In this document: in pieces, positions 1 through 64,000 of the stretch
Numbering within the stretch: the first letter of the stretch is position 1
How the letters are laid out: every line of letters begins with the position of its first letter
Source: Cellulosilyticum lentocellum DSM 5427
GTDB taxonomy: Bacteria; Bacillota; Clostridia; Lachnospirales; Cellulosilyticaceae
DNA: 64,000 nucleotides
Direction: 5' to 3'
Assembly: GCF_000178835.2 (NCBI RefSeq)
Contig: NC_015275.1
Location: 2,067,001 to 2,131,000 of the forward strand
The notes under the pieces: generated by a model
What the model was told of the DNA's origin: nothing
The model's input: the letters and a program-made list of their open reading frames with translations, nothing else
The model's database searches: none
Program-made: the position numbers and the translations under genes

Positions 1-508
1 TCCTAAGAATATCTTAGTGCTATGCCAAACATGTCATAACATGATACATGGTAGATATTGCAAAGGGGCAGTAAGAAAGGTTAAACCAAAGAAAGTTAAT
101 ATAGTATATGGTCCACCAATGGCAGGTAAGACAAGTCTTGTTATGGACTATATGCAACCAGGAGACTTGATAGTTGATATGGATAGATTGTATAAGGCAA
201 TGTCATTTATGCCAATGTACAATAAACCTAATCAAATTAAGTTCAATGTGTTAGCAGTAAGAAACTTATTGTTAGATCATATTAAAACTAGATATGGTAG
301 CTTTACTAATGCTTGGATAGTTGGTGGGTATGCTAACAAGGTTGATAGAGAAAGACTGGCGAAAGAATTAGGTGCAGAATTAATCTTTGTAGAAGCAAGT
401 AAAGAAGATTGCTATTATCGGTTAGAGTATTGCAATGACTATAGGCAAGAGCATCAAGAAGAATGGAGAGAGTACATAGATAAATGGTTTGAAGAGTATA
501 GAAAATAA
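1..508 (+). CDS. HNH endonuclease / P-loop NTPase fusion, 5' truncated
   Basis: The frame is open to the left edge, so this is the 3' part of a longer gene; a GTG at 17 is probably internal. The first visible residues (LCQTCHNMIHGR) match the C-terminal half of an HNH nuclease motif. They are followed by a Walker A motif, GPPMAGKTS, and a small kinase-like P-loop domain to residue 163. An HNH protein just upstream of terminase is usual in cos-type siphophages, where it helps terminase cut DNA. The attached NTPase domain is less usual. The HNH assignment rests on a short visible stretch. Confidence 0.7.
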   Translation, partial: PKNILVLCQTCHNMIHGRYCKGAVRKVKPKKVNIVYGPPMAGKTSLVMDYMQPGDLIVDMDRLYKAMSFMPMYNKPNQIKFNVLAVRNLLLDHIKTRYGSFTNAWIVGGYANKVDRERLAKELGAELIFVEASKEDCYYRLEYCNDYRQEHQEEWREYIDKWFEEYRK

Positions 509-622
509 AATATTATGTAGTTTTAATCCCCCCATAATTAATCTACTTGACATACGAAGGGACCGTTGGAGGGTGAACTCTTCTTTCACACAAACCCCAA
601 AAATGAAATCGAGGTGAAGATT

Positions 623-982
623 TTGAAAGCTATTTCAAAAACAGAAGTTTTCGAGCAAGAATTAGAAAAGTTGATTGAGATATTCAAAGATGTAGAAGAA
701 AGTAAGCAAAAGCTTGTTCAAGGACTATTACAAGAAACAGCTTACTTGAAATCTGAATTATTTGTGATGCATCAGGTGTTAGATGAAGTTGGTATGATAA
801 AGGTACACCCTACAGATAAAACTAAGCAGAAAACTTTACCTATAGCTAACGAATATCGAAGAACAGCTAATATTTATGCTTTAAACATAAAAACACTGAA
901 TGGCATACTTGGTAAAGACACAATGGAGGGAGAAGATCCATTCGATAAGTGGCTACAAGAAAAGATGAGTAAAGATGAGTAA
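623..982 (+). CDS. phage terminase small subunit (P27-like)
   Basis: A 119-residue, helix-rich, charged protein directly before the large terminase; its last 8 bases overlap that gene. Position, size and the C-terminal pattern (PIANEYRRTANIY, then an acidic tail) fit P27-family small terminases, which recognise the packaging site and load the large subunit. I chose the TTG at 623 because GAGGTG ends 6 bases upstream. An in-frame TTG at 566 with an AAGG upstream would add 19 residues. The family call is mainly contextual. Confidence 0.7.
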   Translation: MKAISKTEVFEQELEKLIEIFKDVEESKQKLVQGLLQETAYLKSELFVMHQVLDEVGMIKVHPTDKTKQKTLPIANEYRRTANIYALNIKTLNGILGKDTMEGEDPFDKWLQEKMSKDE

Positions 983-2693
983 TAAATTTATAGGTTATAA
1001 ACCAAGTAGATATGATTTATCTAATAGTAAGATAGATGGTAAGCATTCATATTTATTAGAGTACTATAACAAGGCATTAGCTATTGATGATGAAGTCATA
1101 ATAGGTGAAGAACTTAAGAAGTGTCTAAGTAATTTAATAGATGACTTAGATAATCAGAACTATTACTATGATTGTTCTGATGCAGAATTAAGAATAGAGT
1201 TTATTGAAACATTCATCAAGCATACAAAAAGTCCTTTTAATGGCAAACCTTTTATTTTAGAACTTTGGGAAAAAGCAGTAATAGAAGCTTTTTATTCGTT
1301 TAAGAGAAGTAAAAATGGACTCAGAAGGTTTAAAAAGCTGATATTATTGGTTGCTAGAAAGAATGGAAAGAGTACTTTTTGTGCAGCGCTTTGTTTTACT
1401 GAATTTATGATAGGTAATGCAGGTTCTGATATTATTTGCTCATCAAATGATGATGCGCAAGCAAATTTAATATTTGAGGAAATAGCAAGTATGAAAGAGA
1501 TGTTTGATCCTAAGGATAAGCGTACACACAAGAATCTAAAAGGCATCTTTAACCTTAGAAATAAATCAACTATAAAAAAGCTTTCAGACAAGACAAGAAA
1601 TAAAGAAGGTAGAAATATTGAGTTTGCAATATTAGATGAAAGTCATGAAATGAAAGACAATGTTATAGCAAAGTCGATAGAGCAGTCACAGTCAATTAAA
1701 GATGAACCTATTTTTATTAATATAACGACAGAAGGATTTGTTGATGATGGGTATCTAGACAAAGAATTGAAATATGCTAGAGAAGTTTTAAGAGGTGACA
1801 GAGAAGATGATACACTTCTGGCATGGCTTTATACAATGGACAATGAAATCGAGGTATATCAAGACGAATTGTCATGGAAAAAGGCTAATCCGTCACTAGG
1901 AACAGTTAAGAAATGGGATTACTTACGTGATCAACTTAGAAAGGCACAAGCAGACAAGGCAGAAAGAGTATTCACCCTCTCTAAAGACTTCAATTTCAAA
2001 CAGAATAATGCTGAAGCATGGCTTATGGAGAAAGACATAGAGAATAGCTTAACATATGACATAGAAGATTTTAGAGGATGTATAGGGATAGGAGCTACTG
2101 ACTTATCAGAAACTACAGACCTAACAAGTGCTAAGGTTTTAATTATGAGACCAAAAGATAAGACAAAATATTTCTTGCAGCACTACTTCATATGCGAAAC
2201 CAAAGTAGATGAGGGAAGTAATGAAGATAAAAAGAATTATTTAGAGTGGGCAAAACAAGGATACATTACAATATGTCCTGGTAATGAGGTAGATTACAGT
2301 GAGATTGTAGCTTGGTATGTAAGTCTTTATAAAAAATATCAAATATGGGTATTCAAAGTAGGTTATGATAGATGGAATGCTAAGTCTTATGTTAAAGAAA
2401 TGGAGGACTATGGATTTGATAATGAAAAAATACCACAAGATTATAAAAATATGAGCACAGCCATGAAAATGTTAGAAGCAGATTTAAAGAGTGGATGCGT
2501 GAATTACAATCAAAATCCTATTGATAAGTGGTGTTTAAAAAACACAGCTTGTAAGGTAGATCAATATGGTCAGATAATGCCAATGAAAGTACAGGGTATA
2601 GAGAATAAACGTATAGATGGTGCAGTAACAATGATTATTGCATATGCCACATACGATAGATTTAGAAAAGAGTATCAAGATGTTATGAGATAA
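975..2693 (+). CDS. phage terminase large subunit
   Basis: A 572-residue DNA-packaging motor. The ATPase domain has a Walker A-like LVARKNGKST near residue 127 and a Walker B ILDESHEM near residue 218. A C-terminal nuclease-like domain carries the conserved acidic block GATDLSETTDLTS near residue 375. Length and motif order match Terminase_1 (HK97/P27-associated) proteins. The start overlaps the small subunit by 8 bases, indicating translational coupling. It cleaves concatemeric DNA and pumps it through the portal. Confidence 0.95.
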   Translation: MSNKFIGYKPSRYDLSNSKIDGKHSYLLEYYNKALAIDDEVIIGEELKKCLSNLIDDLDNQNYYYDCSDAELRIEFIETFIKHTKSPFNGKPFILELWEKAVIEAFYSFKRSKNGLRRFKKLILLVARKNGKSTFCAALCFTEFMIGNAGSDIICSSNDDAQANLIFEEIASMKEMFDPKDKRTHKNLKGIFNLRNKSTIKKLSDKTRNKEGRNIEFAILDESHEMKDNVIAKSIEQSQSIKDEPIFINITTEGFVDDGYLDKELKYAREVLRGDREDDTLLAWLYTMDNEIEVYQDELSWKKANPSLGTVKKWDYLRDQLRKAQADKAERVFTLSKDFNFKQNNAEAWLMEKDIENSLTYDIEDFRGCIGIGATDLSETTDLTSAKVLIMRPKDKTKYFLQHYFICETKVDEGSNEDKKNYLEWAKQGYITICPGNEVDYSEIVAWYVSLYKKYQIWVFKVGYDRWNAKSYVKEMEDYGFDNEKIPQDYKNMSTAMKMLEADLKSGCVNYNQNPIDKWCLKNTACKVDQYGQIMPMKVQGIENKRIDGAVTMIIAYATYDRFRKEYQDVMR

Positions 2694-2704
2694 GGAGGTG
2701 GAAC

Positions 2705-3946
2705 GTGGGAATATTAGATTTTCTAAGAGGGCAAAGTGAAAAAAGTGTATTAAAAAGATATGCACAAATGATGAATGGATATTCTCCAGTGTTTAGTCAG
2801 TTTGGAGATGATATATATGCTAGTGATATAGTTCAAAATGCAATAAGAGCATTAATGACAGAGATGAGTAAACTAGATCCTAAGCATATACGAAATGGAG
2901 ATGATAATTCACAGTCTATTGTTAATAGTAGTATTAACAGGCTTTTGAAATATGGGCCTAATCCACTTATGACTACATCTGATTTTCTTGAAAAAATCAC
3001 ATATCTTAGAGAAATGAAGAAGAATGTTTTTATTTATCCTACATATAGAGAAATACCAATTAAAGGTGGATTTGTTAGGCGGGAATATACCGGATTATAT
3101 CCATTAAATCCTATTCAGGTAGATTTTCTAGAAGATGCTGCAGGTATACTATTCATAAAGTTTTATTTTAACAATGGAGAAGATTATACACTAAAGTATT
3201 CAGATATTATTCATTGGAGAAAAGATTTTGGAGCAAATGAATTTATGGGTGGTGATGAAACTGGAAAAGCCAATAATAATGCATTGCTAAAGCTATTAAA
3301 GACAAATGATGTGGTTATCCAAAGTTTAGAAAAAGGAATAAAGGCAGGGTTAACAATCAGAGGTATTTTAAAAATACAGACCATGCTAGCTGATGGAAAG
3401 CAAAAAGAAGAAAGAGAAAAATTTGAGAAGAAACTTAATGAAGCAAGTAGTGGTATTTTAGAAATAGACTTAAAAAATGATTTTATACCACTAAACTTAA
3501 ATCCTAAAATAATTGATAAAGATACCATGGAATTTATAGATAAGAAGATTCTTAATAATTATGGTGTATCAATAGCAATCATTAATGGTGATTTTACAGA
3601 GGAGCAGTATCAATCTTTTTATGAAAAGACACTAGAACCTATGATAAAGAGTTTAGGAAGAGCATTTTCAAAAACGCTATTTACGGATAGAGAGCTTGAT
3701 GTGGGTAATGAAATAATATTTTATGCTCAAGGGTTAGTATTTACCAATATGGCAAACAAGATCGCCGCTGTAGATGTTTTAAGTAGTAGAGGCACTCTAA
3801 CAGATAATCAAATATTGTCTATATTTGGATATCCACCATTTCCAGGTGGTGATATTAGGCATATGTCACTTAATTTTATTAATCGTGAAATAGCTGACCA
3901 GTATCAGATGAGTAGCAAAGTGAAGGAAGTGAAAAAAAATGAATAA
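2705..3946 (+). CDS. HK97-family portal protein
   Basis: A 413-residue protein starting at GTG with AAGGAGGTG just upstream. It contains typical HK97 portal features: an N-terminal region ending in a YTGLYPLNP-type segment, an IIHWRKDF motif, and a C-terminal stem/crown with DNQILSIFGYPPFPGG. It forms the dodecameric DNA channel at one capsid vertex, docking terminase during packaging and the connectors afterwards. It sits between terL and the protease and overlaps the protease start by 8 bases. Confidence 0.93.
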   Translation: MGILDFLRGQSEKSVLKRYAQMMNGYSPVFSQFGDDIYASDIVQNAIRALMTEMSKLDPKHIRNGDDNSQSIVNSSINRLLKYGPNPLMTTSDFLEKITYLREMKKNVFIYPTYREIPIKGGFVRREYTGLYPLNPIQVDFLEDAAGILFIKFYFNNGEDYTLKYSDIIHWRKDFGANEFMGGDETGKANNNALLKLLKTNDVVIQSLEKGIKAGLTIRGILKIQTMLADGKQKEEREKFEKKLNEASSGILEIDLKNDFIPLNLNPKIIDKDTMEFIDKKILNNYGVSIAIINGDFTEEQYQSFYEKTLEPMIKSLGRAFSKTLFTDRELDVGNEIIFYAQGLVFTNMANKIAAVDVLSSRGTLTDNQILSIFGYPPFPGGDIRHMSLNFINREIADQYQMSSKVKEVKKNE

Positions 3947-4538
3947 AAACTTTAAGAGTGAATGTAGAATGGTTGAGTTTAGAGCTATAGATAATGATGA
4001 TGGGAAGATGATTATTGAGGGTTACGCTATTACATTTGACCAACCTGCAACACATAGCATGGGAAACTATACTTTTACAGAGACAATCAAACGAGGTGCA
4101 CTAGATAGAACAGATATGAAAGATGTACCACTAAGATACAATCATAATGACACATGGTGTATCATGGCAAGGACAAGAAATAACAGCTTAAAGCTTGTTA
4201 TAGATGATATTGGACTTAAAATTACAGCGGAATTAATAGATACACAAAGTAACAGAGACATCTATAAATCAATTCAAGAAGGGTTGATTGATAAGATGTC
4301 TTTTGCTTTTACTGTAGCTGATAAAGGTGATACTTGGCAATATGGAGAAACTGAAACAACTAGAATAGTTACAGATATTAATAAACTTTATGACGTTAGC
4401 GTGGTGGATACCCCGTTTTACGATACAACAAGTGTTTATGCAAGGAGCTTTGAACTACTGGAGAGTAATTTAAAGCAGCTGGATAGCTTTGACTTGGAGA
4501 AACGCAAGTTACAAATGAAATACCATTATTCAAATTAA
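3939..4538 (+). CDS. HK97-family prohead protease
   Basis: A 199-residue serine protease of the herpesvirus-assemblin-like fold. Visible hallmarks are EGYAITFD near the N-terminus, the PLRYNHND block supplying the catalytic histidine, and DKMSFAFTV, where the serine is the expected nucleophile. It digests the capsid delta domain/scaffold during prohead maturation. It overlaps the portal gene by 8 bases and is followed 22 bases later by the capsid gene behind an AAAGGAGTG ribosome site. Confidence 0.92.
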   Translation: MNKNFKSECRMVEFRAIDNDDGKMIIEGYAITFDQPATHSMGNYTFTETIKRGALDRTDMKDVPLRYNHNDTWCIMARTRNNSLKLVIDDIGLKITAELIDTQSNRDIYKSIQEGLIDKMSFAFTVADKGDTWQYGETETTRIVTDINKLYDVSVVDTPFYDTTSVYARSFELLESNLKQLDSFDLEKRKLQMKYHYSN

Positions 4539-4560
4539 AAAAAGAAAAGGAGTGTAGGAT

Positions 4561-5784
4561 ATGACACTACAACAAAAATTAGAAGCAGCTTTAGAAAAAA
4601 GAAAGGCATTAGTAACAAGCATAACAAATGCAGAAACAAAGGAAGCGTTAGACAAGATTGAACTGGACTTAAGAAAAGCGGACATTGAGATTGCAGGACT
4701 AAAAGAAGCTATTGAAGAGGAGCAAAGATCAGCGCAAGGTAACCCAGAAGAAAGAGCAGCAGGTTCAAATTTATCACAAGGTCAATTTAACCCTATTTCA
4801 ACATATGGATTAACAACACAAAGAAGAAGTTCAGAAGAAGAACAGGAAGCAGAATACAGGAAAGCATTCATGGAATATACACTCAGAGGTACAGCTATTC
4901 CAACAGAATTAAGGGCAGCTACAGGAACCGCAGATATTGGGGTTGTTATTCCAAATACTGTAATGAATAAAATTATTGAGCAGCTAAAAACGTATGGTGA
5001 AATCTTTAGAAGAGTAACACTTACAAATATCAAAGGTGGAGTTACAATACCTATTGCATCAGCAAAACCAGTAGCAACATGGACAGCTGAAGGCACAGTT
5101 GCAGACAAGCAAAAGAAAGAAGTAAAAGGTACAGTAACATTTTCATACAATAAGCTACAATGCAGAGTAGCAGTTACATTAGAAGCTGATACAACTTCAT
5201 TAGCAATTTTTGAATCTACATTAACAGATAATGTATATGAAGCAATGATTATAGCTATTGAAGAAGCAATTGTAAATGGCACAGGAACATTACAGCCTTT
5301 AGGATTTACAAAAGATACAAGGGTACTAGCGTCACAAAAAGTTGAATTATCAGCAACAGATATTAAGAGCTGGGAAGCATGGTCTAAAGTTTTTGCAAAG
5401 GTTCCAAAATCTAAACGTGCAGGGGCAGTGGTTTTATTAAATACTGAAACATGGGAGGGTGACATTTTAGGAATGACAGATTCAACTGGTCAACCTATTG
5501 CACGTGTTACAGTAGGCCTTAATGGTGAAGATAAACCAATGTTCAAAGGTAAAGAAGTCATTGATGTTGAAAGCTATCTTCCATCATATGAAGCAGCAGA
5601 AGTAGGAGATGTATTTGGTGCAATCTTAAATCTTAAAGATTATATGCTGAACTCTAACTTAGCAATGACAGTAAAACGTTACTTTGATGAAGATACAGAT
5701 GAATGGATTACAAAATCAACCCTTATTGCTGATGGTAAGCTTGCAGATGCACAAGGAGTAATTTTACTAGTAAAAAAAGCTTAA
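4561..5784 (+). CDS. HK97-family major capsid protein
   Basis: A 407-residue shell protein. Residues 1 to about 105 are charged, coiled-coil-like and rich in K/E, matching a delta/scaffolding domain removed by the neighbouring protease. The mature fold follows: the ELRAATGTADIGVVIP region, the GTGTLQPLGF loop and a C-terminal P-domain. The last codons read GTA AAA AAA GCT TAA, so a canonical A AAA AAA slippery heptamer (5772-5778) lies two codons before the stop. A -1 shift there would give a 465-residue form, described in the next entry. Confidence 0.95.
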   Translation: MTLQQKLEAALEKRKALVTSITNAETKEALDKIELDLRKADIEIAGLKEAIEEEQRSAQGNPEERAAGSNLSQGQFNPISTYGLTTQRRSSEEEQEAEYRKAFMEYTLRGTAIPTELRAATGTADIGVVIPNTVMNKIIEQLKTYGEIFRRVTLTNIKGGVTIPIASAKPVATWTAEGTVADKQKKEVKGTVTFSYNKLQCRVAVTLEADTTSLAIFESTLTDNVYEAMIIAIEEAIVNGTGTLQPLGFTKDTRVLASQKVELSATDIKSWEAWSKVFAKVPKSKRAGAVVLLNTETWEGDILGMTDSTGQPIARVTVGLNGEDKPMFKGKEVIDVESYLPSYEAAEVGDVFGAILNLKDYMLNSNLAMTVKRYFDEDTDEWITKSTLIADGKLADAQGVILLVKKA

Positions 5785-5957
5785 GCCAATCAGTAACGAG
5801 TTTCTCAATAGCTTCTGATACCTCTTTAGAAGCTATTGATTATAGCTCAATGACAGTTACTGAGTTAAAGGCTTTATGCAAAGAGAGAGGTTTAACTGGT
5901 TATTCCTCAATGACTAAGACTGAGCTTGTTTCTTTACTTAAGGAGAGTGATGCTTAA
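5778..5957 (+). CDS. HeH/SAP-like domain in the -1 frame, probable frameshift extension of the capsid protein
   Basis: The -1 frame relative to the capsid gene is open through the slippery site to a TAA at 5955-5957, adding 59 residues. The last 35 resemble a HeH/LEM or Rho-N/SAP helix-extension-helix domain: TVTELKALCKERGLTGYSSM followed by TKTELVSLL. The first in-frame ATG (5850) has no Shine-Dalgarno sequence, so independent initiation looks poor, and a structured RNA element begins 11 bases after the slip site. Similar short domains occur after capsid genes in related phages as separate ORFs. The frameshift is inferred, not proven. Confidence 0.6.
   Translation, partial: SLSQSVTSFSIASDTSLEAIDYSSMTVTELKALCKERGLTGYSSMTKTELVSLLKESDA
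5790..5863 (+). promoter_or_regulatory. nested RNA hairpins downstream of capsid slippery site
   Basis: An 8-bp outer stem (5790-5797 TCAGTAAC with 5856-5863 GTTACTGA) encloses a perfect 11-bp inner stem (5806-5816 CAATAGCTTCT with 5828-5838). The structure lies inside the -1 reading frame, starts 11 bases after the A AAA AAA heptamer and has no following U-run. It therefore looks like a frameshift stimulator rather than a terminator. Confidence 0.6.
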
Positions 5958-6205
5958 TGCTAGAAGCTATCAAAGTACATTTAGGAATAGTAGCAGATGA
6001 TGAGGATGTAAACAAAAATATAACTTTAAAAATAGAAGTTGTAAAAAGTTATCTTAAAGAGGCTGGCGCAAAAATTGAAGAAGAGGATAATCAGTTAATA
6101 GGTTGTGTTGCTATAGGTGTGAATGATTTATTAAATAATACATATGGTAAAACTGAATTTTCTCCAGCTTTTTTTATTTTAGCAAGGCAATTATGTAGGG
6201 GGTGA
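5957..6205 (+). CDS. phage head-tail connector (gp6-like)
   Basis: An 82-residue, mainly helical protein (MLEAIKVHLGIVADDEDVN..., ending SPAFFILARQLCRG). This matches the first connector ring protein that attaches to the portal in HK97-like phages. Its ATG shares one base with the stop of the HeH segment (TAATG), so translation is probably coupled to the upstream frame, which supports that segment being translated. Function is inferred from position and length. Confidence 0.75.
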   Translation: MLEAIKVHLGIVADDEDVNKNITLKIEVVKSYLKEAGAKIEEEDNQLIGCVAIGVNDLLNNTYGKTEFSPAFFILARQLCRG

Positions 6206-6209
6206 TTAT

Positions 6210-6518
6210 TTGAGGTTAATTACTCCTATTTATTTTGCAAGTAAGACTTATTCAACTGATGAAGCAGGAGATCAAGTTATTGAAGAAAAGTTAAGAAAAG
6301 TTTTATCTAATAAAAAGTCTGTAGGTACAAATGAATTTTATCAAGCTCATACAGCAGGAATGAAGCCTGAATTCAAAATTGAGGTAAGAAAATTTGACTA
6401 TAAAGGAGAAGATAAGGTTATTGTAGATAATGTTTCTTATAAAATCATAAGAACATATGATAATCAAAGTGGTTTCTTAGAATTAACATTAGAAGGTGAT
6501 GTACATGTCGGTTCCTAA
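6210..6518 (+). CDS. phage head closure protein (head-tail adaptor)
   Basis: A 102-residue beta-rich protein starting at TTG behind TAGGGGGTG. The pattern 'SKTYSTDEAGDQVIEEK' then 'VIVDNVSYKIIRTY' and a short hydrophobic end (GFLELTLEG) matches SPP1 gp16/HK97 gp7-type closure proteins that seal the portal after packaging. It overlaps the next gene, as in most head-tail modules. Confidence 0.75.
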   Translation: MRLITPIYFASKTYSTDEAGDQVIEEKLRKVLSNKKSVGTNEFYQAHTAGMKPEFKIEVRKFDYKGEDKVIVDNVSYKIIRTYDNQSGFLELTLEGDVHVGS

Positions 6519-6951
6519 ATCTGTAGTAAAAATCAAAAGGGATGGAATTGAGTACATTTCAAGCGTGGACTATACGCAATATACGATTAAAGAGCTTATA
6601 AGAGCAGCTTTAAGAGATTGTGGCAAGTTATACTGCAATAGGTTTAGGCAAGCTTATTATAGAATATTTAAACGTAAAAAGGGGCGTGTAGGAAAGTATA
6701 CTGGCTATTGGGTAAGAAGTAAGAAAGATGTTCCTGATTTGCTTGTAGGTATAAAAAAGAATGCTTTTTATGGCGGATTCCAAGAGTTTGGAAGTAGTAA
6801 AACTACACGTTTGGGGCTCATGATTGGTACTGCACAAGATAACATAAGTAATTTTGCAGATATTCAAGCGCAGTATTTAGGAGCATTAAACCAAGATGAT
6901 CCTAATGTACCAGCTAATGAGGAAGAGTATGAAGGAGGTGCTGACGATTGA
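6505..6951 (+). CDS. HK97 gp10-like tail-completion protein
   Basis: A 148-residue basic protein. I chose the ATG at 6505 because AGAAGG lies 8 bases upstream; earlier in-frame starts lie in the overlap. Features are a K/R-rich middle (RIFKRKKGRVGKYTGYWVRSKK), then 'FYGGFQEFGSSKT', the loop typical of gp10-like neck proteins, and an acidic tail. It probably joins the tail terminator to the head closure ring. Confidence 0.75.
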   Translation: MSVPKSVVKIKRDGIEYISSVDYTQYTIKELIRAALRDCGKLYCNRFRQAYYRIFKRKKGRVGKYTGYWVRSKKDVPDLLVGIKKNAFYGGFQEFGSSKTTRLGLMIGTAQDNISNFADIQAQYLGALNQDDPNVPANEEEYEGGADD

Positions 6952-7328
6952 GTATACTAACTAAAATTAATCGTACAAATGAGCTAAAGATAGCATTAAC
7001 AAGCATTTTAAAGCAAGTACATAGTAAAGCATATTATCGTAAAGCACCTGCTAAAACAGACTATCCTTATCTAACATATTATCTAAGGCATACCAAAGAT
7101 GGTCATCAATATGATTACTTTTGGGAAGTACATGTTTGGACTAGAGATATTAAGCTTGCTGAAGAACTGGCTGATAATATAGAAGGGTTTGATAAATGCT
7201 CTTATAAGGATTATTACCAAACTTTTGATATTGATTTAGAAAGTAGAAATAACGTGGAAGATGAAGACAAGGAGATACAACACATAGTACTCCTATTTAA
7301 TTTAACTTATTTTGATGTGAAAGGATGA
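6948..7328 (+). CDS. tail terminator / minor tail protein (DUF3168-like)
   Basis: A 126-residue protein starting at TTG with GAAGGAGGTG just upstream, 4 bases inside the previous gene. The 'YPYLTYYLRHT' and 'YFWEVHVWTRD' blocks and the final hydrophobic strand fit the family of tail-terminator proteins that cap the tail tube. It sits between the gp10-like gene and the tail tube gene, the usual place. Confidence 0.7.
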   Translation: MSILTKINRTNELKIALTSILKQVHSKAYYRKAPAKTDYPYLTYYLRHTKDGHQYDYFWEVHVWTRDIKLAEELADNIEGFDKCSYKDYYQTFDIDLESRNNVEDEDKEIQHIVLLFNLTYFDVKG

Positions 7329-7335
7329 TAAAGAG

Positions 7336-7956
7336 ATGGGATTAAAGAAAAGATTAACAGGTTATACAGAAAAAACAATGGAAAACAGACAGATGGGTGC
7401 TGGTGCATACTTCAAAAACTATGATGTAGAAACAGATAACTTTACAGATGCGGTAACAGCAGGAAAGTTACTTGGCGCAACACAAGGAGGAGGAAATTTT
7501 TCAGCTAAGCCTATCATCACAACTACTGAAGTAGATGGAGTGCCTTCTGATGCAAAAGGTATGGAAGATATTGATGGTTGGGACGTCAACATGAGTGCAA
7601 ATATTTTAGAAATCACCGCTGAAAATATTAAAATTGCACTGGGTGCAGCAACAGTAGCAACTACTACAGATGGTAAGTATAAAAAAATCACAGGTAAATC
7701 GAACATTGATCCAGCAGATTATCAAGATAATATTACATTCCTTGGTACCATGTCTGGGTTTGATGAACCTATTATTTTACAAATCTATAATGCACTTGCT
7801 ACTGAAGGAATTAATATCAATCCTCAAGATAAGAAAACAACATTACTTCCTACAAAATTCAAAGCACATGCCTCTTTTGATAAATTAGATGAACCACCAT
7901 TTGCAATTTTTGTACCAATTAAAGCAGGAAGTAGTGAAAGTGGGAGTGGTGAATAA
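7336..7956 (+). CDS. major tail tube protein
   Basis: A 206-residue protein. It has an N-terminal GAGAYFKNYDVETDNF segment, a GATQGGGNFSAKP loop, and a central 'VDGVPSDAKGMEDIDGWDVNMSANILEI' type domain found in tube proteins of Firmicute siphophages. It polymerises into the tail tube. The stop overlaps the chaperone start (TAATG), giving coupling. The C-terminus is Gly/Ser-rich. Confidence 0.87.
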   Translation: MGLKKRLTGYTEKTMENRQMGAGAYFKNYDVETDNFTDAVTAGKLLGATQGGGNFSAKPIITTTEVDGVPSDAKGMEDIDGWDVNMSANILEITAENIKIALGAATVATTTDGKYKKITGKSNIDPADYQDNITFLGTMSGFDEPIILQIYNALATEGININPQDKKTTLLPTKFKAHASFDKLDEPPFAIFVPIKAGSSESGSGE

Positions 7957-8548
7957 TGAAAAAGTTAACTCTTAAACATGCAATACAAACTGCAAAACTG
8001 ATTAAAGCAGCAGATATGAAGAAACAAGTAGCAGACTTAATAGAACAGGCTACTAAGCGAGGTGTTAACAAGACCAGACTTGGAATTGATATAACAATGA
8101 CATTGGTAGATGTTATGGCAAATGATGAGGTAGAAGCCAAACTTTACGACTTGTTAAGTGATATATTTGAAACTAAGGCCGAGGAGTTAAGCCTTGAAGC
8201 GCTTGCTGAAAACATTAGTAAGCTAGTAAAGGAGAATGACGTAAAGCGTTTTTTCAAATTAGTGGAGAAATCCACACAGTAAAGACCTGTGATTTCTTAC
8301 TAAGAAGATATGGTGATGGTTACAAGGAAGTCTGTGAAATGGACTTCCTTGAAGCTTATGACCTTATCAAATATGCACTAAAAAAGAGTACTGATGAATT
8401 TATAGAACAACGCTGGATAAGTGGATATCAACATATGTCACTTGCCGAGTTTAGAGAGAAAATTGGGTATATTACAGAAGAGGAAGAAGTTATACCTAAG
8501 AAAGATGTTAATGAAATACTATTAGATTTAAAAGATACATTTAGTTAG
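7956..8548 (+). CDS. tail assembly chaperones gpG and gpGT, made by -1 frameshift
   Basis: The zero frame (7956-8282) encodes a 108-residue gpG-like protein. A perfect slippery heptamer T TTT TTC lies in frame at 8249-8255. Shifting -1 there joins residue 100 to a frame open from 8240 to the stop at 8548, giving a fusion of about 197 residues. The second part includes LLRRYGDGYKEVCEMDF and RWISGYQHMSLAEFREKI. Paired chaperones produced by frameshift just before the tape measure gene are a conserved feature of long-tailed phages. The second frame's ATG at 8339 lacks a ribosome site. Confidence 0.88.
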
Positions 8549-8559
8549 GAGGTGAGATT

Positions 8560-11500
8560 TTGAACATATTTACTCTTATGGGTACTATCTTAGTTGATAA
8601 TACAGTAGCTAATAGTAGCATTAGTGAAACAGGTCAAGCAGCTGATGGATTAGCTGATAAGTTAGGTAATGGATTAAAAACAGCAGCTGGAGTTGTAGTG
8701 GGTGCATTAACAGCAGTAGGCACAGCAGCAGTAGGAATGGCTACCGTAGCAGTAAACGCAGCAGATGATTGTAAGAAGGCTTTAAATAATCTACAAACCC
8801 AAACAGGGGCAACAGATGAGGAAATGGGGGGATTAAAAGAAACCCTATTATCCATATATGGAGGCAATTATGGAGAATCTTTCGAGGATGTTGCAAGTGC
8901 AATAGCTAGTGTAAAGCAACAAACAAACCTAACAGGTAAAGAGCTAGAGAGCACAGCGCAGAATGCTATTGTTTTACGTGATACTTTTGATTGGGGAGTG
9001 GATGAACAACTTAATGCAGTTAACCAGTTAATGCAGAATTTTGGAGTTAGTTCAGAAGAAGCATTTAATCTTATAGCACAAGGAGCACAAAATGGCCTTA
9101 ATGCTCAAGGCGACTTAATGGATATTGTAAAAGAGTATAGTGTACATTTTGCTCAACTTGGACTAGATGCAGAAGATATGTTTAATTCTCTGAAAAGTGG
9201 TGCAGACAGTGGCGCATTCTCTATGGACAAGTTAGGAGATGCAGTTAAAGAACTTGGAATTAAGCTAAAAGCAGGAGATGCAGATGAATCCTTGAAAGAG
9301 TTAGGCTTAAATGCAGATGAATTAAAGAAAAAATTCAATGAAGGTGGAGAAGCAGCAAAAATTGCTTTTCAAGAAGTAAATAAGGCACTAGCTGAATGTG
9401 AAGATGTTACTCTTAGAAACCAGTATGCCACATCTATGTATGGAACCATGTGGGAAGACCTAGGTGTAAAGGCTACATTTGCTTTATCTAATATAAATGG
9501 AGAGTTTGATTCGACTCTTGATACTATGCAAAAAATAGACTCTATTAAATATGATTCGTTTAGTGAAGCAATAGCTGGAATTAAAAGAGAGATTGAAGTT
9601 GGTTTAATCATTCCATTTGGTGAAAAGCTATTACCTTACTTAAATGAATTTGCTAATTGGTTTCAAGAAAATAAGGATCAAATAATAAGTGGATTAAGTG
9701 GGGTATTAGACGAAGTTGTAAATGGAATAGAGTTCTTAATCAATAACTTAGAGACTATTGCCAAGGTTGCAGGAACAGCAGTAGCATCACTTTTAGCAAT
9801 TAAAACTATAAGTGTGGTTGTAGGTGCTATAACTACGTTATCTAGTGCAGTAACTGGATTAAATGCAGCCTTTACATTTATAGCAGCTAACCCAGTTGCA
9901 CTGGCTATAATCGGGATAGGTACAGCAGCAGGTATTGTAACAGCACATGTTATAGAAGCTAATGCTAGACAGAAAGAGTGGAACAATACCCTTCAAGATT
10001 CTGTTATATTATCAGAACAAATTACAGAGCTGACAGCAGAGCAAGAAGCTATATCACAAAAAACTGTTAATAGCATAACCAATCAATTGACTACATACAC
10101 CCAATTAACTAATCAAATCGCAGAGTTAGATGCTCAAATAGCACAGTATGGAGATTCAACTGGTGAATTGGAATCGGCCAAACAAGACCTAGTAAAAGAG
10201 TCTGGAAAGCTACTTAAGGCTATTGAGGATGAATATGGTAGTTATGATAATGCTATAGAAGTAGCGCATAACTATAAAAAAGCATTGGATAATAACAATG
10301 AAACTAAAAAAACACTGGCTAAATATACAGACTCATATGCTAGTAGTTTAGTAAAAGAAACACTACAAACAAGCCAATTAAACAAGCAAACACAAGATGC
10401 ATTAGAAACATACAAGAAGTATAATTCTCAGCAGATAATGAATAAAGAAGAAACGAACTTGTACAATAATGCTATTAAGGTATTGCAAGAAAATGTTTAT
10501 GGATTAGATGTTAGGTTAAATGCTAATACTAGGCTTTGGGAAGTTAATACAGCCCAAGTAGAAAGTTCAATAGAGTCCAACAATGCATTAAATAATGCCA
10601 AAATACAACAGGCCAATACATTCCAGCGCATGTCTGAACAGATTGCAACTGGAAGTAAAGAAGAAGCTAAGGCGGTTATTGAGTCTTGTGAAGCTGCTAT
10701 TGATGGATTAAGAGCACAGCGTTCAGCTCAGATGATGTTTGGTGGAGATATAACAGCAGAGCAGAAAGCAGAAATGGAACAATACTATGGAATGATAGAT
10801 AAGGCCAAAGCTAAGCTTAATGAGGTTAGTACTAATATTACAGGCGCAGCGAAAAAGGCGGGTTCAGAGGCAGGTAAGTCTGCTAAAGAAGCAGCAGAAG
10901 ATGTGGTAGACTCATACATTAATATGTATAACCAGAAAAAGTCACTAGGTAAAACAGACGTTAATGAGCAAGAAAAGATGCTTAGTGAACTAAAGAAAAA
11001 GCATAGTGATACAGCAGACCACATTATAAAAATTAATGACTTTGCCCTACAAGAAAGCTTAGATATTATAGAACAGCGCAAAGAGAAAGAAGAACTAACA
11101 ACAGAAGAAATCATAGTACTTTACCAAGAGGCTTCTAAAAATTATGCGTTAACCTATACGGACAAAAAGACCGTAACTGATGCTATAAATCAAGAAATTA
11201 AAGACAGCGTAGATAACTTAACTTCTGATATAGATACTCTTAACGATAAGCAATTAAGTGATCTAATAGATAACTTATCAGACATGAAGGTTAAGTATGA
11301 TGATTACGGATATGATGTGGAATACATAGAGCAACAGATAACAGAAGCTTGCAAAACAGAATATGAAAGGCAGTATGATGAGCTTTCTAACAATGTTGAG
11401 CAGATGAAAGAGAAGCGTAAAGAGTTATACCAAAATGAAGTTAATACCATTGATGAAGAGTTGAAAGAAACACTAGAAGGGTTAGATGCGCAATTAGAAG

Positions 11501-12207
11501 CTATTGAAAGTACTGCTACCGAAAGAGAAAAGTTAGCTAGAGAGCAAAAGTTAAGAGAAGCAATAGCAAAAGCTGAAACAGCAGAAGAAATTAAACGAGC
11601 ACAAGAAGAACTTGATAAGTGGCTTGTTGAACAATCAGAAAAAGAAGAAAAGAGACGTATTCAAGCAGTAAAAGAGCAGGCTAGAAAAGATGCAGAAGAC
11701 AAAAAGAAAGATGCTAAAACCAATTACGAAAGTCAGTTAGAAGATATAGATAATTTCATGCTTGAAGAAAGCAAGAAATTAGAGCAAAGAGAAAAAAATA
11801 GGGCATTATCAGAAGAAGAGTTAACAAAGCTAGCCAAAGAAGAATTAGAGCAACAAGAGAAAGACTTACAAGAGAGCTTAGATGCTAGAGAACTTAAGTT
11901 CCAAAAGTTTGTTGATAATATGAATAGAATTGGTGAAGCTGTTACAAGTCAAGATGTAAAAGAGTTTGTAGATGGAAGTCATAGAAGTGGGTTAAGTTAT
12001 GTTCCATTTGATGGGTATAAGGCTGAATTACATGAAGGTGAAAGAGTATTAACAAAGCAAGAAGCAGAAGATTATAACAAAGATGAAGAATCAAGTAAAG
12101 AGTATGAAAAAGTTGATACAAGCAAAATGGAAGACCTATTGAAACAAGTACTAAATGCTTTAATTACTTTACCCAAAAGGCAAAAGTTAGAACAAAATAT
12201 GGCATAG
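8560..12207 (+). CDS. tail tape measure protein
   Basis: A 1215-residue protein starting at TTG behind TAGGAGGTGAG. N-terminal small-residue helices are followed by a TP901-type core (LRDTFDWGVDEQLNAVNQLMQNFG, near residue 145). There is a hydrophobic segment around residues 405-470, then a long charged coiled coil (about 700-1150, very rich in E/K). The tail ends with 'GLSYVPFDGYKAELHEGERVLTKQEAE', the classic C-terminal motif of these proteins. It sets tail length and helps inject DNA. Confidence 0.95.
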   Translation: MNIFTLMGTILVDNTVANSSISETGQAADGLADKLGNGLKTAAGVVVGALTAVGTAAVGMATVAVNAADDCKKALNNLQTQTGATDEEMGGLKETLLSIYGGNYGESFEDVASAIASVKQQTNLTGKELESTAQNAIVLRDTFDWGVDEQLNAVNQLMQNFGVSSEEAFNLIAQGAQNGLNAQGDLMDIVKEYSVHFAQLGLDAEDMFNSLKSGADSGAFSMDKLGDAVKELGIKLKAGDADESLKELGLNADELKKKFNEGGEAAKIAFQEVNKALAECEDVTLRNQYATSMYGTMWEDLGVKATFALSNINGEFDSTLDTMQKIDSIKYDSFSEAIAGIKREIEVGLIIPFGEKLLPYLNEFANWFQENKDQIISGLSGVLDEVVNGIEFLINNLETIAKVAGTAVASLLAIKTISVVVGAITTLSSAVTGLNAAFTFIAANPVALAIIGIGTAAGIVTAHVIEANARQKEWNNTLQDSVILSEQITELTAEQEAISQKTVNSITNQLTTYTQLTNQIAELDAQIAQYGDSTGELESAKQDLVKESGKLLKAIEDEYGSYDNAIEVAHNYKKALDNNNETKKTLAKYTDSYASSLVKETLQTSQLNKQTQDALETYKKYNSQQIMNKEETNLYNNAIKVLQENVYGLDVRLNANTRLWEVNTAQVESSIESNNALNNAKIQQANTFQRMSEQIATGSKEEAKAVIESCEAAIDGLRAQRSAQMMFGGDITAEQKAEMEQYYGMIDKAKAKLNEVSTNITGAAKKAGSEAGKSAKEAAEDVVDSYINMYNQKKSLGKTDVNEQEKMLSELKKKHSDTADHIIKINDFALQESLDIIEQRKEKEELTTEEIIVLYQEASKNYALTYTDKKTVTDAINQEIKDSVDNLTSDIDTLNDKQLSDLIDNLSDMKVKYDDYGYDVEYIEQQITEACKTEYERQYDELSNNVEQMKEKRKELYQNEVNTIDEELKETLEGLDAQLEAIESTATEREKLAREQKLREAIAKAETAEEIKRAQEELDKWLVEQSEKEEKRRIQAVKEQARKDAEDKKKDAKTNYESQLEDIDNFMLEESKKLEQREKNRALSEEELTKLAKEELEQQEKDLQESLDARELKFQKFVDNMNRIGEAVTSQDVKEFVDGSHRSGLSYVPFDGYKAELHEGERVLTKQEAEDYNKDEESSKEYEKVDTSKMEDLLKQVLNALITLPKRQKLEQNMA

Positions 12208-12221
12208 AAAGGAGTATATGA

Positions 12222-14234
12222 ATGTTTACTTATCACTTGAAAGCACGCAGGTTAGATTTAAAAACAGTTGTATGGGATTTAAGTGCACTAGATTTCTTTA
12301 ATAATGTAACAAATAGGCTTGTATCATATACTCTTGGTGATTCATATGTTTATTGGGATGCTACTATGGGTTACAACGATAGTGTCAAATATGAGTACAT
12401 AAAATACAGGAATGCAGCAGGTAACATTGTAACAGTAGGGCAAGGCGAAAGTGTTGTAACGTATAACCATACACTTGATGGTCGTGTCGGCCTAGCTACT
12501 TTACCAAGTGGATATAATCCTCTTAATTTATTATCTCAAAATAAAAGTGATCCATATTTAGAGATAAGGTTTGCAGACTGGCACGAAATAAGAGAGCAGG
12601 AGACTACCTTTAATAATAATTTAGGGCAAGGAACGCATTTAGAGCTATCTGTAGAATATAAGGAAATAGCTATTAGTAATTTTGAAGTAACCAGAGATCA
12701 TGCAAATGAAAGATACATGATAAAAGTAAAAGCCAACTACCTTGAAAAATATACAGTAGAAGTAATAAATGTAAATGAACTAGAAGGCAATAAGACAGCT
12801 ATTACCTTAACATCTTTAGAAGAAATATCATATATCCCAGAAAAATACTTTAAAGAAGGTAGCAATATCTTAAATGTTACAGCCTATAACGGAACAAAAA
12901 CAGCCTTTAGAACGCTTACAATAAGCCACATTACCCCAACTTTGACTGAGGTTTCAATCGAAAATGAAAATGGATTAATTGACAACATAACAACAGTAAC
13001 TTGGACAAGCAAGAACCAAGGTAAAGCTGAAATATACAACAATGATAAGTTAATTAAGTCAGTGGGGACAGTTACGGTTGCAGTTTTACCAAAAGGAACA
13101 CTAAACGTAGGCAAAAATAAAATAGAGGTAAGAGTATATAACGTTGGAGATAGCAATGTTATTAATAGCATTGTTAGTGTGTCAAAGGTTAGTACTATTA
13201 CACTAGCTAGGATATTACCATCTATAGAAAAGAATAGTTTTTCAATCAATGATACAAATACGGACAACGTTATCACAGCTGCCTGGAAATCTACAAATCA
13301 AAGTAGGTTTGGAATTTATCAAGGGGATAGATTAATTAGCACAGGAGTAAGTGGACAAACAGTAGATATAGCCAGGGGTACATTAAGCATAGGAAGTACT
13401 AACCTAAAACTAGTAATTTACTACGATAGTGGCTTTGACACCGTTCAAGTAGAAGAAGTTATAGCAACTGTATTAACCCAAAATACTCCTATAATATACA
13501 ATCTAGAACCTAGCAACCTTAACATTAATATAGATGAAATTGTCAATGTTACTTTTGCAACAAATGAATTTTGTGATAGTTGGGAACTAACAGCAGCAGG
13601 ATTAAATACTAAGGGAACTGATGCGAGAAGTGTAAGCTTTGGTAAAGAAGTATTTAAGCAAGGCAAAAACGAAATGACATTAAAAATATTCTATAGTCCT
13701 AAGTATAACAATGAGATTCGCACAGCTACTAAGAAGGTAACATTTACAGGTTATGGAACCCCTAAAACTCCTATATTTGATGGTAATGTTTTATATTCCA
13801 CAGCTACACCACAATTAACATGGGAATCAATAGATCAAGTAGAAATACATCTGCTTATTGTTGAAGCAGAATCAGAAGAGGTTGTTCAAGAAAAGCTAGA
13901 ATTTACAGAAGATAAGTTTGCCACGTTAGAGACATTAGAGGATGATAAGACATACATTGCTACATTAGCTGTTAAAAATAAGTATGGCCTATGGAGTGAA
14001 TATGCAAAAAAGGAATTTCAAACAAAATTCAATGACATTATTCTTCCTACATTTGATTTATTTGAAGCTGAGACAAGTGTATTCATAACAATAGGTGGAA
14101 TACAAGATCCTAATTTTAAGGCTATAAGTATTTACAGAAAGAGTGAAAGAGAAGATGTGTGGACTGAAATAGCTGATGATTGTAATATCGAAGACACTAT
14201 TAGAGATTATATGTGTCCAGCAAATTTAAAATAG
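12222..14234 (+). CDS. large distal-tail (Dit-like) protein, first frame segment
   Basis: 670 residues in this frame. After an N-terminal domain come tandem beta-sandwich repeats containing 'TVTWTSKNQGKAEIYNNDKL', 'VITAAWKSTNQSRFGIYQGD' and later a fibronectin-like 'PQLTWESIDQVEIHLLIVEA'. These look like Ig/FN3-type modules that decorate phage tails. The frame ends at TAG (14232-14234) immediately after a perfect T TTA AAA heptamer (14225-14231). A -1 shift continues into the next segment as LKIAYKLRVYDKN, which completes the last FN3 strand. Either programmed frameshifting or a one-base deletion explains this. Confidence 0.75.
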   Translation: MFTYHLKARRLDLKTVVWDLSALDFFNNVTNRLVSYTLGDSYVYWDATMGYNDSVKYEYIKYRNAAGNIVTVGQGESVVTYNHTLDGRVGLATLPSGYNPLNLLSQNKSDPYLEIRFADWHEIREQETTFNNNLGQGTHLELSVEYKEIAISNFEVTRDHANERYMIKVKANYLEKYTVEVINVNELEGNKTAITLTSLEEISYIPEKYFKEGSNILNVTAYNGTKTAFRTLTISHITPTLTEVSIENENGLIDNITTVTWTSKNQGKAEIYNNDKLIKSVGTVTVAVLPKGTLNVGKNKIEVRVYNVGDSNVINSIVSVSKVSTITLARILPSIEKNSFSINDTNTDNVITAAWKSTNQSRFGIYQGDRLISTGVSGQTVDIARGTLSIGSTNLKLVIYYDSGFDTVQVEEVIATVLTQNTPIIYNLEPSNLNINIDEIVNVTFATNEFCDSWELTAAGLNTKGTDARSVSFGKEVFKQGKNEMTLKIFYSPKYNNEIRTATKKVTFTGYGTPKTPIFDGNVLYSTATPQLTWESIDQVEIHLLIVEAESEEVVQEKLEFTEDKFATLETLEDDKTYIATLAVKNKYGLWSEYAKKEFQTKFNDIILPTFDLFEAETSVFITIGGIQDPNFKAISIYRKSEREDVWTEIADDCNIEDTIRDYMCPANLK

Positions 14235-14581
14235 CTTATAAACTTAGGGTGTACGACAAAAATAATGCATACAAAGACACAGAAATAAAAACTATATCTA
14301 TTAGTTTAAGCAGCTACATTTTAACTAATCTAGAGAACGCAGAAGATGTATATATGATTTTTGGCACACCTAGTTATAAGTTCAATGGTGATTTTGTAAG
14401 TAAGCTGTATGCAGGGCAAAGAGCTCCTAGGACATTTAAAGGAAAAGTACAATATAAAACAGGAACCTTCAGAACAGCATTAAAAAATGCAGATGCATAC
14501 AATCTAATAGACTTTATAGAGAATAGTAACGAGTATAATTTATTCTGTTTAAGAGACCAACGAGGAGAAAATTATATGTAA
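14213..14581 (+). CDS. distal-tail protein, second frame segment
   Basis: This frame is -1 relative to the upstream segment. It continues the last FN3 strand (FKIAYKLRVYDKNNAYKD) and then enters a new domain (ISLSSYILTNLENAEDVYM). The GTG at 14213 lacks a ribosome site, so this is better read as a continuation than a separate gene. It ends at 14581 after DQRGENYM. The -1 frame carries on with KLYVIAKLESQDPKG, so a second frame break follows near 14567-14575. Confidence 0.6.
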   Translation: MSSKFKIAYKLRVYDKNNAYKDTEIKTISISLSSYILTNLENAEDVYMIFGTPSYKFNGDFVSKLYAGQRAPRTFKGKVQYKTGTFRTALKNADAYNLIDFIENSNEYNLFCLRDQRGENYM

Positions 14582-14778
14582 TTGCTAAACTGGAATCACA
14601 AGATCCAAAAGGTTTGAAGAGATTGTCTGTAAGTTTTAGCTTTACAGAAGTGAACTTTATAGAGTCAAAGATGTATACAGGAAGTGGATATAAGAAAATT
14701 TCATATCTAAACGGAGAATATTATCTAGATGGTTCAGTAGACTTAAGTGGATATGACTTAAGTGTAACACTAGAGTAG
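14539..14778 (+). CDS. distal-tail protein, third frame segment
   Basis: This frame is open from 14539 to TAG at 14776-14778 and has no usable start. From about 14569 it reads KLYVIAKLESQDPKGLKRLS and continues as a beta-rich tail-tip domain ending DLSGYDLSVTLE. It joins the second segment if one base is added to the four-A run in GAGAAAATTA. The heptamer here (A GAA AAT) is not a good slippery site, so a real deletion or base-call error is more likely than programmed shifting. Confidence 0.55.
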   Translation, partial: FILFKRPTRRKLYVIAKLESQDPKGLKRLSVSFSFTEVNFIESKMYTGSGYKKISYLNGEYYLDGSVDLSGYDLSVTLE

Positions 14779-14788
14779 GAGGAGTCAT

Positions 14789-15814
14789 ATGCAACAATAC
14801 AATACGCATTATTTTAAATATTATGCCCTAGACTCAAATATGGCTAACCCTACTGTAGTAAATTGCATAGAAGATGGTGGAACAGTAAGCTATAACAGCT
14901 TAGATAGTCTTAAGACAAATGCAAGATTAAAAGTATCATTGGATACAAGTGAGATATTTGATATTAAACGAATAAGAATATGCAGTGTTTTGAATGGCAA
15001 CGAATTACCTTGTGGTACATTTCTGGTAGCGACTCCAAGTAGTCAATTTGAAAGTGCAGTGCAGAGCATAGATGTAACTTGTTATAGCACTTTATGGCCT
15101 GTAAAGGTTGATAAATGCGACACTAGGTATTATGTGCCATTAGGTACTAATGCAGTTAATGAAGTAAAACGTATACTAGGAAGGTTTGGGTATCAAGTGA
15201 TTATCCCAGACAGTACTAAGACTACTAGCGTTAATCAAGAGTGGGAAATAGGCACTAGTTATCTTGAAATAGTGAACAGCTTACTTGATAGTATAGGCTA
15301 CACAAGCTTATATGTAGACGTATATGGCAATTATGTAGCTAAACCTGACATACTTCCAAGCTTAAGGGAAGCAGAAATTATATATGATTCAGATGATATT
15401 AATAATATCATTGAGCCTAGTGCCGAGAGCGAATTAGATTTATTCAATGTCCCCAACAAGTTTATACGCTATGTGAATAGTCCAGAAGTAGACCTTACAG
15501 CAGTATATATAAATTCTCGAGGTATAACAGGTACCGAAGCTACAGGAATAGTAAATGTAGATTCACAAGAGGTTAATGACGCATCAGATTATGACACCTT
15601 GTATGAGCTATGCAAAAAAGCAGCTGAAGAAGCTACAAGTATTTATCACAAGGTTACTATTTACACTGCAATTAATCCCATTCATTTGTTTCTGAACTGT
15701 CTCCATCTTAATCATTATCAACTACGAGGGAAGTTTATAGAAACAAGCTGGGATATAGAGCTTCAGACCGGAGGAACTATGACACATAACTTAAGGGAGG
15801 TAATAGCGTGCTAA
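14789..15814 (+). CDS. Tal-like tail-tip/baseplate protein
   Basis: A 341-residue protein starting at ATG behind TAGGAGGAG. The alternating beta segments (SLKTNARLKVSLDTSEIFD; then CGTFLVATPSSQFESAVQSIDVTCYS; then GTSYLEIVNSLLDSIGYTSLYVD) resemble gp27/Tal-type baseplate hub proteins of Firmicute siphophages. It follows the Dit-like gene as expected. No peptidase motif was recognised, so I do not claim enzymatic activity. Confidence 0.65.
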   Translation: MQQYNTHYFKYYALDSNMANPTVVNCIEDGGTVSYNSLDSLKTNARLKVSLDTSEIFDIKRIRICSVLNGNELPCGTFLVATPSSQFESAVQSIDVTCYSTLWPVKVDKCDTRYYVPLGTNAVNEVKRILGRFGYQVIIPDSTKTTSVNQEWEIGTSYLEIVNSLLDSIGYTSLYVDVYGNYVAKPDILPSLREAEIIYDSDDINNIIEPSAESELDLFNVPNKFIRYVNSPEVDLTAVYINSRGITGTEATGIVNVDSQEVNDASDYDTLYELCKKAAEEATSIYHKVTIYTAINPIHLFLNCLHLNHYQLRGKFIETSWDIELQTGGTMTHNLREVIAC

Positions 15815-15987
15815 AGTATGCAAAAATTACAACTCTAAATGAAAACGAATGTAAAGTTACATTTATCGGGGAGACAGTAGAAAGTCAAATGCCATATTAT
15901 AGGTTAGCAACATATTCACCGCTTCTAAATGATATGGTTGCGGTTGATGATGTGGCAAAAATCATAATTGGGAAGGTGGTGAAATAG
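15808..15987 (+). CDS. small phage tail protein, function unknown
   Basis: A 59-residue protein from a GTG with AAGGGAGG upstream, overlapping the Tal-like gene by 7 bases. The sequence (MLKYAKITTLNENECKVTFI, then VESQMPYYRLATYSPLLND) looks like a short OB-type beta barrel with a 'GD-V-V-DDVAKIIIGKV' end, as in small hub or spike-adaptor proteins. It is tightly packed between tail genes, which supports it being real. I recognise no named family. Confidence 0.6.
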   Translation: MLKYAKITTLNENECKVTFIGETVESQMPYYRLATYSPLLNDMVAVDDVAKIIIGKVVK

Positions 15988-16133
15988 TGAGTGAATTAGT
16001 ATTTAATGAGGAAATTAAGCAACTTACAGTAGACAATAAGAACTTTGCAGATTTATGGAACGGTGTTCATCAAAAATTACTAGAGAATACCAAGTTTAAT
16101 AAGAAAAAATTGAAAAACTGTTTAATGATTTAA
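15987..16133 (+). CDS. tail fibre protein, N-terminal segment (frame-broken)
   Basis: 48 residues from a GTG that shares its G with the previous stop (TAGTG). [20 protein letters not shown] leads to NTKFNKKK and then an early stop. In the -1 frame the reading continues as [20 protein letters not shown] straight into the collagen-like fibre. The break is at the A6 run 16104-16109 (codons AAG AAA AAA TTG). A missing A or ribosome/polymerase slippage would restore one long fibre. Confidence 0.65.
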
Positions 16134-17005
16134 ATGATGTATTAGCACAGTTTGATGGCTACTTAACAGCAGATGAATTATATGCATTATTAGAGAAGGG
16201 AATAAAGGGAGATAAAGGAGATCCATTTACTTACGAAGATTTTACAGCAGAGCAATTAGAAGCTTTAAAAGGCGAAAAAGGGGATGTAGGGGAACAGGGG
16301 CCACAAGGTGAAAAAGGTGAAGATGGGATAACATATACATTCACATTTGAAGATTTAACAGAGGCACAGAAAGAAACCTTAAAAGGCCCACAAGGGCCAC
16401 AAGGTATACAAGGAGAAAAGGGCGAAACAGGAGCACAGGGCATACAAGGCCCTAAAGGAGACAAAGGAGAGCAAGGTATACAGGGGCCACAAGGTGTACA
16501 AGGCCCTAGTGGAGCAACAGCAATTAATGATGCTTCAACAGCAACAAATGCTATATGGAGTGCAAATAAAACTTATACAGAAATTGAAGGTTTAAAAACT
16601 ACATCTGTTAATGGAAAAACACAAGTAGCAGTCGCTATTAACGGAAAGCTAGGCACAACATTAACGGCTGCTACTTCATATGCAGATATGGCTTATTACA
16701 TAGGACTCTTAGGTCCAGCATTAGCATTTAGCCTATCTAGTGCAACTCCAATATATAATAGTTCAGTTACTTTAACTGGTAATGTATTTCTTGTTATTGG
16801 TGGTGCTATTAGTGTTAATACTGGTGCATTCAAGGCATGGTATGGAATAACTATTTCTACTTCTGGTAGTTCAGTTGTTTTTTGTCCTGGGATGGGTGAA
16901 AGTGACGTCGCACATAATGCATATTTAATTATTTCTAATACTGGTAGTTTAACTTTATCAAGAAGGTATTATTCTAGTACAATTAATGCTTATGTTCTAG
17001 CGTGA
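16103..17005 (+). CDS. collagen-like phage tail fibre, main segment
   Basis: Open from 16103 to TGA at 17003-17005, with no ATG, GTG or TTG in frame before 16688, so translation must enter from the upstream segment. The N-terminal part has two related '[16 protein letters not shown]' type units and a run of about 25 Gly-X-Y triplets ([28 protein letters not shown]), a collagen-like triple helix common in fibres. The remainder is a small-residue-rich, beta-predicted tip ([18 protein letters not shown]) that may bind the host. The frame relation to 15987-16133 is -1. Confidence 0.7.
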
Positions 17006-17026
17006 TAAATTTTAAGGAGTGATTTT

Positions 17027-17332
17027 ATGACAAGATTGTTAATTTGCAAAGACTCAGAGCAAAACGTAATTATAGTGCAACAACGATTAAATGAAACAGA
17101 TAATATTACTTACTCTATTATAGATAACCCACCAGCAATAGAGGAAGTAGAGGGCAAGATTGGAAAATACTCATTAGATGAAAATGGAAATATTGTCGTT
17201 GTTTATGAGGATGTCCCCAAAACAGATATTGAGCTTTTAAGAGAAGAAAACACACAAATTAAAGAAAGTAATGCAATGCTTAATCAAGCAATTACAGAGC
17301 TAAGTTTAGTTGTTTCTACACTTATGGCATAG
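17027..17332 (+). CDS. small tail-associated protein
   Basis: A 101-residue protein with AAGGAGTG upstream. A beta-like N-terminal half (LLICKDSEQNVIIVQQRLNE, then GKIGKYSLDENGNIVV) is followed by a C-terminal helix (DIELLREENTQIKESNAMLN) that could be a short coiled coil. Genes of this kind sit after fibres in Firmicute phages and may act as fibre chaperones or connectors. No specific family recognised. Confidence 0.6.
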   Translation: MTRLLICKDSEQNVIIVQQRLNETDNITYSIIDNPPAIEEVEGKIGKYSLDENGNIVVVYEDVPKTDIELLREENTQIKESNAMLNQAITELSLVVSTLMA

Positions 17333-17355
17333 CCAAATAAAAAGGAGATGATTTT

Positions 17356-17496
17356 ATGGTATTTACAAAGAATAGTGCACTAGTAAAAGTATGGGTAGGA
17401 AATGTTCAGTCTGGGCTTTATACAAAGGAACAGGTACCTAAAATTTTTAATCTACAAGAGGTAGTTTGGGAAGTCCTAGAAGAGAGTACAAAATAA
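17356..17496 (+). CDS. XkdX-like small phage protein
   Basis: A 46-residue protein (MVFTKNSALVKVWVGNVQSG then LYTKEQVPKIFNLQEVVWEV) with AAAGGAGATG upstream. The 'W-x-G-x-V-x-x-G-L-Y-T-K-E-Q-V' pattern fits the XkdX family of tiny proteins between fibres and lysis genes. It lies in the expected place. Its function is not known. Confidence 0.65.
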   Translation: MVFTKNSALVKVWVGNVQSGLYTKEQVPKIFNLQEVVWEVLEESTK

Positions 17497-17564
17497 TTTA
17501 ATAGGTAGGCATAAAGAAGCAGCTTAATATGCTGTATTTTTTATGTCTTACAAGGAGGTATTAA

Positions 17565-17762
17565 ATGAATCAAGATGGAACGCCTACAGCAGTTGATATG
17601 GTTCAGATTAGTGAGAAATTGGCTAGAATTGAAACGCTCTTAAGCGAAAAGGTTGGTAGTTTAGAAAAGAGAGTTGGGCAACTAGAAAGTAATCAGAGGT
17701 GGCTTATACTGTTGGTGGTTGGCTCTGTAATTTATGCATTATTAAGTAAAGTTGGTCTATAG
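17565..17762 (+). CDS. XhlA-like hemolysin/holin-associated protein
   Basis: A 65-residue protein with CAAGGAGG upstream. A coiled-coil N-terminal part (ISEKLARIETLLSEKVGSLE, then RVGQLESNQRW) is followed by one C-terminal membrane segment (LILLVVGSVIYALLSKVGL). This architecture is that of XhlA/Hemolysin_XhlA proteins, which work with holins in lysis. It precedes two further small membrane proteins and the endolysin. Confidence 0.75.
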   Translation: MNQDGTPTAVDMVQISEKLARIETLLSEKVGSLEKRVGQLESNQRWLILLVVGSVIYALLSKVGL

Positions 17763-17778
17763 AAATTGGAGGAGTGCT

Positions 17779-18042
17779 ATGACAGAGGAAGAAAAAGAAA
17801 TATTAGATCAGGCAGAAGCTATCAAGAAAAAAGAAGCAACTAAAGTAAGGCAGAAGAAAAAGGGTAGATTCATGAAAGGCATCATTATAGGTGTCTTTCT
17901 TTTTTTACTTGTTTTCATAGGTGTCGTACTATGGCTATTCTATAAGACTGGTAGTGAACCAAGTACTCTTATAGCTAGCGTGTTTGCAGTAGCAGTAGGT
18001 GAATTTAGTATCTTGGGTAGCATCAAGAAAAAGAAAGGATGA
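17779..18042 (+). CDS. small phage membrane protein of the lysis cassette
   Basis: An 87-residue protein; the ATG at 17779 follows TGGAGGAG and is preferred over the in-frame GTG-type start at 17752. A charged lysine-rich N-terminus (EAIKKKEATKVRQKKKGRF) precedes two membrane segments (GIIIGVFLFLLVFIGVVLWL; LIASVFAVAVGEFSIL). It may be a holin or antiholin partner of the next gene; the class cannot be decided from sequence. Confidence 0.6.
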   Translation: MTEEEKEILDQAEAIKKKEATKVRQKKKGRFMKGIIIGVFLFLLVFIGVVLWLFYKTGSEPSTLIASVFAVAVGEFSILGSIKKKKG

Positions 18043-18048
18043 TGTAGA

Positions 18049-18339
18049 ATGTTAGAGTTTTTATGGACAGCTTTAGTGGTAGTAGTATTATTGTTTTTAA
18101 GTATGGTAGTTATTCCAGTTATCAAGAAGTATTCCAATTTAGAGTATTGGGTTAAAGCAGCTATTGCCTATGCAGAGACACAAATCACAGGTAATAAAGT
18201 AGGGGAAGATAGGCGAGAGTACGTTTATAATTTTCTTAGGAAACGCTTTAAATGGTTTGATGAGAAAGCACTTAGATTACTTATACAGGGGACGTTCGAT
18301 ATTATGAATCGAGAGGGACTGGTGAACAGTGAGAGGTGA
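18049..18339 (+). CDS. phage holin (LL-H type)
   Basis: A 96-residue protein with one strong N-terminal membrane helix (LWTALVVVVLLFLSMVVIPV). A soluble part follows with 'YWVKAAIAYAETQITGNKVG' and 'EYVYNFLRKRFKWFDEKALR', the pattern of LL-H-type holins. It lies directly before the endolysin. It should form the membrane lesion that times lysis. Confidence 0.75.
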   Translation: MLEFLWTALVVVVLLFLSMVVIPVIKKYSNLEYWVKAAIAYAETQITGNKVGEDRREYVYNFLRKRFKWFDEKALRLLIQGTFDIMNREGLVNSER

Positions 18340-18344
18340 TAATT

Positions 18345-19037
18345 ATGGATGTAACCACAGCATGTAGAGATATGAATCAATTATCAGCACAAGCTCAAAA
18401 GGCTTGTGCTCTTTTTTTAGAAGAATGTAAGAAGCAAGGCTTAAATGTACTTATTACAGAAACATACCGTTCTCAAGAACGCCAGAACTGGCTATATGAA
18501 CAGGGAAGAAGTAGAGGTGGCAAGGCAGTTACCTGGACAAAGAACAGTCGTCATACATCACGTAGAGCTTGGGATATTTGTAAGAATGTTAAGGGCCAAG
18601 AATATAGAGATAAGACATTCTTTAAGAAGTGTGCAGAAGTTGCAGCTCTTCTAGGAATCACTTGGGGAGGGGAGTGGAAGAACTCGCCAGATACTCCTCA
18701 CTTTGAAATAGATAAAGAGTGGAAAGTTCCAGTATTTAATGCTACCACGGATAATGACCTATTCAATGCAGTAAGTAGCATTATTAAAGGTGGCGTACAG
18801 TTAACATTTAATGCGTGGAAACGCTTAGATTTAATTAAGCTTAACAATGTACCAGCATTAGTATGCAAGCTCGCAGGAATCGAAATAGATGGTTCTGTAA
18901 GTGATGCACAATACAAACAGGCTATAGATAAGTTAGTGCTCTTAGGAGCTATTTCACAACGTTTAATATGGGATGAAAAAAGATATACAGTTAACAATGT
19001 TAGATCATTGCTAATTAAGTTTAGTAAGTTGGGGTAG
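18345..19037 (+). CDS. endolysin, M15-family peptidase
   Basis: A 230-residue lysin. The ATG at 18345 has AGAGGTG 6 bases upstream. The N-terminal domain is an M15 (VanY/CwlK/Ply-type) zinc peptidase: 'TYRSQERQNWLYEQGRS', zinc ligands in SRHTSRRAWDI (H and D) and a final TPHFEI (H). It is expected to cut the L-Ala-D-Glu or a D-Ala link in peptidoglycan stems. Residues from about 140 onward (ALVCKLAGIEIDGSVSDAQY, then RYTVNNVRSLLIKFSK) form a probable wall-binding module. Confidence 0.88.
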   Translation: MDVTTACRDMNQLSAQAQKACALFLEECKKQGLNVLITETYRSQERQNWLYEQGRSRGGKAVTWTKNSRHTSRRAWDICKNVKGQEYRDKTFFKKCAEVAALLGITWGGEWKNSPDTPHFEIDKEWKVPVFNATTDNDLFNAVSSIIKGGVQLTFNAWKRLDLIKLNNVPALVCKLAGIEIDGSVSDAQYKQAIDKLVLLGAISQRLIWDEKRYTVNNVRSLLIKFSKLG

Positions 19038-19064
19038 GGCCAAAAGCCTTACCCTTCTTTTTTT
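19032..19064 (+). terminator. Rho-independent terminator after endolysin
   Basis: A 9-bp stem (GGGTAGGGC/GCCTTACCC, one G-U) with a 5-base loop and a T-run. It marks the end of the phage late operon and separates it from the accessory cargo. Confidence 0.85.
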
Positions 19065-19366
19065 GTGCTAAAACGTAGATTTGTTTTAGAAGTGAAGAGA
19101 AAATACCGATATATCCATATAAATAATCATATAAAAGCTTGATTTTTACAAAAGAATCAGAAAAAAAGCGGTATTCCGTATTAAATTTAAGCTAAAAATC
19201 TTTACAAATCCGATAAAGTGGGCTATGATTCAGTTAAGCGAAACAAGAGGACACCAATACTAAGAGTTTTACTTAAGTGAAGTTATATTAAACTTTTTCG
19301 GCAAATGAAAAAAAATGTATAGTATGAAGCTAGTAGTGCATACTATATTAGAAAAGGGGTGATTGT
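19065..19366 (+). promoter_or_regulatory. Intergenic control region with dyad operator
   Basis: About 300 bases without a gene. Near its right end is a perfect 9-bp inverted repeat, TATAGTATG (19318-19326) and CATACTATA (19339-19347), separated by 12 bases. The left arm contains a -10-like TATAGT. The arrangement suits an operator for autorepression of the downstream gene pair. The rest is AT-rich and shows nothing I recognise. Confidence 0.5.
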
Positions 19367-19540
19367 ATGGCAACTAAGAGTATTTACAAGAACGTAACTA
19401 TTAAGAATAGAACACTAAGCCATGCACTAGTTAGGGCACTCGAGAATGCATCAGGGAAGCAAAGTAAAGAAGTACGTTTAAGCAAGGAATGCCGAGAACT
19501 TAAAAAAGATGAGATAAAAAGTATTTTTGGAGCTATGTAA
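19367..19540 (+). CDS. small partner protein of GNAT acetyltransferase (putative antitoxin)
   Basis: A 57-residue basic protein with AAAAGGGGTG upstream. MATKSIYKNVTIKNRTLSHA then ASGKQSKEVRLSKECRELKK. It overlaps the GNAT gene by one base (TAATG). Recurring small-protein/GNAT pairs of this look occur in Firmicute mobile elements. The coupling and the palindromic operator suggest a toxin-antitoxin-like unit, with this protein as antitoxin or DNA-binding partner. That is inference; no HTH or RHH motif is obvious. Confidence 0.55.
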   Translation: MATKSIYKNVTIKNRTLSHALVRALENASGKQSKEVRLSKECRELKKDEIKSIFGAM

Positions 19541-20148
19541 TGAAAGGGTATGTACAAGTTTCCTTAAAAGATATGATTCAAGAACTAGGAGAGAGTAAGG
19601 TAAAATCTATACTCTCTAATTTTTCGTGTCCACTTAATGAAGATGTAGAATATTTTCTTAAATATAAAGCAATTGAATTCGCAAAACAAAATATAGCTCC
19701 AACTCACCTAGTATTTGCATCATATAAGGACAAGCTAGAACTTGTAGGGTACTTTTCGCTTACTATAAAAACTATGTCCGTTGCAATAAATAGTTTAAGT
19801 AGTAAATATAGAAGTAGAATTAGAAAATTTGGAAACATTAATCCTGATTTGAAAGCGTATTTAATTCCAGCTCCATTAATAGCTCAATTAGGAAAAAATT
19901 ATACTAATGGGTTAAATGGACTTATTACTGGAGACGAACTATTAAAGTTGGCATGTGACAAGATATCTATTGTACAGCAAGATGTAGGTGGGAAGGTTGT
20001 ATACTTAGAATGTGAAGAGAAGCAAAAGCTAATCGATTTTTATTCTGAGAATGGATTTGTAAGTTTTGGAAAAAGGTCGCTTGATAAAGACGAAGTAGAC
20101 AAGATGGATGGGAAATATCTTATACAAATGCTTAAGTATATGGATTAA
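19540..20148 (+). CDS. GNAT-family N-acetyltransferase (putative toxin)
   Basis: A 202-residue protein. GNAT landmarks visible: a core strand VFASYKDKLELVGYFSLT, an acetyl-CoA loop-like segment 'PLIAQLGKNYTNGLNG' (Q-x-x-G-x), and the C-terminal 'VYLECEEKQKLIDFYSENGF', where the tyrosine and 'F-Y-x-x-x-G-F' are typical. Translationally coupled to the 57-residue gene. GNAT toxins of the TacT/AtaT type acetylate aminoacyl-tRNA, but this protein could be an ordinary phage-borne acetyltransferase. Confidence 0.7.
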   Translation: MKGYVQVSLKDMIQELGESKVKSILSNFSCPLNEDVEYFLKYKAIEFAKQNIAPTHLVFASYKDKLELVGYFSLTIKTMSVAINSLSSKYRSRIRKFGNINPDLKAYLIPAPLIAQLGKNYTNGLNGLITGDELLKLACDKISIVQQDVGGKVVYLECEEKQKLIDFYSENGFVSFGKRSLDKDEVDKMDGKYLIQMLKYMD

Positions 20149-20198
20149 CTTAATGATCCATCAATCCTTAGTACATAATAAAAGAATAGTTTGTTTAA

Positions 20199-20226
20199 AA
20201 GGTTAGATTTTTCTAGCCTTATTTTT
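20199..20226 (+). terminator. Rho-independent terminator after GNAT gene
   Basis: A 9-bp stem (AAGGTTAGA/TCTAGCCTT) with a 4-base loop, followed by a T-rich run. Confidence 0.8.
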
Positions 20227-20377
20227 GTGGAAGTGAAAATTATAAAATTAATTTGACAGTTATAATTAGATAATTACAGAGATTTGTATAAATTTCAACA
20301 TTTATATAAATTTACAAAAAATATTTTTTATTAAAAATTTTATATAAATATTAAAAAATATGTAAATAAGTATTATT

Positions 20378-20423
20378 ATTTAATTATCTTAAAAAATGGC
20401 CATTTATACTAAGATAATTAAAT
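20378..20423 (+). repeat. 14-bp inverted repeat before secreted-protein gene
   Basis: ATTTAATTATCTTA (20378-20391) and its exact complement (20410-20423) flank an 18-base centre that is itself palindromic (AAATGGCCATTT). It lies immediately upstream of the ribosome site of the 294-residue secreted protein in very AT-rich DNA. It may be an operator or a 5'-UTR structure. No long U-run follows, so a terminator is unlikely. Confidence 0.6.
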
Positions 20424-20443
20424 AAAAAGGAGTTTGCTATAAT

Positions 20444-21328
20444 ATGAAAAAATTAAAGGGGAAATCTATTTTAAAGAAAGTATCTATTTTGTTTTTAGTG
20501 GGTTCGTTATTTACAGGAAACTTGTATGCAGCTACAATACCTAGTAATAATGCTTATACTACAACTGACGATATTTGGGATTCTATTAAATGGGAAGAGG
20601 TTGGAAATAAGATAATAGTTACCCAATATGATGAAAACAATCAGTTAGTTGAAAGATGTACATATGATAAGGTCACAGAGGAAGCTACATCATATACTCC
20701 AGACAAGGGAGAATGCGAGTTAATATTGCCTGAAATAAAAGCAGAGGAAATACCTGTAGTTAATACTTTAAATTCTAAAGACACTGTAATATCCAGAGCT
20801 GCAGCAGTACCTTCAGGATATACATACATATCAACTGTAGGAGCTGAAGTTTTTGGAACAAGCAAGACCAATAATATGGATGTTTATTATAAGGTAGTTA
20901 AAAATGGACAAACAAATTACACAATTCCTAGTTATACAGGAACACTTGCTAACCTCGTAATAGCAGTTGTTGCATCACTCTACTTACCTGAGTTAGCAGC
21001 AAAAAAATTCATTAGTGAAATAATTAAAGGTGGTATCGCTGTTTATGTAAGTAGTAACATTCTTAATATTGCTTCTTCACGTACATGGTCAGCTATTGAA
21101 TACGGATATAATTATTTTGCTAGAGATCAAGTGGATTCTTCAAAGTATGCATATTGGACTAACGGGGGATATAGATATGAAATAAATGATATAGCTTACT
21201 CAGGGGCTAAAACTATCTATTATGATGGGTATTCATATACAGGAAGTAAGACGGATAATACATATTGGTGCATATGCGATACTTTAGCAACAAGAGTTTA
21301 TGGCGATAGCTGTAATATTACTCTATAA
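20444..21328 (+). CDS. secreted protein of unknown function
   Basis: 294 residues. A clear signal peptide (KKVSILFLVGSLFTGNLYAA, cleavage likely after residue 29-30) follows a lysine-rich start. An acidic prodomain-like stretch runs to about residue 110. Then comes a hydrophobic, amphipathic region (GTLANLVIAVVASLYLPELA; FISEIIKGGIAVYVSSNIL) and a Tyr/Trp-rich C-terminal third (YWTNGGYRYEINDIAYSGAK) with two C-terminal Cys in 'CICD'. It has a strong ribosome site (AAAAAGGAG). It is paired with a membrane protein. It could be a large bacteriocin or a lysogenic-conversion factor; I recognise no family with confidence. Confidence 0.65.
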   Translation: MKKLKGKSILKKVSILFLVGSLFTGNLYAATIPSNNAYTTTDDIWDSIKWEEVGNKIIVTQYDENNQLVERCTYDKVTEEATSYTPDKGECELILPEIKAEEIPVVNTLNSKDTVISRAAAVPSGYTYISTVGAEVFGTSKTNNMDVYYKVVKNGQTNYTIPSYTGTLANLVIAVVASLYLPELAAKKFISEIIKGGIAVYVSSNILNIASSRTWSAIEYGYNYFARDQVDSSKYAYWTNGGYRYEINDIAYSGAKTIYYDGYSYTGSKTDNTYWCICDTLATRVYGDSCNITL

Positions 21329-21335
21329 TATTACA

Positions 21336-21374
21336 AAGAAGTGTGATAATATTACATATATCACACTTCTTTTA
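21336..21374 (+). terminator. hairpin between secreted protein and membrane protein
   Basis: A perfect 12-bp stem (AAGAAGTGTGAT/ATCACACTTCTT) with a 12-base loop, 8 bases after the stop. The following T-run is short (TTT), so it may be only a partial terminator that lowers expression of the downstream gene. Confidence 0.65.
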
Positions 21375-21389
21375 AATGGGGGGGTTCTA

Positions 21390-21731
21390 TTGGTTATAAT
21401 AGGTGTTATATGTTTTATTATACTGATTATTAATATCTATAATTTCAGCAAACTCATTATAAAAAGTTTAAAGTATGATGAGGATTTTACAGAAGATGAA
21501 GATAAAGGGAAATTTGAGTACTGCCTTTTTGGTGTTGCCATAGTTATGTTTGCACATATATATGGTGGAGATATATTCTATGTTATTTCAACATATTTTT
21601 CGCTTCTATTATTATTATGTTTTATAGTAAGTAAATATAAAAAGAATGTGAAATTTAATTCACAAAAAATACTAAAGATACTAATTCCGTTTTTTGTATT
21701 CGCATTATTAAGTTTTATATTTTTAAAATAG
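21390..21731 (+). CDS. small membrane protein (possible immunity partner)
   Basis: 113 residues from a TTG preceded by ATGGGGGGG; an earlier in-frame start at 21300 would overlap the secreted protein and the hairpin. Four hydrophobic segments: VIIGVICFIILIINIYNFSK, FGVAIVMFAHIYGGDIFYVI, YFSLLLLLCFIVSKY and ILIPFFVFALLSFIFLK, with an acidic loop EDFTEDEDKGKFEY. Small multi-pass proteins next to a secreted protein often give self-immunity; that role is inferred from position only. Confidence 0.55.
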   Translation: MVIIGVICFIILIINIYNFSKLIIKSLKYDEDFTEDEDKGKFEYCLFGVAIVMFAHIYGGDIFYVISTYFSLLLLLCFIVSKYKKNVKFNSQKILKILIPFFVFALLSFIFLK

Positions 21732-21954
21732 AGCCAGAGTAAATATGGAATATTTAAAGGGTGATAAGTTAGTCTATAGTTGTTTTAGTTACTAATACTT
21801 ATTAATATAAGGATATATTATATATCCTGTAATTTTATATGATAGAAAGAATAAAGTTGATTATACTATGAATTATGTGGACATATTCCTACAAAGGAAG
21901 GGATATGGTTTTTGATGTGTAGAAATTTAAAATAATAATAAAAAGATAGTTTGT

Positions 21955-21984
21955 AGAACTGGATTCCTCCAGTTCTTTTTTTAT
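21955..21984 (+). terminator. terminator between membrane protein and XRE gene
   Basis: A 9-bp stem (AGAACTGGA/TCCAGTTCT), loop TTCC, then a T7 run on the + strand. The roughly 220 bases before it contain no ORF I can support. Confidence 0.85.
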
Positions 21985-21999
21985 GAAAGAAAAAAGCAG

Positions 22000-22200
22000 C
22001 TATTCAGCCACTTTTTCAAAAGTAATATTCATTTTATATCCTAACGCATTAGCCATTTCTTCAACCTTACTTATTGTTGGGTTATTTTTATTTAGTATAT
22101 TAGTTATGTTTTGATGGCTTGTATCCATTAATCTTGCTAAGTCAGAAACCTTCAGGTCTTCTTGTGCAAGTAATATTCTTATTTCTTTAGATATATCCAT
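22000..22200 (-). CDS. XRE-family helix-turn-helix regulator
   Basis: 66 residues, with AAGGAGC 8 bases before the ATG. The HTH is KVSDLARLMDTSHQNITNIL, followed by 'PTISKVEEMANALGYKMNI', typical of compact XRE repressors or HigA-like antitoxins. It diverges from the short membrane-peptide gene at 22346. A perfect 20-bp dyad sits inside that gene's promoter, so this protein is the obvious candidate repressor. It lacks a dimerisation or peptidase domain. Confidence 0.85.
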   Translation of the reverse strand: MDISKEIRILLAQEDLKVSDLARLMDTSHQNITNILNKNNPTISKVEEMANALGYKMNITFEKVAE

Positions 22201-22293
22201 ATTTATCAGCTCCTTTGTATATTATTATATATGCATTGATATAAAAATACAATATATAAATTTAAAAATAAAATAAAAAAGTTGTAAAAAGTA

Positions 22294-22322
22294 TTGACAA
22301 TACAACTTAAAAGTTGTATAAT
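22294..22322 (+). promoter_or_regulatory. consensus sigma-A promoter with embedded operator
   Basis: TTGACA (22294-22299), 17-bp spacer, TATAAT (22317-22322). A perfect palindrome ATACAACTT-AA-AAGTTGTAT spans 22300-22319, filling the spacer and entering the -10. A further half-site (AAGTTGTA) lies just upstream near 22280. Repressor binding would fully block RNA polymerase. Without repressor this should be among the strongest promoters in the window. Confidence 0.85.
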
Positions 22323-22345
22323 TATATTATAAAGGAGGTGAGGAA

Positions 22346-22450
22346 ATGAGTAGGAAAAAACATAAGCAAGACAATAAAAAAGAGTCCTTAATACTTATAT
22401 CAGCTTTAATTAATCTAGTGATTGCCCTCATAGGATTAATAAAAACACTG
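22346..22450 (+). CDS. 34-residue single-span membrane peptide
   Basis: Very strong ribosome site (AAAGGAGGTGAG) and ATG at 22346. A cationic N-terminus (MSRKKHKQDNKKE) is followed by one hydrophobic helix (LILISALINLVIALIGLI). This is the shape of small membrane toxins or regulatory peptides. It is driven by a consensus promoter under a probable XRE operator. It is too short for family assignment. Toxicity is an inference. Confidence 0.6.
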
Positions 22451-22466
22451 ATAAGCTAAGAACTCC

Positions 22467-22490
22467 ACCTAGAGAGGGAAACCTCTCTAG
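22467..22490 (+). repeat. 10-bp RNA hairpin with GAAA tetraloop
   Basis: A perfect stem CCTAGAGAGG/CCTCTCTAGG closed by GAAA, a very stable GNRA loop. It follows the 34-residue peptide by 16 bases. Only GTTTAT follows, not a U-run, so it may protect the mRNA end or separate two cistrons rather than terminate strongly. Confidence 0.65.
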
Positions 22491-22529
22491 GGTTTATAAA
22501 AATTATAAATCACCTACTCATTAAAAGCA

Positions 22530-22664
22530 ATGACTATCTTAATATTAATTTTAACAGCTTTAAACACGATCAATGTTATAACTCCAATGCCATTATGGTA
22601 CAGAATTGCAATGTTAATATTTTCAGTCGTAGTTCTAGCAGCAGCAATACGAAAGAGAAAGTAA
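22530..22664 (+). CDS. 44-residue two-span membrane peptide
   Basis: MTILILILTALNTINVITPM then WYRIAMLIFSVVVLAAAIRK; two hydrophobic helices with a basic RKRK end. There is no clear Shine-Dalgarno, so expression is uncertain. It may be co-transcribed with the 34-residue peptide. A hairpin (ACCATACTTC/GAAGTATGGT) with TTTTT follows at about 22693-22725. I recognise no family. Confidence 0.4.
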   Translation: MTILILILTALNTINVITPMPLWYRIAMLIFSVVVLAAAIRKRK

Positions 22665-22814
22665 ATAAATCTTGCTTATAATATAATCAATTGACCATAC
22701 TTCAGTGAAAAGAAGTATGGTCTTTTTGTGTATAGAAGTTTTAAAAAGGTTGAATAAGATACAATAAAAGTGTAGAATTATTTTAAATTTTATATTATTA
22801 AGGGTGGGGGATTT

Positions 22815-23282
22815 ATGAAAAAATATATACTATACATTTTTATGGCATGTATCCTTTTAGTAGGGTGTAGTTCAGGATCAAAGATAATAACAGAGGATAA
22901 AAGCTTTGATATTTTTGAAGGTGAGTATAATATATCTGTAGAAAATATTAGCGTAGAAGATGATATATTAAACGTATCAATAAAATATGAAAATAATAGT
23001 GAAGAAAATGAATACTTTGGTAATGTTGCAGATGTGAAAGCTGTTCAAAATGGGAATGATTTATTAATTGATGCTGGCAAAAGTAGTGATGAAGCTCAAA
23101 TTTCTAAGAAGATAAAGCCTGGTACATACACCACTATCTCATATGCTTTTAAACTTGATAATAAAAAGAATAATGTAACTATAGAATTATATGGTGGACA
23201 AATAGGTGGTGGATATATAGGCAGTATGGATAGAATTAAAGATGGCAAAGAAGTAAAGTATGTAGAAGTAAAAGTAAAATAA
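22815..23282 (+). CDS. lipoprotein with DUF5067-like domain
   Basis: 155 residues. Signal peptide and lipobox LLVGCSS (Cys near residue 18), then a single beta-sandwich domain: 'ISVEDDILNVSIKYENNSEE', 'NVADVKAVQNGNDLL' and 'KPGTYTTISYAFKLDN'. This matches DUF5067/DUF4352-type extracellular Ig-like domains often carried by Gram-positive mobile elements. Anchored to the outer membrane face. The ribosome site is GGGTGGGGG. Last cargo gene before the tRNA. Confidence 0.7.
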   Translation: MKKYILYIFMACILLVGCSSGSKIITEDKSFDIFEGEYNISVENISVEDDILNVSIKYENNSEENEYFGNVADVKAVQNGNDLLIDAGKSSDEAQISKKIKPGTYTTISYAFKLDNKKNNVTIELYGGQIGGGYIGSMDRIKDGKEVKYVEVKVK

Positions 23283-23287
23283 TATAG

Positions 23288-23322
23288 TAGCTTGTAGCCT
23301 AATTGGTTACAAGCTATTTTTT
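23288..23322 (+). terminator. terminator after lipoprotein gene
   Basis: A 12-bp stem (TAGCTTGTAGCC/GGTTACAAGCTA, one G-U), loop TAATT, then a T-run. Confidence 0.85.
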
Positions 23323-23428
23323 GATTGCAAAAATATAAGAAAAATAAACTCATAGTTTTTAAATAGCTATCAGGTTATTTATCTTATATTAACTTATTTA
23401 TACAACGATTTACTGACATATTTACTGA

Positions 23429-23466
23429 CAAAAAATAAAAAGGATACAAGTAATAACTTGTATCCT
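23429..23466 (-). terminator. terminator of tRNA-Thr transcript
   Basis: On the - strand a perfect 11-bp stem (AGGATACAAGT/ACTTGTATCCT) with a 4-base loop is followed by TTTTTATTTTTT. It sits about 12 bases past the tRNA 3' end. Confidence 0.8.
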
Positions 23467-23477
23467 ATGAATATCAA

Positions 23478-23550
23478 AGCTCTCAACGGGACTTGAACCC
23501 GTGGCCTCCACCTTACCAAGGTGACGCTCTACCGCCTGAGCCATGAGAGC
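23478..23550 (-). tRNA. tRNA-Thr (GGT anticodon)
   Basis: Reading the - strand: acceptor GCTCTCA pairs with TGAGAGC, the D-arm is GGCTCAGGCGGTAGAGC, the anticodon arm CACCTTGGTAAGGTG has anticodon GGT, and the T-arm holds GGGTTCAAGTCCC. All four stems form. CCA is not encoded. The 3' end points at the prophage, so this gene is the likely integration target. Confidence 0.95.
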
Positions 23551-23577
23551 AGAGCGCTCTTTGTTAAGCGCTTTATT

Positions 23578-23606
23578 ATAATAGCATGTAGGATGACGTT
23601 TGTCAA
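23578..23606 (-). promoter_or_regulatory. promoter of tRNA-Thr
   Basis: On the - strand TTGACA (23601-23606), a 17-bp spacer and TATTAT (23578-23583) precede the tRNA. Two short palindromes (AGAGCGCTCT, AAGCGCTT) lie between promoter and gene. Confidence 0.75.
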
Positions 23607-23643
23607 CATTTACCTCTAGAAAAAATGGCTATTTAAGGGTTAC

Positions 23644-24279
23644 TTAATAACCTAGATTTTCACCTACTAGAATGACTTTAATACGACCAGTTGGTTTACT
23701 ATTACGTGTAATAACTGTTTGCATACAAATACAGTCTGGGCTTAAACAATCGTGACAAACACCAGTTAAGGCACAAGGTGTGTTTTTATTAAGGCGAATA
23801 GCGTTCTGGGGACAAGCTACATTATGTATACGAGAAAGAGCTTCTGTTTGATTTCTAGCTACTTTATTCATGCCAGCAATAATAATGACTTGTTTAGGTC
23901 CATAAATAAGTGAAGCAACACGATTACCAGTACCATCAATATTGATAAGTTCCCCCTCAAGAGTGATGGCATTTGTACTCATAAAATAGGTATCAGCAAA
24001 AAGTGCACGATGATAGAGTTCTTCTACTTGCTCACTAGGCACCTTGGAACGGTCTAATAGGGTATAACATCCTGCTGCTTCTAGAGTAGGAATAAGATCT
24101 ATTTCAGCCAATGTCATAGAGCCACCCCAAGAAATAAGTTCACTATTTTTTAAAAAAGAAAATGCTTTTTGAACGGCTTCTTCCTTAGACGATACATAAT
24201 GGCCTTCTATATGGCGCTTTTGTAAATTCTTTATAAGTGTTTCAGCGGTACGTTCATAATAAAGTGAAGTGATGGTCAT
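23644..24279 (-). CDS. LUD-domain protein (lactate-utilisation-like)
   Basis: 211 residues, with AGGAGG before the ATG. The LUD (DUF162) fold is shown by 'SWGGSMTLAEIDLIPTLE', 'ALFADTYFMSTNAITLEGEL' with 'NIDGTGNRVASLIYGPKQVI', and a Cys-rich end (CALTGVCHDCLSPDCICMQT) that could bind metal. Stand-alone short LUD proteins are common in clostridia; the substrate is not known. It diverges from the agr-like locus and stands alone. Confidence 0.8.
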   Translation of the reverse strand: MTITSLYYERTAETLIKNLQKRHIEGHYVSSKEEAVQKAFSFLKNSELISWGGSMTLAEIDLIPTLEAAGCYTLLDRSKVPSEQVEELYHRALFADTYFMSTNAITLEGELINIDGTGNRVASLIYGPKQVIIIAGMNKVARNQTEALSRIHNVACPQNAIRLNKNTPCALTGVCHDCLSPDCICMQTVITRNSKPTGRIKVILVGENLGY

Positions 24280-24442
24280 ATTTTAACCTCCTAAAAATAG
24301 TTACAGTTTATTTTATTATAACATAGTTATATAGCCACGTGTAAACATAGTCAATGTTGTAATGTGTCAAATATGAATAAAATATGAATTAAAAATGTTG
24401 AAAATAATACAAAAATTGTATAGAATTAAATGGGGTGATTGG

Positions 24443-25153
24443 ATGATTAACTTAATAATATGTGATGATAATAAGGATTTCTTAGAATCTGCCACGCTAT
24501 ATATTGAGTATTATCTATCAGTATTGAATGTAGATATTAAAGTTCATCAATTTTCGTGTAGTGAAGCTTTTATAAAGGTGTTCAATGAAGTGCCTTATTT
24601 TTTTGATATAGTCATTTTAGATATAGATATGCCTGGAAAAGATGGAATAGAAGTTGCAAGATTAATAAGAGAGATTAATCAGGAGCTATTAATTGTATTT
24701 TTAACAGGGATAACGACACGGGTTTTTGAAAGCTTTAAAGTTGGTGCATTCAGATATGTACGTAAAAGTCATTTTAAAGAGGAAATCGAAGAGTGCATTC
24801 AGAGTGCTTTAAAAAAGATGAGAGCGCAGACAGAATGCTATATAATTAAAACAGAGGAAGGATGGCTTAAATTATTAGTTAAAGATATTATGTATTTTCT
24901 GTGTGTCAACCGGCATATTGAAGTACATACGATTCAAGCATGTTATAAAACAACGATACGGCGTATGAAGGATGTTGAGGAGCAATTTGAAAATAAGAGT
25001 TTTACGAAAATTCATAGGGGTTGCATGGTTAATTTAGGTTACATAAAGACTATAGAGGAACAGAAGGTTATTTTAGATAATAATGAATTACTGGTTATGA
25101 GTAGATATAGAATGCAACAGGTTTTTTCGGCATATAAAGATTATATTAGGTAG
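24443..25153 (+). CDS. LytTR-family response regulator (AgrA-like)
   Basis: 236 residues; the ATG at 24443 follows TGGGGTGA and gives the expected receiver start (MINLIICDDNKDF). Acidic pocket D8/D9, phosphoacceptor D60 in VILDIDMPGKDG, and the conserved K in 'RYVRKSHFKEE'. The LytTR DNA-binding domain covers about 130-232 (VKDIMYFLCVNRHIEVHTIQ; FTKIHRGCMVNLGYI). LytTR proteins bind paired repeats about two helical turns apart; such a repeat occurs at 26494-26529. Operon with the next gene (12-base gap). Confidence 0.9.
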   Translation: MINLIICDDNKDFLESATLYIEYYLSVLNVDIKVHQFSCSEAFIKVFNEVPYFFDIVILDIDMPGKDGIEVARLIREINQELLIVFLTGITTRVFESFKVGAFRYVRKSHFKEEIEECIQSALKKMRAQTECYIIKTEEGWLKLLVKDIMYFLCVNRHIEVHTIQACYKTTIRRMKDVEEQFENKSFTKIHRGCMVNLGYIKTIEEQKVILDNNELLVMSRYRMQQVFSAYKDYIR

Positions 25154-25165
25154 GGGGAATTAAAA

Positions 25166-26494
25166 ATGAGAGATTTGATATGGGTGGTGCTAGAATTTGG
25201 TATAGGATTAATAGAAATGATTATTTATCTTAGCTTTTTGGCCCCAAGACTTTATAATGTGAAGAAGACTTCGAGTATAAAAAAAATAGGTATAAGTATA
25301 GTTGCAAGTGTAATTATGTATTATATGGGTGATTTACAGATTCCGTTTATTATAGGGCTAATGCTTAAAATGGGAATTATTTTTGCAACAGGACATGTAA
25401 TTTTTCAATCCAGTCTACAAGATGAAATATTGTACACATTATTTTTCTTGGTTATTGTGTATTTGATAGACTTTCTAGTGATTGCGATAATGGGAGGCAA
25501 TAAATATACAGTTACTTCTAAAGATAATTCAGAACTAAGTGCATTCTACGTACAATTAGGTCTTATAAGCAAGTTTATTCTATTTGTTTTTACTAAGGTT
25601 TTCTTTAAAGTAGATTCTAAGAAGAGAATTTGTTTTACACCACAAGTTAACATTTTAATGTATACCAGTTTTGCTATTGCATTGGTAAGTGCTTATGCAT
25701 TGAGTAGTGTATTTTTTAATCTTATTGGGAAAGGGACTTTTATTATCAATCTGTGTATAACAATAGCGGCATTGGGGATTTTTTGTGATAACACTATTAT
25801 TTATTTTGTTGTACAAAAGCTAAGTGAATGGTTAGAAAAAGAAAAAGAATATGAGGTAGTACAGTATCAAAATGAAGTACTTATTAAAGAAACTTTAGAG
25901 AAAGATGAAATGAACAAAGAAGTGCGTAAGATTTGGCATGATTTTAATAATCATATGAGCTGCATAGACATGCTTTTGCAGATGGAAAATATAGAAAAAG
26001 CAAGAGAATATATTAAGAATATGAATGCTAGTTGTCAAACCACTTATATGGGAATAAGGACGGGAAATGAAATGGCAGATGTAGTTGTTAACCAAAAATT
26101 TATGTTAGCTAAAGCAGAAGCCATAGAGCTCATCGTTAAAGGAGAGTTACAAGAGGAAATACGAATAAATCAAATGGATTTATGTGCACTTTTATGCAAT
26201 AGTTTAGATAATGCAATAGAGGCGTGTCGCCAGATAGAAGATAAAGAAGAAAGGAAGGCAAGTTTATTTTTAAAGATGTACAAAGATTATTTGCTAATTG
26301 ATGTTACTAATAGTGTTAAAGAAGAAGTAGATAAAAATAAGAAATTAGTTACAACTAAAAGTGATAAGAAGAGACATGGAATAGGAATGCTTAGTATGAG
26401 AACAGTTGTAGAAAAATATGGTGGAAATTTAGAATGGAAGTGCGAAAATAAGCAATTTTTCTTATCAATCATAGTTAAAAATATTACTATTTGA
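25166..26494 (+). CDS. AgrC-type sensor histidine kinase
   Basis: 442 residues. The N-terminal 215 residues carry about six membrane helices. The kinase core has the H-box KIWHDFNNHMS (H near residue 258), an N-box CNSLDNAIEAC and a G-box KKRHGIGMLSM, as in HPK10/AgrC kinases with GHKL ATPase domain. It should sense the peptide made by the downstream agrB/agrD pair and phosphorylate the upstream LytTR regulator. The usual order in staphylococci is BDCA; here it is A-C then B-D. Confidence 0.9.
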   Translation: MRDLIWVVLEFGIGLIEMIIYLSFLAPRLYNVKKTSSIKKIGISIVASVIMYYMGDLQIPFIIGLMLKMGIIFATGHVIFQSSLQDEILYTLFFLVIVYLIDFLVIAIMGGNKYTVTSKDNSELSAFYVQLGLISKFILFVFTKVFFKVDSKKRICFTPQVNILMYTSFAIALVSAYALSSVFFNLIGKGTFIINLCITIAALGIFCDNTIIYFVVQKLSEWLEKEKEYEVVQYQNEVLIKETLEKDEMNKEVRKIWHDFNNHMSCIDMLLQMENIEKAREYIKNMNASCQTTYMGIRTGNEMADVVVNQKFMLAKAEAIELIVKGELQEEIRINQMDLCALLCNSLDNAIEACRQIEDKEERKASLFLKMYKDYLLIDVTNSVKEEVDKNKKLVTTKSDKKRHGIGMLSMRTVVEKYGGNLEWKCENKQFFLSIIVKNITI

Positions 26495-26529
26495 CTATTC
26501 GCGCCAAAAAAACATACTATTCGCGCCAA
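26494..26529 (+). promoter_or_regulatory. LytTR-type direct repeat
   Basis: ACTATTCGCGCCAA occurs exactly at 26494-26507 and 26516-26529, a 22-bp period (two helical turns). It is unusually G+C-rich for this AT-rich gap. It ends about 26 bases upstream of the -10 of the agrBD promoter, where an activator would contact polymerase. Best candidate for the regulator's binding box. Confidence 0.8.
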
Positions 26530-26555
26530 TTTACGCATTTGTAAAAAAATAGTAT

Positions 26556-26561
26556 TATAAT
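26556..26561 (+). promoter_or_regulatory. -10 element of agrBD promoter
   Basis: TATAAT at 26556-26561. The -35 position (26533-26538, ACGCAT) is poor, so the promoter probably needs an activator bound to the upstream repeat. The ribosome site GAGGTG follows and then the ATG at 26580. Confidence 0.65.
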
Positions 26562-26579
26562 ATAAACAGAGGTGAAAAA

Positions 26580-27185
26580 ATGTTGCAAATTATATGTAAT
26601 CGTATATCAAATAAACTAGTTTTATACAATATTATAGAAAAAGAAGAGCAATGTATATACGATTATGGCATTTATTTAACCTTAATGACGATTATTACAA
26701 CTAGTACAATAATAGTTCTGGGTTTTCTTTGGGGAGAAATAGGACTGACTATAGTATTTCTTTTAGTACTAGCTAGTATGCGTCACTATACCGGCGGTTA
26801 TCATGCAAATCATTATTGGCAATGTTATCTATTATCATGTATGTCGTATTGCACAGTGATGTATTTGGTGGTAAACAATATGCTACTAAATAGTGTAGTG
26901 TTAGTAGTGCTAGGTGGAGGAGCTATGATTTATAATCTAGTTGTTGGCTCTTTAAATAGTGATAAGAATCCTAAAACTTCTAAGGAAATGTTACAAAGAA
27001 CCAAGAAAGCAAGGTTTATTTTTGTATTGTATGACATTGTAAGCATTGTAGGTGTTTTATTTCACCTAGGTGAAGTCGGCATATGGCTAATTATAATTTG
27101 GAGCCAAATCATTGTTATGTTTTCACTTCTTATTTTTCAAATTCAAAGGAGGTATTTCAAATGGAAATTAAAAAAACAATGTTAA
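26580..27185 (+). CDS. agrB: AgrB-like peptide-processing membrane protease
   Basis: 201 residues with several membrane helices. The catalytic pair is in SMRHYTGGYHANHYWQCYLL: His75 and Cys82, spaced exactly as His77/Cys84 of staphylococcal AgrB. It cleaves the C-terminal part of AgrD and forms the (thio)lactone ring. The conserved 'RHYTGGYHA' block and the later PKTSKEM segment are AgrB hallmarks. It overlaps the AgrD gene by 25 bases. Confidence 0.92.
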   Translation: MLQIICNRISNKLVLYNIIEKEEQCIYDYGIYLTLMTIITTSTIIVLGFLWGEIGLTIVFLLVLASMRHYTGGYHANHYWQCYLLSCMSYCTVMYLVVNNMLLNSVVLVVLGGGAMIYNLVVGSLNSDKNPKTSKEMLQRTKKARFIFVLYDIVSIVGVLFHLGEVGIWLIIIWSQIIVMFSLLIFQIQRRYFKWKLKKQC

Positions 27186-27313
27186 GAGGTATTGCAAAAA
27201 CAGCTGAGAAAGCAGTAGAAGGAGCAAGTGGTTCTAAGTCATTAGTTTTCTTCTTTGAACCAGAAATGCCAAAAGCATTAAAAGAAGCGAAATTCGGTAA
27301 AAATAACAAATAA
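27161..27313 (+). CDS. agrD: AgrD-like cyclic autoinducer peptide precursor
   Basis: 50 residues; the ATG at 27161 has AAAGGAGG 8 bases upstream, inside the end of agrB. An amphipathic N-terminal helix (MEIKKTMLRGIAKTAEKAVE) is followed by the signal region GSKSLVFF and the charged recognition tail FEPEMPKALKE. Aligning that tail with D-E-x-E-V-P of staphylococcal AgrD places cleavage after Phe31, giving a five-residue ring Ser27-Leu-Val-Phe-Phe. There is no cysteine in the protein, so the ring should be a true lactone, not a thiolactone. Confidence 0.85.
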   Translation: MEIKKTMLRGIAKTAEKAVEGASGSKSLVFFFEPEMPKALKEAKFGKNNK

Positions 27314-27337
27314 TACATAATGAAAAATAAACTCATA

Positions 27338-27388
27338 AAAAGATGTTTTCATGTAGAAACTGACTCTATAGAAAACATCTTTTTTTTG
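27338..27388 (+). terminator. terminator of agr-like operon
   Basis: A 13-bp stem (AAAAGATGTTTTC/GAAAACATCTTTT) with a 20-base loop, followed by T's. The T-run merges with the -35 of the next promoter. Confidence 0.85.
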
Positions 27389-27414
27389 ACCTTAAAAAGC
27401 TGTTTAGGTATAAT
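27386..27414 (+). promoter_or_regulatory. promoter of sdaAB-sdaAA
   Basis: TTGACC (27386-27391), 17-bp spacer, TATAAT (27409-27414), about 37 bases before the sdaAB ATG. Confidence 0.75.
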
Positions 27415-27450
27415 AGAGAAGTTAAAATTTTACAATAAAGAGGATGACAG

Positions 27451-28119
27451 ATGAAAGAATTAAGTGTATTTGACATTATCGGGCCTAATATGATTGGGCC
27501 ATCTAGTTCACATACGGCAGGTGCCCTTAAAATAGCAAGAGTAGCTTATAAGCTAGCACCTGAAATCATTTCTAAGGTAACCTTCGTTTTATATGGTTCT
27601 TTTGCTAAAACTTATAGAGGACATGGGACAGATAGAGCCTTAGTGGCTGGATTATTAGGAATGGGACAAGAAGATGAACGTATAAAAGAAGCCTTTTCTT
27701 ATGCCAAGGAAGCAGGGCTTCATTATATTTTCGAAACTAGTAATGATGAACATATTAAACACCCCAACACAGTAGAAATTATAGTAGAAGATGAAAAGGG
27801 GTGCCCTTTTAGTATAGTAGGATCTTCTATAGGTGGTGGTGCCATTAGTATTGATAAGGTTAATGGTATGGAAGTTTTCTTTGATGGAGAATATGAAACT
27901 TTATTTATTAATCATGAAGATAGGACAGGTGTTGTAGCACATATTACACAGTGTTTAAGTGAATGGCAAATTAATATTGCTTATATGAGGTCTTATCGTC
28001 AAGCAAAAGGAGAAGTAGCCTCTACCATTATTGAAACAGATCAACCCATTTGTGATGAAGTTTTAGCAGCGATTATGGAAAATTCATCTGTACAATATGC
28101 TAAAAAGATTAACTTATAG
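27451..28119 (+). CDS. sdaAB: L-serine ammonia-lyase, Fe-S dependent, beta subunit
   Basis: 222 residues. The family signature 'FDIIGPNMIGPSSSHTAGAL' is at the start, 'GSFAKTYRGHGTDRALVAGL' follows, and a C-terminal ACT-like domain covers about 148-222 (LFINHEDRTGVVAHITQCLS). With the alpha subunit it deaminates L-serine to pyruvate and ammonia using an oxygen-labile [4Fe-4S] cluster, typical of anaerobes. The alpha gene starts 11 bases later behind GAGGAG. Confidence 0.95.
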   Translation: MKELSVFDIIGPNMIGPSSSHTAGALKIARVAYKLAPEIISKVTFVLYGSFAKTYRGHGTDRALVAGLLGMGQEDERIKEAFSYAKEAGLHYIFETSNDEHIKHPNTVEIIVEDEKGCPFSIVGSSIGGGAISIDKVNGMEVFFDGEYETLFINHEDRTGVVAHITQCLSEWQINIAYMRSYRQAKGEVASTIIETDQPICDEVLAAIMENSSVQYAKKINL

Positions 28120-28130
28120 AGGAGCAGCTT

Positions 28131-28997
28131 ATGAATTTTATAAGTAGTAAAGAATTACTTGCATTATGCGAAGAAAAAAATTATACCTTGTCAGAAGCTA
28201 TGTTAGAAAGAGAAATAGAACTATTTCACCACAGCGAAACCAAAGTATTAGGGCAAATGGCACATGCTTATGATATCATGAAAAAAGCTGTAAAGCGTGC
28301 CTTGACAGAAGAACTTGTTTCTATGGGTGGCTTAATAGGTGGAGAAAGTAAAAAGCTCTTTTTCAAAGAGGAGTCTTCTGTATGTGGTGATTTAATGCGT
28401 AAAGCCATTAGCTATGCAGTAGGTGTATTAGAGGTCAATAGCTCTATGGGGCTTATTGTGGCAGCACCTACAGCAGGTTCTTCAGGTGTTATTCCAGGTG
28501 CTTTAATTGCCGTTCAAGAAGCTTTTCATTTAAGTGAAGAACAAATGGTAAAAGCATTATTTAATGCAGGGGCAGTAGGTTATTTAATTACACGCAATGC
28601 AACTGTATCAGGGGCAGAAGGTGGCTGCCAAGCTGAAGTAGGTGCAGCATCAGCTATGGCAGCTTCTGCTGTATGTGAGTTAAGAGGTGGTACACCTAAA
28701 CAATGTTTAGATGCAGCTTCCACAGCTTTAACCAATATTATAGGACTTGTTTGTGATCCTATTGCAGGACTTGTAGAAGCACCTTGTCAAAAGCGTAATG
28801 CTATGGGCGTGGCCAATGCTTTAATAAGTGCAGAAATGACATTATGTGGTATTTCACATTTGATTCCTTTTGATGAGACGGTAGAAGCTATGTATCGTGT
28901 AGGTCATAGTATGCCCAGTGAATTAAGAGAAACAGCACTGGGAGGAGTAGCCAGCACACCAACAGCTTGTCAGCTTTGTAAAGGAATATTTGAATAA
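28131..28997 (+). CDS. sdaAA: L-serine ammonia-lyase, Fe-S dependent, alpha subunit
   Basis: 288 residues. 'SMGLIVAAPTAGSSGVIPGA', 'GYLITRNATVSGAEGGCQAE' and 'GLVCDPIAGLVEAPCQKRNA' are the conserved blocks; Cys in the last two, plus 'CQLCKGIF' at the end, supply cluster ligands. Full length for the two-subunit clostridial enzyme. Confidence 0.95.
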   Translation: MNFISSKELLALCEEKNYTLSEAMLEREIELFHHSETKVLGQMAHAYDIMKKAVKRALTEELVSMGGLIGGESKKLFFKEESSVCGDLMRKAISYAVGVLEVNSSMGLIVAAPTAGSSGVIPGALIAVQEAFHLSEEQMVKALFNAGAVGYLITRNATVSGAEGGCQAEVGAASAMAASAVCELRGGTPKQCLDAASTALTNIIGLVCDPIAGLVEAPCQKRNAMGVANALISAEMTLCGISHLIPFDETVEAMYRVGHSMPSELRETALGGVASTPTACQLCKGIFE

Positions 28998-29077
28998 AGG
29001 ATGACAAAGTAATGAGATTCATAATATAATTAAAGTAGCACTATCAAGTGTGCAGAGATAAGAATGGAGGTAAAGGC

Positions 29078-29935
29078 ATGTTAGATATAGCCATTATTGG
29101 TGCTGGCCCAGCAGGACTTTCTGCAGCTATCACAGGGGTTATTCGTAATAAAAAAGTAAAAGTATTTGGTAATCCACCATCTACTAGCTATATATATAAA
29201 GCTGAACGAGTTGATAATTATATAGGGATGCTAGGCGTATCTGGTAAAGAAATGATGGAAACATTTACGAGTCATGCAAAAGACTTAGGTGTAGAAATTG
29301 AAAATAAAAAGGTCATTGAGATTTTTCAAATGGGTAATTATTATACTTTAAATGTAGAAAATGAATTCATAGAAGCTAAAACAGTTATTTTAGCCAATGG
29401 TTTAACGAAGACAGCTGTTTTAGAAGGTGAAAATGAATTTCTGGGTAGAGGTGTCAGTTATTGTGCAACCTGTGATGGCCCACTTTATAGAGGAAAGGCA
29501 GTTGTTGTAATTGGTGATTCTATTCATGCAGAAGAAGATGCTAATTACCTAGCAGAAGTATGTGAGCAAGTTTACTATATTCCACTTTATAAAGAAATTA
29601 GTCATTTAGATGGACGTATAGAGGTACTTAAAGCTAGACCTAAACGTATTTTTGGAGAGCAAGTAGTAAAGGGACTTGATCTAGCAGAAGGAAGCTTAGA
29701 TGTCAGCGGTGTCTTTATTATTAAAGATAATATTCCTACCACTAAATTATTAAGCGGTTTAGAGCTAGATAATAAATCCATACGTGTCAATCGTATGATG
29801 GAGACAAATTTACCAGGTGTTTATGCAGCAGGAGATTGTACAGGAAAACCATTTCAAGTTGCAAAAGCAGTAGGAGAAGGAAGTACTGCGGTACTTCAAG
29901 CAGTAAGCTATTTAAATACGCTTGCAAAAGCATAA
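29078..29935 (+). CDS. thioredoxin-reductase-like FAD/NAD(P) oxidoreductase
   Basis: 285 residues; the ATG at 29078 (AATGGAGG upstream) gives the expected FAD motif MLDIAIIGAGPAGLSAA. The redox pair CATC is in 'GVSYCATCDGPLYRGKAVVV', followed by the NAD(P) motif VVIGDSIHAEEDAN, where the usual GGGxxA is altered to GDSIHA. The C-terminal 'GVYAAGDCTGKPFQVAKAVG' closes FAD binding. The altered nucleotide-binding loop suggests a variant donor (for example ferredoxin-dependent or NADH) rather than standard NADPH use. Confidence 0.85.
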   Translation: MLDIAIIGAGPAGLSAAITGVIRNKKVKVFGNPPSTSYIYKAERVDNYIGMLGVSGKEMMETFTSHAKDLGVEIENKKVIEIFQMGNYYTLNVENEFIEAKTVILANGLTKTAVLEGENEFLGRGVSYCATCDGPLYRGKAVVVIGDSIHAEEDANYLAEVCEQVYYIPLYKEISHLDGRIEVLKARPKRIFGEQVVKGLDLAEGSLDVSGVFIIKDNIPTTKLLSGLELDNKSIRVNRMMETNLPGVYAAGDCTGKPFQVAKAVGEGSTAVLQAVSYLNTLAKA

Positions 29936-29938
29936 AGC

Positions 29939-29976
29939 AAAAGATGGTGTTAAGAAATGAGCACCATCTTTTATTT
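29939..29976 (+). terminator. terminator after flavoprotein gene
   Basis: An 11-bp stem (AAAAGATGGTG/CACCATCTTTT) with a 12-base loop and T-rich tail. Confidence 0.85.
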
Positions 29977-30038
29977 TATGAGAGTGCTTGTTCTAAAAAT
30001 GAGAAAACCTCCATAAATTATAAGGAGGAGGTGGGGGG

Positions 30039-30734
30039 ATGAGTAGTAGTTATGCCATTTTGATCATCCTATGTTTAATTGCGCTATATAGTTTGTTTTT
30101 AAATTTAAAAGTAATAGGAAATAATCCTTTTATGTTACTACGTTTAGTGTGTATCTTTTTATTTATCTATTCAGCAACAAGGTATATAACTTTAGTTGTT
30201 TATGGGGATACACCCAGCTATAATCAACTAGTAGCATTAAGATATTTCTACTTTGCAACAAGTATAGGACTTACAGGAACGACACTTTCAGCTGTATGGT
30301 ATGCAACACCTTTGTACCGAGAAAGAATAAAGTATCCTTATGTTTTACTAGGCTTTTTACCGTGTGCTTTATTTTATTTATATATGATACTCAAACAACC
30401 TACACGTATTGTAAAGAGTGAGAAGATAGGTTATGAGCTGATTTTAACAGGACAATTTCCAATGTACTTAAGTATTGTTCAAGGCTGCTTTGTAGGTGTT
30501 ATTTTAATACTTTGTTTAATAGGTATCTGGAGATATAAGAATGTACAAATGAGGGTTCAATTAGCTATTATTATTTTGGCACAACTGGCACTTACTATTG
30601 ATGGTTTAAGTTACTATGTAGACAGAATTTGGACTATCCCACCATTTACCTTAAGTGAGGCTTTTGGATTTTTTGCAGTATATTACATATTGAGTAAGCC
30701 TATCAAAGATATTAAAGGCATTAGTAATGCATAG
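30039..30734 (+). CDS. seven-helix membrane protein of unknown function
   Basis: 231 residues with about seven hydrophobic helices, the first two being YAILIILCLIALYSLFLNLK and FMLLRLVCIFLFIYSATRY. The layout resembles the N-terminal 7TM sensor regions of some kinases, but no signalling domain follows. It has a strong GGAGGAGG ribosome site. Transcription ends at a very strong hairpin. Function unknown. Confidence 0.55.
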   Translation: MSSSYAILIILCLIALYSLFLNLKVIGNNPFMLLRLVCIFLFIYSATRYITLVVYGDTPSYNQLVALRYFYFATSIGLTGTTLSAVWYATPLYRERIKYPYVLLGFLPCALFYLYMILKQPTRIVKSEKIGYELILTGQFPMYLSIVQGCFVGVILILCLIGIWRYKNVQMRVQLAIIILAQLALTIDGLSYYVDRIWTIPPFTLSEAFGFFAVYYILSKPIKDIKGISNA

Positions 30735-30740
30735 AACAGA

Positions 30741-30790
30741 GCCTAATAAAAAGCAACTTCCATAAACATGGAAGTTGCTTTTTATTAGGC
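30741..30790 (+). terminator. bidirectional terminator with 23-bp perfect stem
   Basis: GCCTAATAAAAAGCAACTTC..., 23 perfect base pairs with loop AAAC. It serves the membrane protein on + and the DegV gene on -; the DegV stop codon lies inside its right arm. Confidence 0.9.
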
Positions 30791-31672
30791 ATCGAGTAAC
30801 GTTTCGTATTTTTTTATTAAACAAATACCGGCTACATCAGGACCTGTATTAACGCCAATAGTTGTTCCAATAAAAGCAAAGTCTTCATTTAACGAGAGGT
30901 CTAATGATTTTGCTAATTCATCCCGTAGTACTTGTGCGTACTCCTCATTATCAGCATGAGCAAAAAGATAGTGATAATCTGAAGGGTGTCCTTCAATATA
31001 GTCTTTAGTCATTTCAAGGACTTTCGAAATAGCTTTTTTAGTACCACGTACCTTACCAGCTGGGAAAAGTAAGCCATCTTGTAAATAAATAAGCGGCTTA
31101 ACATTAAGCATCGTACCTAGAAGAGCAGCAGCTTTTCCGATACGACCTCCGTTTTCAAGATAGTCTAGCGTTTCAACAAAGAAAAAGATTCTTGCACTTT
31201 CCCTAAGCTTAGTTGCTACTTGGACAATTTGCTTAAAAGCAAGTCCATCTGCAATCATACGTCCAATTTCTTGAACAAGAACACCTTGGCCACCAGTTGC
31301 ATTAAGAGAATTAATAATTTCAATTTGCGCATTAGGATAATTTTCTAAAATAAGTTCACGAGCATTAACTGCGGCGTTATAAGAACCACTAAAATGGCCT
31401 GATAAACACACACAGATGACACTATTTCCAGCCTCAATATGGGGCTTAAAACGTTCATAATAATCATTGATTGATGGCAAAGAAGTTTTAGGGAAGATTT
31501 TCTCATCTCTTAGTCTTTGATAAAACGTTTTTAATGATAATTCTTCTATTTCCTTAAAATAATTTTCTGTATCAAAAGAAACATAAAAAGGAATTGTTTC
31601 AATGTTGTACTTACTGAGTATAGATTCAGGTAAATCACAAGAAGTATCACTTAATAGTACGATTTTAGGCAT
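30785..31672 (-). CDS. DegV-family fatty-acid-binding protein
   Basis: 295 residues, with GGAGGTG before the ATG. MPKIVLLSDTSCDLPESIL is the DegV N-terminus (SD-T/S-D-L); 'FPKTSLPSINDYYERF' contains the conserved T-S-x-P, and 'VICVCLSGHFSGSYNAAVNA' the fatty-acid head-group-binding S-G-S/T-Y. The family (FakB) presents fatty acids to the FakA kinase. No fakA is nearby. It diverges from the DtxR-like gene. Confidence 0.93.
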   Translation of the reverse strand: MPKIVLLSDTSCDLPESILSKYNIETIPFYVSFDTENYFKEIEELSLKTFYQRLRDEKIFPKTSLPSINDYYERFKPHIEAGNSVICVCLSGHFSGSYNAAVNARELILENYPNAQIEIINSLNATGGQGVLVQEIGRMIADGLAFKQIVQVATKLRESARIFFFVETLDYLENGGRIGKAAALLGTMLNVKPLIYLQDGLLFPAGKVRGTKKAISKVLEMTKDYIEGHPSDYHYLFAHADNEEYAQVLRDELAKSLDLSLNEDFAFIGTTIGVNTGPDVAGICLIKKYETLLDA

Positions 31673-31834
31673 AAATTCACCTCCTTTATTTAAGATAACC
31701 TCTTATCAATTCTAATATGCACTAACTCACTCTGTCAATTCATAATTGAAACTTCTACCATAATAGGAAATAGTGCATGTGAGTGTGAACTCTTGCATAT
31801 ATTTATTGTAGTGATGTTTATATGGAGGGATACC

Positions 31835-32293
31835 ATGCTTTCATCTAGCTTAGAAAAGTGCTTAGTTTGCATGTATCAAATGCTTGAAAGTGATAAGGAA
31901 CTAAAGATTAGTGATCTTGCTAAGCAAATCAACCAACCTTTACAAAAAACAATACAAGCCCTTCAGCGCATGCACTATCAAAAACATATCATATACTCAC
32001 CTTACCAACCCTTAAAATTAACAGAGCAAGGGAAGAGTACAGCGGAGTATTTAATGGCTAGAGATGCGCTTATCGATGAGTTCTTAGGTTTCTTGCATAT
32101 TGAAAAGAATTTTAGTACGGAAAAGGAATCTATGAGTCAGTATTTATCCTACGAAAGCTTAGAGCAAATAGAAAAATTTGTGATTTTTAATAGGCAATAC
32201 CCAGAGATTGCTGAGCGTTTTTCACTTCTTTTAAAAATGACACCTAAGCATACGTTATTACCACCCTTGCCTAATGGAGAAAAAAAGCTATAG
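31835..32293 (+). CDS. DtxR/MntR-like winged-helix regulator
   Basis: 152 residues; the ATG at 31835 follows GGAGGG and is preferred to the upstream in-frame start at 31793. A winged helix (LEKCLVCMYQMLESDKELKI; DLAKQINQPLQKTIQALQRM) precedes 'LKLTEQGKSTAEYLMARDAL', the pattern linking to a DtxR-type dimerisation helix. Metal ligands are not clear and it is shorter than MntR, so metal control is uncertain. Its stop codon lies in the left arm of its own terminator, whose loop now holds an insertion sequence. Confidence 0.65.
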   Translation: MLSSSLEKCLVCMYQMLESDKELKISDLAKQINQPLQKTIQALQRMHYQKHIIYSPYQPLKLTEQGKSTAEYLMARDALIDEFLGFLHIEKNFSTEKESMSQYLSYESLEQIEKFVIFNRQYPEIAERFSLLLKMTPKHTLLPPLPNGEKKL

Positions 32294-32354
32294 GATTTGT
32301 ACCGACCCCCAAAAGTTAGACCAAAAATCTAACGATTGGGAGGTCGGTATTTTT

Positions 32355-32933
32355 ATGACAAAACATAGTTTTGAGTTTAAAAAGAAAGTGGTTTTAGAAT
32401 ACCTAAACGGTGAAGGTGGAACACCTTATCTTTCAACAAAGTATGGATTAGGCTCTACTTCACAATTACGCAAATGGATTAATGCATACAAGGAATTCGG
32501 AGATGCAGGATTAATGCGTTCAAGAAAAAAAGAATATTACTCTTTTGATTATAAACTTCATGTTGTAGAATTATATTTAACAAGTGAGGTTTCGTATCAA
32601 GAATTAGCTATTCAAGAAGGAATTAATAACCCAGCATTGATTTGTAACTGGGTAAATAGATTCCAAGTGGCAGGTCTTGATGCTCTAAGACCTCATAAGA
32701 AAGGTCGGAGAAAAACATTGGAAAAGACTAACTCAAAAGATGTCACGCAACTTACAAAAGATTTTACAGTAGATACGAGCATGGAACATGTACGAGAATT
32801 AGAAGATGAATTACTTAAACTTAGAATAGAGAATGCCTTTTTAAAAGAACTGAGGAGACTGCGTTTAGAGGACGAAGCAAAAACGAGAGACTTGCTAGGG
32901 TCATCAACAGTCTCCGAAGACAATTCAAACTAA
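32355..32933 (+). CDS. IS3-family transposase OrfA
   Basis: 192 residues from the ATG at 32355. Two helix-turn-helix units (LEYLNGEGGTPYLSTKYGLG; 'VSYQELAIQEGINNPALICN') and a C-terminal leucine zipper (EHVRELEDELLKLRIENAFL) are as in IS150-type OrfA. It binds the terminal repeats. A five-A run (32879-32883, codons GCA AAA ACG) near the end allows a -1 shift into OrfB. Confidence 0.92.
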   Translation: MTKHSFEFKKKVVLEYLNGEGGTPYLSTKYGLGSTSQLRKWINAYKEFGDAGLMRSRKKEYYSFDYKLHVVELYLTSEVSYQELAIQEGINNPALICNWVNRFQVAGLDALRPHKKGRRKTLEKTNSKDVTQLTKDFTVDTSMEHVRELEDELLKLRIENAFLKELRRLRLEDEAKTRDLLGSSTVSEDNSN

Positions 32934-32956
32934 AAGACCTTCTCTCGTACAGTCAA

Positions 32957-33775
32957 ATGCCTAAGGCTACATATATGTATTGGCAAAAGCGTTTTAATAA
33001 AGAAAATCCAAACAAAGAAATTGAGGATAAGATTTTAGAAATACATAAAAATAATAAGAACTATGGATATAGAAGAATGTGTGGAGAACTTCGGAATCAA
33101 GGATATATAGTAAATAAGAAGAAGGTTCAAAGAATTATGCAGAAGTTCAACCTTCAGGTTACATCATTTACTAGAAAAAGTCGAAAATACAGTTCCTACA
33201 AAGGTAAAGTTGGAACTGTCGCACCAAATAGAATTAGAAGACGTTTTAACACGAATATACCTCATCAGAAGATAACAACTGACACAACAGAATTTAAATA
33301 TTATGAGATTGATAATAAGGGTCATATGACTACGCATAAGCTTTATTTAGATCCCTTTATGGATATGTGTAGTGGTGAAATAATGAGCTTTGAAATGGGT
33401 AGACAACCATCGGCTCAGAATGTTATGAAGGCTTTAGAAAAAGCAATAGAGATTACTTCTGATTGTCCATATCGTAGAACTTTTCATTCAGATCAAGGGT
33501 GGGCTTATCAAATGAAAGCCTATTCAAACAGACTGAAAGAAGAAAAAATATTTCAAAGCATGTCAAGAAAAGGAAACTGTCATGATAATTCAGTAATGGA
33601 GAATTTTTTTGGTTTGCTGAAACAAGAAATCTATTATGGTGTTGTGTATTATAGTTATGAGGAATTAAAATCAGCAATAGAACGATATATAAAGTATTAC
33701 AATGAAAAAAGAATAAAGCAAAAACTAGACTGGCTCAGTCCTGTGCAATACAGAATTAGCCTCTTAGCAGCATAA
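32957..33775 (+). CDS. IS3-family transposase OrfB (DDE integrase)
   Basis: 272 residues from the internal ATG, but the frame is open upstream (KNERLARVINSLRRQFKLKD), so the active OrfAB is made by frameshift. The rve domain shows the full DDE triad: D in ITTDTTEF, D in FHSDQGWAY and E in SVMENFFGLLK. It ends with the usual NEKRIKQKLDWLSPVQYR. No damage is seen, so the element may be active. Confidence 0.93.
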   Translation: MPKATYMYWQKRFNKENPNKEIEDKILEIHKNNKNYGYRRMCGELRNQGYIVNKKKVQRIMQKFNLQVTSFTRKSRKYSSYKGKVGTVAPNRIRRRFNTNIPHQKITTDTTEFKYYEIDNKGHMTTHKLYLDPFMDMCSGEIMSFEMGRQPSAQNVMKALEKAIEITSDCPYRRTFHSDQGWAYQMKAYSNRLKEEKIFQSMSRKGNCHDNSVMENFFGLLKQEIYYGVVYYSYEELKSAIERYIKYYNEKRIKQKLDWLSPVQYRISLLAA

Positions 33776-33953
33776 AAATGCGTAACAGACTTATCAAAAA
33801 TCTGTTACGCAATAAAAGTCTAACTTTTTGGGGTCACATCAATTTCCTATGGCTTTTTTCTATGAAAAGATGTATTCAGTAAAAAAATATGCTAAAATAG
33901 GTTTAATCAGGCGAAAAAAGGACATGATTTAAAATAAAACACAGAGGAAGACT

Positions 33954-35615
33954 ATGGAAAGTACAACAAACAAACAAAGCCTCATGAAGGGGGCAATGAT
34001 TTTAAGTATAGGCGTATTAGTAAGCCGTATTATAGGTATGGTTTATCGTATCCCTATTAGAAATATTTTAACAGATGAAGGTAATTCAATTTATGGTGTG
34101 GCTTATGGGATATATGTGGTTATCTTAACTTTAACGGCTATGGCTATTCCGGGAGCTTTATCAAAGCTTATTGCAGAAAGACGTGCAGCAGGCGCTTATA
34201 AAGAAGCACAGAGGGTATATCATCTAGCTATGATTTATGCCCTAGGGGTAGCCTGTGTGATGGCAATTGTTTTATGGTGTAGTGCAGACTTTATTTCAAA
34301 TACATTTTATCCAACTCAAGATGTAGCACTACCTATTAAGGCATTGGCACCTACTGTTATTATTGCAACTAGTCTGGGAGTACTTAGAGGGTATTTTCAA
34401 GGCATGGGAGATATGGTGCCTACTGCTAGTTCACAAGTTATTGAGCAGATCATTAATGTGATTTTTAGTGTTGTTTTAGCTTATAGTTTTTTAAATACAA
34501 CACAGTCTCTTGTATGGGGTGCCACTGGAAGTGCTTTAGGAACGGGAATGGGAGCTATAGCAGGGCTTATTGTACTGCTCACCTTATATTTTCTCAAAAG
34601 ACCTAGAATTAAGAAGGAACTAGCACATAGTACTGAATATGAATATCAAAGCACAGGGACAATCTTAAAACAGATTTTAAATATGATGATTCCTGTTATT
34701 ATTAGTGCTTCGGTTTTCTCTATTATGACATCTATTGACCAATCTATGATTTCTAAGGTATTGCCAAGAAATATAGATATACTAAGAGAACAGGGTTTAT
34801 TAAACTTAGTACCTGTAATGGATGCAGCCAATTTGAAAACAGATACAGTTGTAAATCATTTAAGTAGTTATCTTTCATTTCAATATATGACCTTTATGAA
34901 TATTCCTGTGAGTTTGATTTTACAATTAGGATTAGCCACAGTACCAGCTATAGCAGCAGCTATGGCTGCAGGTTTATATAAAGATATTCGTAAGAAAACA
35001 AAGCTGATTTTTAAGGTAGGTTTGCTGATTGCAGCACCTTCTGCTGTAGCTTTTCTCATATTTGCTGACCCTATTCTCACATTAGTAGTAGGCGATGCCA
35101 AGGGTGCAGAGGTACTTTCAGCAGGGGCTATTGGGATTTTAGGAATGGCACTAGCACAATTAAGTGCGGGTGTATTACAAGGAATGAGTAAGCAAAGCAT
35201 TCCTACCATTAATGCCGTTATAGCTTGTGCTATTAAGGTGGCTATGAATTTAGTCGCACTCTCTATTCCGGCACTTAATATTTATGGCTTTATTCATAGT
35301 ACAACTTTATGTTATGTTATTTATGCGATTTTAAATATACGTTACTTATGTAAGCATCTTCATATTAAATTTAATTGGAAAAAACTTTTACTTAAACCTA
35401 TGATTTGTGCAGGGGTAATGGGAATCATCAGTTATGCTATTTATGCACTTCTAATCTTCATAGGTGTTTCAGCTAAGTTAAGCATTTTAGTGGTAATACC
35501 TATAGCTGCTATTATTTACTTCCTTGTAGGCCTTGCAACTCATACGATTTCAAGGTCTGACCTATTATCTTTCCCAGGTGGTAAAAAAGTAGTTGCATTT
35601 CTTGAAAGAGCATAA
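33954..35615 (+). CDS. SpoVB/MurJ-like polysaccharide flippase
   Basis: 553 residues with about 14 membrane helices. The first is 'MKGAMILSIGVLVSRIIGMV' with YRIPI, the signature of MurJ/SpoVB-type lipid II and polysaccharide exporters (MVF/MOP superfamily). 'YFQGMGDMVPTASSQVIEQI' is another conserved block. Likely exports peptidoglycan or cortex precursors; SpoVB is used in spore formation. Whether it is sporulation-specific cannot be told. The ATG follows GAGGAAG. Confidence 0.88.
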   Translation: MESTTNKQSLMKGAMILSIGVLVSRIIGMVYRIPIRNILTDEGNSIYGVAYGIYVVILTLTAMAIPGALSKLIAERRAAGAYKEAQRVYHLAMIYALGVACVMAIVLWCSADFISNTFYPTQDVALPIKALAPTVIIATSLGVLRGYFQGMGDMVPTASSQVIEQIINVIFSVVLAYSFLNTTQSLVWGATGSALGTGMGAIAGLIVLLTLYFLKRPRIKKELAHSTEYEYQSTGTILKQILNMMIPVIISASVFSIMTSIDQSMISKVLPRNIDILREQGLLNLVPVMDAANLKTDTVVNHLSSYLSFQYMTFMNIPVSLILQLGLATVPAIAAAMAAGLYKDIRKKTKLIFKVGLLIAAPSAVAFLIFADPILTLVVGDAKGAEVLSAGAIGILGMALAQLSAGVLQGMSKQSIPTINAVIACAIKVAMNLVALSIPALNIYGFIHSTTLCYVIYAILNIRYLCKHLHIKFNWKKLLLKPMICAGVMGIISYAIYALLIFIGVSAKLSILVVIPIAAIIYFLVGLATHTISRSDLLSFPGGKKVVAFLERA

Positions 35616-35670
35616 AAATTAAAAATTTATATTAAAAACACTTCCTAAATGTATAAAAATTAAAAATTTA
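35612..35670 (+). repeat. 18-bp direct repeat upstream of 35721 gene
   Basis: ATAAAAATTAAAAATTTA occurs exactly at 35612-35629 and 35653-35670 (41-bp period), in the gap between the flippase and the next gene. The second copy lies about 50 bases before the ATG. It may be a regulator site or UP-element-like A/T tracts. Confidence 0.55.
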
Positions 35671-35720
35671 CACATAATCTCAATAAGTTTATACTTATCA
35701 AAGATAAAGGAAGTGCCATT

Positions 35721-36350
35721 ATGTTAGAGAAAAAACAATATTGGATAACGTTATTAGTAGCTGCCATAGCGTTTTTTATCCTTTTTATAGCTGCTTATTT
35801 CATTGTAATGGGAAGAAATAAAGTAGTAGCTCCTATGGCAGGACAAGTAGTATTAGAACAACAAAATGTTTCTAAGACGTTATCAAGTAATCAATTGCAA
35901 ATCACAAGAATTTTGCCTAGCACCAAAATACTTCTTTGTTTACAAACAAATGATCAAGAAAAGATGGAAAGTGTGACGTTAAATGCAACGAGCCTATTAG
36001 GACTTACCGAACAGGAGTTAAAAGAGCGTTTTAAAGATTGTAGTATTGAAACCTTTAACGAGGATGAGGTTAAGCTTTTAAAAACAGCCGATTTGGATTC
36101 ATTAGCATTCAAGCAAACAAGTGAAGCTAGAAGTTATGCGTTAGGTGTAGAAGGCGATGAGATTTGTATTAAAGAAGTGGTAACAGGAGTAGTAGTGGGT
36201 CATATTGCACGTAAGGCAACAGACTTTTCTAGCTATCTTTATAGCTTACTTTTAAAAGAAAGTATTACGATTACAACCATGCAAAAAGAGGCACTTTTAA
36301 AAGATGCAAGTGTACTCCAAAGAATATTACAAGATTATGTTGGTGAATAA
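35721..36350 (+). CDS. single-span membrane-anchored protein, unknown function
   Basis: 209 residues: one N-terminal helix (WITLLVAAIAFFILFIAAYF), then an extracytoplasmic part with 'LGLTEQELKERFKDCSIETF' and 'GVEGDEICIKEVVTGVVVGH'. The pattern 'LTEQELKERF...' recalls the BofC-like C-terminal domain of sporulation proteins, but the match is weak. It sits between the SpoVB-like gene and two flavoprotein genes. Confidence 0.55.
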   Translation: MLEKKQYWITLLVAAIAFFILFIAAYFIVMGRNKVVAPMAGQVVLEQQNVSKTLSSNQLQITRILPSTKILLCLQTNDQEKMESVTLNATSLLGLTEQELKERFKDCSIETFNEDEVKLLKTADLDSLAFKQTSEARSYALGVEGDEICIKEVVTGVVVGHIARKATDFSSYLYSLLLKESITITTMQKEALLKDASVLQRILQDYVGE

Positions 36351-36396
36351 GGCTGCCTACGGGCAGTCTTATTCGCCGTATGAAGGAGGATATAGC

Positions 36397-37638
36397 GTGA
36401 AAGAAGTCGTTATTATTGGAGGGGGAGCGTCAGGATTAGTGGCTGCCATTGTAGCAGCCAGAAGAGGCGCTAAGGTTTGCTTATTAGAAAGGTTAAGTCG
36501 TGTAGGTAAAAAAATACTTGTGACGGGAAATGGGAGATGCAACATAACCAATACCCAGCTAAAAGCAAACTGCTATCATACCAGTAGTGAAGTGTATCCT
36601 ATTATGGGACCTATTGAACGCTTTGGATATGAAGAAACAAAGACTTTTTTTGAAGAATTAGGCATCGCATTTTTAGTAGAAGGACAAAAAGTTTATCCTT
36701 GCTCTGAGCAAGCAACAAGTGTTTTGGATGTCCTTCGCATGGAAGCTGAGCGCTTACAAGTAGAGATTTTAACAGATGTAAAGGTAACAGATTTATTTTA
36801 TAAAAAAGATGGATGGCAGATTGTGGGTGAACAAGGACAAACTTATGCTAGTAAAAAAGTTATTGTAGCAACAGGAGGAATGGCAAATGCAAGTTTAGGC
36901 TGTGACGGCACAGGATATAACTTGTTAAAACGTCTAGGTCATCAGATTACACCTACCTTTCCTATATTAGTTCATATGCTGTCATCATCGCCGTATTGTA
37001 AGATGATGATGGGGACTAAGGTAAAAGCAGATGTTAAAATAGAAGTAGAAGGCAAGGTTATGAGAGAAGATTATGGAGAAGTTCTTTTTACAGAGGATGG
37101 ATTATCAGGGCCTCCTATTTTCCAGTTAAGTCGTATTGCTTCACGAGCAAAGTTAGAGAAGCAATCAGCCAAAGTAGTCATAGACCTTTTTAAAGACATC
37201 AGTTATGATGAAATGGTAAGCTTATTATATGAGCGTATTGCAAGGCATCCTGAACGTTCAATAGAAGAGCTTTTTATTGGTTTACTGCATAAACGTATCA
37301 TCGTACCTGTGCTAAAAGCAGCTACTATTGTACAAATAGGAAGACCGTGTGAGAACTTAGAATATGATGAGATAGCGCGTATTGCTACTACTTTAAAGGG
37401 TTTTACTTTTCCTGTAGAAGGAACGCGGGGCTATAAATATGCTCAAGTCACTGCAGGAGGCGTTAAAATAGATGAAGTGGATTTAAGTACCATGGGCTCT
37501 TTAAAAGCTAAAGATTTATATATTACTGGAGAAGTATTAGATGTAGATGGGGATTGTGGTGGATATAATCTGCAATGGGCCTGGTCAACAGGTTTCATTG
37601 CAGGAGAAAGTGTAAGTAGAAATGGAGTAAAGGCATGA
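36397..37638 (+). CDS. HI0933/BaiN-like NAD(P)/FAD-dependent oxidoreductase
   Basis: 413 residues from the GTG at 36397 (AAGGAGGATA upstream). FAD-binding MKEVVIIGGGASGLVAAIVA, then 'LERLSRVGKKILVTGNGRCN', the HI0933 signature, and the C-terminal 'VDGDCGGYNLQWAWSTGFIA'. The family holds flavoproteins of largely unknown substrate, including bile-acid reductase BaiN. Start upstream of 36397 would place the dinucleotide motif far from the N-terminus. It overlaps the next gene by 4 bases. Confidence 0.9.
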   Translation: MKEVVIIGGGASGLVAAIVAARRGAKVCLLERLSRVGKKILVTGNGRCNITNTQLKANCYHTSSEVYPIMGPIERFGYEETKTFFEELGIAFLVEGQKVYPCSEQATSVLDVLRMEAERLQVEILTDVKVTDLFYKKDGWQIVGEQGQTYASKKVIVATGGMANASLGCDGTGYNLLKRLGHQITPTFPILVHMLSSSPYCKMMMGTKVKADVKIEVEGKVMREDYGEVLFTEDGLSGPPIFQLSRIASRAKLEKQSAKVVIDLFKDISYDEMVSLLYERIARHPERSIEELFIGLLHKRIIVPVLKAATIVQIGRPCENLEYDEIARIATTLKGFTFPVEGTRGYKYAQVTAGGVKIDEVDLSTMGSLKAKDLYITGEVLDVDGDCGGYNLQWAWSTGFIAGESVSRNGVKA

Positions 37639-39227
37639 TTAGAGTACAAGATATCAAATTAAATTTGAATGAGGAGCTATCGCTACTTCCAGAGAAGATT
37701 GCTAAAAAATTAAAAATAAAAACATCTGATATTTTAGAGTATCGTATTTTTAAAGAAGCAATTGATGCTAGGAAAAAAAAGGATATTAAGCTAGTGTATA
37801 CTGTAGATGTAGCTACCACTAAGGATAAGCAGCTATTAGCCAAGATGCCAGAGCTTAAGTGGGAGTCTATGGCTTATGTTTGCCCTATCAAAGGGAATCA
37901 ATGGTTAAAGCATAGACCTGTTGTAGTAGGAAGTGGTCCTTGTGGATTATTTGCAGCACTTATTTTAGCGCAAGAAGGGTTTAAACCTATTGTGTTAGAA
38001 CGTGGTAAAGCTGTAGATGCGCGTGTAGAGGATGTAGAGCACTTTTGGCAGACAGGTAGCTTCGATCCTACTTCTAATGTACAATTTGGAGAAGGTGGCG
38101 CAGGTACTTTTTCAGATGGCAAATTAACGACACAAATTAAAAATAAGCGTTGTCATAAAGTATTAGAGGAAATGGTGAAAGCCGGTGCACCAGATAATAT
38201 TCTTTATAAGAATAAACCTCATGTTGGAACCGATATTTTAAGAGATGTTGTTAAAAATATACGTGAGACAATTATAAAACTGGGTGGTGAATACCGTTTT
38301 GAAAGTCAAGTAACGGATATTGAATATGAGCACGGTGAAGTTAAGGCTGTGATTATTAATGATAAAGAACGTCTAGAAACACAGATTTGTATTTTGGCTA
38401 TTGGACATAGTGCAAGAGATACTTTTATAATGCTCAATAATCGTCAAATTCACATGGAGCAGAAGCCATTCTCTATGGGTATGCGCATAGAGCATTTGCA
38501 AGAATGGATTAATGAAGCACAATTTGGAGAAGAAAATAAGAATCATGAAAAACTGGGAGCAGCTGAATACAAACTCGTTCATCATTGTGCAAATGGACGT
38601 ACCGCTTATAGCTTTTGTATGTGCCCAGGTGGTTATGTTATTGCTTCAGCTTCAGAAGAAGGCAGAGTGGTAACCAATGGCATGAGTGAACATAGCCGTG
38701 ATGGTAAGAATGCTAATAGTGCTATTTTGGTAAATGTAGGTCCTAAAGATTATGGTAGTGATGATCCTCTGGCAGGAATGCACTTACAGCGTGAGTTAGA
38801 AGAATTGGCTTTTCATCTAGGAGGAGAAGATTATAAGGCACCTGTGCAGCTTCTTGGAGATTTTCTTAATAACCAAGCAAGTACACAAATTGGGATAGTG
38901 AAACCGACGTATACACTAGGTGTGAAGCTGACGAATATGAGAGCTGCTTTACCTGACTTTATAACAAGTGCTATAGATGAAGCTATGAAGGTCTTTGGAC
39001 AAAAAATAAAAGGTTTTGACCATCCAGAAGCATTATTTACCGGCTTTGAGACAAGAAGTTCATCACCAATCCGTTTACCAAGAAATGAGGCTTATGAAAG
39101 TAATGTAAAAGGCCTTTATCCAGCAGGAGAAGGAGCAGGCTATGCAGGTGGTATTACTTCAGCAGCAGTAGATGGCATTCAAGTAGCAGAGGCTATTATT
39201 CAAAAATATGCTGGCATTAATGAATAA
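37635..39227 (+). CDS. COG2509-type FAD-dependent dehydrogenase
   Basis: 530 residues. An N-terminal domain of about 90 residues (EYRIFKEAIDARKKKDIKLV) precedes the FAD motif VVVGSGPCGLFAALILA and 'SNVQFGEGGAGTFSDGKLTT', the signature of this family. The C-terminal 'GLYPAGEGAGYAGGITSAAV' completes FAD binding. Substrate unknown; the family is common next to HI0933 proteins in clostridia. Translationally coupled to it. Confidence 0.9.
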   Translation: MIRVQDIKLNLNEELSLLPEKIAKKLKIKTSDILEYRIFKEAIDARKKKDIKLVYTVDVATTKDKQLLAKMPELKWESMAYVCPIKGNQWLKHRPVVVGSGPCGLFAALILAQEGFKPIVLERGKAVDARVEDVEHFWQTGSFDPTSNVQFGEGGAGTFSDGKLTTQIKNKRCHKVLEEMVKAGAPDNILYKNKPHVGTDILRDVVKNIRETIIKLGGEYRFESQVTDIEYEHGEVKAVIINDKERLETQICILAIGHSARDTFIMLNNRQIHMEQKPFSMGMRIEHLQEWINEAQFGEENKNHEKLGAAEYKLVHHCANGRTAYSFCMCPGGYVIASASEEGRVVTNGMSEHSRDGKNANSAILVNVGPKDYGSDDPLAGMHLQRELEELAFHLGGEDYKAPVQLLGDFLNNQASTQIGIVKPTYTLGVKLTNMRAALPDFITSAIDEAMKVFGQKIKGFDHPEALFTGFETRSSSPIRLPRNEAYESNVKGLYPAGEGAGYAGGITSAAVDGIQVAEAIIQKYAGINE

Positions 39228-39243
39228 GTCATAATAGGATAAC

Positions 39244-39279
39244 AAAAGCTAAAAGTGAATCAAAGCTTTTAGCTTTTTT
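39244..39279 (+). terminator. terminator of flavoprotein operon
   Basis: A 12-bp stem (AAAAGCTAAAAG/CTTTTAGCTTTT), 10-base loop, T-run. Confidence 0.85.
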
Positions 39280-39332
39280 ACTTGTTTTATAAAGAATAAT
39301 GGCCTAAAATGAAGGTAATTGTATTTATAAAT

Positions 39333-39360
39333 TTGAAATCTGAACGTTATGTGTTATAAT
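39333..39360 (+). promoter_or_regulatory. promoter of hpt
   Basis: TTGAAA (39333-39338), 16-bp spacer, TATAAT (39355-39360), then AAAGGAG before the ATG at 39399. Confidence 0.7.
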
Positions 39361-39398
39361 AAAAATATAGTTCGATTTTACATTAAAGGAGTCATCTC

Positions 39399-39938
39399 AT
39401 GAGAGCAGATATTGAAGAAATTTTATATTCAGAAGAAGCATTAAATGCACGACTAACAGAGTTAGGTGAGCAAATTACAAATGATTATACAGGTAAACCA
39501 CTAACGGTTATTAGCATTTTAAAAGGTTCTAATATTTTCACTAGTGATTTAGTAAGAAAGATTAACCTACCATTAAAAATGGATTTTATGGCAGTTTCTA
39601 GCTATGGTAATGCTACTGAATCAACAGGTGTTGTAAGAATTATTAAAGACCTAGATGGTAGTGTAGAAGGCGAAAATTTACTCATTGTCGAAGATATCGT
39701 AGATAGTGGTTTAACTTTAAAATATTTAAAAGAAATTTTATTAACGAGAAACCCTGCAAGTGTTAAGATTTGTACTTTATTAGATAAACCTGCACGTCGT
39801 AAGGAAAGTGTGAACATTGATTATTTAGGTTTTGAAGTACCAGATGGATTTATTGTAGGCTATGGTATTGATTATGCAGAGCGTTATCGTAATTTACCTT
39901 ATGTAGGCATATTAAAAAGATCTGTTTACGAAAAATAA
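39399..39938 (+). CDS. hpt: hypoxanthine phosphoribosyltransferase
   Basis: 179 residues. The PRPP-binding loop is LLIVEDIVDSGLTLKYL, the N-terminal loop is 'VISILKGSNIFTSDLV', and the purine-contact region is 'DGFIVGYGIDYAERYRNLPY'. It salvages hypoxanthine (and guanine) to the monophosphate using PRPP. Full family length. Monocistronic: its own promoter and terminator flank it. Confidence 0.95.
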   Translation: MRADIEEILYSEEALNARLTELGEQITNDYTGKPLTVISILKGSNIFTSDLVRKINLPLKMDFMAVSSYGNATESTGVVRIIKDLDGSVEGENLLIVEDIVDSGLTLKYLKEILLTRNPASVKICTLLDKPARRKESVNIDYLGFEVPDGFIVGYGIDYAERYRNLPYVGILKRSVYEK

Positions 39939-39962
39939 GGTGTCTAATAACAGGTGATAGAT

Positions 39963-40000
39963 AAGCACAATAGGGCAATTAGCCTTCATTGTGCTTTTTA
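39963..40000 (+). terminator. terminator after hpt
   Basis: Stem AAGCACAAT/ATTGTGCTT with an inner AGGGC/GCCTT-like pairing, then T's. Confidence 0.8.
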
Positions 40001-40026
40001 CTTAGTTCATAAATGGGGTGAAATAG

Positions 40027-40755
40027 ATGAATAAAAAACAATTTAAAAGGGGATTAGAACTAGGAGTGCCTATCGGCCTCGGTTATTTTTCTGTATCCAT
40101 TGCCTTTGGGATGTTAGCTGTAGGGAGCGGTTTATCGCCTTTAGCAGCTGTTATTATTTCTATGACCAATCTCACTTCAGCAGGTCAATTTGCTGGTGTG
40201 AGCTTAATAGCAGCTGGAGGTTCTTATATAGAGATGACATTAACAATGCTTATGATTAATGCGAGGTATTTTTTGATGTCCTTATCTTTATCGCAAAAAT
40301 TTGCTAAAGACTTCAAGAGATTTGAAAAGCTACTAGTGAGTTTTGGGGTGACGGATGAAATTTTTGCAGTGGCAGCTTTAGAAAAAGAGCCAATCTGCTC
40401 AAGTTTTTTATGGGGATTAATTACTTTGCCATTTGTTGGATGGAGCTTAGGAACGTTGATGGGTGCAGTAATGAGCGGTTTTTTACCAAGTGCACTTCAA
40501 GATGCTCTAGGTATTGCTTTGTATGGGATGTTTATTGCTTTAATTATTCCAGCAGCTAAGGGAACCAAGTCGATTTTAATAACGATTTTAATAGCTGTTG
40601 CCTGTAGTTGCATTTTAAAATACATCCCAGGTTTAAACAGTATTTCTCCAGGCTTTGCAGTCATTATAGTGACACTAGTTGCAGCGGGACTTGCTGCCTA
40701 TTGGTATCCCATTCAAGAGGAGGAAGACTCATGTACATCATCATCAGTATCTTAA
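40027..40755 (+). CDS. azlC: AzlC-family branched-chain amino-acid exporter, large subunit
   Basis: 242 residues, about seven membrane helices. 'RGLELGVPIGLGYFSVSIAF' and 'SMTNLTSAGQFAGVSLIAAG' and 'LMINARYFLMSLSLSQKF' are AzlC hallmarks. It works with AzlD, whose gene overlaps by 25 bases. The family exports branched-chain amino acids or analogues such as azaleucine. The ribosome site GGGGTG lies 7 bases upstream. Confidence 0.92.
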   Translation: MNKKQFKRGLELGVPIGLGYFSVSIAFGMLAVGSGLSPLAAVIISMTNLTSAGQFAGVSLIAAGGSYIEMTLTMLMINARYFLMSLSLSQKFAKDFKRFEKLLVSFGVTDEIFAVAALEKEPICSSFLWGLITLPFVGWSLGTLMGAVMSGFLPSALQDALGIALYGMFIALIIPAAKGTKSILITILIAVACSCILKYIPGLNSISPGFAVIIVTLVAAGLAAYWYPIQEEEDSCTSSSVS

Positions 40756-41030
40756 TTATGGCAGGCGTTACTTATTTCATTCGTGTGTTACCTGTAACGC
40801 TATTTCAAAAACCTATTAAGTCATTATATATTCGTTCCTTCTTACATTATGTGCCTTATGCAGTATTAGGAGCTATGACTTTTCCGCATATCTTATATAG
40901 TACAGAGTATAGCTTACATGCGGCAATGGGGATGTTAGTGGCTCTTATTTTAGGATATTTTGAAAAAAGTTTAACTTTGGTAGCTCTAGCGAGTGTGGTA
41001 GCCGTTTATTTATGTAATGTGTTATTATAA
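40731..41030 (+). CDS. azlD: AzlD-family branched-chain amino-acid exporter, small subunit
   Basis: 99 residues from the ATG at 40731 with GAGGAGGAAG upstream, inside azlC. Four hydrophobic helices; 'VTYFIRVLPVTLFQKPIKSL' and 'SFLHYVPYAVLGAMTFPHIL' are typical of AzlD. It is the small partner of AzlC. Confidence 0.9.
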   Translation: MYIIISILIMAGVTYFIRVLPVTLFQKPIKSLYIRSFLHYVPYAVLGAMTFPHILYSTEYSLHAAMGMLVALILGYFEKSLTLVALASVVAVYLCNVLL

Positions 41031-41057
41031 ATAAAATGACGAAATGAAAGTAAAGGA

Positions 41058-41771
41058 ATGAAAGAAATGAAATATGAAGGCATAGTCAAGGCCATTTTTA
41101 TAGAACGTCCTAATCGTTTTATTGCCTTATGCAAAGTAAACCAAGAAATATGTAAAGTACATGTAAAAAATACAGGGCGATGTGCTGAGTTATTAATCAA
41201 AGGGGTGACCGTCTATCTTCAAGAAAGTGAGGATCCTAAACGTAAAACAAAATACTCATTAATTGCAGTAGAAAAAGGCAATCGTCTCATTAATATGGAC
41301 TCACAGGCACCTAATGAGGTGGTAGAGGAAGCTTTAGCCAGTGGCAAGCTAAAGCTTCCTGGTATGGAAGAAGGTTTGACCTTTATTAAAAGAGAAGTAA
41401 CCTATGATGCATCTCGTTTTGATTTCTACGTAGAAACCTATGAGAAAAAAGGGTTTGTAGAAGTCAAGGGCGTTACTTTAGAGCAAGATGGTTATGTGAT
41501 GTTTCCTGATGCGCCTACAGAAAGAGGACTAAGACATGTAGAAGAACTAATCAAGGCAAAGCAAGAGGGATATGAGTGTTATGTTGTGTTTGTCATTCAA
41601 ATGAAAGATGTGTTATACTTTAAACCTCATGTAGAAAGACAAAAGGCCTTCGCTGAGGCACTAAAAAGAGCTGATAAGTTAGGTGTGAGGCTCTTAGCTT
41701 ATGATTGCCTGGTTACACCAGATACTTTAGAACTTGATCATAGCGTACAGGTTCAGTTAGAAGAAGTATAA
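41058..41771 (+). CDS. sfsA: SfsA family DNA/RNA nuclease
   Basis: 237 residues. 'IFIERPNRFIALCKVNQEIC', 'VHVKNTGRCAELL', then 'YVMFPDAPTERGLRHVEELI' and 'YECYVVFVIQMKDVLYFKP' are conserved SfsA blocks, with acidic residues of a PD-(D/E)xK-like core (SRFDFYVE, FVEVKG). Once named for sugar fermentation stimulation; current annotation is nuclease. Start 41058 or 41067; AAAGGAATGAAAG precedes. Confidence 0.92.
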   Translation: MKEMKYEGIVKAIFIERPNRFIALCKVNQEICKVHVKNTGRCAELLIKGVTVYLQESEDPKRKTKYSLIAVEKGNRLINMDSQAPNEVVEEALASGKLKLPGMEEGLTFIKREVTYDASRFDFYVETYEKKGFVEVKGVTLEQDGYVMFPDAPTERGLRHVEELIKAKQEGYECYVVFVIQMKDVLYFKPHVERQKAFAEALKRADKLGVRLLAYDCLVTPDTLELDHSVQVQLEEV

Positions 41772-41786
41772 AAAGGAGAAAAGGAT

Positions 41787-42446
41787 ATGTATCGTTTAGC
41801 AATATTTGATTTAGATGGCACCTTACTTAATTCTATAGGTGATTTGATGAGCGCGTGCAATGTGGCGCTAGCCCATTTTAACTATCCTTTACATGAAGAA
41901 AAGGATTATAAGCAATTTGTAGGGAATGGGATTTATAAGTTAGTGGAACGTGCGCTTCCTATAGAAGATAGAGGAGAGGAATGTGTCAAAGAAGTAAAGG
42001 CTGTTTTTGATGCTTATTATAAAGAACATAGTTTAGATCAAACTAGGCCCTATGAGGGAATTATAGAACTTTTAACAGCTCTTAAGGCAGAGGGAATTCC
42101 TTGCTGCGTATTGACTAATAAAGTACAGGCTTATGCCAAGGAACTTGTAAAACATTTTTTCGGAGATTTAGTAGAAGAAGTGATTGGACAAAGAGAGGGT
42201 ATTCCTACTAAACCTAATCCTATAGGAGTCATACAATTATTAGAGTCTTATAAGGTAGCGCCTTCGGAGTGTATTTATGTAGGTGATTCTAATGTAGATA
42301 TAAAAACAGCTGAAAATGCAGGTGTAGATGCTATTGGCGTACTTTGGGGATTTAGGGATGAAAAAGAATTAAAAGAAGCTGGAGCTACTTATTTGGCAAA
42401 AGATACACATATGCTCAAAACTCAAATTTTAGGAGAATATAAATAG
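41787..42446 (+). CDS. HAD hydrolase, phosphoglycolate-phosphatase-like
   Basis: 219 residues. HAD motif I is LAIFDLDGTLLNS (two catalytic Asp), motif II is CVLTNKV, motif III Lys in 'TKPNP' and motif IV in YVGDSNVDIKTAENAGVDAI. The helical cap 1 between I and II fits the Gph/PGP type. It hydrolyses a small phosphate ester; phosphoglycolate is the family default. AAAAGGAGAAAAGG precedes the ATG. Confidence 0.9.
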   Translation: MYRLAIFDLDGTLLNSIGDLMSACNVALAHFNYPLHEEKDYKQFVGNGIYKLVERALPIEDRGEECVKEVKAVFDAYYKEHSLDQTRPYEGIIELLTALKAEGIPCCVLTNKVQAYAKELVKHFFGDLVEEVIGQREGIPTKPNPIGVIQLLESYKVAPSECIYVGDSNVDIKTAENAGVDAIGVLWGFRDEKELKEAGATYLAKDTHMLKTQILGEYK

Positions 42447-42448
42447 TC

Positions 42449-42496
42449 AAAAAGCTGTTACAAGCCTCAAAATGATGGGCTGTAACAGCTTTTTTA
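42449..42496 (+). terminator. bidirectional terminator after HAD gene
   Basis: Stem AAAAAGCTGTTACA/TGTAACAGCTTTTTT with a short inner GCC/GGC pair. It lies between convergent genes and can end both. Confidence 0.88.
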
Positions 42497-42506
42497 GTAA
42501 GTAGGT

Positions 42507-43247
42507 TTATTGCATTTCTACAGTATACAGGCTTTCTAATTCTTGACGTTTTGCAAGATAAAGTGCTTGACGTTTTGCTAAAAGACATTGTTCTTTTACT
42601 TGTTCTTTCACTGCTTCAAGTGGTGAAAGGCCAGCAGGTGTTAGTGCTTCTAATTCAATGATGTGATAACCAAATTGTGTTTGAACAGGAGCAGAGATTT
42701 CTCCTGGTGACATAGCGAAAGCAGCAGTTTCAAACTCAGGTACCATACGACCGCGAGTAAATTCTCCTAAAGCACCGCCTTGTGAAGCAGAAGGACAAGT
42801 TGAATATTTTTTTGCAGCTTCTGCAAAAGAAAGCCCAGCTTTGATTTCCTCAGCTACTTTTTCAGCTTCTTCTAAAGTTGCTACTAATATGTGGTTAGCT
42901 TTAGCTGCTTCATCAGATTTGAATTGGCCTTGATGTGTTTCATAGTATTCTTTTACTTCTTCATCAGAAGCTGTTACGCTTTCAAGAAGTTTACCCATAG
43001 CATATTGTTTAAGTAAAGATTTAGTCATTTGCTCAAGAGCAGCAGTGAATTCTTCTTCCTTATCTAAGCCATGTTTAATCGCATCTGAGTATAGCAATTC
43101 TTGCATAACAAGTTCATCTACTAATTGTTTTTGACCTTCTTCACTTTGGAACTGCATAGCATTTTGTCCAATGCTACGAAGTAAGTCATAAAGATCAGAT
43201 TGTTTGATTGCTCTGCCGTCTACAACAGCAAGTACTTTATTTTCCAT
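42507..43247 (-). CDS. parvulin-type peptidyl-prolyl isomerase
   Basis: 246 residues; the ATG at 43247 has AAGGAGATT upstream. An N-terminal SurA-like helical arm (LYDLLRSIGQNAMQFQSEEG) precedes the parvulin domain, about 115-205: 'AKANHILVATLEEAEKVAEE', 'AAKKYSTCPSASQGGALGEF' and 'PVQTQFGYHIIELE'. There is no signal peptide or lipobox, unlike PrsA, so the protein should be cytoplasmic. Confidence 0.9.
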   Translation of the reverse strand: MENKVLAVVDGRAIKQSDLYDLLRSIGQNAMQFQSEEGQKQLVDELVMQELLYSDAIKHGLDKEEEFTAALEQMTKSLLKQYAMGKLLESVTASDEEVKEYYETHQGQFKSDEAAKANHILVATLEEAEKVAEEIKAGLSFAEAAKKYSTCPSASQGGALGEFTRGRMVPEFETAAFAMSPGEISAPVQTQFGYHIIELEALTPAGLSPLEAVKEQVKEQCLLAKRQALYLAKRQELESLYTVEMQ

Positions 43248-43273
43248 TTTAAATCTCCTTTTTATCAAATAAA

Positions 43274-43315
43274 GAAGCTATTTATGAGCGTGTAAAAGCA
43301 CTCATAAGTAGCTTC
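43274..43315 (-). terminator. hairpin between phosphodiesterase and parvulin genes
   Basis: A 15-bp stem with one mismatch (GAAGCTATTTATGAG/CTCATAAGTAGCTTC) and 12-base loop. On the - strand TTTATTTG follows, so it is a moderate terminator for the upstream phosphodiesterase gene. Confidence 0.65.
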
Positions 43316-43372
43316 TTCTGCTTTTATGATAGTATCATGAATAAGTATAAAAGTAAATGGTGAGCGCATGGC

Positions 43373-43918
43373 TTATTTAACAGATAAACGACCGAGTAAA
43401 CAGTGACTAAAGTCATAAACACTTAGGGTACCATTTTCATAAGTGGCATAAGTAGAAGGTCTATTTTCTTTAGGAAGAGAAATAGAACCAGGATTACAAA
43501 TGACAAGGTCTCCCTCTTCACGAAGTTCCCATAAGTGTGTATGGCCATAGAGGAAAACTTGTTTGCCAGGAGATTTAGGAAAGTTCTCAGCTGCATAACG
43601 GTGTCCATGAGTTGCAAAGAGCTTAATGCCTTCATCTACAATAAGGCTATAATCACTTAAGCAAGGGAAATTTAAAAGCATTTGGTCAACCTCGGCATCA
43701 CAGTTACCACGACAAGCAATAATACGATCGCTATAAGTATTTAATAGATTTACAACGCCTTGAGGATTGTGACCTTCTGGAAGAGGATTACGAGGACCGT
43801 GATAAAGAATATCTCCTAGTAAAATGAGAAAATCAAAACCTTGTTCTTCAAATAAAGAAAGCATAGGTCTTAAATAAGTTTCGCTACCATGTAAATCAGA
43901 TAAAATTAAATAACGCAT
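43373..43918 (-). CDS. YfcE-like metallophosphodiesterase
   Basis: 181 residues. Metal ligands are in MRYLILSDLHGSETYL (D-x-H), ILLGDILYHG (GD), ACRGNCDAEV (GNCD), ATHGHRY (GH) and YGHTHLW (GHTH), the five calcineurin-like motifs in order. The YfcE/MJ0936 family hydrolyses phosphodiesters in vitro; the physiological substrate is not settled. Confidence 0.92.
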   Translation of the reverse strand: MRYLILSDLHGSETYLRPMLSLFEEQGFDFLILLGDILYHGPRNPLPEGHNPQGVVNLLNTYSDRIIACRGNCDAEVDQMLLNFPCLSDYSLIVDEGIKLFATHGHRYAAENFPKSPGKQVFLYGHTHLWELREEGDLVICNPGSISLPKENRPSTYATYENGTLSVYDFSHCLLGRLSVK

Positions 43919-44066
43919 ACAAGGCTCCCTTCTAATGTAATGATTTTATTATAGTATAACGTATTTCCTTAAAACAAGCACTATCATAGCAAGCAAATAA
44001 TATTATGGTAATAAGATGACATTGAGCACTAAATATGGCGATAAAAGGGAAATGGAGCTGAAGAAA

Positions 44067-44813
44067 ATGAATAATCGTATAGAATTACAGCATATAGATA
44101 AAAGCTTTTATACAGATGAAGGTGAAATTATAGTGCTGAAAGACCTTAGCTTAAATTTAAAACCTGGGAAGATATTGGCACTTCTTGGCCCATCAGGGAG
44201 CGGGAAGTCAACAGTACTCAATATACTAACTGATTTAATAAAGCCGAGCAGTGGAAAAGTTATGATTAATGGGAAGATAGGGTACATGTTTCAGCATGAC
44301 CATTTATTAGAATGGCGTACCATTATGGATAATGTAACCATTGGTCTAGAGATTCAAAAGAAATTAAGTGAGGAAAATCGGCATAGGGTAGAGGTCTTAT
44401 TAGAAAATTATGGACTAGGCGAATTTAAAAATCGTTTTCCGAAGGAATTATCAGGTGGTATGAGGCAAAGGGCAGCTCTTATTCGTACCTTGGCGACTAA
44501 TCCAGATATTTTACTATTAGATGAACCATTTTCAGCATTAGACTATCAAACAAGATTATTAGTAAGTGATGATATTTATGGCATTATCAAAAAAGAGCAT
44601 AAGGAAGCCATACTTGTTACTCATGACATCTCAGAGGCCATTTCAATGGCAGATGAAATCAGTGTGCTTTCTAAAAGACCTGCGTATGTAAAGCATACCT
44701 ATGAAATTCATTTAACAGTTGCAGGAGATAGAACACCTCTTTCAAGTAGAAAAGCACCTGAATTTAAAGATTATTTTGATATACTGTGGAAGGAGCTGGA
44801 AACCAATGAATGA
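44067..44813 (+). CDS. ABC importer ATPase (nitrate/sulfonate/thiamine-precursor type)
   Basis: About 248 residues; I chose the ATG at 44067, with GGAG 9 bases upstream (an in-frame ATG at 44052 is possible). Walker A LLGPSGSGKST, Q-loop FQHDHLLEWRTIMDNV, signature LSGGMRQRA, Walker B ILLLDEPFSALD, H-loop LVTHDISEAI. The closest recognisable type is SsuB/TauB/ThiZ. First gene of a three-gene importer operon. Confidence 0.9.
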   Translation: MNNRIELQHIDKSFYTDEGEIIVLKDLSLNLKPGKILALLGPSGSGKSTVLNILTDLIKPSSGKVMINGKIGYMFQHDHLLEWRTIMDNVTIGLEIQKKLSEENRHRVEVLLENYGLGEFKNRFPKELSGGMRQRAALIRTLATNPDILLLDEPFSALDYQTRLLVSDDIYGIIKKEHKEAILVTHDISEAISMADEISVLSKRPAYVKHTYEIHLTVAGDRTPLSSRKAPEFKDYFDILWKELETNE

Positions 44814-45612
44814 TAAAAGCGAAGGCTATTTACATTATTTAAATGAAAAGAAACGAAAGAAAAGACGTATTTTAAGATGGCAGCTCATATTGTTAGTAGG
44901 TTTTATTGGGTTGTGGGAAGTAGCTGCTAGATTAGGATGGTTAAATACTTTTTTATTTAGTAGCCCTAGTGAAGTCTATCAACTTTTTTTAGTTTATATA
45001 GGAGATGGAAGTCTTTTTAAACATGTAGCTATTTCAGTTTGGGAAACGATTTTAGGTTTTTCAATAGGCACTGCTTTAGGCATTATCATAGCCATTGGTC
45101 TGTGGTGGTCAGAAACTGTTGCTAAAATATTAGACCCTGTGCTTGTAGTACTCAATGCTTTACCTAAAACAGCTTTAGCCCCCATCTTAATTGTATGGGC
45201 TGGAGCAGGTATTGGTGGTATTGTATTAACAGCAGTAACGATTTCTATAGTGACGACTATTTTGTCAGCCTATAATTATTTCATTCATATGGATGAAGAA
45301 AAGATAAAAATGTTAACCAGTTTTGGAGCTACAAAAGTACAAATTTTAACGAAGCTTATTTTGCCAGCTAACCTAGCCAATATCGTTAATATTATTAAAA
45401 TTAATATTGGCTTATCTTGGGTGGGGGTGATTGTCGGAGAATTTTTAGTATCTCGTTATGGCTTAGGTTATTTGATTGTTTATGGAGGTCAGGTATTTAG
45501 GCTAGACTTAGTTATGATGGGCGTTGTCGTATTAGCAGTATGTGCTTTTGTGATGTACAGTATTGTAGGTTTTGTCGAAAAGCTTATTATTAAGAAAAGA
45601 GTCACCAAATAA
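44806..45612 (+). CDS. ABC importer permease
   Basis: 268 residues from the ATG at 44806, with GGAGCTGG upstream and an 8-base overlap with the ATPase gene. About six helices. 'LNALPKTALAPILIVWAGAG' is the EAA-type loop region of SsuC/TauC/ThiX permeases. A lysine/arginine-rich N-terminus (NEKKRKKRRILRW) is cytoplasmic. Confidence 0.9.
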   Translation: MNDKSEGYLHYLNEKKRKKRRILRWQLILLVGFIGLWEVAARLGWLNTFLFSSPSEVYQLFLVYIGDGSLFKHVAISVWETILGFSIGTALGIIIAIGLWWSETVAKILDPVLVVLNALPKTALAPILIVWAGAGIGGIVLTAVTISIVTTILSAYNYFIHMDEEKIKMLTSFGATKVQILTKLILPANLANIVNIIKINIGLSWVGVIVGEFLVSRYGLGYLIVYGGQVFRLDLVMMGVVVLAVCAFVMYSIVGFVEKLIIKKRVTK

Positions 45613-45675
45613 AAAGCTAATGCGTATGTTATAGTAGCTTAAAGTAAAAAATTACCATTTCATGAGGTGATTGGT

Positions 45676-46686
45676 ATGAGAAAGATTAAATCTATTTTAA
45701 TTGTAACCTTATCATTTATATTACTAACCTTTGGCATGACGGGGTGCAACGAGCAAGGCCTAAAGAAGGTGACTATTGCAGAAGTAACGCATTCTATTTT
45801 TTATGCGCCACAGTATGTGGCTATAGAGGCAGGTTATTTTAAAGATGAAGGTATAGATGTTCAGCTCATTTTAACACAAGGAGCCGATAAGACTATGGCA
45901 GCGCTTCTTTCAAATGAAGCACAGGTGGGTTTCATGGGACCAGAAGCTTCTATTTATGTTTATAATCAAGGGAGTAAAGACTATGCTATTAATTTTGCAC
46001 AAGTGACAAAACGTGATGGTACCTTTCTGGTAGGACGTACCGAGATTGACAGTTTTAATTTTGACATGCTTAAAGGCAAACAGATTATTGGCGGTAGAAA
46101 AGGCGGAATGCCAGAAATGACGTTAGAATATGTACTAAAAAATCAAGGCTTAACCTTAGGAGAAAACTTAGCTGAAGGAAATACTCAGGTGAGGACGGAC
46201 ATTCAATTTGCAGCCATGGGTGGGGCTTTTGTTGGTGGTGAAGGTGATTTCGTAACTTTATTTGAGCCAACAGCTACTCAGCTAGAAGAACAAGGTCAAG
46301 GTTATATTCTAGCTTCTATGGGACAATTATCAGGAGAAATACCTTATACAGCTTATTCAGCTTTAAGTAGTTATATGGCTAAAAATCCTGATATGATTCA
46401 AAAATTTACTAATGCTATTTACAAAGGCCAGCAATATGTGGAAACACATACAGCAGAAGAAATAGCAGATTTAATTGCACCACAGTTTAAAGAAATGAAA
46501 AAAGAACAATTAGTAAAAGTAGTGCAGCGTTATAAAGATAATGATACCTGGTGCACAGATCCTATTCTTAAAGAAGAAAGCTTAAATAGATTAATGGACG
46601 TTATGGAGCTTGCTGGAGAGCTCAATCAGCGCCCAGCTTATCAGGAGTTAGTCAATACAACCTTTGCAGAGGAAGCTGTTAAATAA
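45676..46686 (+). CDS. ABC importer substrate-binding lipoprotein (NMT1 type)
   Basis: 336 residues from the ATG at 45676 (GAGGTGA upstream). Lipobox LTFGMTGC near residue 24; the mature part starts 'VTIAEVTHSIFYAPQYVAIE' and 'GYFKDEGIDVQLILTQGADK', a typical NMT1/SsuA-like fold with 'NEAQVGFMGPEASIYV'. Thiamine-pyrimidine, sulfonate or nitrate-like ligands are all possible; no riboswitch or biosynthetic neighbour decides it. Confidence 0.85.
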   Translation: MRKIKSILIVTLSFILLTFGMTGCNEQGLKKVTIAEVTHSIFYAPQYVAIEAGYFKDEGIDVQLILTQGADKTMAALLSNEAQVGFMGPEASIYVYNQGSKDYAINFAQVTKRDGTFLVGRTEIDSFNFDMLKGKQIIGGRKGGMPEMTLEYVLKNQGLTLGENLAEGNTQVRTDIQFAAMGGAFVGGEGDFVTLFEPTATQLEEQGQGYILASMGQLSGEIPYTAYSALSSYMAKNPDMIQKFTNAIYKGQQYVETHTAEEIADLIAPQFKEMKKEQLVKVVQRYKDNDTWCTDPILKEESLNRLMDVMELAGELNQRPAYQELVNTTFAEEAVK

Positions 46687-46763
46687 AGAAGTAGACTTGC
46701 TATTTGCACATGATGAAAACTTTGTTATAATAGCTAATAAAAAGAAAGTCATCAGGTAAGACA

Positions 46764-47024
46764 ATGAAATGTAGAGATTTTTGTGGTGCATGTTGTATTG
46801 CGCCTTCGATTAGTTCACCTATTCCAGGTATGCCTCAGGGGAAAAAGGCCAATGAAAGGTGCATTCAACTAGATGAAAACAACCGTTGTAAAATTTTTGA
46901 GGATCCTAGAAGGCCTAAAGTCTGTGGCGCATTAATGCCGAGTAAAGAGATGTGTGGCCAGTCTAAGGAAGCAGCATTAGCTTACTTAGAAACATTAGAA
47001 ACAGCTACAGCACCTGGAAAATAG
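46764..47024 (+). CDS. YkgJ-like Cys-cluster (zinc/iron-binding) protein
   Basis: 86 residues. [17 protein letters not shown] has the C-x3-C-x2-CC metal-binding pattern, with further Cys in '[20 protein letters not shown]' and [13 protein letters not shown]. This matches the YkgJ/YcgN CxxCxxCC family. The function is not known. Its own promoter is likely (TTGCACA...TATAAT at about 46700-46735). Confidence 0.8.
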
Positions 47025-47059
47025 AAATAACAGTTTTAGCCAAATGAAAGAATTACAAG

Positions 47060-47105
47060 AAAAGCTATCATAAGAAGGCTAAAAGTCATCTATGATAGCT
47101 TTTTA
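47060..47105 (+). terminator. terminator after YkgJ-like gene
   Basis: Stem AAAAGCTATCATA/TATGATAGCTTTT, 18-base loop, T's. Confidence 0.8.
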
Positions 47106-47129
47106 TTGAAATAGGAAAGAGGGAATAAG

Positions 47130-47609
47130 ATGGGAAATCCAAAAACAAATGTTATGCGTCTTTTAGAACAAGCAAAAATTCCTTATGAGGTAACAACCTA
47201 TGAGGTGGCAGATGGGAAAATTGATGGACAAGCAGTAGCAGCTAAAATACATAAACCAGCAGAGCAGGTTTATAAAACTTTAGTAGCAGTAGGACATTCA
47301 AAGAATAACTATGTATTTGTGGTTCCAGTAGATGAAGAATTAGATTTAAAAAAGGCAAGTAAAATAGCAGGAGAAAAAAGTATAGAAATGCTTCATGTTA
47401 AGGATTTACAAAAAACGACAGGTTATATTCGAGGAGGTTGTTCTCCTATTGGTATGAAGAAGCTGTTTAAAACTTTTATTCATCAATCAGCTGAAAGTAG
47501 AGAAGAAATAACCGTAAGCGGCGGAAAAATAGGGGTACAAGTTACGCTTGCACCCCAAGCTTTATGTGATTACATTAAAGGTAGTTTTGAAGATGTCATT
47601 AAGGCGTAA
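47130..47609 (+). CDS. ybaK: YbaK/EbsC-family aminoacyl-tRNA deacylase
   Basis: 159 residues. 'VAAKIHKPAEQVYKTLVAVG' carries the conserved Lys of YbaK (VxKTL), followed by 'YVFVVPVDEELDLKKASKIA' and 'TGYIRGGCSPIGMKKLFKTF', the G-G-x-S-P motif. It hydrolyses Cys-tRNA(Pro) misacylated by ProRS. Its stop overlaps the convergent DUF3810 gene by 11 bases. Confidence 0.92.
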   Translation: MGNPKTNVMRLLEQAKIPYEVTTYEVADGKIDGQAVAAKIHKPAEQVYKTLVAVGHSKNNYVFVVPVDEELDLKKASKIAGEKSIEMLHVKDLQKTTGYIRGGCSPIGMKKLFKTFIHQSAESREEITVSGGKIGVQVTLAPQALCDYIKGSFEDVIKA

Positions 47610-48696
47610 CGTCTAGGGTATCGTGATAGTAGCTTAGTAGTAAGTCAACCATGCGGCCGTAGCTACGTTCACCATCACTGATGCCATTAGCTTTTAAATA
47701 AGTGTCATTGACTTTACTTGAAGCCTTTTCAATAGGGCCGCTATAGTGCTTCCAAAAGGTATTGTTATAGTGAATATCTGCTTTAACTTTATCTGAAAGC
47801 TTTGTATTTAGCTGTTTTAAAAGCTCTGGATTAGTGCTAGATAAGGCGTTATTAGTATAAGCTAATGCAAGAAGATACCCAGAGTACTCAAAATCCACAT
47901 CAGGATGAACTGAGCAAGCTAGAAAAGCGATAAAATTACATTCATCCTCGCTAGCAAAGCCTCTTTGATGGGCCATTTCATGAAGTGTTGTATAAGGTAG
48001 TGCTTGTGGTAAGATAGCAACATTAACATTGGCTTCACCTGTAAACGGTGAATAAATCCCTGTAATGCCAGTGTAGTTCATATAAGTAGAGGCTAAAATA
48101 GGTTTGGGTTTACCATAGCTTCCATAAAAAATGGGGTAAAGCTTAGCAAGTTCTAGATAACCTAAATCTGCTCTGGCAAAAACACTTTTATAGCCACCAG
48201 GAATCGTCATATAACCATTTTCATCTTCGTTAACAAAAGGTCTAAGTGTATTGGCCTTTTCTATGAGGGTCTCATATAAACGTCCAAGTTCTTCGGTTGT
48301 AAAAGTCGTTCGGGTGAAACTAAGTGTATCACGTAAGGGCACACGATTATAATTAAAGCCCCATTCCCAATAGAAAAGGAAAATGAGTGTTAATCCAAAA
48401 TAAAAGATATGTAAGAGACCTTTTGTAAGATGCCTCTTAAAAGGCGTAGTTCTTTTAAATGCTATGTATAACCAGATCAATAAACGATAAGCTAGACAAA
48501 GCAGTAAACTATAAATGCCAATTTCAAAAAGAGAAAGAGGTATAAAGCCAGTACAATGACTTAAAAACTGTAAAAACCATTTGTTGAAGCCTAGCGAATA
48601 ATAGGTTTCAATCAAGGTAGGGGAGGAGAGACCTACAATATAAGTTAGGCCTATCATAAAAAGAATGAATATAAAGATAATGGATCGTTTTTTCAT
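47599..48696 (-). CDS. DUF3810 membrane protein with HExxH motif
   Basis: 365 residues; the ATG at 48696 (AGGAGGCTTT upstream) is preferred to 48735. Three N-terminal helices (IIFIFILFMIGLTYIVGLSS; LFEIGIYSLLLCLAYRLLIW; LLHIFYFGLTLIFLFYWEW) precede an outside domain with HEMAHQRGFASEDECNFIAF, a zinc-metallopeptidase-like HExxH with a downstream E/N region. The family is annotated as DUF3810; proteolysis is a reasonable inference only. Confidence 0.82.
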   Translation of the reverse strand: MKKRSIIFIFILFMIGLTYIVGLSSPTLIETYYSLGFNKWFLQFLSHCTGFIPLSLFEIGIYSLLLCLAYRLLIWLYIAFKRTTPFKRHLTKGLLHIFYFGLTLIFLFYWEWGFNYNRVPLRDTLSFTRTTFTTEELGRLYETLIEKANTLRPFVNEDENGYMTIPGGYKSVFARADLGYLELAKLYPIFYGSYGKPKPILASTYMNYTGITGIYSPFTGEANVNVAILPQALPYTTLHEMAHQRGFASEDECNFIAFLACSVHPDVDFEYSGYLLALAYTNNALSSTNPELLKQLNTKLSDKVKADIHYNNTFWKHYSGPIEKASSKVNDTYLKANGISDGERSYGRMVDLLLSYYHDTLDVTP

Positions 48697-48830
48697 AAAG
48701 CCTCCTAGTTGTAATAGCATATCTGAATACTTCATATTATATCATATAGATTTTAGAATAGGGTGCTATTAATCGCTAAAAAAAGCAAGAAAAAGTGGAC
48801 ATTAGTTCATCTTTTTCTTGTTTTAAAATT

Positions 48831-49691
48831 TTAAAGCCAATTTTTTAAATGAGGTATTGCAGTAATAGCTTGCTCATAGCCTTGTTCAAAAAGAACTTTT
48901 AATTTATCTACATCCTTTTCAAAGCGATCAACTTCTAAAGGAAGTTCGGGTCTTAAAATAAAAACAGAACCTTCTTTTTCCAATTGATTAATGCTTTCTA
49001 AAGTTTGATTATAATGTTGATAGCGAGTGGCAATACAACGAACGACTTCGGGATACTTTTTTCCATAGGCCTTTGCTAAGCGATGCATATTTTTAGAATA
49101 GTGCTTACGATAACCTGCATTACGTGTTAAAACAATGACATTTTTTTGATTACCATCTGCTATGGATTTATCAATAGGAATCGAGTTGCAAAGCCCACCG
49201 TCTAGATAATGTTCACCTTCTATTTCCACCACTTTTGAAATAAAGGGAAGGCTACTAGAAGCACGTAGCATACGGTCTGTGTCGTCAAGGTTATTGGCTT
49301 TAGTAGGTTCAAAATAATGAGGGTTACCAGATTCACAATGGGTAACCCCTACCTTGAAAATAGTATCCGTTTGCTTAAAGGTTTCAAAATCAAAAGGATC
49401 AAGGTGCTTAGGCAAGTCGTCAAATAAAAAATTCATGCCAAAGTAACCACCTTCCCTAAAGAAATTTTTCCAACCGATAAAACGTTTATCAGTAATCCAT
49501 TTGGTATAAAGACGCTCGTTTCTTCCTTTTTGCCTAGATAAATAACTGCATAAGGTGTTGGCCCCAGCAGAGACACCAATAGCATAAGGGAAGTATAGGT
49601 CATGATCTAGAAAGGCTTCCAAAATACCAGCGGCATAGGCACCACGCATCCCCCCTCCTTCTACAATAAGACCGAGTGAACTATTTGTCAT
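48831..49691 (-). CDS. patatin-like phospholipase
   Basis: 286 residues. Oxyanion-hole GGGMRGAYAAG, nucleophile elbow IGVSAGAN (G-x-S-x-G) and catalytic Asp in HYLDGGLCNSIPI form the patatin Ser-Asp dyad. It has the DUF6363-like C-terminal region of the RssA/YjjU type. Likely a cytoplasmic lipid acyl hydrolase. AGGAGGT precedes the ATG. Confidence 0.92.
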   Translation of the reverse strand: MTNSSLGLIVEGGGMRGAYAAGILEAFLDHDLYFPYAIGVSAGANTLCSYLSRQKGRNERLYTKWITDKRFIGWKNFFREGGYFGMNFLFDDLPKHLDPFDFETFKQTDTIFKVGVTHCESGNPHYFEPTKANNLDDTDRMLRASSSLPFISKVVEIEGEHYLDGGLCNSIPIDKSIADGNQKNVIVLTRNAGYRKHYSKNMHRLAKAYGKKYPEVVRCIATRYQHYNQTLESINQLEKEGSVFILRPELPLEVDRFEKDVDKLKVLFEQGYEQAITAIPHLKNWL

Positions 49692-49804
49692 AGCTGACCT
49701 CCTTTGTAAATGAATATAAAATAAGAATAATAATATATAAGTTCTAAATTATTATAATATTATTTACTTATAAAGGCAATTTTACACATGGCTTATAAAT
49801 AAAA

Positions 49805-50422
49805 TTAGCTGATTTTCTTAGCATCAGACCATTTTTTTAAGACAAAGAGGATGATGACTATGGCTAATAGAACTAAAACAATATTACTATAGGTATTTAA
49901 AATGCCTTCAATAGCTTCCCAATTATTGCCTAGATAAAAGCCTAAACTCATTAAAATAAGGTTCCAGATGGCAATACCTGTAATAGAATAAAGAGAGAAT
50001 TCTAAAAGTGGCATAGCATTAACACCAGCAAAAAGAGAAATATATGTTCTTGTAAGAGGAATAACTCTAGAAAAGAAAACAGCTAGGCGGCCATAACGAC
50101 CAAACCAGCTATTAAAAGTATTCATTGCTTTATGGATGCCTTTAGAAGAGCTAGAGAATTTATTTAAAAGAGGTTGCCCGCCATAATAACCAATGAAATA
50201 GCAAATATAAGAACCAACTAAGCCAGCGAGTATACTTATAAGAAAAGCAGGAAAGAAGCTGAGGTTAGTCTGTGGAATGCTCATACCTACAAAAGGAAGC
50301 ACCACTTCACTGGGAATAGGGAAACAAGCATATTCTAGACCAATTACAATAAAAATACCGATATAACCTAATTCGCCAACGAAAGTCATTAGCCAATCAA
50401 TAAATTGTGTGATAAATGTCAT
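49805..50422 (-). CDS. DedA-family membrane protein
   Basis: 205 residues, five to six hydrophobic segments. 'YIGIFIVIGLEYACFPIPSE' with VVLPFVG and 'FFSRVIPLTRTYISLFAGVN' (the F/G-x-R-x-x-P-x-x-R motif) are DedA signatures. DedA/VTT proteins are lipid scramblases or carriers (undecaprenyl phosphate or phospholipid recycling). C-terminus is basic. Confidence 0.92.
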   Translation of the reverse strand: MTFITQFIDWLMTFVGELGYIGIFIVIGLEYACFPIPSEVVLPFVGMSIPQTNLSFFPAFLISILAGLVGSYICYFIGYYGGQPLLNKFSSSSKGIHKAMNTFNSWFGRYGRLAVFFSRVIPLTRTYISLFAGVNAMPLLEFSLYSITGIAIWNLILMSLGFYLGNNWEAIEGILNTYSNIVLVLLAIVIILFVLKKWSDAKKIS

Positions 50423-50628
50423 GATTAAACTCCTTTATTTTCTATTTATATTATCATATGTGGACAATGGTAAAATCATGCTGAGTTATATTCCATATTT
50501 TTATATGGCAACTCACTAGCTTGTATGTTATAATACAAAATGTTAGTAAAAAATAAGCTTAAAATTAAAAGCTCATACCTAGTTTATCAATTAGGGGTGA
50601 AATACACATATAAAGGATGATAGATTAA

Positions 50629-52224
50629 ATGATTACAGTAAACAACATGAGCCTGCAATTTGCAGGAAAAACACTGTTTAAAGATGTTAACCTTAAATTT
50701 ACACCTGAAAATTGCTATGGCGTTATTGGGGCAAATGGTGCTGGAAAATCAACTTTCTTAAAAATCTTATCAGGTGAATTAGACAGTACGACAGGTGAAG
50801 TTTCTATTCCTAAGAACATTCGTATGTCTGTTCTTAAACAAGATCATTATCAATATGACGAATGTCAAGTATTAGAAACAGTTATCCGTGGTAATGCAAG
50901 ACTTTATGAAATCATGCAAGAAAAAGATGCATTATATGCGAAAGAAGATTTCACAGATGCTGATGGTGAAAGAGCAGCAGAACTAGAAGGTGAATTTGCT
51001 GAACTCAATGGTTGGGAAGCAGATTCAGAAGCTGCTCAATTACTTCAAGGGTTAGGCATCGGAACAGATTTACACTATGCTTTAATGAAAGATCTTCAAG
51101 GTGGAGAGAAAGTAAAAGTTCTTCTTGCGCAAGCTTTATTTGGTCAGCCAGGAATCTTGCTTCTAGATGAGCCTACTAACCACTTAGATATTGATTCAGT
51201 AGAGTGGCTTGAAGATTTCTTATTAGATTTCCCTGGAACTGTTATTGTTGTATCCCATGACCGTCACTTCTTAAATACAGTTTGTACACATACAGTAGAT
51301 ATTGACTTTGGTAAGATTAGAATGTACGTAGGTAACTATGACTTCTGGTATGAATCAAGTCAAATGATGCAACAATTAATGAAAGCACAAAATAAGAAGA
51401 AAGAAGATCAAATTAAAGAACTTCAAAACTTCATTACACGTTTCTCAGCTAATAAATCAAAAGCGAAACAAGCAACTTCTCGTCGTAAATTACTTGATAA
51501 GTTAACGTTCGATGAAATGCCTGCTTCTTCAAGAAAATATCCATTCGTTAGATTTACACCAGATCGTGAAGTTGGGAATGAAATCTTAACAGTAGAAGGT
51601 CTTACAAAAACAGTAGATGGCGTAAAAGTACTTGATAATGTAAGTTTCCGCGTTAATAAAGATGATAAAATCGTATTTATTGGAGAAAACGAAATTGCAC
51701 AAACAACTTTATTTAAGATTTTAGCTGGAGAACTTGAGCCGGATGCAGGAACATTTAAATGGGGTGTAACAACTTCACAATCTTACTTCCCTAAAGATAA
51801 TACAGAGTTCTTTGAAGGCTGTGACCTTAACCTTATTGATTGGTTACGTCAATATTCAGAAGATCAAACAGAAAGTTATCTTCGTGGTTTCCTTGGTCGT
51901 ATGCTTTTTGCAGGAGAAGATTCACTTAAAGCTGCAAAAGTATTATCAGGGGGAGAAAAAGTACGTTGTATGCTTTCTCGTATGATGCTATCTGGGGCTA
52001 ATGTTATTATGCTTGATCAACCTACTAACCACTTAGACCTTGAGTCTATTACAGCGGTAAATGATGGTTTAATTGAATTCAAAGGCAATGTGCTTTTCAC
52101 TTCACATGACCATCAATTCATTCAAACAATTGCGAACCGCGTGATTGAAATTACAGAAACAGGTACAATTGATCGTCTTGGAACTTATGATGAGTTCTTA
52201 GCTTTCAAAAAAAGTAATAAGTAA
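50629..52224 (+). CDS. ABC-F ATPase, YbiT-like, with degenerate second ATP site
   Basis: 531 residues, no membrane spans. NBD1 is intact: Walker A GANGAGKST, signature LQGGEKVKV, Walker B LLLDEPTNHLD. A linker of about residues 240-310 follows (PtIM-like). NBD2 has a degenerate Walker A (IGENEIAQTTLF, lacking GKS/T) and Walker B LDQPTNHLD with Gln in place of the catalytic Glu, so it should not hydrolyse ATP. This looks like the YbiT branch of ribosome-associated ABC-F factors. Confidence 0.9.
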   Translation: MITVNNMSLQFAGKTLFKDVNLKFTPENCYGVIGANGAGKSTFLKILSGELDSTTGEVSIPKNIRMSVLKQDHYQYDECQVLETVIRGNARLYEIMQEKDALYAKEDFTDADGERAAELEGEFAELNGWEADSEAAQLLQGLGIGTDLHYALMKDLQGGEKVKVLLAQALFGQPGILLLDEPTNHLDIDSVEWLEDFLLDFPGTVIVVSHDRHFLNTVCTHTVDIDFGKIRMYVGNYDFWYESSQMMQQLMKAQNKKKEDQIKELQNFITRFSANKSKAKQATSRRKLLDKLTFDEMPASSRKYPFVRFTPDREVGNEILTVEGLTKTVDGVKVLDNVSFRVNKDDKIVFIGENEIAQTTLFKILAGELEPDAGTFKWGVTTSQSYFPKDNTEFFEGCDLNLIDWLRQYSEDQTESYLRGFLGRMLFAGEDSLKAAKVLSGGEKVRCMLSRMMLSGANVIMLDQPTNHLDLESITAVNDGLIEFKGNVLFTSHDHQFIQTIANRVIEITETGTIDRLGTYDEFLAFKKSNK

Positions 52225-52285
52225 AGCATAAAGGGATAGGAAACATAGATTAAGTACGAGATAAAATCTTAGCTTAATCTAGGAT

Positions 52286-52324
52286 GATAAAAAGGTGTTA
52301 GCCATAAGCTAACACCTTTTTATC
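52286..52324 (+). terminator. bidirectional terminator between ABC-F and GH5 genes
   Basis: A perfect 17-bp stem (GATAAAAAGGTGTTAGC and its complement) with loop CATAA between two convergent genes. Confidence 0.9.
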
Positions 52325-52360
52325 ATGTATAGGAGTGAGTATATAAAGGACAGAGACTAA

Positions 52361-53506
52361 CTATTTGGTATAGGATTGTAGTCTTGCCTTAATGAAATGT
52401 CCATTTTCTGTTAATGCTTCATCAGACCAATTAGCAGATGAAGCATTAGGCACCAAAAGTGCAGAAGACTCATCTTTATCACATAAGCTCCAATTCATCC
52501 AGCTGATTTGATATTGATCTAATAAGTCTAACCAGGTATTGGATTGTTCTATATTGATGTCACCTGTACCTGAAGCATCACAAGTACCAAATTCGCTAAC
52601 AAATAGAGGTAGTTCATATTTAACAATAGCATTTTCTAAAGTTTCTCTTAGAGGATCCTTATGGGAGTTTGCATAGAAATGAAAGGCATAAACAACCTGA
52701 GGATCATCAATACGATTTCTGACTACTGATAGAGGACTTTGACACCATTTAGGTGTACCTACAATCACTAAAGTGTTAGGAGAATTTTTACGAATGACCT
52801 TTAAGAGTGTATCTGCATAAGGTTTGATAGACTCATCCCAACTGACTTTGCCACCATTTGGTTCATTACAGAGTTCGAAAATTAGATTAGGATAATTTTG
52901 ATATTTGGTCGCAAAATAATCAAAGAAGGTACTGGCATCTTCTTGATGTAAAAGAGGATCACCATCTGCTAATATATGCCAATCAACTATGACATAAAGA
53001 CCTAAGTTAGTGGCAGCTGTAATAGCGTTTTCTAAGATAGTAGTATAAGCTTCTTGATTTTCTGGATATCGAGATTCGGTATCAGCATAAAGTGCTAAAC
53101 GAATGGCATTAATTTGCCAATCATCACGAAGTGTTTTAAAGGTTTCTTCGGTTGTATACTGGCTATACCATTGAATACCATGGGTACTAACACCGCGCAA
53201 TTGGAAAACTTCACTGTTCTTATCTATAATATGAATGCCATTAACCTCCAGTGCACCATGTGTGAAAACAGGTGTTCCTTCTTGGAAGCTAGGAGCTTCT
53301 AAAATGGCAGTGGCCTTTAATGTCAGAGGGGGAGCAGGAGTAGGTGTTGGCGTAGGAGTAGGTGTTGGAGATGGTGTAGATGTCGCTTGATTTGTAGAAG
53401 CTATAGGTGTCTCGTGAATAGTGGGTGTAGAAGAAGTTGACTGACAACCTACTGATAAAGTGAGTAAACAAAGAGGTACTATATATTTAAGTTTTTGAAA
53501 CTGCAT
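52361..53506 (-). CDS. GH5 endoglucanase lipoprotein
   Basis: 381 residues. Lipobox LTLSVGCQ near residue 21, then a Ser/Thr stretch and a (Thr-Pro)n linker (about 40-60), then a GH5 cellulase barrel. Acid/base Glu in IFELCNEPNGG, nucleophile Glu in LFVSEFGTC; 'FQLRGVSTHGIQWYSQY' and 'YVIVDWHIL' are GH5 landmarks. It is held on the cell surface by the lipid and exposed on the linker. Cleaves cellulose or related beta-glucan. No cellulosome dockerin is present. Confidence 0.93.
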   Translation of the reverse strand: MQFQKLKYIVPLCLLTLSVGCQSTSSTPTIHETPIASTNQATSTPSPTPTPTPTPTPAPPLTLKATAILEAPSFQEGTPVFTHGALEVNGIHIIDKNSEVFQLRGVSTHGIQWYSQYTTEETFKTLRDDWQINAIRLALYADTESRYPENQEAYTTILENAITAATNLGLYVIVDWHILADGDPLLHQEDASTFFDYFATKYQNYPNLIFELCNEPNGGKVSWDESIKPYADTLLKVIRKNSPNTLVIVGTPKWCQSPLSVVRNRIDDPQVVYAFHFYANSHKDPLRETLENAIVKYELPLFVSEFGTCDASGTGDINIEQSNTWLDLLDQYQISWMNWSLCDKDESSALLVPNASSANWSDEALTENGHFIKARLQSYTK

Positions 53507-53978
53507 GTTTTACCTTCTTTCTTAATTCGCAAGTGATTAGTCCTTATTATAAAAGAAGAAACATAAAGAGTCCATGCAATTAATTGGGGAGTCAAAGTAG
53601 AACAATAATTTACCAATTTGTACAAAAAAGTAAACTAATAGGTAAAGCTATTTTTATTCAACAAAAAAGCGACGCTTAAATAAAGGTCGCTTTTGATGGG
53701 GTAAGATATGCTCAATCTTCTAACTATCGGGGAATAGTATGATATAGATTGATAGGTGATAAAACTTCTTAAAAATGGTGGAAGTATGACAGGGCATTTA
53801 TATAGGTGCCAGTTGCATCTTATCAATGCAATTATAGTATATACCTATTTTTCATGTTTTATACAAAAGAGTATGATATAATAAAATGACATATAAACTT
53901 AACTTTGCAAGAAGAAGTTTAATGGGGACTTTTTTAGCATACAATAAACTAAGAATATATAGCATAAAGGAGTCATAT
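53507..53978 (+). other. intergenic region without supported gene
   Basis: About 470 bases upstream of both neighbours. It holds one hairpin with T-run at about 53662-53693 (AAAAGCGAC/GTCGCTTTT) that could end an upstream-reading transcript. Short ORFs on both strands lack ribosome sites. The + strand sequence near 53930-53970 precedes the membrane-protein gene's AAAGGAG site. Confidence 0.5.
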
Positions 53979-54593
53979 ATGAAATGGAGCAAAGGCATTA
54001 TCTATTTATGCCGTTTAATTTTTCTGATTAATAGTGTTTATCTTATTTGTATTTTGAGATTTGACCGGCTTGTGTTATTATTAGGAAGTTTATTGTTAAC
54101 TTTCGTACCTGAGCTTTATACAAAGTGGACAAAGGTTAATATCCCTATAGGTGCAAGGTTGTTTTACACCTTATTTATTTTTGCTGCCCAATGGCTAGGT
54201 TCTTATTTGGGCTTTTATGGCTATATTCCTTGTTGGGATGTGCTTTTGCACGCTACCTCTGGTATTTTTATTGGTTATGTGGCACTTATTATATTAGTGA
54301 GCCTAGATAGGAGTCAAACTTTGTTTAAGCAAAATAAGATAGGCGTCATTGTAACTTTTGTAGTAGCAGTAGGCATAGCAGCTGCAGGTATTTGGGAAAT
54401 TATTGAATTTTCAGGAGACGTTTTTTTAGGAACTAATGCACAACTAGGAAGTTTGCAAGACACAATGGAAGACATTATTTGTGGGACCTTGGGTTCAGGT
54501 GCATTTGCCGTTTATATTGGGTTAGTTATGAAAGCTAGAAGAAGGTCTTGTATTGATCAGCTACTTCAAATCAATGGAGACAAGAATAAGTAA
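53979..54593 (+). CDS. multi-pass membrane protein (YjdF/DUF2238-like)
   Basis: 204 residues; the ATG at 53979 has AAAGGAG upstream. Six hydrophobic helices; 'WDVLLHATSGIFIGYVALII' and 'GIWEIIEFSGDVFLGTNAQL' with 'QDTMEDIICGTLGS' are the conserved D-x-x-x-H and E-D residues of DUF2238/YjdF-like proteins. Function unknown. The ABC-F gene begins 18 bases after it, so the two are probably co-transcribed. Confidence 0.75.
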   Translation: MKWSKGIIYLCRLIFLINSVYLICILRFDRLVLLLGSLLLTFVPELYTKWTKVNIPIGARLFYTLFIFAAQWLGSYLGFYGYIPCWDVLLHATSGIFIGYVALIILVSLDRSQTLFKQNKIGVIVTFVVAVGIAAAGIWEIIEFSGDVFLGTNAQLGSLQDTMEDIICGTLGSGAFAVYIGLVMKARRRSCIDQLLQINGDKNK

Positions 54594-54611
54594 TAAGGAA
54601 GAGGAAAGTTT

Positions 54612-56516
54612 ATGATTTTATTATCCTTAAATAATATTAAAAAAACTTATGGGGAGAAGGTCATTTTTAATGATCTCTCATTAGGTATTGATGATACAGA
54701 AAAAATAGGCATGATTGGAATCAATGGGACAGGAAAAAGTAGTTTATTAAAGATTATGGCAGGTTTAGAAACGCCTGATGGTGGAGAAGTAATTACCTCT
54801 AATGAATTAGTGATTGAATATCTTCCTCAAAATCCAGAATTTGATGAAGAATCAACTGTTATAGAACAAGTTTTTAAAGGGAATTCTTCTTTTATGATGG
54901 TACTACGAGATTATGAAAAGGCAATGGCTCAGTTAGAGAAGGAACCAGAAGATGAAGGCTTGCAGCTTAAATTACTAAAGCTAAGCGAAAAGATGGATGC
55001 AGAAGGTGCTTGGCAATTAGAAAGTGAAGCAAAGGCAGTATTAACTAAATTAGGAATTCAGAATTTTAATCAAAAGGTGAGTGAGTTATCAGGGGGGCAA
55101 CGCAAAAAAATTGCTTTAGCAGGAGCCTTAATTAGACCTTGCAATTTACTTATTTTAGATGAGCCAACTAACCATTTAGATAATGATACGATTGATTATT
55201 TAGAAGAACTTCTTAAAAATAAACGTTGTGGAGTTGTAATGGTTACGCATGACCGTTATTTCTTGGAGCGTATTACTAACCGTATTGTGGAATTAGACCA
55301 AGGAAAGCTATATAAATATGAAGGAAACTATGAAGCTTATCTAGAACAAAAAGCAGAGCGTGAAAGTATTGAAGAGCGTATGCGCGAGAAAAACTTCTCC
55401 TTATATAAGAAAGAATTAGAGTGGATGAGAAAAGGGGTAGAAGCAAGGCGTACGAAACAAAAAGCGAGAAAAGAACGTTTTTATGACTTAGAAGGAAGTT
55501 TAGAGGGAAACTACAAACAGAATCTAGAAATGAGTTTAGGCACAAGCAGATTAGGAAAGAAAATTATTAGTCTTGAAAATATAAGCAAGCGTTTTGGAAA
55601 TCAACAAGTGATCCATGATTTTACCTATACTGTCGTAAGAGATGACCGCATTGGGATTATTGGAAATAATGGAATGGGAAAATCTACTTTACTTAACCTC
55701 ATTACAGAGCGCGTCTTACCAGATAGCGGAAAGATTGAAATTGGTGAAACCGTTAAGATTGGCTATTATACACAGGAAAATAAGGAGATGGATACCAAGC
55801 TTCGTGTCATTGATTACATTAAAGAACGCGGCGAATATGTTAAAACAGCAGATGGCAGTTTGATTTCAGCAAGTAAAATGTTAGAACGATTTTTATTCCC
55901 TCCTATCCTTCAATATACGCCTATTGAGAAACTTTCAGGAGGAGAAAGAAGAAGACTTTATTTGTTAGGTGTTTTAATGGAAGATATTAATGTTCTTTTT
56001 TTAGATGAGCCTACTAATGACTTGGATATTCATACCCTTCAGATTTTGGAGGAGTATATAGATGATTTTAATGGGCCTGTTATTGCTATTTCTCATGATC
56101 GTTATTTCTTAGATCGTGTTGCAGAGAAAATCTTTGCTTACGAAGGAGATGGCAATATTGTTTATATACCAGGTAATTATTCAGATTATAAAGAACGCCA
56201 ATTGCAACAAGAAGCCATAAAAGAAGAAATTAAAAAAGTAAAGCCCGTAACTAGCAAAAAAAGTTCAGCGTCAACAACTAAACTTAAATTTACTTATAAA
56301 GAAAAATTAGAGTATGAAAAGATTGATGAAGTAATCGAGACTTTAGAAAAAGAAATTCAACAAATAGAAGAAGAAATGAGTATGAATGCTTCTCATTATG
56401 GACGCCTGCAAGAACTTATGAATGAGAAACAAGCTAAAGAAGAAAAATTGATGTATCAAATGGAACGTTGGGAATATTTAAACGAGTTAGCAGAGCGTAT
56501 TGCAAAGGAATCTTAG
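54612..56516 (+). CDS. ABC-F ATPase, Uup/YdiF-like
   Basis: 634 residues without membrane spans. Both nucleotide sites look intact: Walker A GINGTGKSS and GNNGMGKST; signatures LSGGQRKKI and LSGGERRRL; Walker B LILDEPTNHLD and LFLDEPTNDLD. A basic, charged linker lies at about 240-300. A C-terminal coiled coil (about 560-630, KIDEVIETLEKEIQQIEEEM) matches Uup-type nucleic-acid-binding tails. Ribosome- or DNA-branch-associated ATPase rather than a transporter. Confidence 0.9.
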   Translation: MILLSLNNIKKTYGEKVIFNDLSLGIDDTEKIGMIGINGTGKSSLLKIMAGLETPDGGEVITSNELVIEYLPQNPEFDEESTVIEQVFKGNSSFMMVLRDYEKAMAQLEKEPEDEGLQLKLLKLSEKMDAEGAWQLESEAKAVLTKLGIQNFNQKVSELSGGQRKKIALAGALIRPCNLLILDEPTNHLDNDTIDYLEELLKNKRCGVVMVTHDRYFLERITNRIVELDQGKLYKYEGNYEAYLEQKAERESIEERMREKNFSLYKKELEWMRKGVEARRTKQKARKERFYDLEGSLEGNYKQNLEMSLGTSRLGKKIISLENISKRFGNQQVIHDFTYTVVRDDRIGIIGNNGMGKSTLLNLITERVLPDSGKIEIGETVKIGYYTQENKEMDTKLRVIDYIKERGEYVKTADGSLISASKMLERFLFPPILQYTPIEKLSGGERRRLYLLGVLMEDINVLFLDEPTNDLDIHTLQILEEYIDDFNGPVIAISHDRYFLDRVAEKIFAYEGDGNIVYIPGNYSDYKERQLQQEAIKEEIKKVKPVTSKKSSASTTKLKFTYKEKLEYEKIDEVIETLEKEIQQIEEEMSMNASHYGRLQELMNEKQAKEEKLMYQMERWEYLNELAERIAKES

Positions 56517-56519
56517 TAT

Positions 56520-57101
56520 TTTATGTACAACCTTTTGTGTATAGGAGTTGTAAAAAAAGTGTTATTTTCTCATACAAAAAGAGTAGACTAATGACAAGTC
56601 TACTCTTTTTGTATGAGAAAAGGTTATTTCCCACATCTAATTCTTTGTTAAGGGATTTTGTTTTACAAATCCAAGTTGCCACAATAGCTGCAAGTACAGC
56701 TACTAGAGGAGTGTTGATATTGTTAGTAAGATAATCTAAAGTAATAAAAAGTGTTCTGCCACCGAATTTAATATATGTAATAAGCACCCCCATACCTAAG
56801 CTTAAAGAGAAGAAAGCTTGCCCTATAGCACTAATGATAATACAAGGTGCTATTTTACTAAAGTCTGGTTTGAATAAAAATTCAAATGACTCCTTAAGTT
56901 CAGGTAAAGTCATGGAATAACCTATTAAAATAATTGAAATCCCATTAATATAATAGCTAATAGGTATACAACAATAAAGGCACCGCCACCATGCTTCCCA
57001 ACCATATATGAAAATTTCCATATGTTACCTAAATTGATTTCTGAGCCTGCAACTGCTGCAATAATTCCTAATTTTGAACTAAAATGTTCTCTGTTATTCA
57101 T
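56520..57101 (-). pseudogene. decayed sodium:neurotransmitter-symporter-family transporter
   Basis: From the ATG at 57101 (AGAAGGATTG upstream) the first frame gives an NSS N-terminus: LGIIAAVAGSEINLGNIWKF then VGKHGGGAFIVVYLL. It shifts frame near 56955 and jumps to what should be mid-protein sequence (MTLPELKESFEFLFKPDFSK, then AIGQAFFSLSLGMGVLITY). Helices about 2-6 and the C-terminal half are missing, and the end runs into a hairpin. The clean start and lost middle indicate a deleted, frameshifted remnant. Confidence 0.85.
56568..56618 (+). terminator. 22-bp perfect hairpin terminator
   Basis: TCTCATACAAAAAGAGTAGA... pairs perfectly over 22 bases (56568-56589 with 56597-56618), loop AATGACA. 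It follows the Uup-like gene by 50 bases and abuts the pseudogene's 3' end. Confidence 0.8.
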
Positions 57102-57433
57102 ATCAATCCTTCTGTCTGATTAGTCTTAATTTCTGATAAATAACTCGAGTAAGTAGTTATCTTGATATCTGTAATGATGTTGTTTTATTATAGCTATTGT
57201 TTTACAGATTTATAATTTGAAAATTTCATTTCTAAATATATAATTTAGTCAGAATAATTGATTATAAGCATAATATAATAAGGAAAGATTTCATTTTACA
57301 TTTAACTCTAGAGGGTTTGATTTGGTTTCAAGCTTAATAAATTATCAAATAAACTTATAAATACACTATATTTTTAATGAAGAAATGTGTATAATAGAAA
57401 AGGTATAGGTAAAAAACGAAGGAGGATTAGAAA
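57102..57433 (+). promoter_or_regulatory. upstream region of S1 gene
   Basis: About 330 bases, A+T-rich, no ORF I can support. A -10 TATAAT at 57390-57395 precedes the S1 gene with AAGGAGG just before its ATG; the -35 is weak. Promoter sequences for the pseudogene may lie near its left end. Confidence 0.5.
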
Positions 57434-58582
57434 ATGGAAGAAAATCTAACCATGGCGGACTTAATGGCAGAAGTAGATAAATCAATGACACGTATATATA
57501 GAGGTCAAATCTTACCAGCTAAAGTAGCACTTGTTGGTGAACAAGGTGTTATTGTGAATATTGGGTATCATGCAGATGGCCTTATTCCTTGGCAAGAAGT
57601 AGCTTATGATGAAATAGATCGTACAAGCATCAAAGAAGACGATACTTTTGATGTTTATGTTATGAAAGTAGATGATGGTGAAGGCAATGTTCTTGTATCT
57701 AAAAGAAGAGCAGAAGCTGAAACAGCTATAGAGGAAATTCAAGAATTATTTGAAAAGAAAGCAACTTTTACAGTACATGTAAAAGAAGTTGTTAAAGGTG
57801 GGGTTGTAGCACCTATTAAGGGACTTCGTGGATTTATTCCAGGTTCCCAATTAACGAATACTTATGTAGCCGACCTTGCGGCTTTCGTTGGTAAAGATAT
57901 AGAAGTTGAAATTATTGAGTTTGTTCCTAAATCTAAAAAACTTGTTTTATCAGGTAAACGTATTGCAACAGAAAAAGCACAAGCAGAAAAAACACAAAAA
58001 CTTGCTGCTCTTGTAGAAGGTGAAAAAGTATCAGGAACAGTAACAAAATTAATGCCATATGGTGCTTTTGTAGATCTTGGTGGTGTTGAAGGTCTTGTGC
58101 ATAATACAGATCTTTCATGGGTACGTATTAAACACCCTTCAGATGTGGTAAAAGAAGGCGATAAAGTAGATGTGATTATTTCTTCTGTAGATCAAAGTAC
58201 AGGTAAAATTGCATTAAGCTTAAAAGATATGACAACAGATCCATGGTTACTTGCAGTAAGCAACTTTGAAGTAGGTGATGTTGTGCCAGCCAAAGTGACA
58301 CGTTTTGCAAGCTTTGGTGCTTTTGCTGCTATTGCAGATGGTTTAGAAGGTTTAATTCACATTTCTCAAATTAGTGAAAAACGTATTAACAAACCAGAAG
58401 AAGCTTTAGAAATCGGTCAAGAAGTACAAGCTAAAATCGTTACAATCGATAAAGAAGCTAAAAAAATTGGTCTTTCTCTTAAAGAGTTAGAAGCAGCTAA
58501 AATGGATGAAGAAATCAGCGAATATATGACATCAGGTGATGAAAAAGTAACACTTGGTGATGTACTTGGTAGTGAGCTTTAA
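57434..58582 (+). CDS. rpsA: S1-domain ribosomal protein (RpsA/YpfD-like)
   Basis: 382 residues, four S1 RNA-binding repeats at about 15-85, 105-170, 190-260 and 275-345; the third reads GEKVSGTVTKLMPYGAFVDL then GVEGLVHNTDLSW. Length equals the four-repeat S1 homologue of Bacilli rather than the six-repeat E. coli S1. Binds mRNA at the ribosome or acts in RNA metabolism. Monocistronic with strong ribosome site and terminator. Confidence 0.92.
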   Translation: MEENLTMADLMAEVDKSMTRIYRGQILPAKVALVGEQGVIVNIGYHADGLIPWQEVAYDEIDRTSIKEDDTFDVYVMKVDDGEGNVLVSKRRAEAETAIEEIQELFEKKATFTVHVKEVVKGGVVAPIKGLRGFIPGSQLTNTYVADLAAFVGKDIEVEIIEFVPKSKKLVLSGKRIATEKAQAEKTQKLAALVEGEKVSGTVTKLMPYGAFVDLGGVEGLVHNTDLSWVRIKHPSDVVKEGDKVDVIISSVDQSTGKIALSLKDMTTDPWLLAVSNFEVGDVVPAKVTRFASFGAFAAIADGLEGLIHISQISEKRINKPEEALEIGQEVQAKIVTIDKEAKKIGLSLKELEAAKMDEEISEYMTSGDEKVTLGDVLGSEL

Positions 58583-58584
58583 GA

Positions 58585-58608
58585 AGAACCCTTTGGGTTC
58601 TTTTTTTT
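58585..58608 (+). terminator. terminator after S1 gene
   Basis: Short stem AGAACCC/GGGTTCT with a 3-base loop and T8 run. Confidence 0.85.
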
Positions 58609-58665
58609 ATGAGTGAAGTGTGATAATATAGAAAAAAGATTTGATAGGGCAAAGGGGAACGAGGC

Positions 58666-59805
58666 GTGAGTAAAATAAAGAAAATATGGACAACCTTATT
58701 TGCAAAAAATAAGTTTCGCAAAGGGACGGAATTAGATGAACATTCAATGGAGGGTTTATTTGAGGAACTTTATGAACTTCAGATGAAAATGAGTCGTACT
58801 CAGCACTATCTTGAGGAGCTAGAGGGTAAAGAAACTTTAGCTAGTCAATATGAAGTGTTAGACAAAGAAGATATACATAAGTTAGATATTTTAGCAGGGC
58901 GTGCTAAGACCATAGAAGAAAAAAAGATGAATCTAAGAGGCAGACTCATTAGTAATAATTCAGCTTTAGCAAGAGTAGGTCAGTATGAAGAAGAGATACC
59001 TGACCTCATTAAGGAAATGCAAATAGCAGAAAAACGACGTAGAGAAACAGAAAATCATATTTTTTACTTAGAAGAAGAAAAAGAAGAGCTTTATGAAGAA
59101 AGAGAATCTCTTTTACTAGGATATCGTTTTCTGAAAGGTTTTAGTGGCATCATGATAGCAGCTATTGTCATTTGCTTATTTGTTTCCTTTGCAGTCTTGC
59201 AGACATTAAGAGAACAGATATGGGTAGTTCTAACAACTATAGGATTTGTAGTAGTAGCTTTATTTATAGGTGTTGTTATTTTGAAAGAAAACATTGATAA
59301 AGAACTCAGTAGGAACGTAGTCTTACAACAAAAAGCTGTTAAATATCTTAACAAAGCTAAAATCAGATTGTTTAATCAAGTACAGTATCTAGAATTTCAA
59401 TATCATAAGTTAGGTGTAGACAGCGTTGCTAAGCTAGAGCTTTATTATAACCGTTACTTAAAAAACAAAAATAATGAACGTATTTATTTGCAGATGAATG
59501 AAACGCTTAATGAGATTGAAGAAGATATGTTAGCTATTTTAAGTGGCAAGGGAATTAAGATAGATTATATTAATAATCTATCAGACTGGGTTTTAACGCC
59601 TAAAAAGCTTAATGAGATGAAACAGGTAAAAGAAGAACGAGAGAAAGCGATTGAACAAATTCATGGGTTAAGAGCTTATGAAGAAGAGCTATGGAAAGAG
59701 ATCTATGCGTTGGGTCAAGAAGAACATTTAAAAGAGAAGGTAGCAGTAGCTATTGAAGCTTATAATGAAAGTATGATGCTTGACAAAACCGAGAAAGGTG
59801 CATAA
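58666..59805 (+). CDS. coiled-coil protein with two membrane helices
   Basis: 379 residues from a GTG. A long N-terminal coiled coil (about 20-155, e.g. LFEELYELQMKMSRTQHYLE) leads to two membrane helices (GIMIAAIVICLFVSFAVLQT; IWVVLTTIGFVVVALFIGVV) and a second coiled coil to the end. No enzyme motif. Probably a membrane-tethered structural or scaffold protein; I recognise no named family. Confidence 0.6.
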   Translation: MSKIKKIWTTLFAKNKFRKGTELDEHSMEGLFEELYELQMKMSRTQHYLEELEGKETLASQYEVLDKEDIHKLDILAGRAKTIEEKKMNLRGRLISNNSALARVGQYEEEIPDLIKEMQIAEKRRRETENHIFYLEEEKEELYEERESLLLGYRFLKGFSGIMIAAIVICLFVSFAVLQTLREQIWVVLTTIGFVVVALFIGVVILKENIDKELSRNVVLQQKAVKYLNKAKIRLFNQVQYLEFQYHKLGVDSVAKLELYYNRYLKNKNNERIYLQMNETLNEIEEDMLAILSGKGIKIDYINNLSDWVLTPKKLNEMKQVKEEREKAIEQIHGLRAYEEELWKEIYALGQEEHLKEKVAVAIEAYNESMMLDKTEKGA

Positions 59806-59844
59806 AATGTTAAGTAATTAAACATTTGATGCAATGAAAAAGAG

Positions 59845-60078
59845 GAGTATAGTGCTACTGCGTATAGAGAGAGAAGATTATAAGCTGAAAGTCTTCTTAC
59901 GAAAAGAACACTAGAAGGTAGCTTTGGAGCACCATTTCTGAAAATAGTAGGAAATGGCGGGTATGCCCGTTAAAGCTAACAAGTGTTTTGCAAAGTAATT
60001 TATTTATTTACATTGCAAAGAATTAAGGTGGTACCGCGAGCTTCTTCGTCCTTATTGGGATGAAGAAGCTCTTTTTGA
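59845..60078 (+). promoter_or_regulatory. T-box leader (tRNA-Val sensing)
   Basis: The conserved T-box AAGGTGGTACCGCG is at 60027-60040. It is followed by a terminator stem GAGCTTCTTCGTCC/GGATGAAGAAGCTC ending in CTTTTTG (60040-60078). Upstream lie the stem I parts (GAGGAGTATAGTGC, AGAGAGAAG and GAACACTAGAAGG). A GTA (valine) codon at 59918-59920 is a plausible specifier. Uncharged tRNA-Val would stabilise the antiterminator and let transcription reach valS. Confidence 0.92.
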
Positions 60079-60119
60079 CGTTATTACCTTAAAAATGCCT
60101 AAAATAAAGGGGTGAGACG

Positions 60120-60326
60120 ATGCAGATGATAGGTTTTGTGCTTTTGTGCATTGGACTCATGATTTGTTTTTTTGCTAGACGTATTGTACGTGGCAAAACA
60201 AAGATGGATCCTAAGGATGAAGCAGAAATGCATTTATTAACATCGGGTGCCGTCATTGCAGTAAGGATGGCAGGATTAGTTGTTGTTGGCGTCGGCTTTG
60301 TTTTTCTTTTGCTAGGCGCATCATGA
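60120..60326 (+). CDS. 68-residue membrane protein between T-box and valS
   Basis: Two hydrophobic helices (MIGFVLLCIGLMICFFARRI; AVRMAGLVVVGVGFVFLLLG) around a charged loop (RGKTKMDPKDEAEMHLLTSG). The ribosome site is GGGGTGAG. It is the first gene after the T-box, so valine starvation should raise its expression with valS; no terminator is seen in the 64 bases before valS. Function unknown. Confidence 0.65.
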   Translation: MQMIGFVLLCIGLMICFFARRIVRGKTKMDPKDEAEMHLLTSGAVIAVRMAGLVVVGVGFVFLLLGAS

Positions 60327-60390
60327 ATAATGTTTACAAACTTATATATCTAAATAATTACAAAGTAGATCATTCACAAGGAGGAACAAT

Positions 60391-63033
60391 ATGAAGCAGT
60401 TAGAAAAAGTATATGATCCAAGTAGCGTTGAAGAGCGCCTTTATCATCAATGGATGGAAAAAGGTTATTTTCATGCCGAAGTAGAAAAAGATAAAAAACC
60501 TTTTACAATTGTGATGCCACCACCCAATATCACAGGGCAACTTCACATGGGTCATGCTCTTGATAATACCCTTCAAGATATTTTAACACGTTACAAACGT
60601 ATGCAAGGTTTTAATACCCTTTGGGTACCAGGAACAGACCATGCGAGTATTGCAACAGAAGTTAAAGTGGTAGAAAAAATTGCAGCTGAAGGGCTTACAA
60701 AAGAAGATTTAGGCCGTGAAGGTTTCTTAGAAAAAGTATGGGAGTGGAAAGAGCAATATGGTGGCCGTATTGTAGAACAGCTTAAAAAATTAGGTTCTTC
60801 TTGTGATTGGGATAGAGAACGCTTTACCATGGATGAAGGCTGTTCAGAAGCTGTACAAGAGGTTTTCATTAGACTTTATGAAAAAGGTTATATTTACAGA
60901 GGCTCACGTATTATTAACTGGTGTCCAGTTTGTGGGACTTCTATTTCAGATGCAGAAGTAGAACATGAGGAAAAAGAAGGTCATTTCTGGCATCTTCGTT
61001 ATCCTGTAGTAGGTAGTGATGAATTTGTACAATTAGCAACAACAAGACCTGAAACTATGCTTGGAGATACTGCCATTGCTGTTAACCCAGAAGATGAACG
61101 TTATGCTCACTTAGTGGGTAAAAAGGTTCGTATTCCACTTGTGAATCGTGAGATTCCAGTCGTAGCAGATTCTTATGTTGATAAAGAATTTGGAACAGGT
61201 GTTGTTAAAATTACACCAGCACATGACCCTAATGACTTCGAAGTAGGTAAACGTCATGACTTACCAGAAATCTGTGTCATGAATGATGACGGCAGTATGA
61301 ATGACCTTTGTGGTAAATATGCAGGTATGGATCGTTATGAAGCAAGAAAAGCTTTAGTAGCTGATTTAGAAGCAGCAGGTTTCCTTGTAAAAGTAGAACC
61401 TCATACGCATAATGTAGGAACACATGACCGTTGTAAATGTGTTATTGAACCAATGATCAAGGCACAATGGTTTGTAAAAATGGAAGAAATGGCTAAACCT
61501 GCTATTGAAGCTGTTAAAAGCGGTGAACTCAATCTTGTACCAAAACGTATGGAAAAAACCTATTACAACTGGCTTGAAAATATCAGAGATTGGTGTATTT
61601 CTCGTCAATTATGGTGGGGACACAGAATCCCTGCTTACTACTGTCAAGATTGTGGTGAAATTATTATTGCTAGAGAAAAACCTCATACATGCTCTAAATG
61701 TAGTGGTTCAAACTTTGTTCAAGATGAAGATACCCTTGATACATGGTTTAGCTCAGCGCTATGGCCATTCTCAACTTTAGGTTGGCCAGAAAATACAGAA
61801 GAGCTTAAACATTTCTATCCTACAAGTGTCCTTGTAACAGGTTATGATATTATTTTCTTCTGGGTTATCCGTATGGTATTCTCAGGTATTGAACAAATGG
61901 GAGAAATTCCATTTAAAGATGTTTTATTCCACGGGCTTGTACGTGCAGCTGATGGACGTAAAATGAGTAAATCACTTGGTAATGGGGTAGATCCACTTGA
62001 AGTGATTGAAAAATACGGTGCAGATGCTTTAAGACTCACACTTGTAACAGGTAATGCACCTGGTAATGATATGCGTTTCTACTATGAAAGAGTAGAAGCT
62101 AACCGTAACTTTGGTAATAAATTATGGAATGCAGCACGTTTCATTATGATGAACTATGAAGGAGAGGATATTAATTTAACAGTAGACTTAAAAGACTTAA
62201 TTCCTGCTGATAAATGGATTCTTTCAAAAGTGAATACTTTAGCTAAGGAAGTAACCGATAATATGGATAAATATGACCTTGGTGTAGCTGTTCAAAAATT
62301 ATATGACTTTGCATGGGAAGAGTTCTGCGACTGGTATATTGAAATGGTAAAACCACGTCTTTATAACAAAGAAGACGTTACAAGACCTGCAGCACTTTGG
62401 ACTCTTAAGACAGTCATGACCCAGATTTTAAAAATGCTTCATCCCTATATGCCATTTATTACAGAAGAAATTTTCCTTGGTCTACAAGATCAAGAAGACT
62501 CTATCATGATTTCAACATGGCCTGCTTTTATAGAAGAGTGGAACTTTAAAGCTGAAGAAGAAGAAATTAACTTAATCAAAGAAGCTGTACGTAACATTCG
62601 TAACTTACGTAGTGAAATGAATGTACCACCATCAAGAAAAGCAAAAGTATTTGTTGTATCAGAAGATGAAAAAGTAATTAGCACCTTTGAAAATGGTAAG
62701 GTATTCTTTGCAGTACTAGGTTATGCTTCAGAAATTGTGATTCAAAAAGATAATACAGGTATTGATAGTGATGCTGTATCTGTAGTGATTCCAAATGCAA
62801 CGGTTTATATTCCATTTGCTGATCTAGTAGATATCGAAAAAGAACTGGATCGTCTTGCTAAAGAAAAAGCAAAACTTGAAGGTGAAGTAGAACGTGTTAA
62901 TAAAAAATTAGCAAATGAAGGCTTCGTAGCAAAAGCACCAGCCAAACTTTTAGAGGAAGAAAAAGCTAAAAAGGAAAAATACGAAACAATGCTTGAAGCC
63001 GTGGTAGAACGTATTGCACATTTAAGCAAATAA
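60391..63033 (+). CDS. valS: valyl-tRNA synthetase
   Basis: 880 residues, full length. HIGH-type motif PNITGQLHMGHALDNT, KMSKS in RKMSKSLGNGVDP, an editing (CP1) domain with 'TTRPETMLGDTAIAVNPEDE', and Zn-like Cys pairs in 'WCPVCGTS' and 'YCQDCGEI'. The C-terminal coiled-coil tRNA-binding arm is at about 815-880 (IEKELDRLAKEKAKLEGEVE). Charges tRNA-Val and edits Thr. Under T-box control. Confidence 0.97.
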   Translation: MKQLEKVYDPSSVEERLYHQWMEKGYFHAEVEKDKKPFTIVMPPPNITGQLHMGHALDNTLQDILTRYKRMQGFNTLWVPGTDHASIATEVKVVEKIAAEGLTKEDLGREGFLEKVWEWKEQYGGRIVEQLKKLGSSCDWDRERFTMDEGCSEAVQEVFIRLYEKGYIYRGSRIINWCPVCGTSISDAEVEHEEKEGHFWHLRYPVVGSDEFVQLATTRPETMLGDTAIAVNPEDERYAHLVGKKVRIPLVNREIPVVADSYVDKEFGTGVVKITPAHDPNDFEVGKRHDLPEICVMNDDGSMNDLCGKYAGMDRYEARKALVADLEAAGFLVKVEPHTHNVGTHDRCKCVIEPMIKAQWFVKMEEMAKPAIEAVKSGELNLVPKRMEKTYYNWLENIRDWCISRQLWWGHRIPAYYCQDCGEIIIAREKPHTCSKCSGSNFVQDEDTLDTWFSSALWPFSTLGWPENTEELKHFYPTSVLVTGYDIIFFWVIRMVFSGIEQMGEIPFKDVLFHGLVRAADGRKMSKSLGNGVDPLEVIEKYGADALRLTLVTGNAPGNDMRFYYERVEANRNFGNKLWNAARFIMMNYEGEDINLTVDLKDLIPADKWILSKVNTLAKEVTDNMDKYDLGVAVQKLYDFAWEEFCDWYIEMVKPRLYNKEDVTRPAALWTLKTVMTQILKMLHPYMPFITEEIFLGLQDQEDSIMISTWPAFIEEWNFKAEEEEINLIKEAVRNIRNLRSEMNVPPSRKAKVFVVSEDEKVISTFENGKVFFAVLGYASEIVIQKDNTGIDSDAVSVVIPNATVYIPFADLVDIEKELDRLAKEKAKLEGEVERVNKKLANEGFVAKAPAKLLEEEKAKKEKYETMLEAVVERIAHLSK

Positions 63034-63088
63034 GTAGTGAAACGAGATAAGATAAGAAGAAATCATATAAGTCATGGGGGGATGTCTA

Positions 63089-64000
63089 ATGGCTAAGGGG
63101 AAAGTCACAATGAAAGACATAGCTAAAGAATTAAATATTTCTTTAGCTACGGTTTCTTATGTCATAAACCATTCAGAAAAAGAAAAAATTAGTCATGATA
63201 TGAGACTCAAGGTATTAGAAACTGCTAAAAGAATGGGTTATGTCCCTAATTTATCTGCTAGATCCTTAGTAAATAGGAAAAGTAATTTAGTAGGGATTAT
63301 GATTCATTTAAAACCTGATGACCCCATCACTAAAAAGCAATATTATTATGATTTAGCAGCTCACCTTCAAGGTGAGCTGCATCAAATAGGATATGATACA
63401 GTGATTTCTATGACACATGATCTTGAAAATATAGATATTATCTCTAAGCGTTCTTTAGAAGCTGCATTTATTATTGATGTAGATGAAAAACATTTTAAAA
63501 AAATTACAAGTCAATATTATGTTCCTATTATTTTTATGGATTGTGATGTTGAATTACAGCTGTTTTATAAAGTATTACCGGACTATACTTTTCTGTTAAA
63601 CCAAGCTAAACGAATGCTAGGTGAACCCTATCCTTATTTAATAATGGAAGATGTGATTAATGGCAAAGTAAGAAATACTTTAATGAGTGATTTTAAGCAA
63701 GAAGATATTTTCATTCATAAAAGACATGCTGATATGAAAGCTTTTTTAGAACGGCATATAGGGAAAAAAGGTATTGTAATAGGTGAAAATCTAGGGGTAC
63801 AAGTAGAGCGTTATATAGATTCTAGCCAAATAGTAGTGATTGCTTCAGGAGCGGCCAGAGAAACTTTATTACCATATACAAGATATATAGAAGTAAGTAA
63901 TAAAAGAAAAGCTGAAATGGGTGTTCACATTCTAAAGCAGCTTTTAACTTTGAAATATGATGAAGCAGCAGAAACGAGAATTTTAATGTTACCAGATTAA
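63089..64000 (+). CDS. LacI-family transcriptional regulator
   Basis: 303 residues; the ATG at 63089 (GGGGGGATG upstream) gives the normal N-terminus. HTH VTMKDIAKELNISLATVSYV with the hinge-helix region 'YVPNLSARSLVNRKSNLVGI', then a shorter periplasmic-binding-protein-like sensor domain (LAAHLQGELHQIGYDTVISM). It lacks roughly 30 residues of the usual sensor domain. The stop is the last codon of the window. The controlled genes are probably downstream, outside this window. Confidence 0.88.
   Translation: MAKGKVTMKDIAKELNISLATVSYVINHSEKEKISHDMRLKVLETAKRMGYVPNLSARSLVNRKSNLVGIMIHLKPDDPITKKQYYYDLAAHLQGELHQIGYDTVISMTHDLENIDIISKRSLEAAFIIDVDEKHFKKITSQYYVPIIFMDCDVELQLFYKVLPDYTFLLNQAKRMLGEPYPYLIMEDVINGKVRNTLMSDFKQEDIFIHKRHADMKAFLERHIGKKGIVIGENLGVQVERYIDSSQIVVIASGAARETLLPYTRYIEVSNKRKAEMGVHILKQLLTLKYDEAAETRILMLPD

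Follow-up and report, generated by a model that had tools for sequence, protein, structure and literature searches.

Does the major capsid protein gene of this clostridial prophage end where its stop codon stands, or is a part of its products extended by a second, overlapping frame? The gene lies in the 64-kb stretch of DNA analyzed here, termed the window, within a standard head module at 975-7956 that comprises terminase, portal, protease, capsid, probable connectors, and tail tube. Its product matches the Pfam family PF05065 with an E-value of 1.6e-27, and its 3′ end reads GTA AAA AAA GCT TAA. From the sequence, programmed −1 frameshifting at A_AAA_AAA, together with a nested hairpin that is probably a pseudoknot, is highly likely; by this route, a minority of the capsid subunits would carry a C-terminal linker and a SAP/HeH domain. 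A −1 frameshift had been proposed in an earlier, sequence-only reading of the same DNA. It is supported by the register of the slip site, the open frame, an RNA structure beyond coding constraint, the absence of start codons with ribosome sites, and the recurrence of the arrangement in a distant relative (locus L038). The features of the locus are collected in Table 1.

Table 1. Features at the end of the capsid gene, in window coordinates.
Feature	Position	Strand	Remark
Major capsid protein gene, HK97-type family (PF05065)	4561..5784	+	407 aa zero-frame product
Slippery heptamer A_AAA_AAA	5772..5778	+	zero-frame register X_XXY_YYZ; one codon (GCT) 5′ of the capsid stop
−1 frame extension: linker and, from about 5850, SAP/HeH domain	5778..5957	+	59 codons plus stop
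Outer helix, 5′ arm	5790..5797	+	8 bp, perfect; pairs with 5856-5863
Apical loop ACCUCU(UU)	5820..5827	+	able to pair with 5884-5891, probable pseudoknot
Inner helix, 5′ arm	5805..5818	+	14 bp, one G.U; pairs with 5826-5839
Inner helix, 3′ arm	5826..5839	+	pairs with 5805-5818
Outer helix, 3′ arm	5856..5863	+	pairs with 5790-5797
3′ partner of the apical loop, AGAGAGGU	5884..5891	+	within K-E-R-G codons
Next gene, probable head-tail connector	5957..6205	+	weak Pfam connector matches, below cut-off

Putative slip site, open −1 frame, and encoded domain

The canonical heptamer named in the sequence-only reading is present at its place and in register, and the zero-frame C terminus lies close to the end point of the capsids of its relatives. 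The heptamer alone is not rare in the AT-rich window. Among the 53 ORFs of at least 150 aa on both strands, seven (the capsid gene included) have a heptamer within their last 11 codons and inside an open −1 frame, and five of these seven, again including the capsid gene, have at least 25 further open −1 codons. What stands out is the combination with the domain, the structure, and the relatives. The −1 frame is open between AGC (5778) and a TAA at 5955-5957, which overlaps the ATG (5957) of the next gene; the length of 59 codons and the overlapping stop, both described before, are seen in the sequence. The ribosome site (AAGGAG) of the next gene sits in the end of the extension.

In the −1 peptide, a SAP/Rho_N (helix-extension-helix) domain comes after a linker of roughly 20 residues. 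Pfam matches are obtained for SAP (PF02037; E 3e-10, 39.9 bits at a cut-off of 23.9) and Rho_N (E 8.6e-9, 35.7 bits at a cut-off of 24.9), and HeH/LEM (PF12949) is absent among the matches at E ≤ 0.5. Hence, where a HeH/LEM or SAP-like domain had been suggested, the SAP part holds above the Pfam cut-off but the HeH part does not, and the added domain appears closest to SAP/Rho_N. AlphaFold models a helix-extension-helix at residues 21-60 with a mean pLDDT of 87-93 by block, preceded by a linker without secondary structure and of low confidence (pLDDT 58 and 56). The best Foldseek matches of this model are the SAP domains of Tho1 (E 0.6-0.8, probability 0.98 and 0.90), with none of 30 matches at E ≤ 0.001. 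By sequence, the closest solved structure is the C-terminal part (residues 86-125) of the Mu-like gp35 (FluMu HI1507, PDB 2out; E 0.0012), which is, unlike the tail described here, a separate protein, and whose gene presumably adjoins a head gene in Mu. The added domain does not have an Ig-like fold; by Pfam and AlphaFold, its fold is helical and of the SAP type.

The domain might instead be a separate small protein that starts at the ATG at 5850, either by internal initiation or by coupling to the capsid stop. The folded domain begins at this ATG, and stand-alone SAP/HeH genes directly after the capsid gene occur in other phages. However, no start codon with a ribosome site is found in the −1 frame of the capsid-tail region: the pairing with the anti-SD sequence amounts to −1.3 kcal/mol for the ATG at 5850 and −2.7 kcal/mol for the ATG at 5910, weaker than for the 17 presumed genes of the same phage (−2.9 to −17.6 kcal/mol), which agrees with the earlier statement that the internal ATGs lack a ribosome site. 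The ATG at 5850 is further located 65 bases past the stop and within structured RNA. This position is occupied by a methionine inside coding sequence in 10 of 11 aligned tails (by leucine in L120), and the methionine is, therefore, taken as a residue of the domain. Since a separate protein would also leave the heptamer and the structure unexplained, it is considered unlikely.

Elsewhere in the window, a 670-aa ORF (12222-14234) ends in AAT TTA AAA TAG, with T_TTA_AAA at 14225-14231. The next ORF (14213-14581) is in the −1 frame; among the 17 genes, the ribosome site at its GTG start (14213) is the weakest (−2.9 kcal/mol). The two products, searched apart, have no PHROG match at E ≤ 0.01; the pair is possibly a second −1 shift or a split gene.

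Downstream RNA structure and a proposed route to a long capsid form

Bases 5772-5880 are computed to fold with −38 kcal/mol as compared with −18.9 kcal/mol in dinucleotide shuffles (z −5.83), and none of 200 shuffles is equally stable. Two helices are nested herein, of which the outer one begins 11 bases past the heptamer. The stems reported before are thus retained for the outer 8 bp and the spacing, but the inner helix has 14 bp with one G.U instead of a perfect 11. The pairing of the apical loop with a 3′ stretch, absent from the sequence-only reading, would form a pseudoknot, and the stimulator is probably of this type. A 3′ structure is present at a suitable distance from the heptamer; the stimulation itself is predicted. 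In a synonymous control, the codons of the −1 frame were randomized with the peptide kept. Out of 2000 such recodings, none folds as stably, four have a loop pairing as good (an optimistic count, since the loop and the 3′ regions were picked after the helix was seen), and none has both. All synonymous controls described in this article take their codon usage from the window, so that the nulls are biased for GC-rich loci (for example, L089 and L122).

In the mechanism proposed here, most ribosomes would terminate at 5784 and release the 407-residue capsid protein. Some ribosomes, paused by the folded RNA, would slip from AAA AAA to −1 and extend the protein by the SAP/HeH tail. The 10B protein of T7 and the long head protein of A2 are analogues for a minority long capsid form. 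Following these (PMC5009743, in the part consulted), the long form would enter the shell as a minority, with the tail on the outside. The occurrence and rate of the shifting, the presence of the long form in the head, the position of the domain outside at the capsomers, and its binding to nucleic acid or protein are what we infer from the locus; nucleic acid, as for SAP domains, or protein are the natural guesses for the partner of the tail.

RNA polymerase is known to slip on A runs of such kind, and transcripts that lose or gain bases would yield the same fusion without ribosomal frameshifting. The window has a run of seven A and the related loci L026 and L036 of nine. Yet polymerase slippage needs no downstream structure, and the one in the window is exceptional. 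Moreover, the A_AAA_AAG site of the related locus L150 has only six A, and the HeH tails of the Listeria phages A118 and A500 are located behind G_GGA_AAC, with no long A run. Slippage of the polymerase is, hence, very improbable, and ribosomal frameshifting remains the preferred reading.

A distant relative and two capsid families

The viral contig IMGVR_UViG_3300001598_000243 (L038) carries a capsid that matches PF05065, like that of the window, but is 24% identical to it over 246 residues. Its capsid gene ends in GTA AAA AAA GCA TAA GCC, and a SAP/HeH domain is found by Pfam in the −1 frame. The two tails are 62% identical. The two loci agree at 115 of 177 aligned bases from the heptamer through to where the domain ends, compared with 17 of the 32 columns 5′ of the heptamer. 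Both loci share the heptamer, the GTAAAAAAAGCNTAAGCC context, the inner hairpin, the loop pairing, and the SAP/HeH domain. The simplest reading is that the slip site, the stimulator, and the domain moved together as one cassette. Scanning viral contigs for the pattern GTAAAAAAAGCNTAAGCC returned three stretches, namely from the phage of the window, the L038 contig, and L127; the last one, without a SAP/HeH match, was taken as chance.

From the 14 inner pairs of the window, eight are kept in L038 (three of them by changes on both sides), three are gapped, and three, at the loop end, are unpaired; the inner helix of L038 itself has 13 pairs. The six-pair core of the loop pairing is identical in both and shows no covariation between the two; the L038 pairing is longer, with 10 pairs. 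The computed optimum fold of L038 is other than the nested fold. Among 2000 synonymous recodings of L038, 25 have a fold, 13 a loop pairing, and one both as good. The covariation rests on two sequences, since L038 is the only other locus with the same heptamer plus SAP/HeH. Conservation of the signal in related phages, put forward earlier as a check, is therefore seen in this one relative: the heptamer, the inner hairpin, and the domain are kept, but the outer helix, 8 bp in both, lies in a different register. The substitutions between the two loci give a dN of 0.49 and a dS of 0.51 for the linker, and 0.25 and 2.3, respectively, for the domain. As the linker is without purifying selection in this comparison, the substitutions do not prove coding 5′ of the ATG at 5850.

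Relatives of the window capsid (family A, L003-L036 and L056-L058, with L003 standing for the window) and of the L038 capsid (family B, L149-L228) were analyzed separately. Loci without a capsid match or stop, loci with fewer than 200 bases past the stop, and duplicates (identical C-terminal 250 residues) were dropped, which left 32 and 57 distinct capsid genes. An in-frame heptamer in the last 11 codons was compared with the presence of at least 25 open −1 codons. In family A, the extension is found in 4/4 genes with the heptamer versus 6/28 without (Fisher p 0.006), and in family B in 2/2 versus 0/55 (Fisher p 0.0006), that is, in 6/6 versus 6/83 for both families. The relatives are not independent for these tests; L026 and L036 are close, such that the 4/4 of family A correspond to about three independent cases. 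As for the extended genes without a heptamer, the extension is the next gene in L029, L031, and L033, with its ATG at or just past the stop, and a HeH gene at TAATG in L034; the extensions of L022 and L030 are both short.

The pieces appended in the genes with a heptamer vary: SAP/HeH in the window and L038, CBM_X2 in L026 and L036, and the SbsC C-terminal domain in L150. A 27-codon −1 piece in L035 has no Pfam match. Both L026 and L036 are prophages in a single genome (G008) of the host family, with the A9 run before TAG; the −1 tail of L026 matches CBM_X2 with an E-value of 1.1e-10. Their RNA contains an 8-bp helix around an 11-bp helix, with a GC-rich loop pairing. Out of 2000 synonymous recodings each, the fold is reached by one and none, the loop pairing by 18 and 16, and both by none. 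Their tails differ with a dN of 0.10 and a dS of 0.64. The low divergence in the stems (1/82 positions, as compared with 44/197 beyond the stems) was rejected as a sign of RNA constraint, since a recombination boundary fits equally well; the capsid genes, too, have just eight differences over their last 300 bases. The same genome harbors a third capsid, with a +1 SAP/HeH tail (L053). In L150 of family B (around 3715-4030), A_AAA_AAG is located before TAA and followed by the −1 SbsC C-terminal (S-layer) domain (E 7.2e-16). Its RNA forms hairpins plus a loop pairing, and 40, 60, and 0 of 2000 synonymous recodings reach the fold, the loop pairing, and both, respectively.

A recent indel that split an in-frame capsid-SAP fusion, or an accidental overlap, has a negligible probability: Ig-like phage appendages do exist in-frame and out-of-frame (PMC5009743, in the part consulted), but the zero-frame capsid ends near the ends of its relatives and is complete relative to them, which makes decay unlikely, the arrangement recurs in L038 on a distant capsid, and the fold surpasses the coding-constrained controls.

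SAP/HeH domains behind other capsids

Coat-gene frameshifting is described for Listeria phages in a paragraph on Ig-like extensions, as −1 in A118 and A500 and as +1 with a pseudoknot in PSA (PMC5009743, in the part consulted). In all three phages, the coat genes have SAP/HeH tails in the shifted frame; it is behind the tail gene that A118 and A500 have their annotated Ig-like domain. The capsid genes of A118 and A500 end in GCG GGA AAC TAA, with a G_GGA_AAC heptamer and a subsequent GGCGCG/CGCGCC stem, and their −1 frame is the annotated HeH/LEM ORF (45 bits for the HeH of A118 at a Pfam cut-off of 28.9). They resemble the window in the −1 site at the last sense codons of cps, the stem just 3′ of it, and the HeH domain in the −1 frame that ends before the head-tail connector genes. 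In contrast to the window, they use G_GGA_AAC rather than A_AAA_AAA, a separate gene is annotated for their HeH ORF, which has an ATG at TAATG, and their head module contains a scaffolding gene.

For the cps gene of PSA, the annotation gives ribosomal slippage, and Pfam identifies the +1 tail as a SAP domain (E 1.8e-6, above cut-off; HeH below cut-off). Cps-L hence resembles the candidate long form described here by a SAP domain appended to the major capsid protein by recoding. According to the consulted part of PMC5009743, PSA has a stimulatory pseudoknot, like the probable one of the window, but the shift is +1 and takes place at a proline codon, CCC, upstream of the stop. The likeness to PSA that had been noted earlier is substantive, as the PSA tail itself is SAP and A118 and A500 have HeH in the −1 frame; the window shares their arrangement, a SAP/HeH domain encoded out of frame right behind the major capsid gene. 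In the two records of the one phage LP-030-2, the PSA-type tail is called SAP domain protein, so annotators had already noticed the SAP domain itself. In Lactobacillus phage A2, T3, and T7 (gp10A/10B), frameshifting yields a minor capsid form that has an additional C-terminal domain; this domain is Ig-like in A2 and T3 and another tail in T7 (PMC5009743, same part), whereas that of the window is of the SAP type. A whole-word search of a paper collection returned no match joining phage capsid frameshift with HeH or SAP domain and none for HeH LEM domain with phage capsid.

A search with a profile of the tail turned up such domains in numerous viral contigs and genomes, frequently directly 3′ of a large ORF and, judged by reading the lists rather than by counting, mostly as separate ORFs. 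The seven upstream ORFs tested (L039, L040, L089, L122, L120, L059, and L054) are all major head proteins by PHROGs (top families 10, 267, 544, and 247), and four match PF05065. Three annotated phages, inspected among 93 matching records, have a separate SAP/HeH gene directly after the capsid gene: Staphylococcus 52A, Streptococcus Javan226, and Sulfurimonas SNW-1. In Javan226, it starts at TAATG with GGAGG upstream. The sequence-only reading had named HeH ORFs elsewhere with their own ribosome site as a point against frameshifting. In part, this is what other phages show, with stand-alone SAP/HeH genes behind the capsid gene, some of which begin at its stop (L034 and Javan226), but the window locus lacks such a start.

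Shifted-frame arrangements of several kinds were encountered. A +1 SAP/HeH tail follows capsid genes that end in CCC TAA or CCC TAG in L039 and L040 (the latter identical to L053 and L091), and these ends resemble the proline slip sites of the Listeria phages. A −1 SAP/Rho_N ORF follows three different capsid genes (L034, L089, and L122) with the identical end GCG GGG GAA TAA, of which only L034 has an ATG at the capsid stop. The −1 tails of L139 and L136 follow GTG GGG GAG TAG and GTG GGG TAA, respectively. L139 is a second prophage of the same genome as the window (near 933494-934318); its Rho_N-type domain reaches 25.0 bits at a cut-off of 24.9, and none of 500 synonymous recodings has a downstream structure as stable. 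Its relative L148, in another genome of the family, has no such −1 extension and a G run one base shorter; L146 and L147, the latter incomplete, were left out. The tail of L136 has no match in Pfam at E ≤ 0.01; its assignment rests on alignment and inspection by eye. In the G-run group, the P-site glycine tRNA could re-pair in the −1 frame on G_GGG_GAR, or else translation may begin anew, at an unusual codon or, in L034, at its ATG.

Synonymous-codon recodings (500 each) were applied to 13 loci, and at most 10/500 recodings as stable were regarded as excess structure. Such an excess is found for A118, A500, PSA, L034, L089, L139, L136, the window, and L038, but not for L122 (43/500), L039 (217/500), L040 (319/500), and L120 (423/500); no stimulator is claimed for the +1 loci L039 and L040. 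Two loci were rejected as frameshift cases. In L059, a GTG with GGAAG upstream overlaps the stop, though the RNA folds strongly (0/200 shuffles), and L120 has an ATG with an SD-like stretch (by eye) and no stable fold.

We lean toward regarding SAP/HeH as a second general class of recoding-expressed capsid appendages beside the Ig-like one, expressed by −1 or +1 shifts at several sites (A_AAA_AAA, G_GGA_AAC, the G_GGG_GAR-stop context, CCC-stop, and ACA_CCC) and in several capsid families; in the window and L038, it would be one moving cassette with its own slip site and pseudoknot. Listeria phage capsids that gain SAP/HeH by frameshifting are already a known kind, such that the generalization is the possible news. 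The clostridial prophage would join these few phages in which a fraction of the capsid proteins gains SAP/HeH in this way. The comparison suggests that the SAP/HeH module next to the capsid is what is conserved, whereas the route of its translation (separate start, −1, or +1) varies, which lets one ask what a partial SAP/HeH decoration does. The candidate cassette of slip site and pseudoknot is found on two distant capsids, and relatives carry other domains at the same position.

The SAP/HeH tail is also matched by the PHROG families 390 and 1539, which are labeled Arc-like repressor. The 52A protein with this label directly follows the head gene, and the label, hence, looks misleading for such genes.
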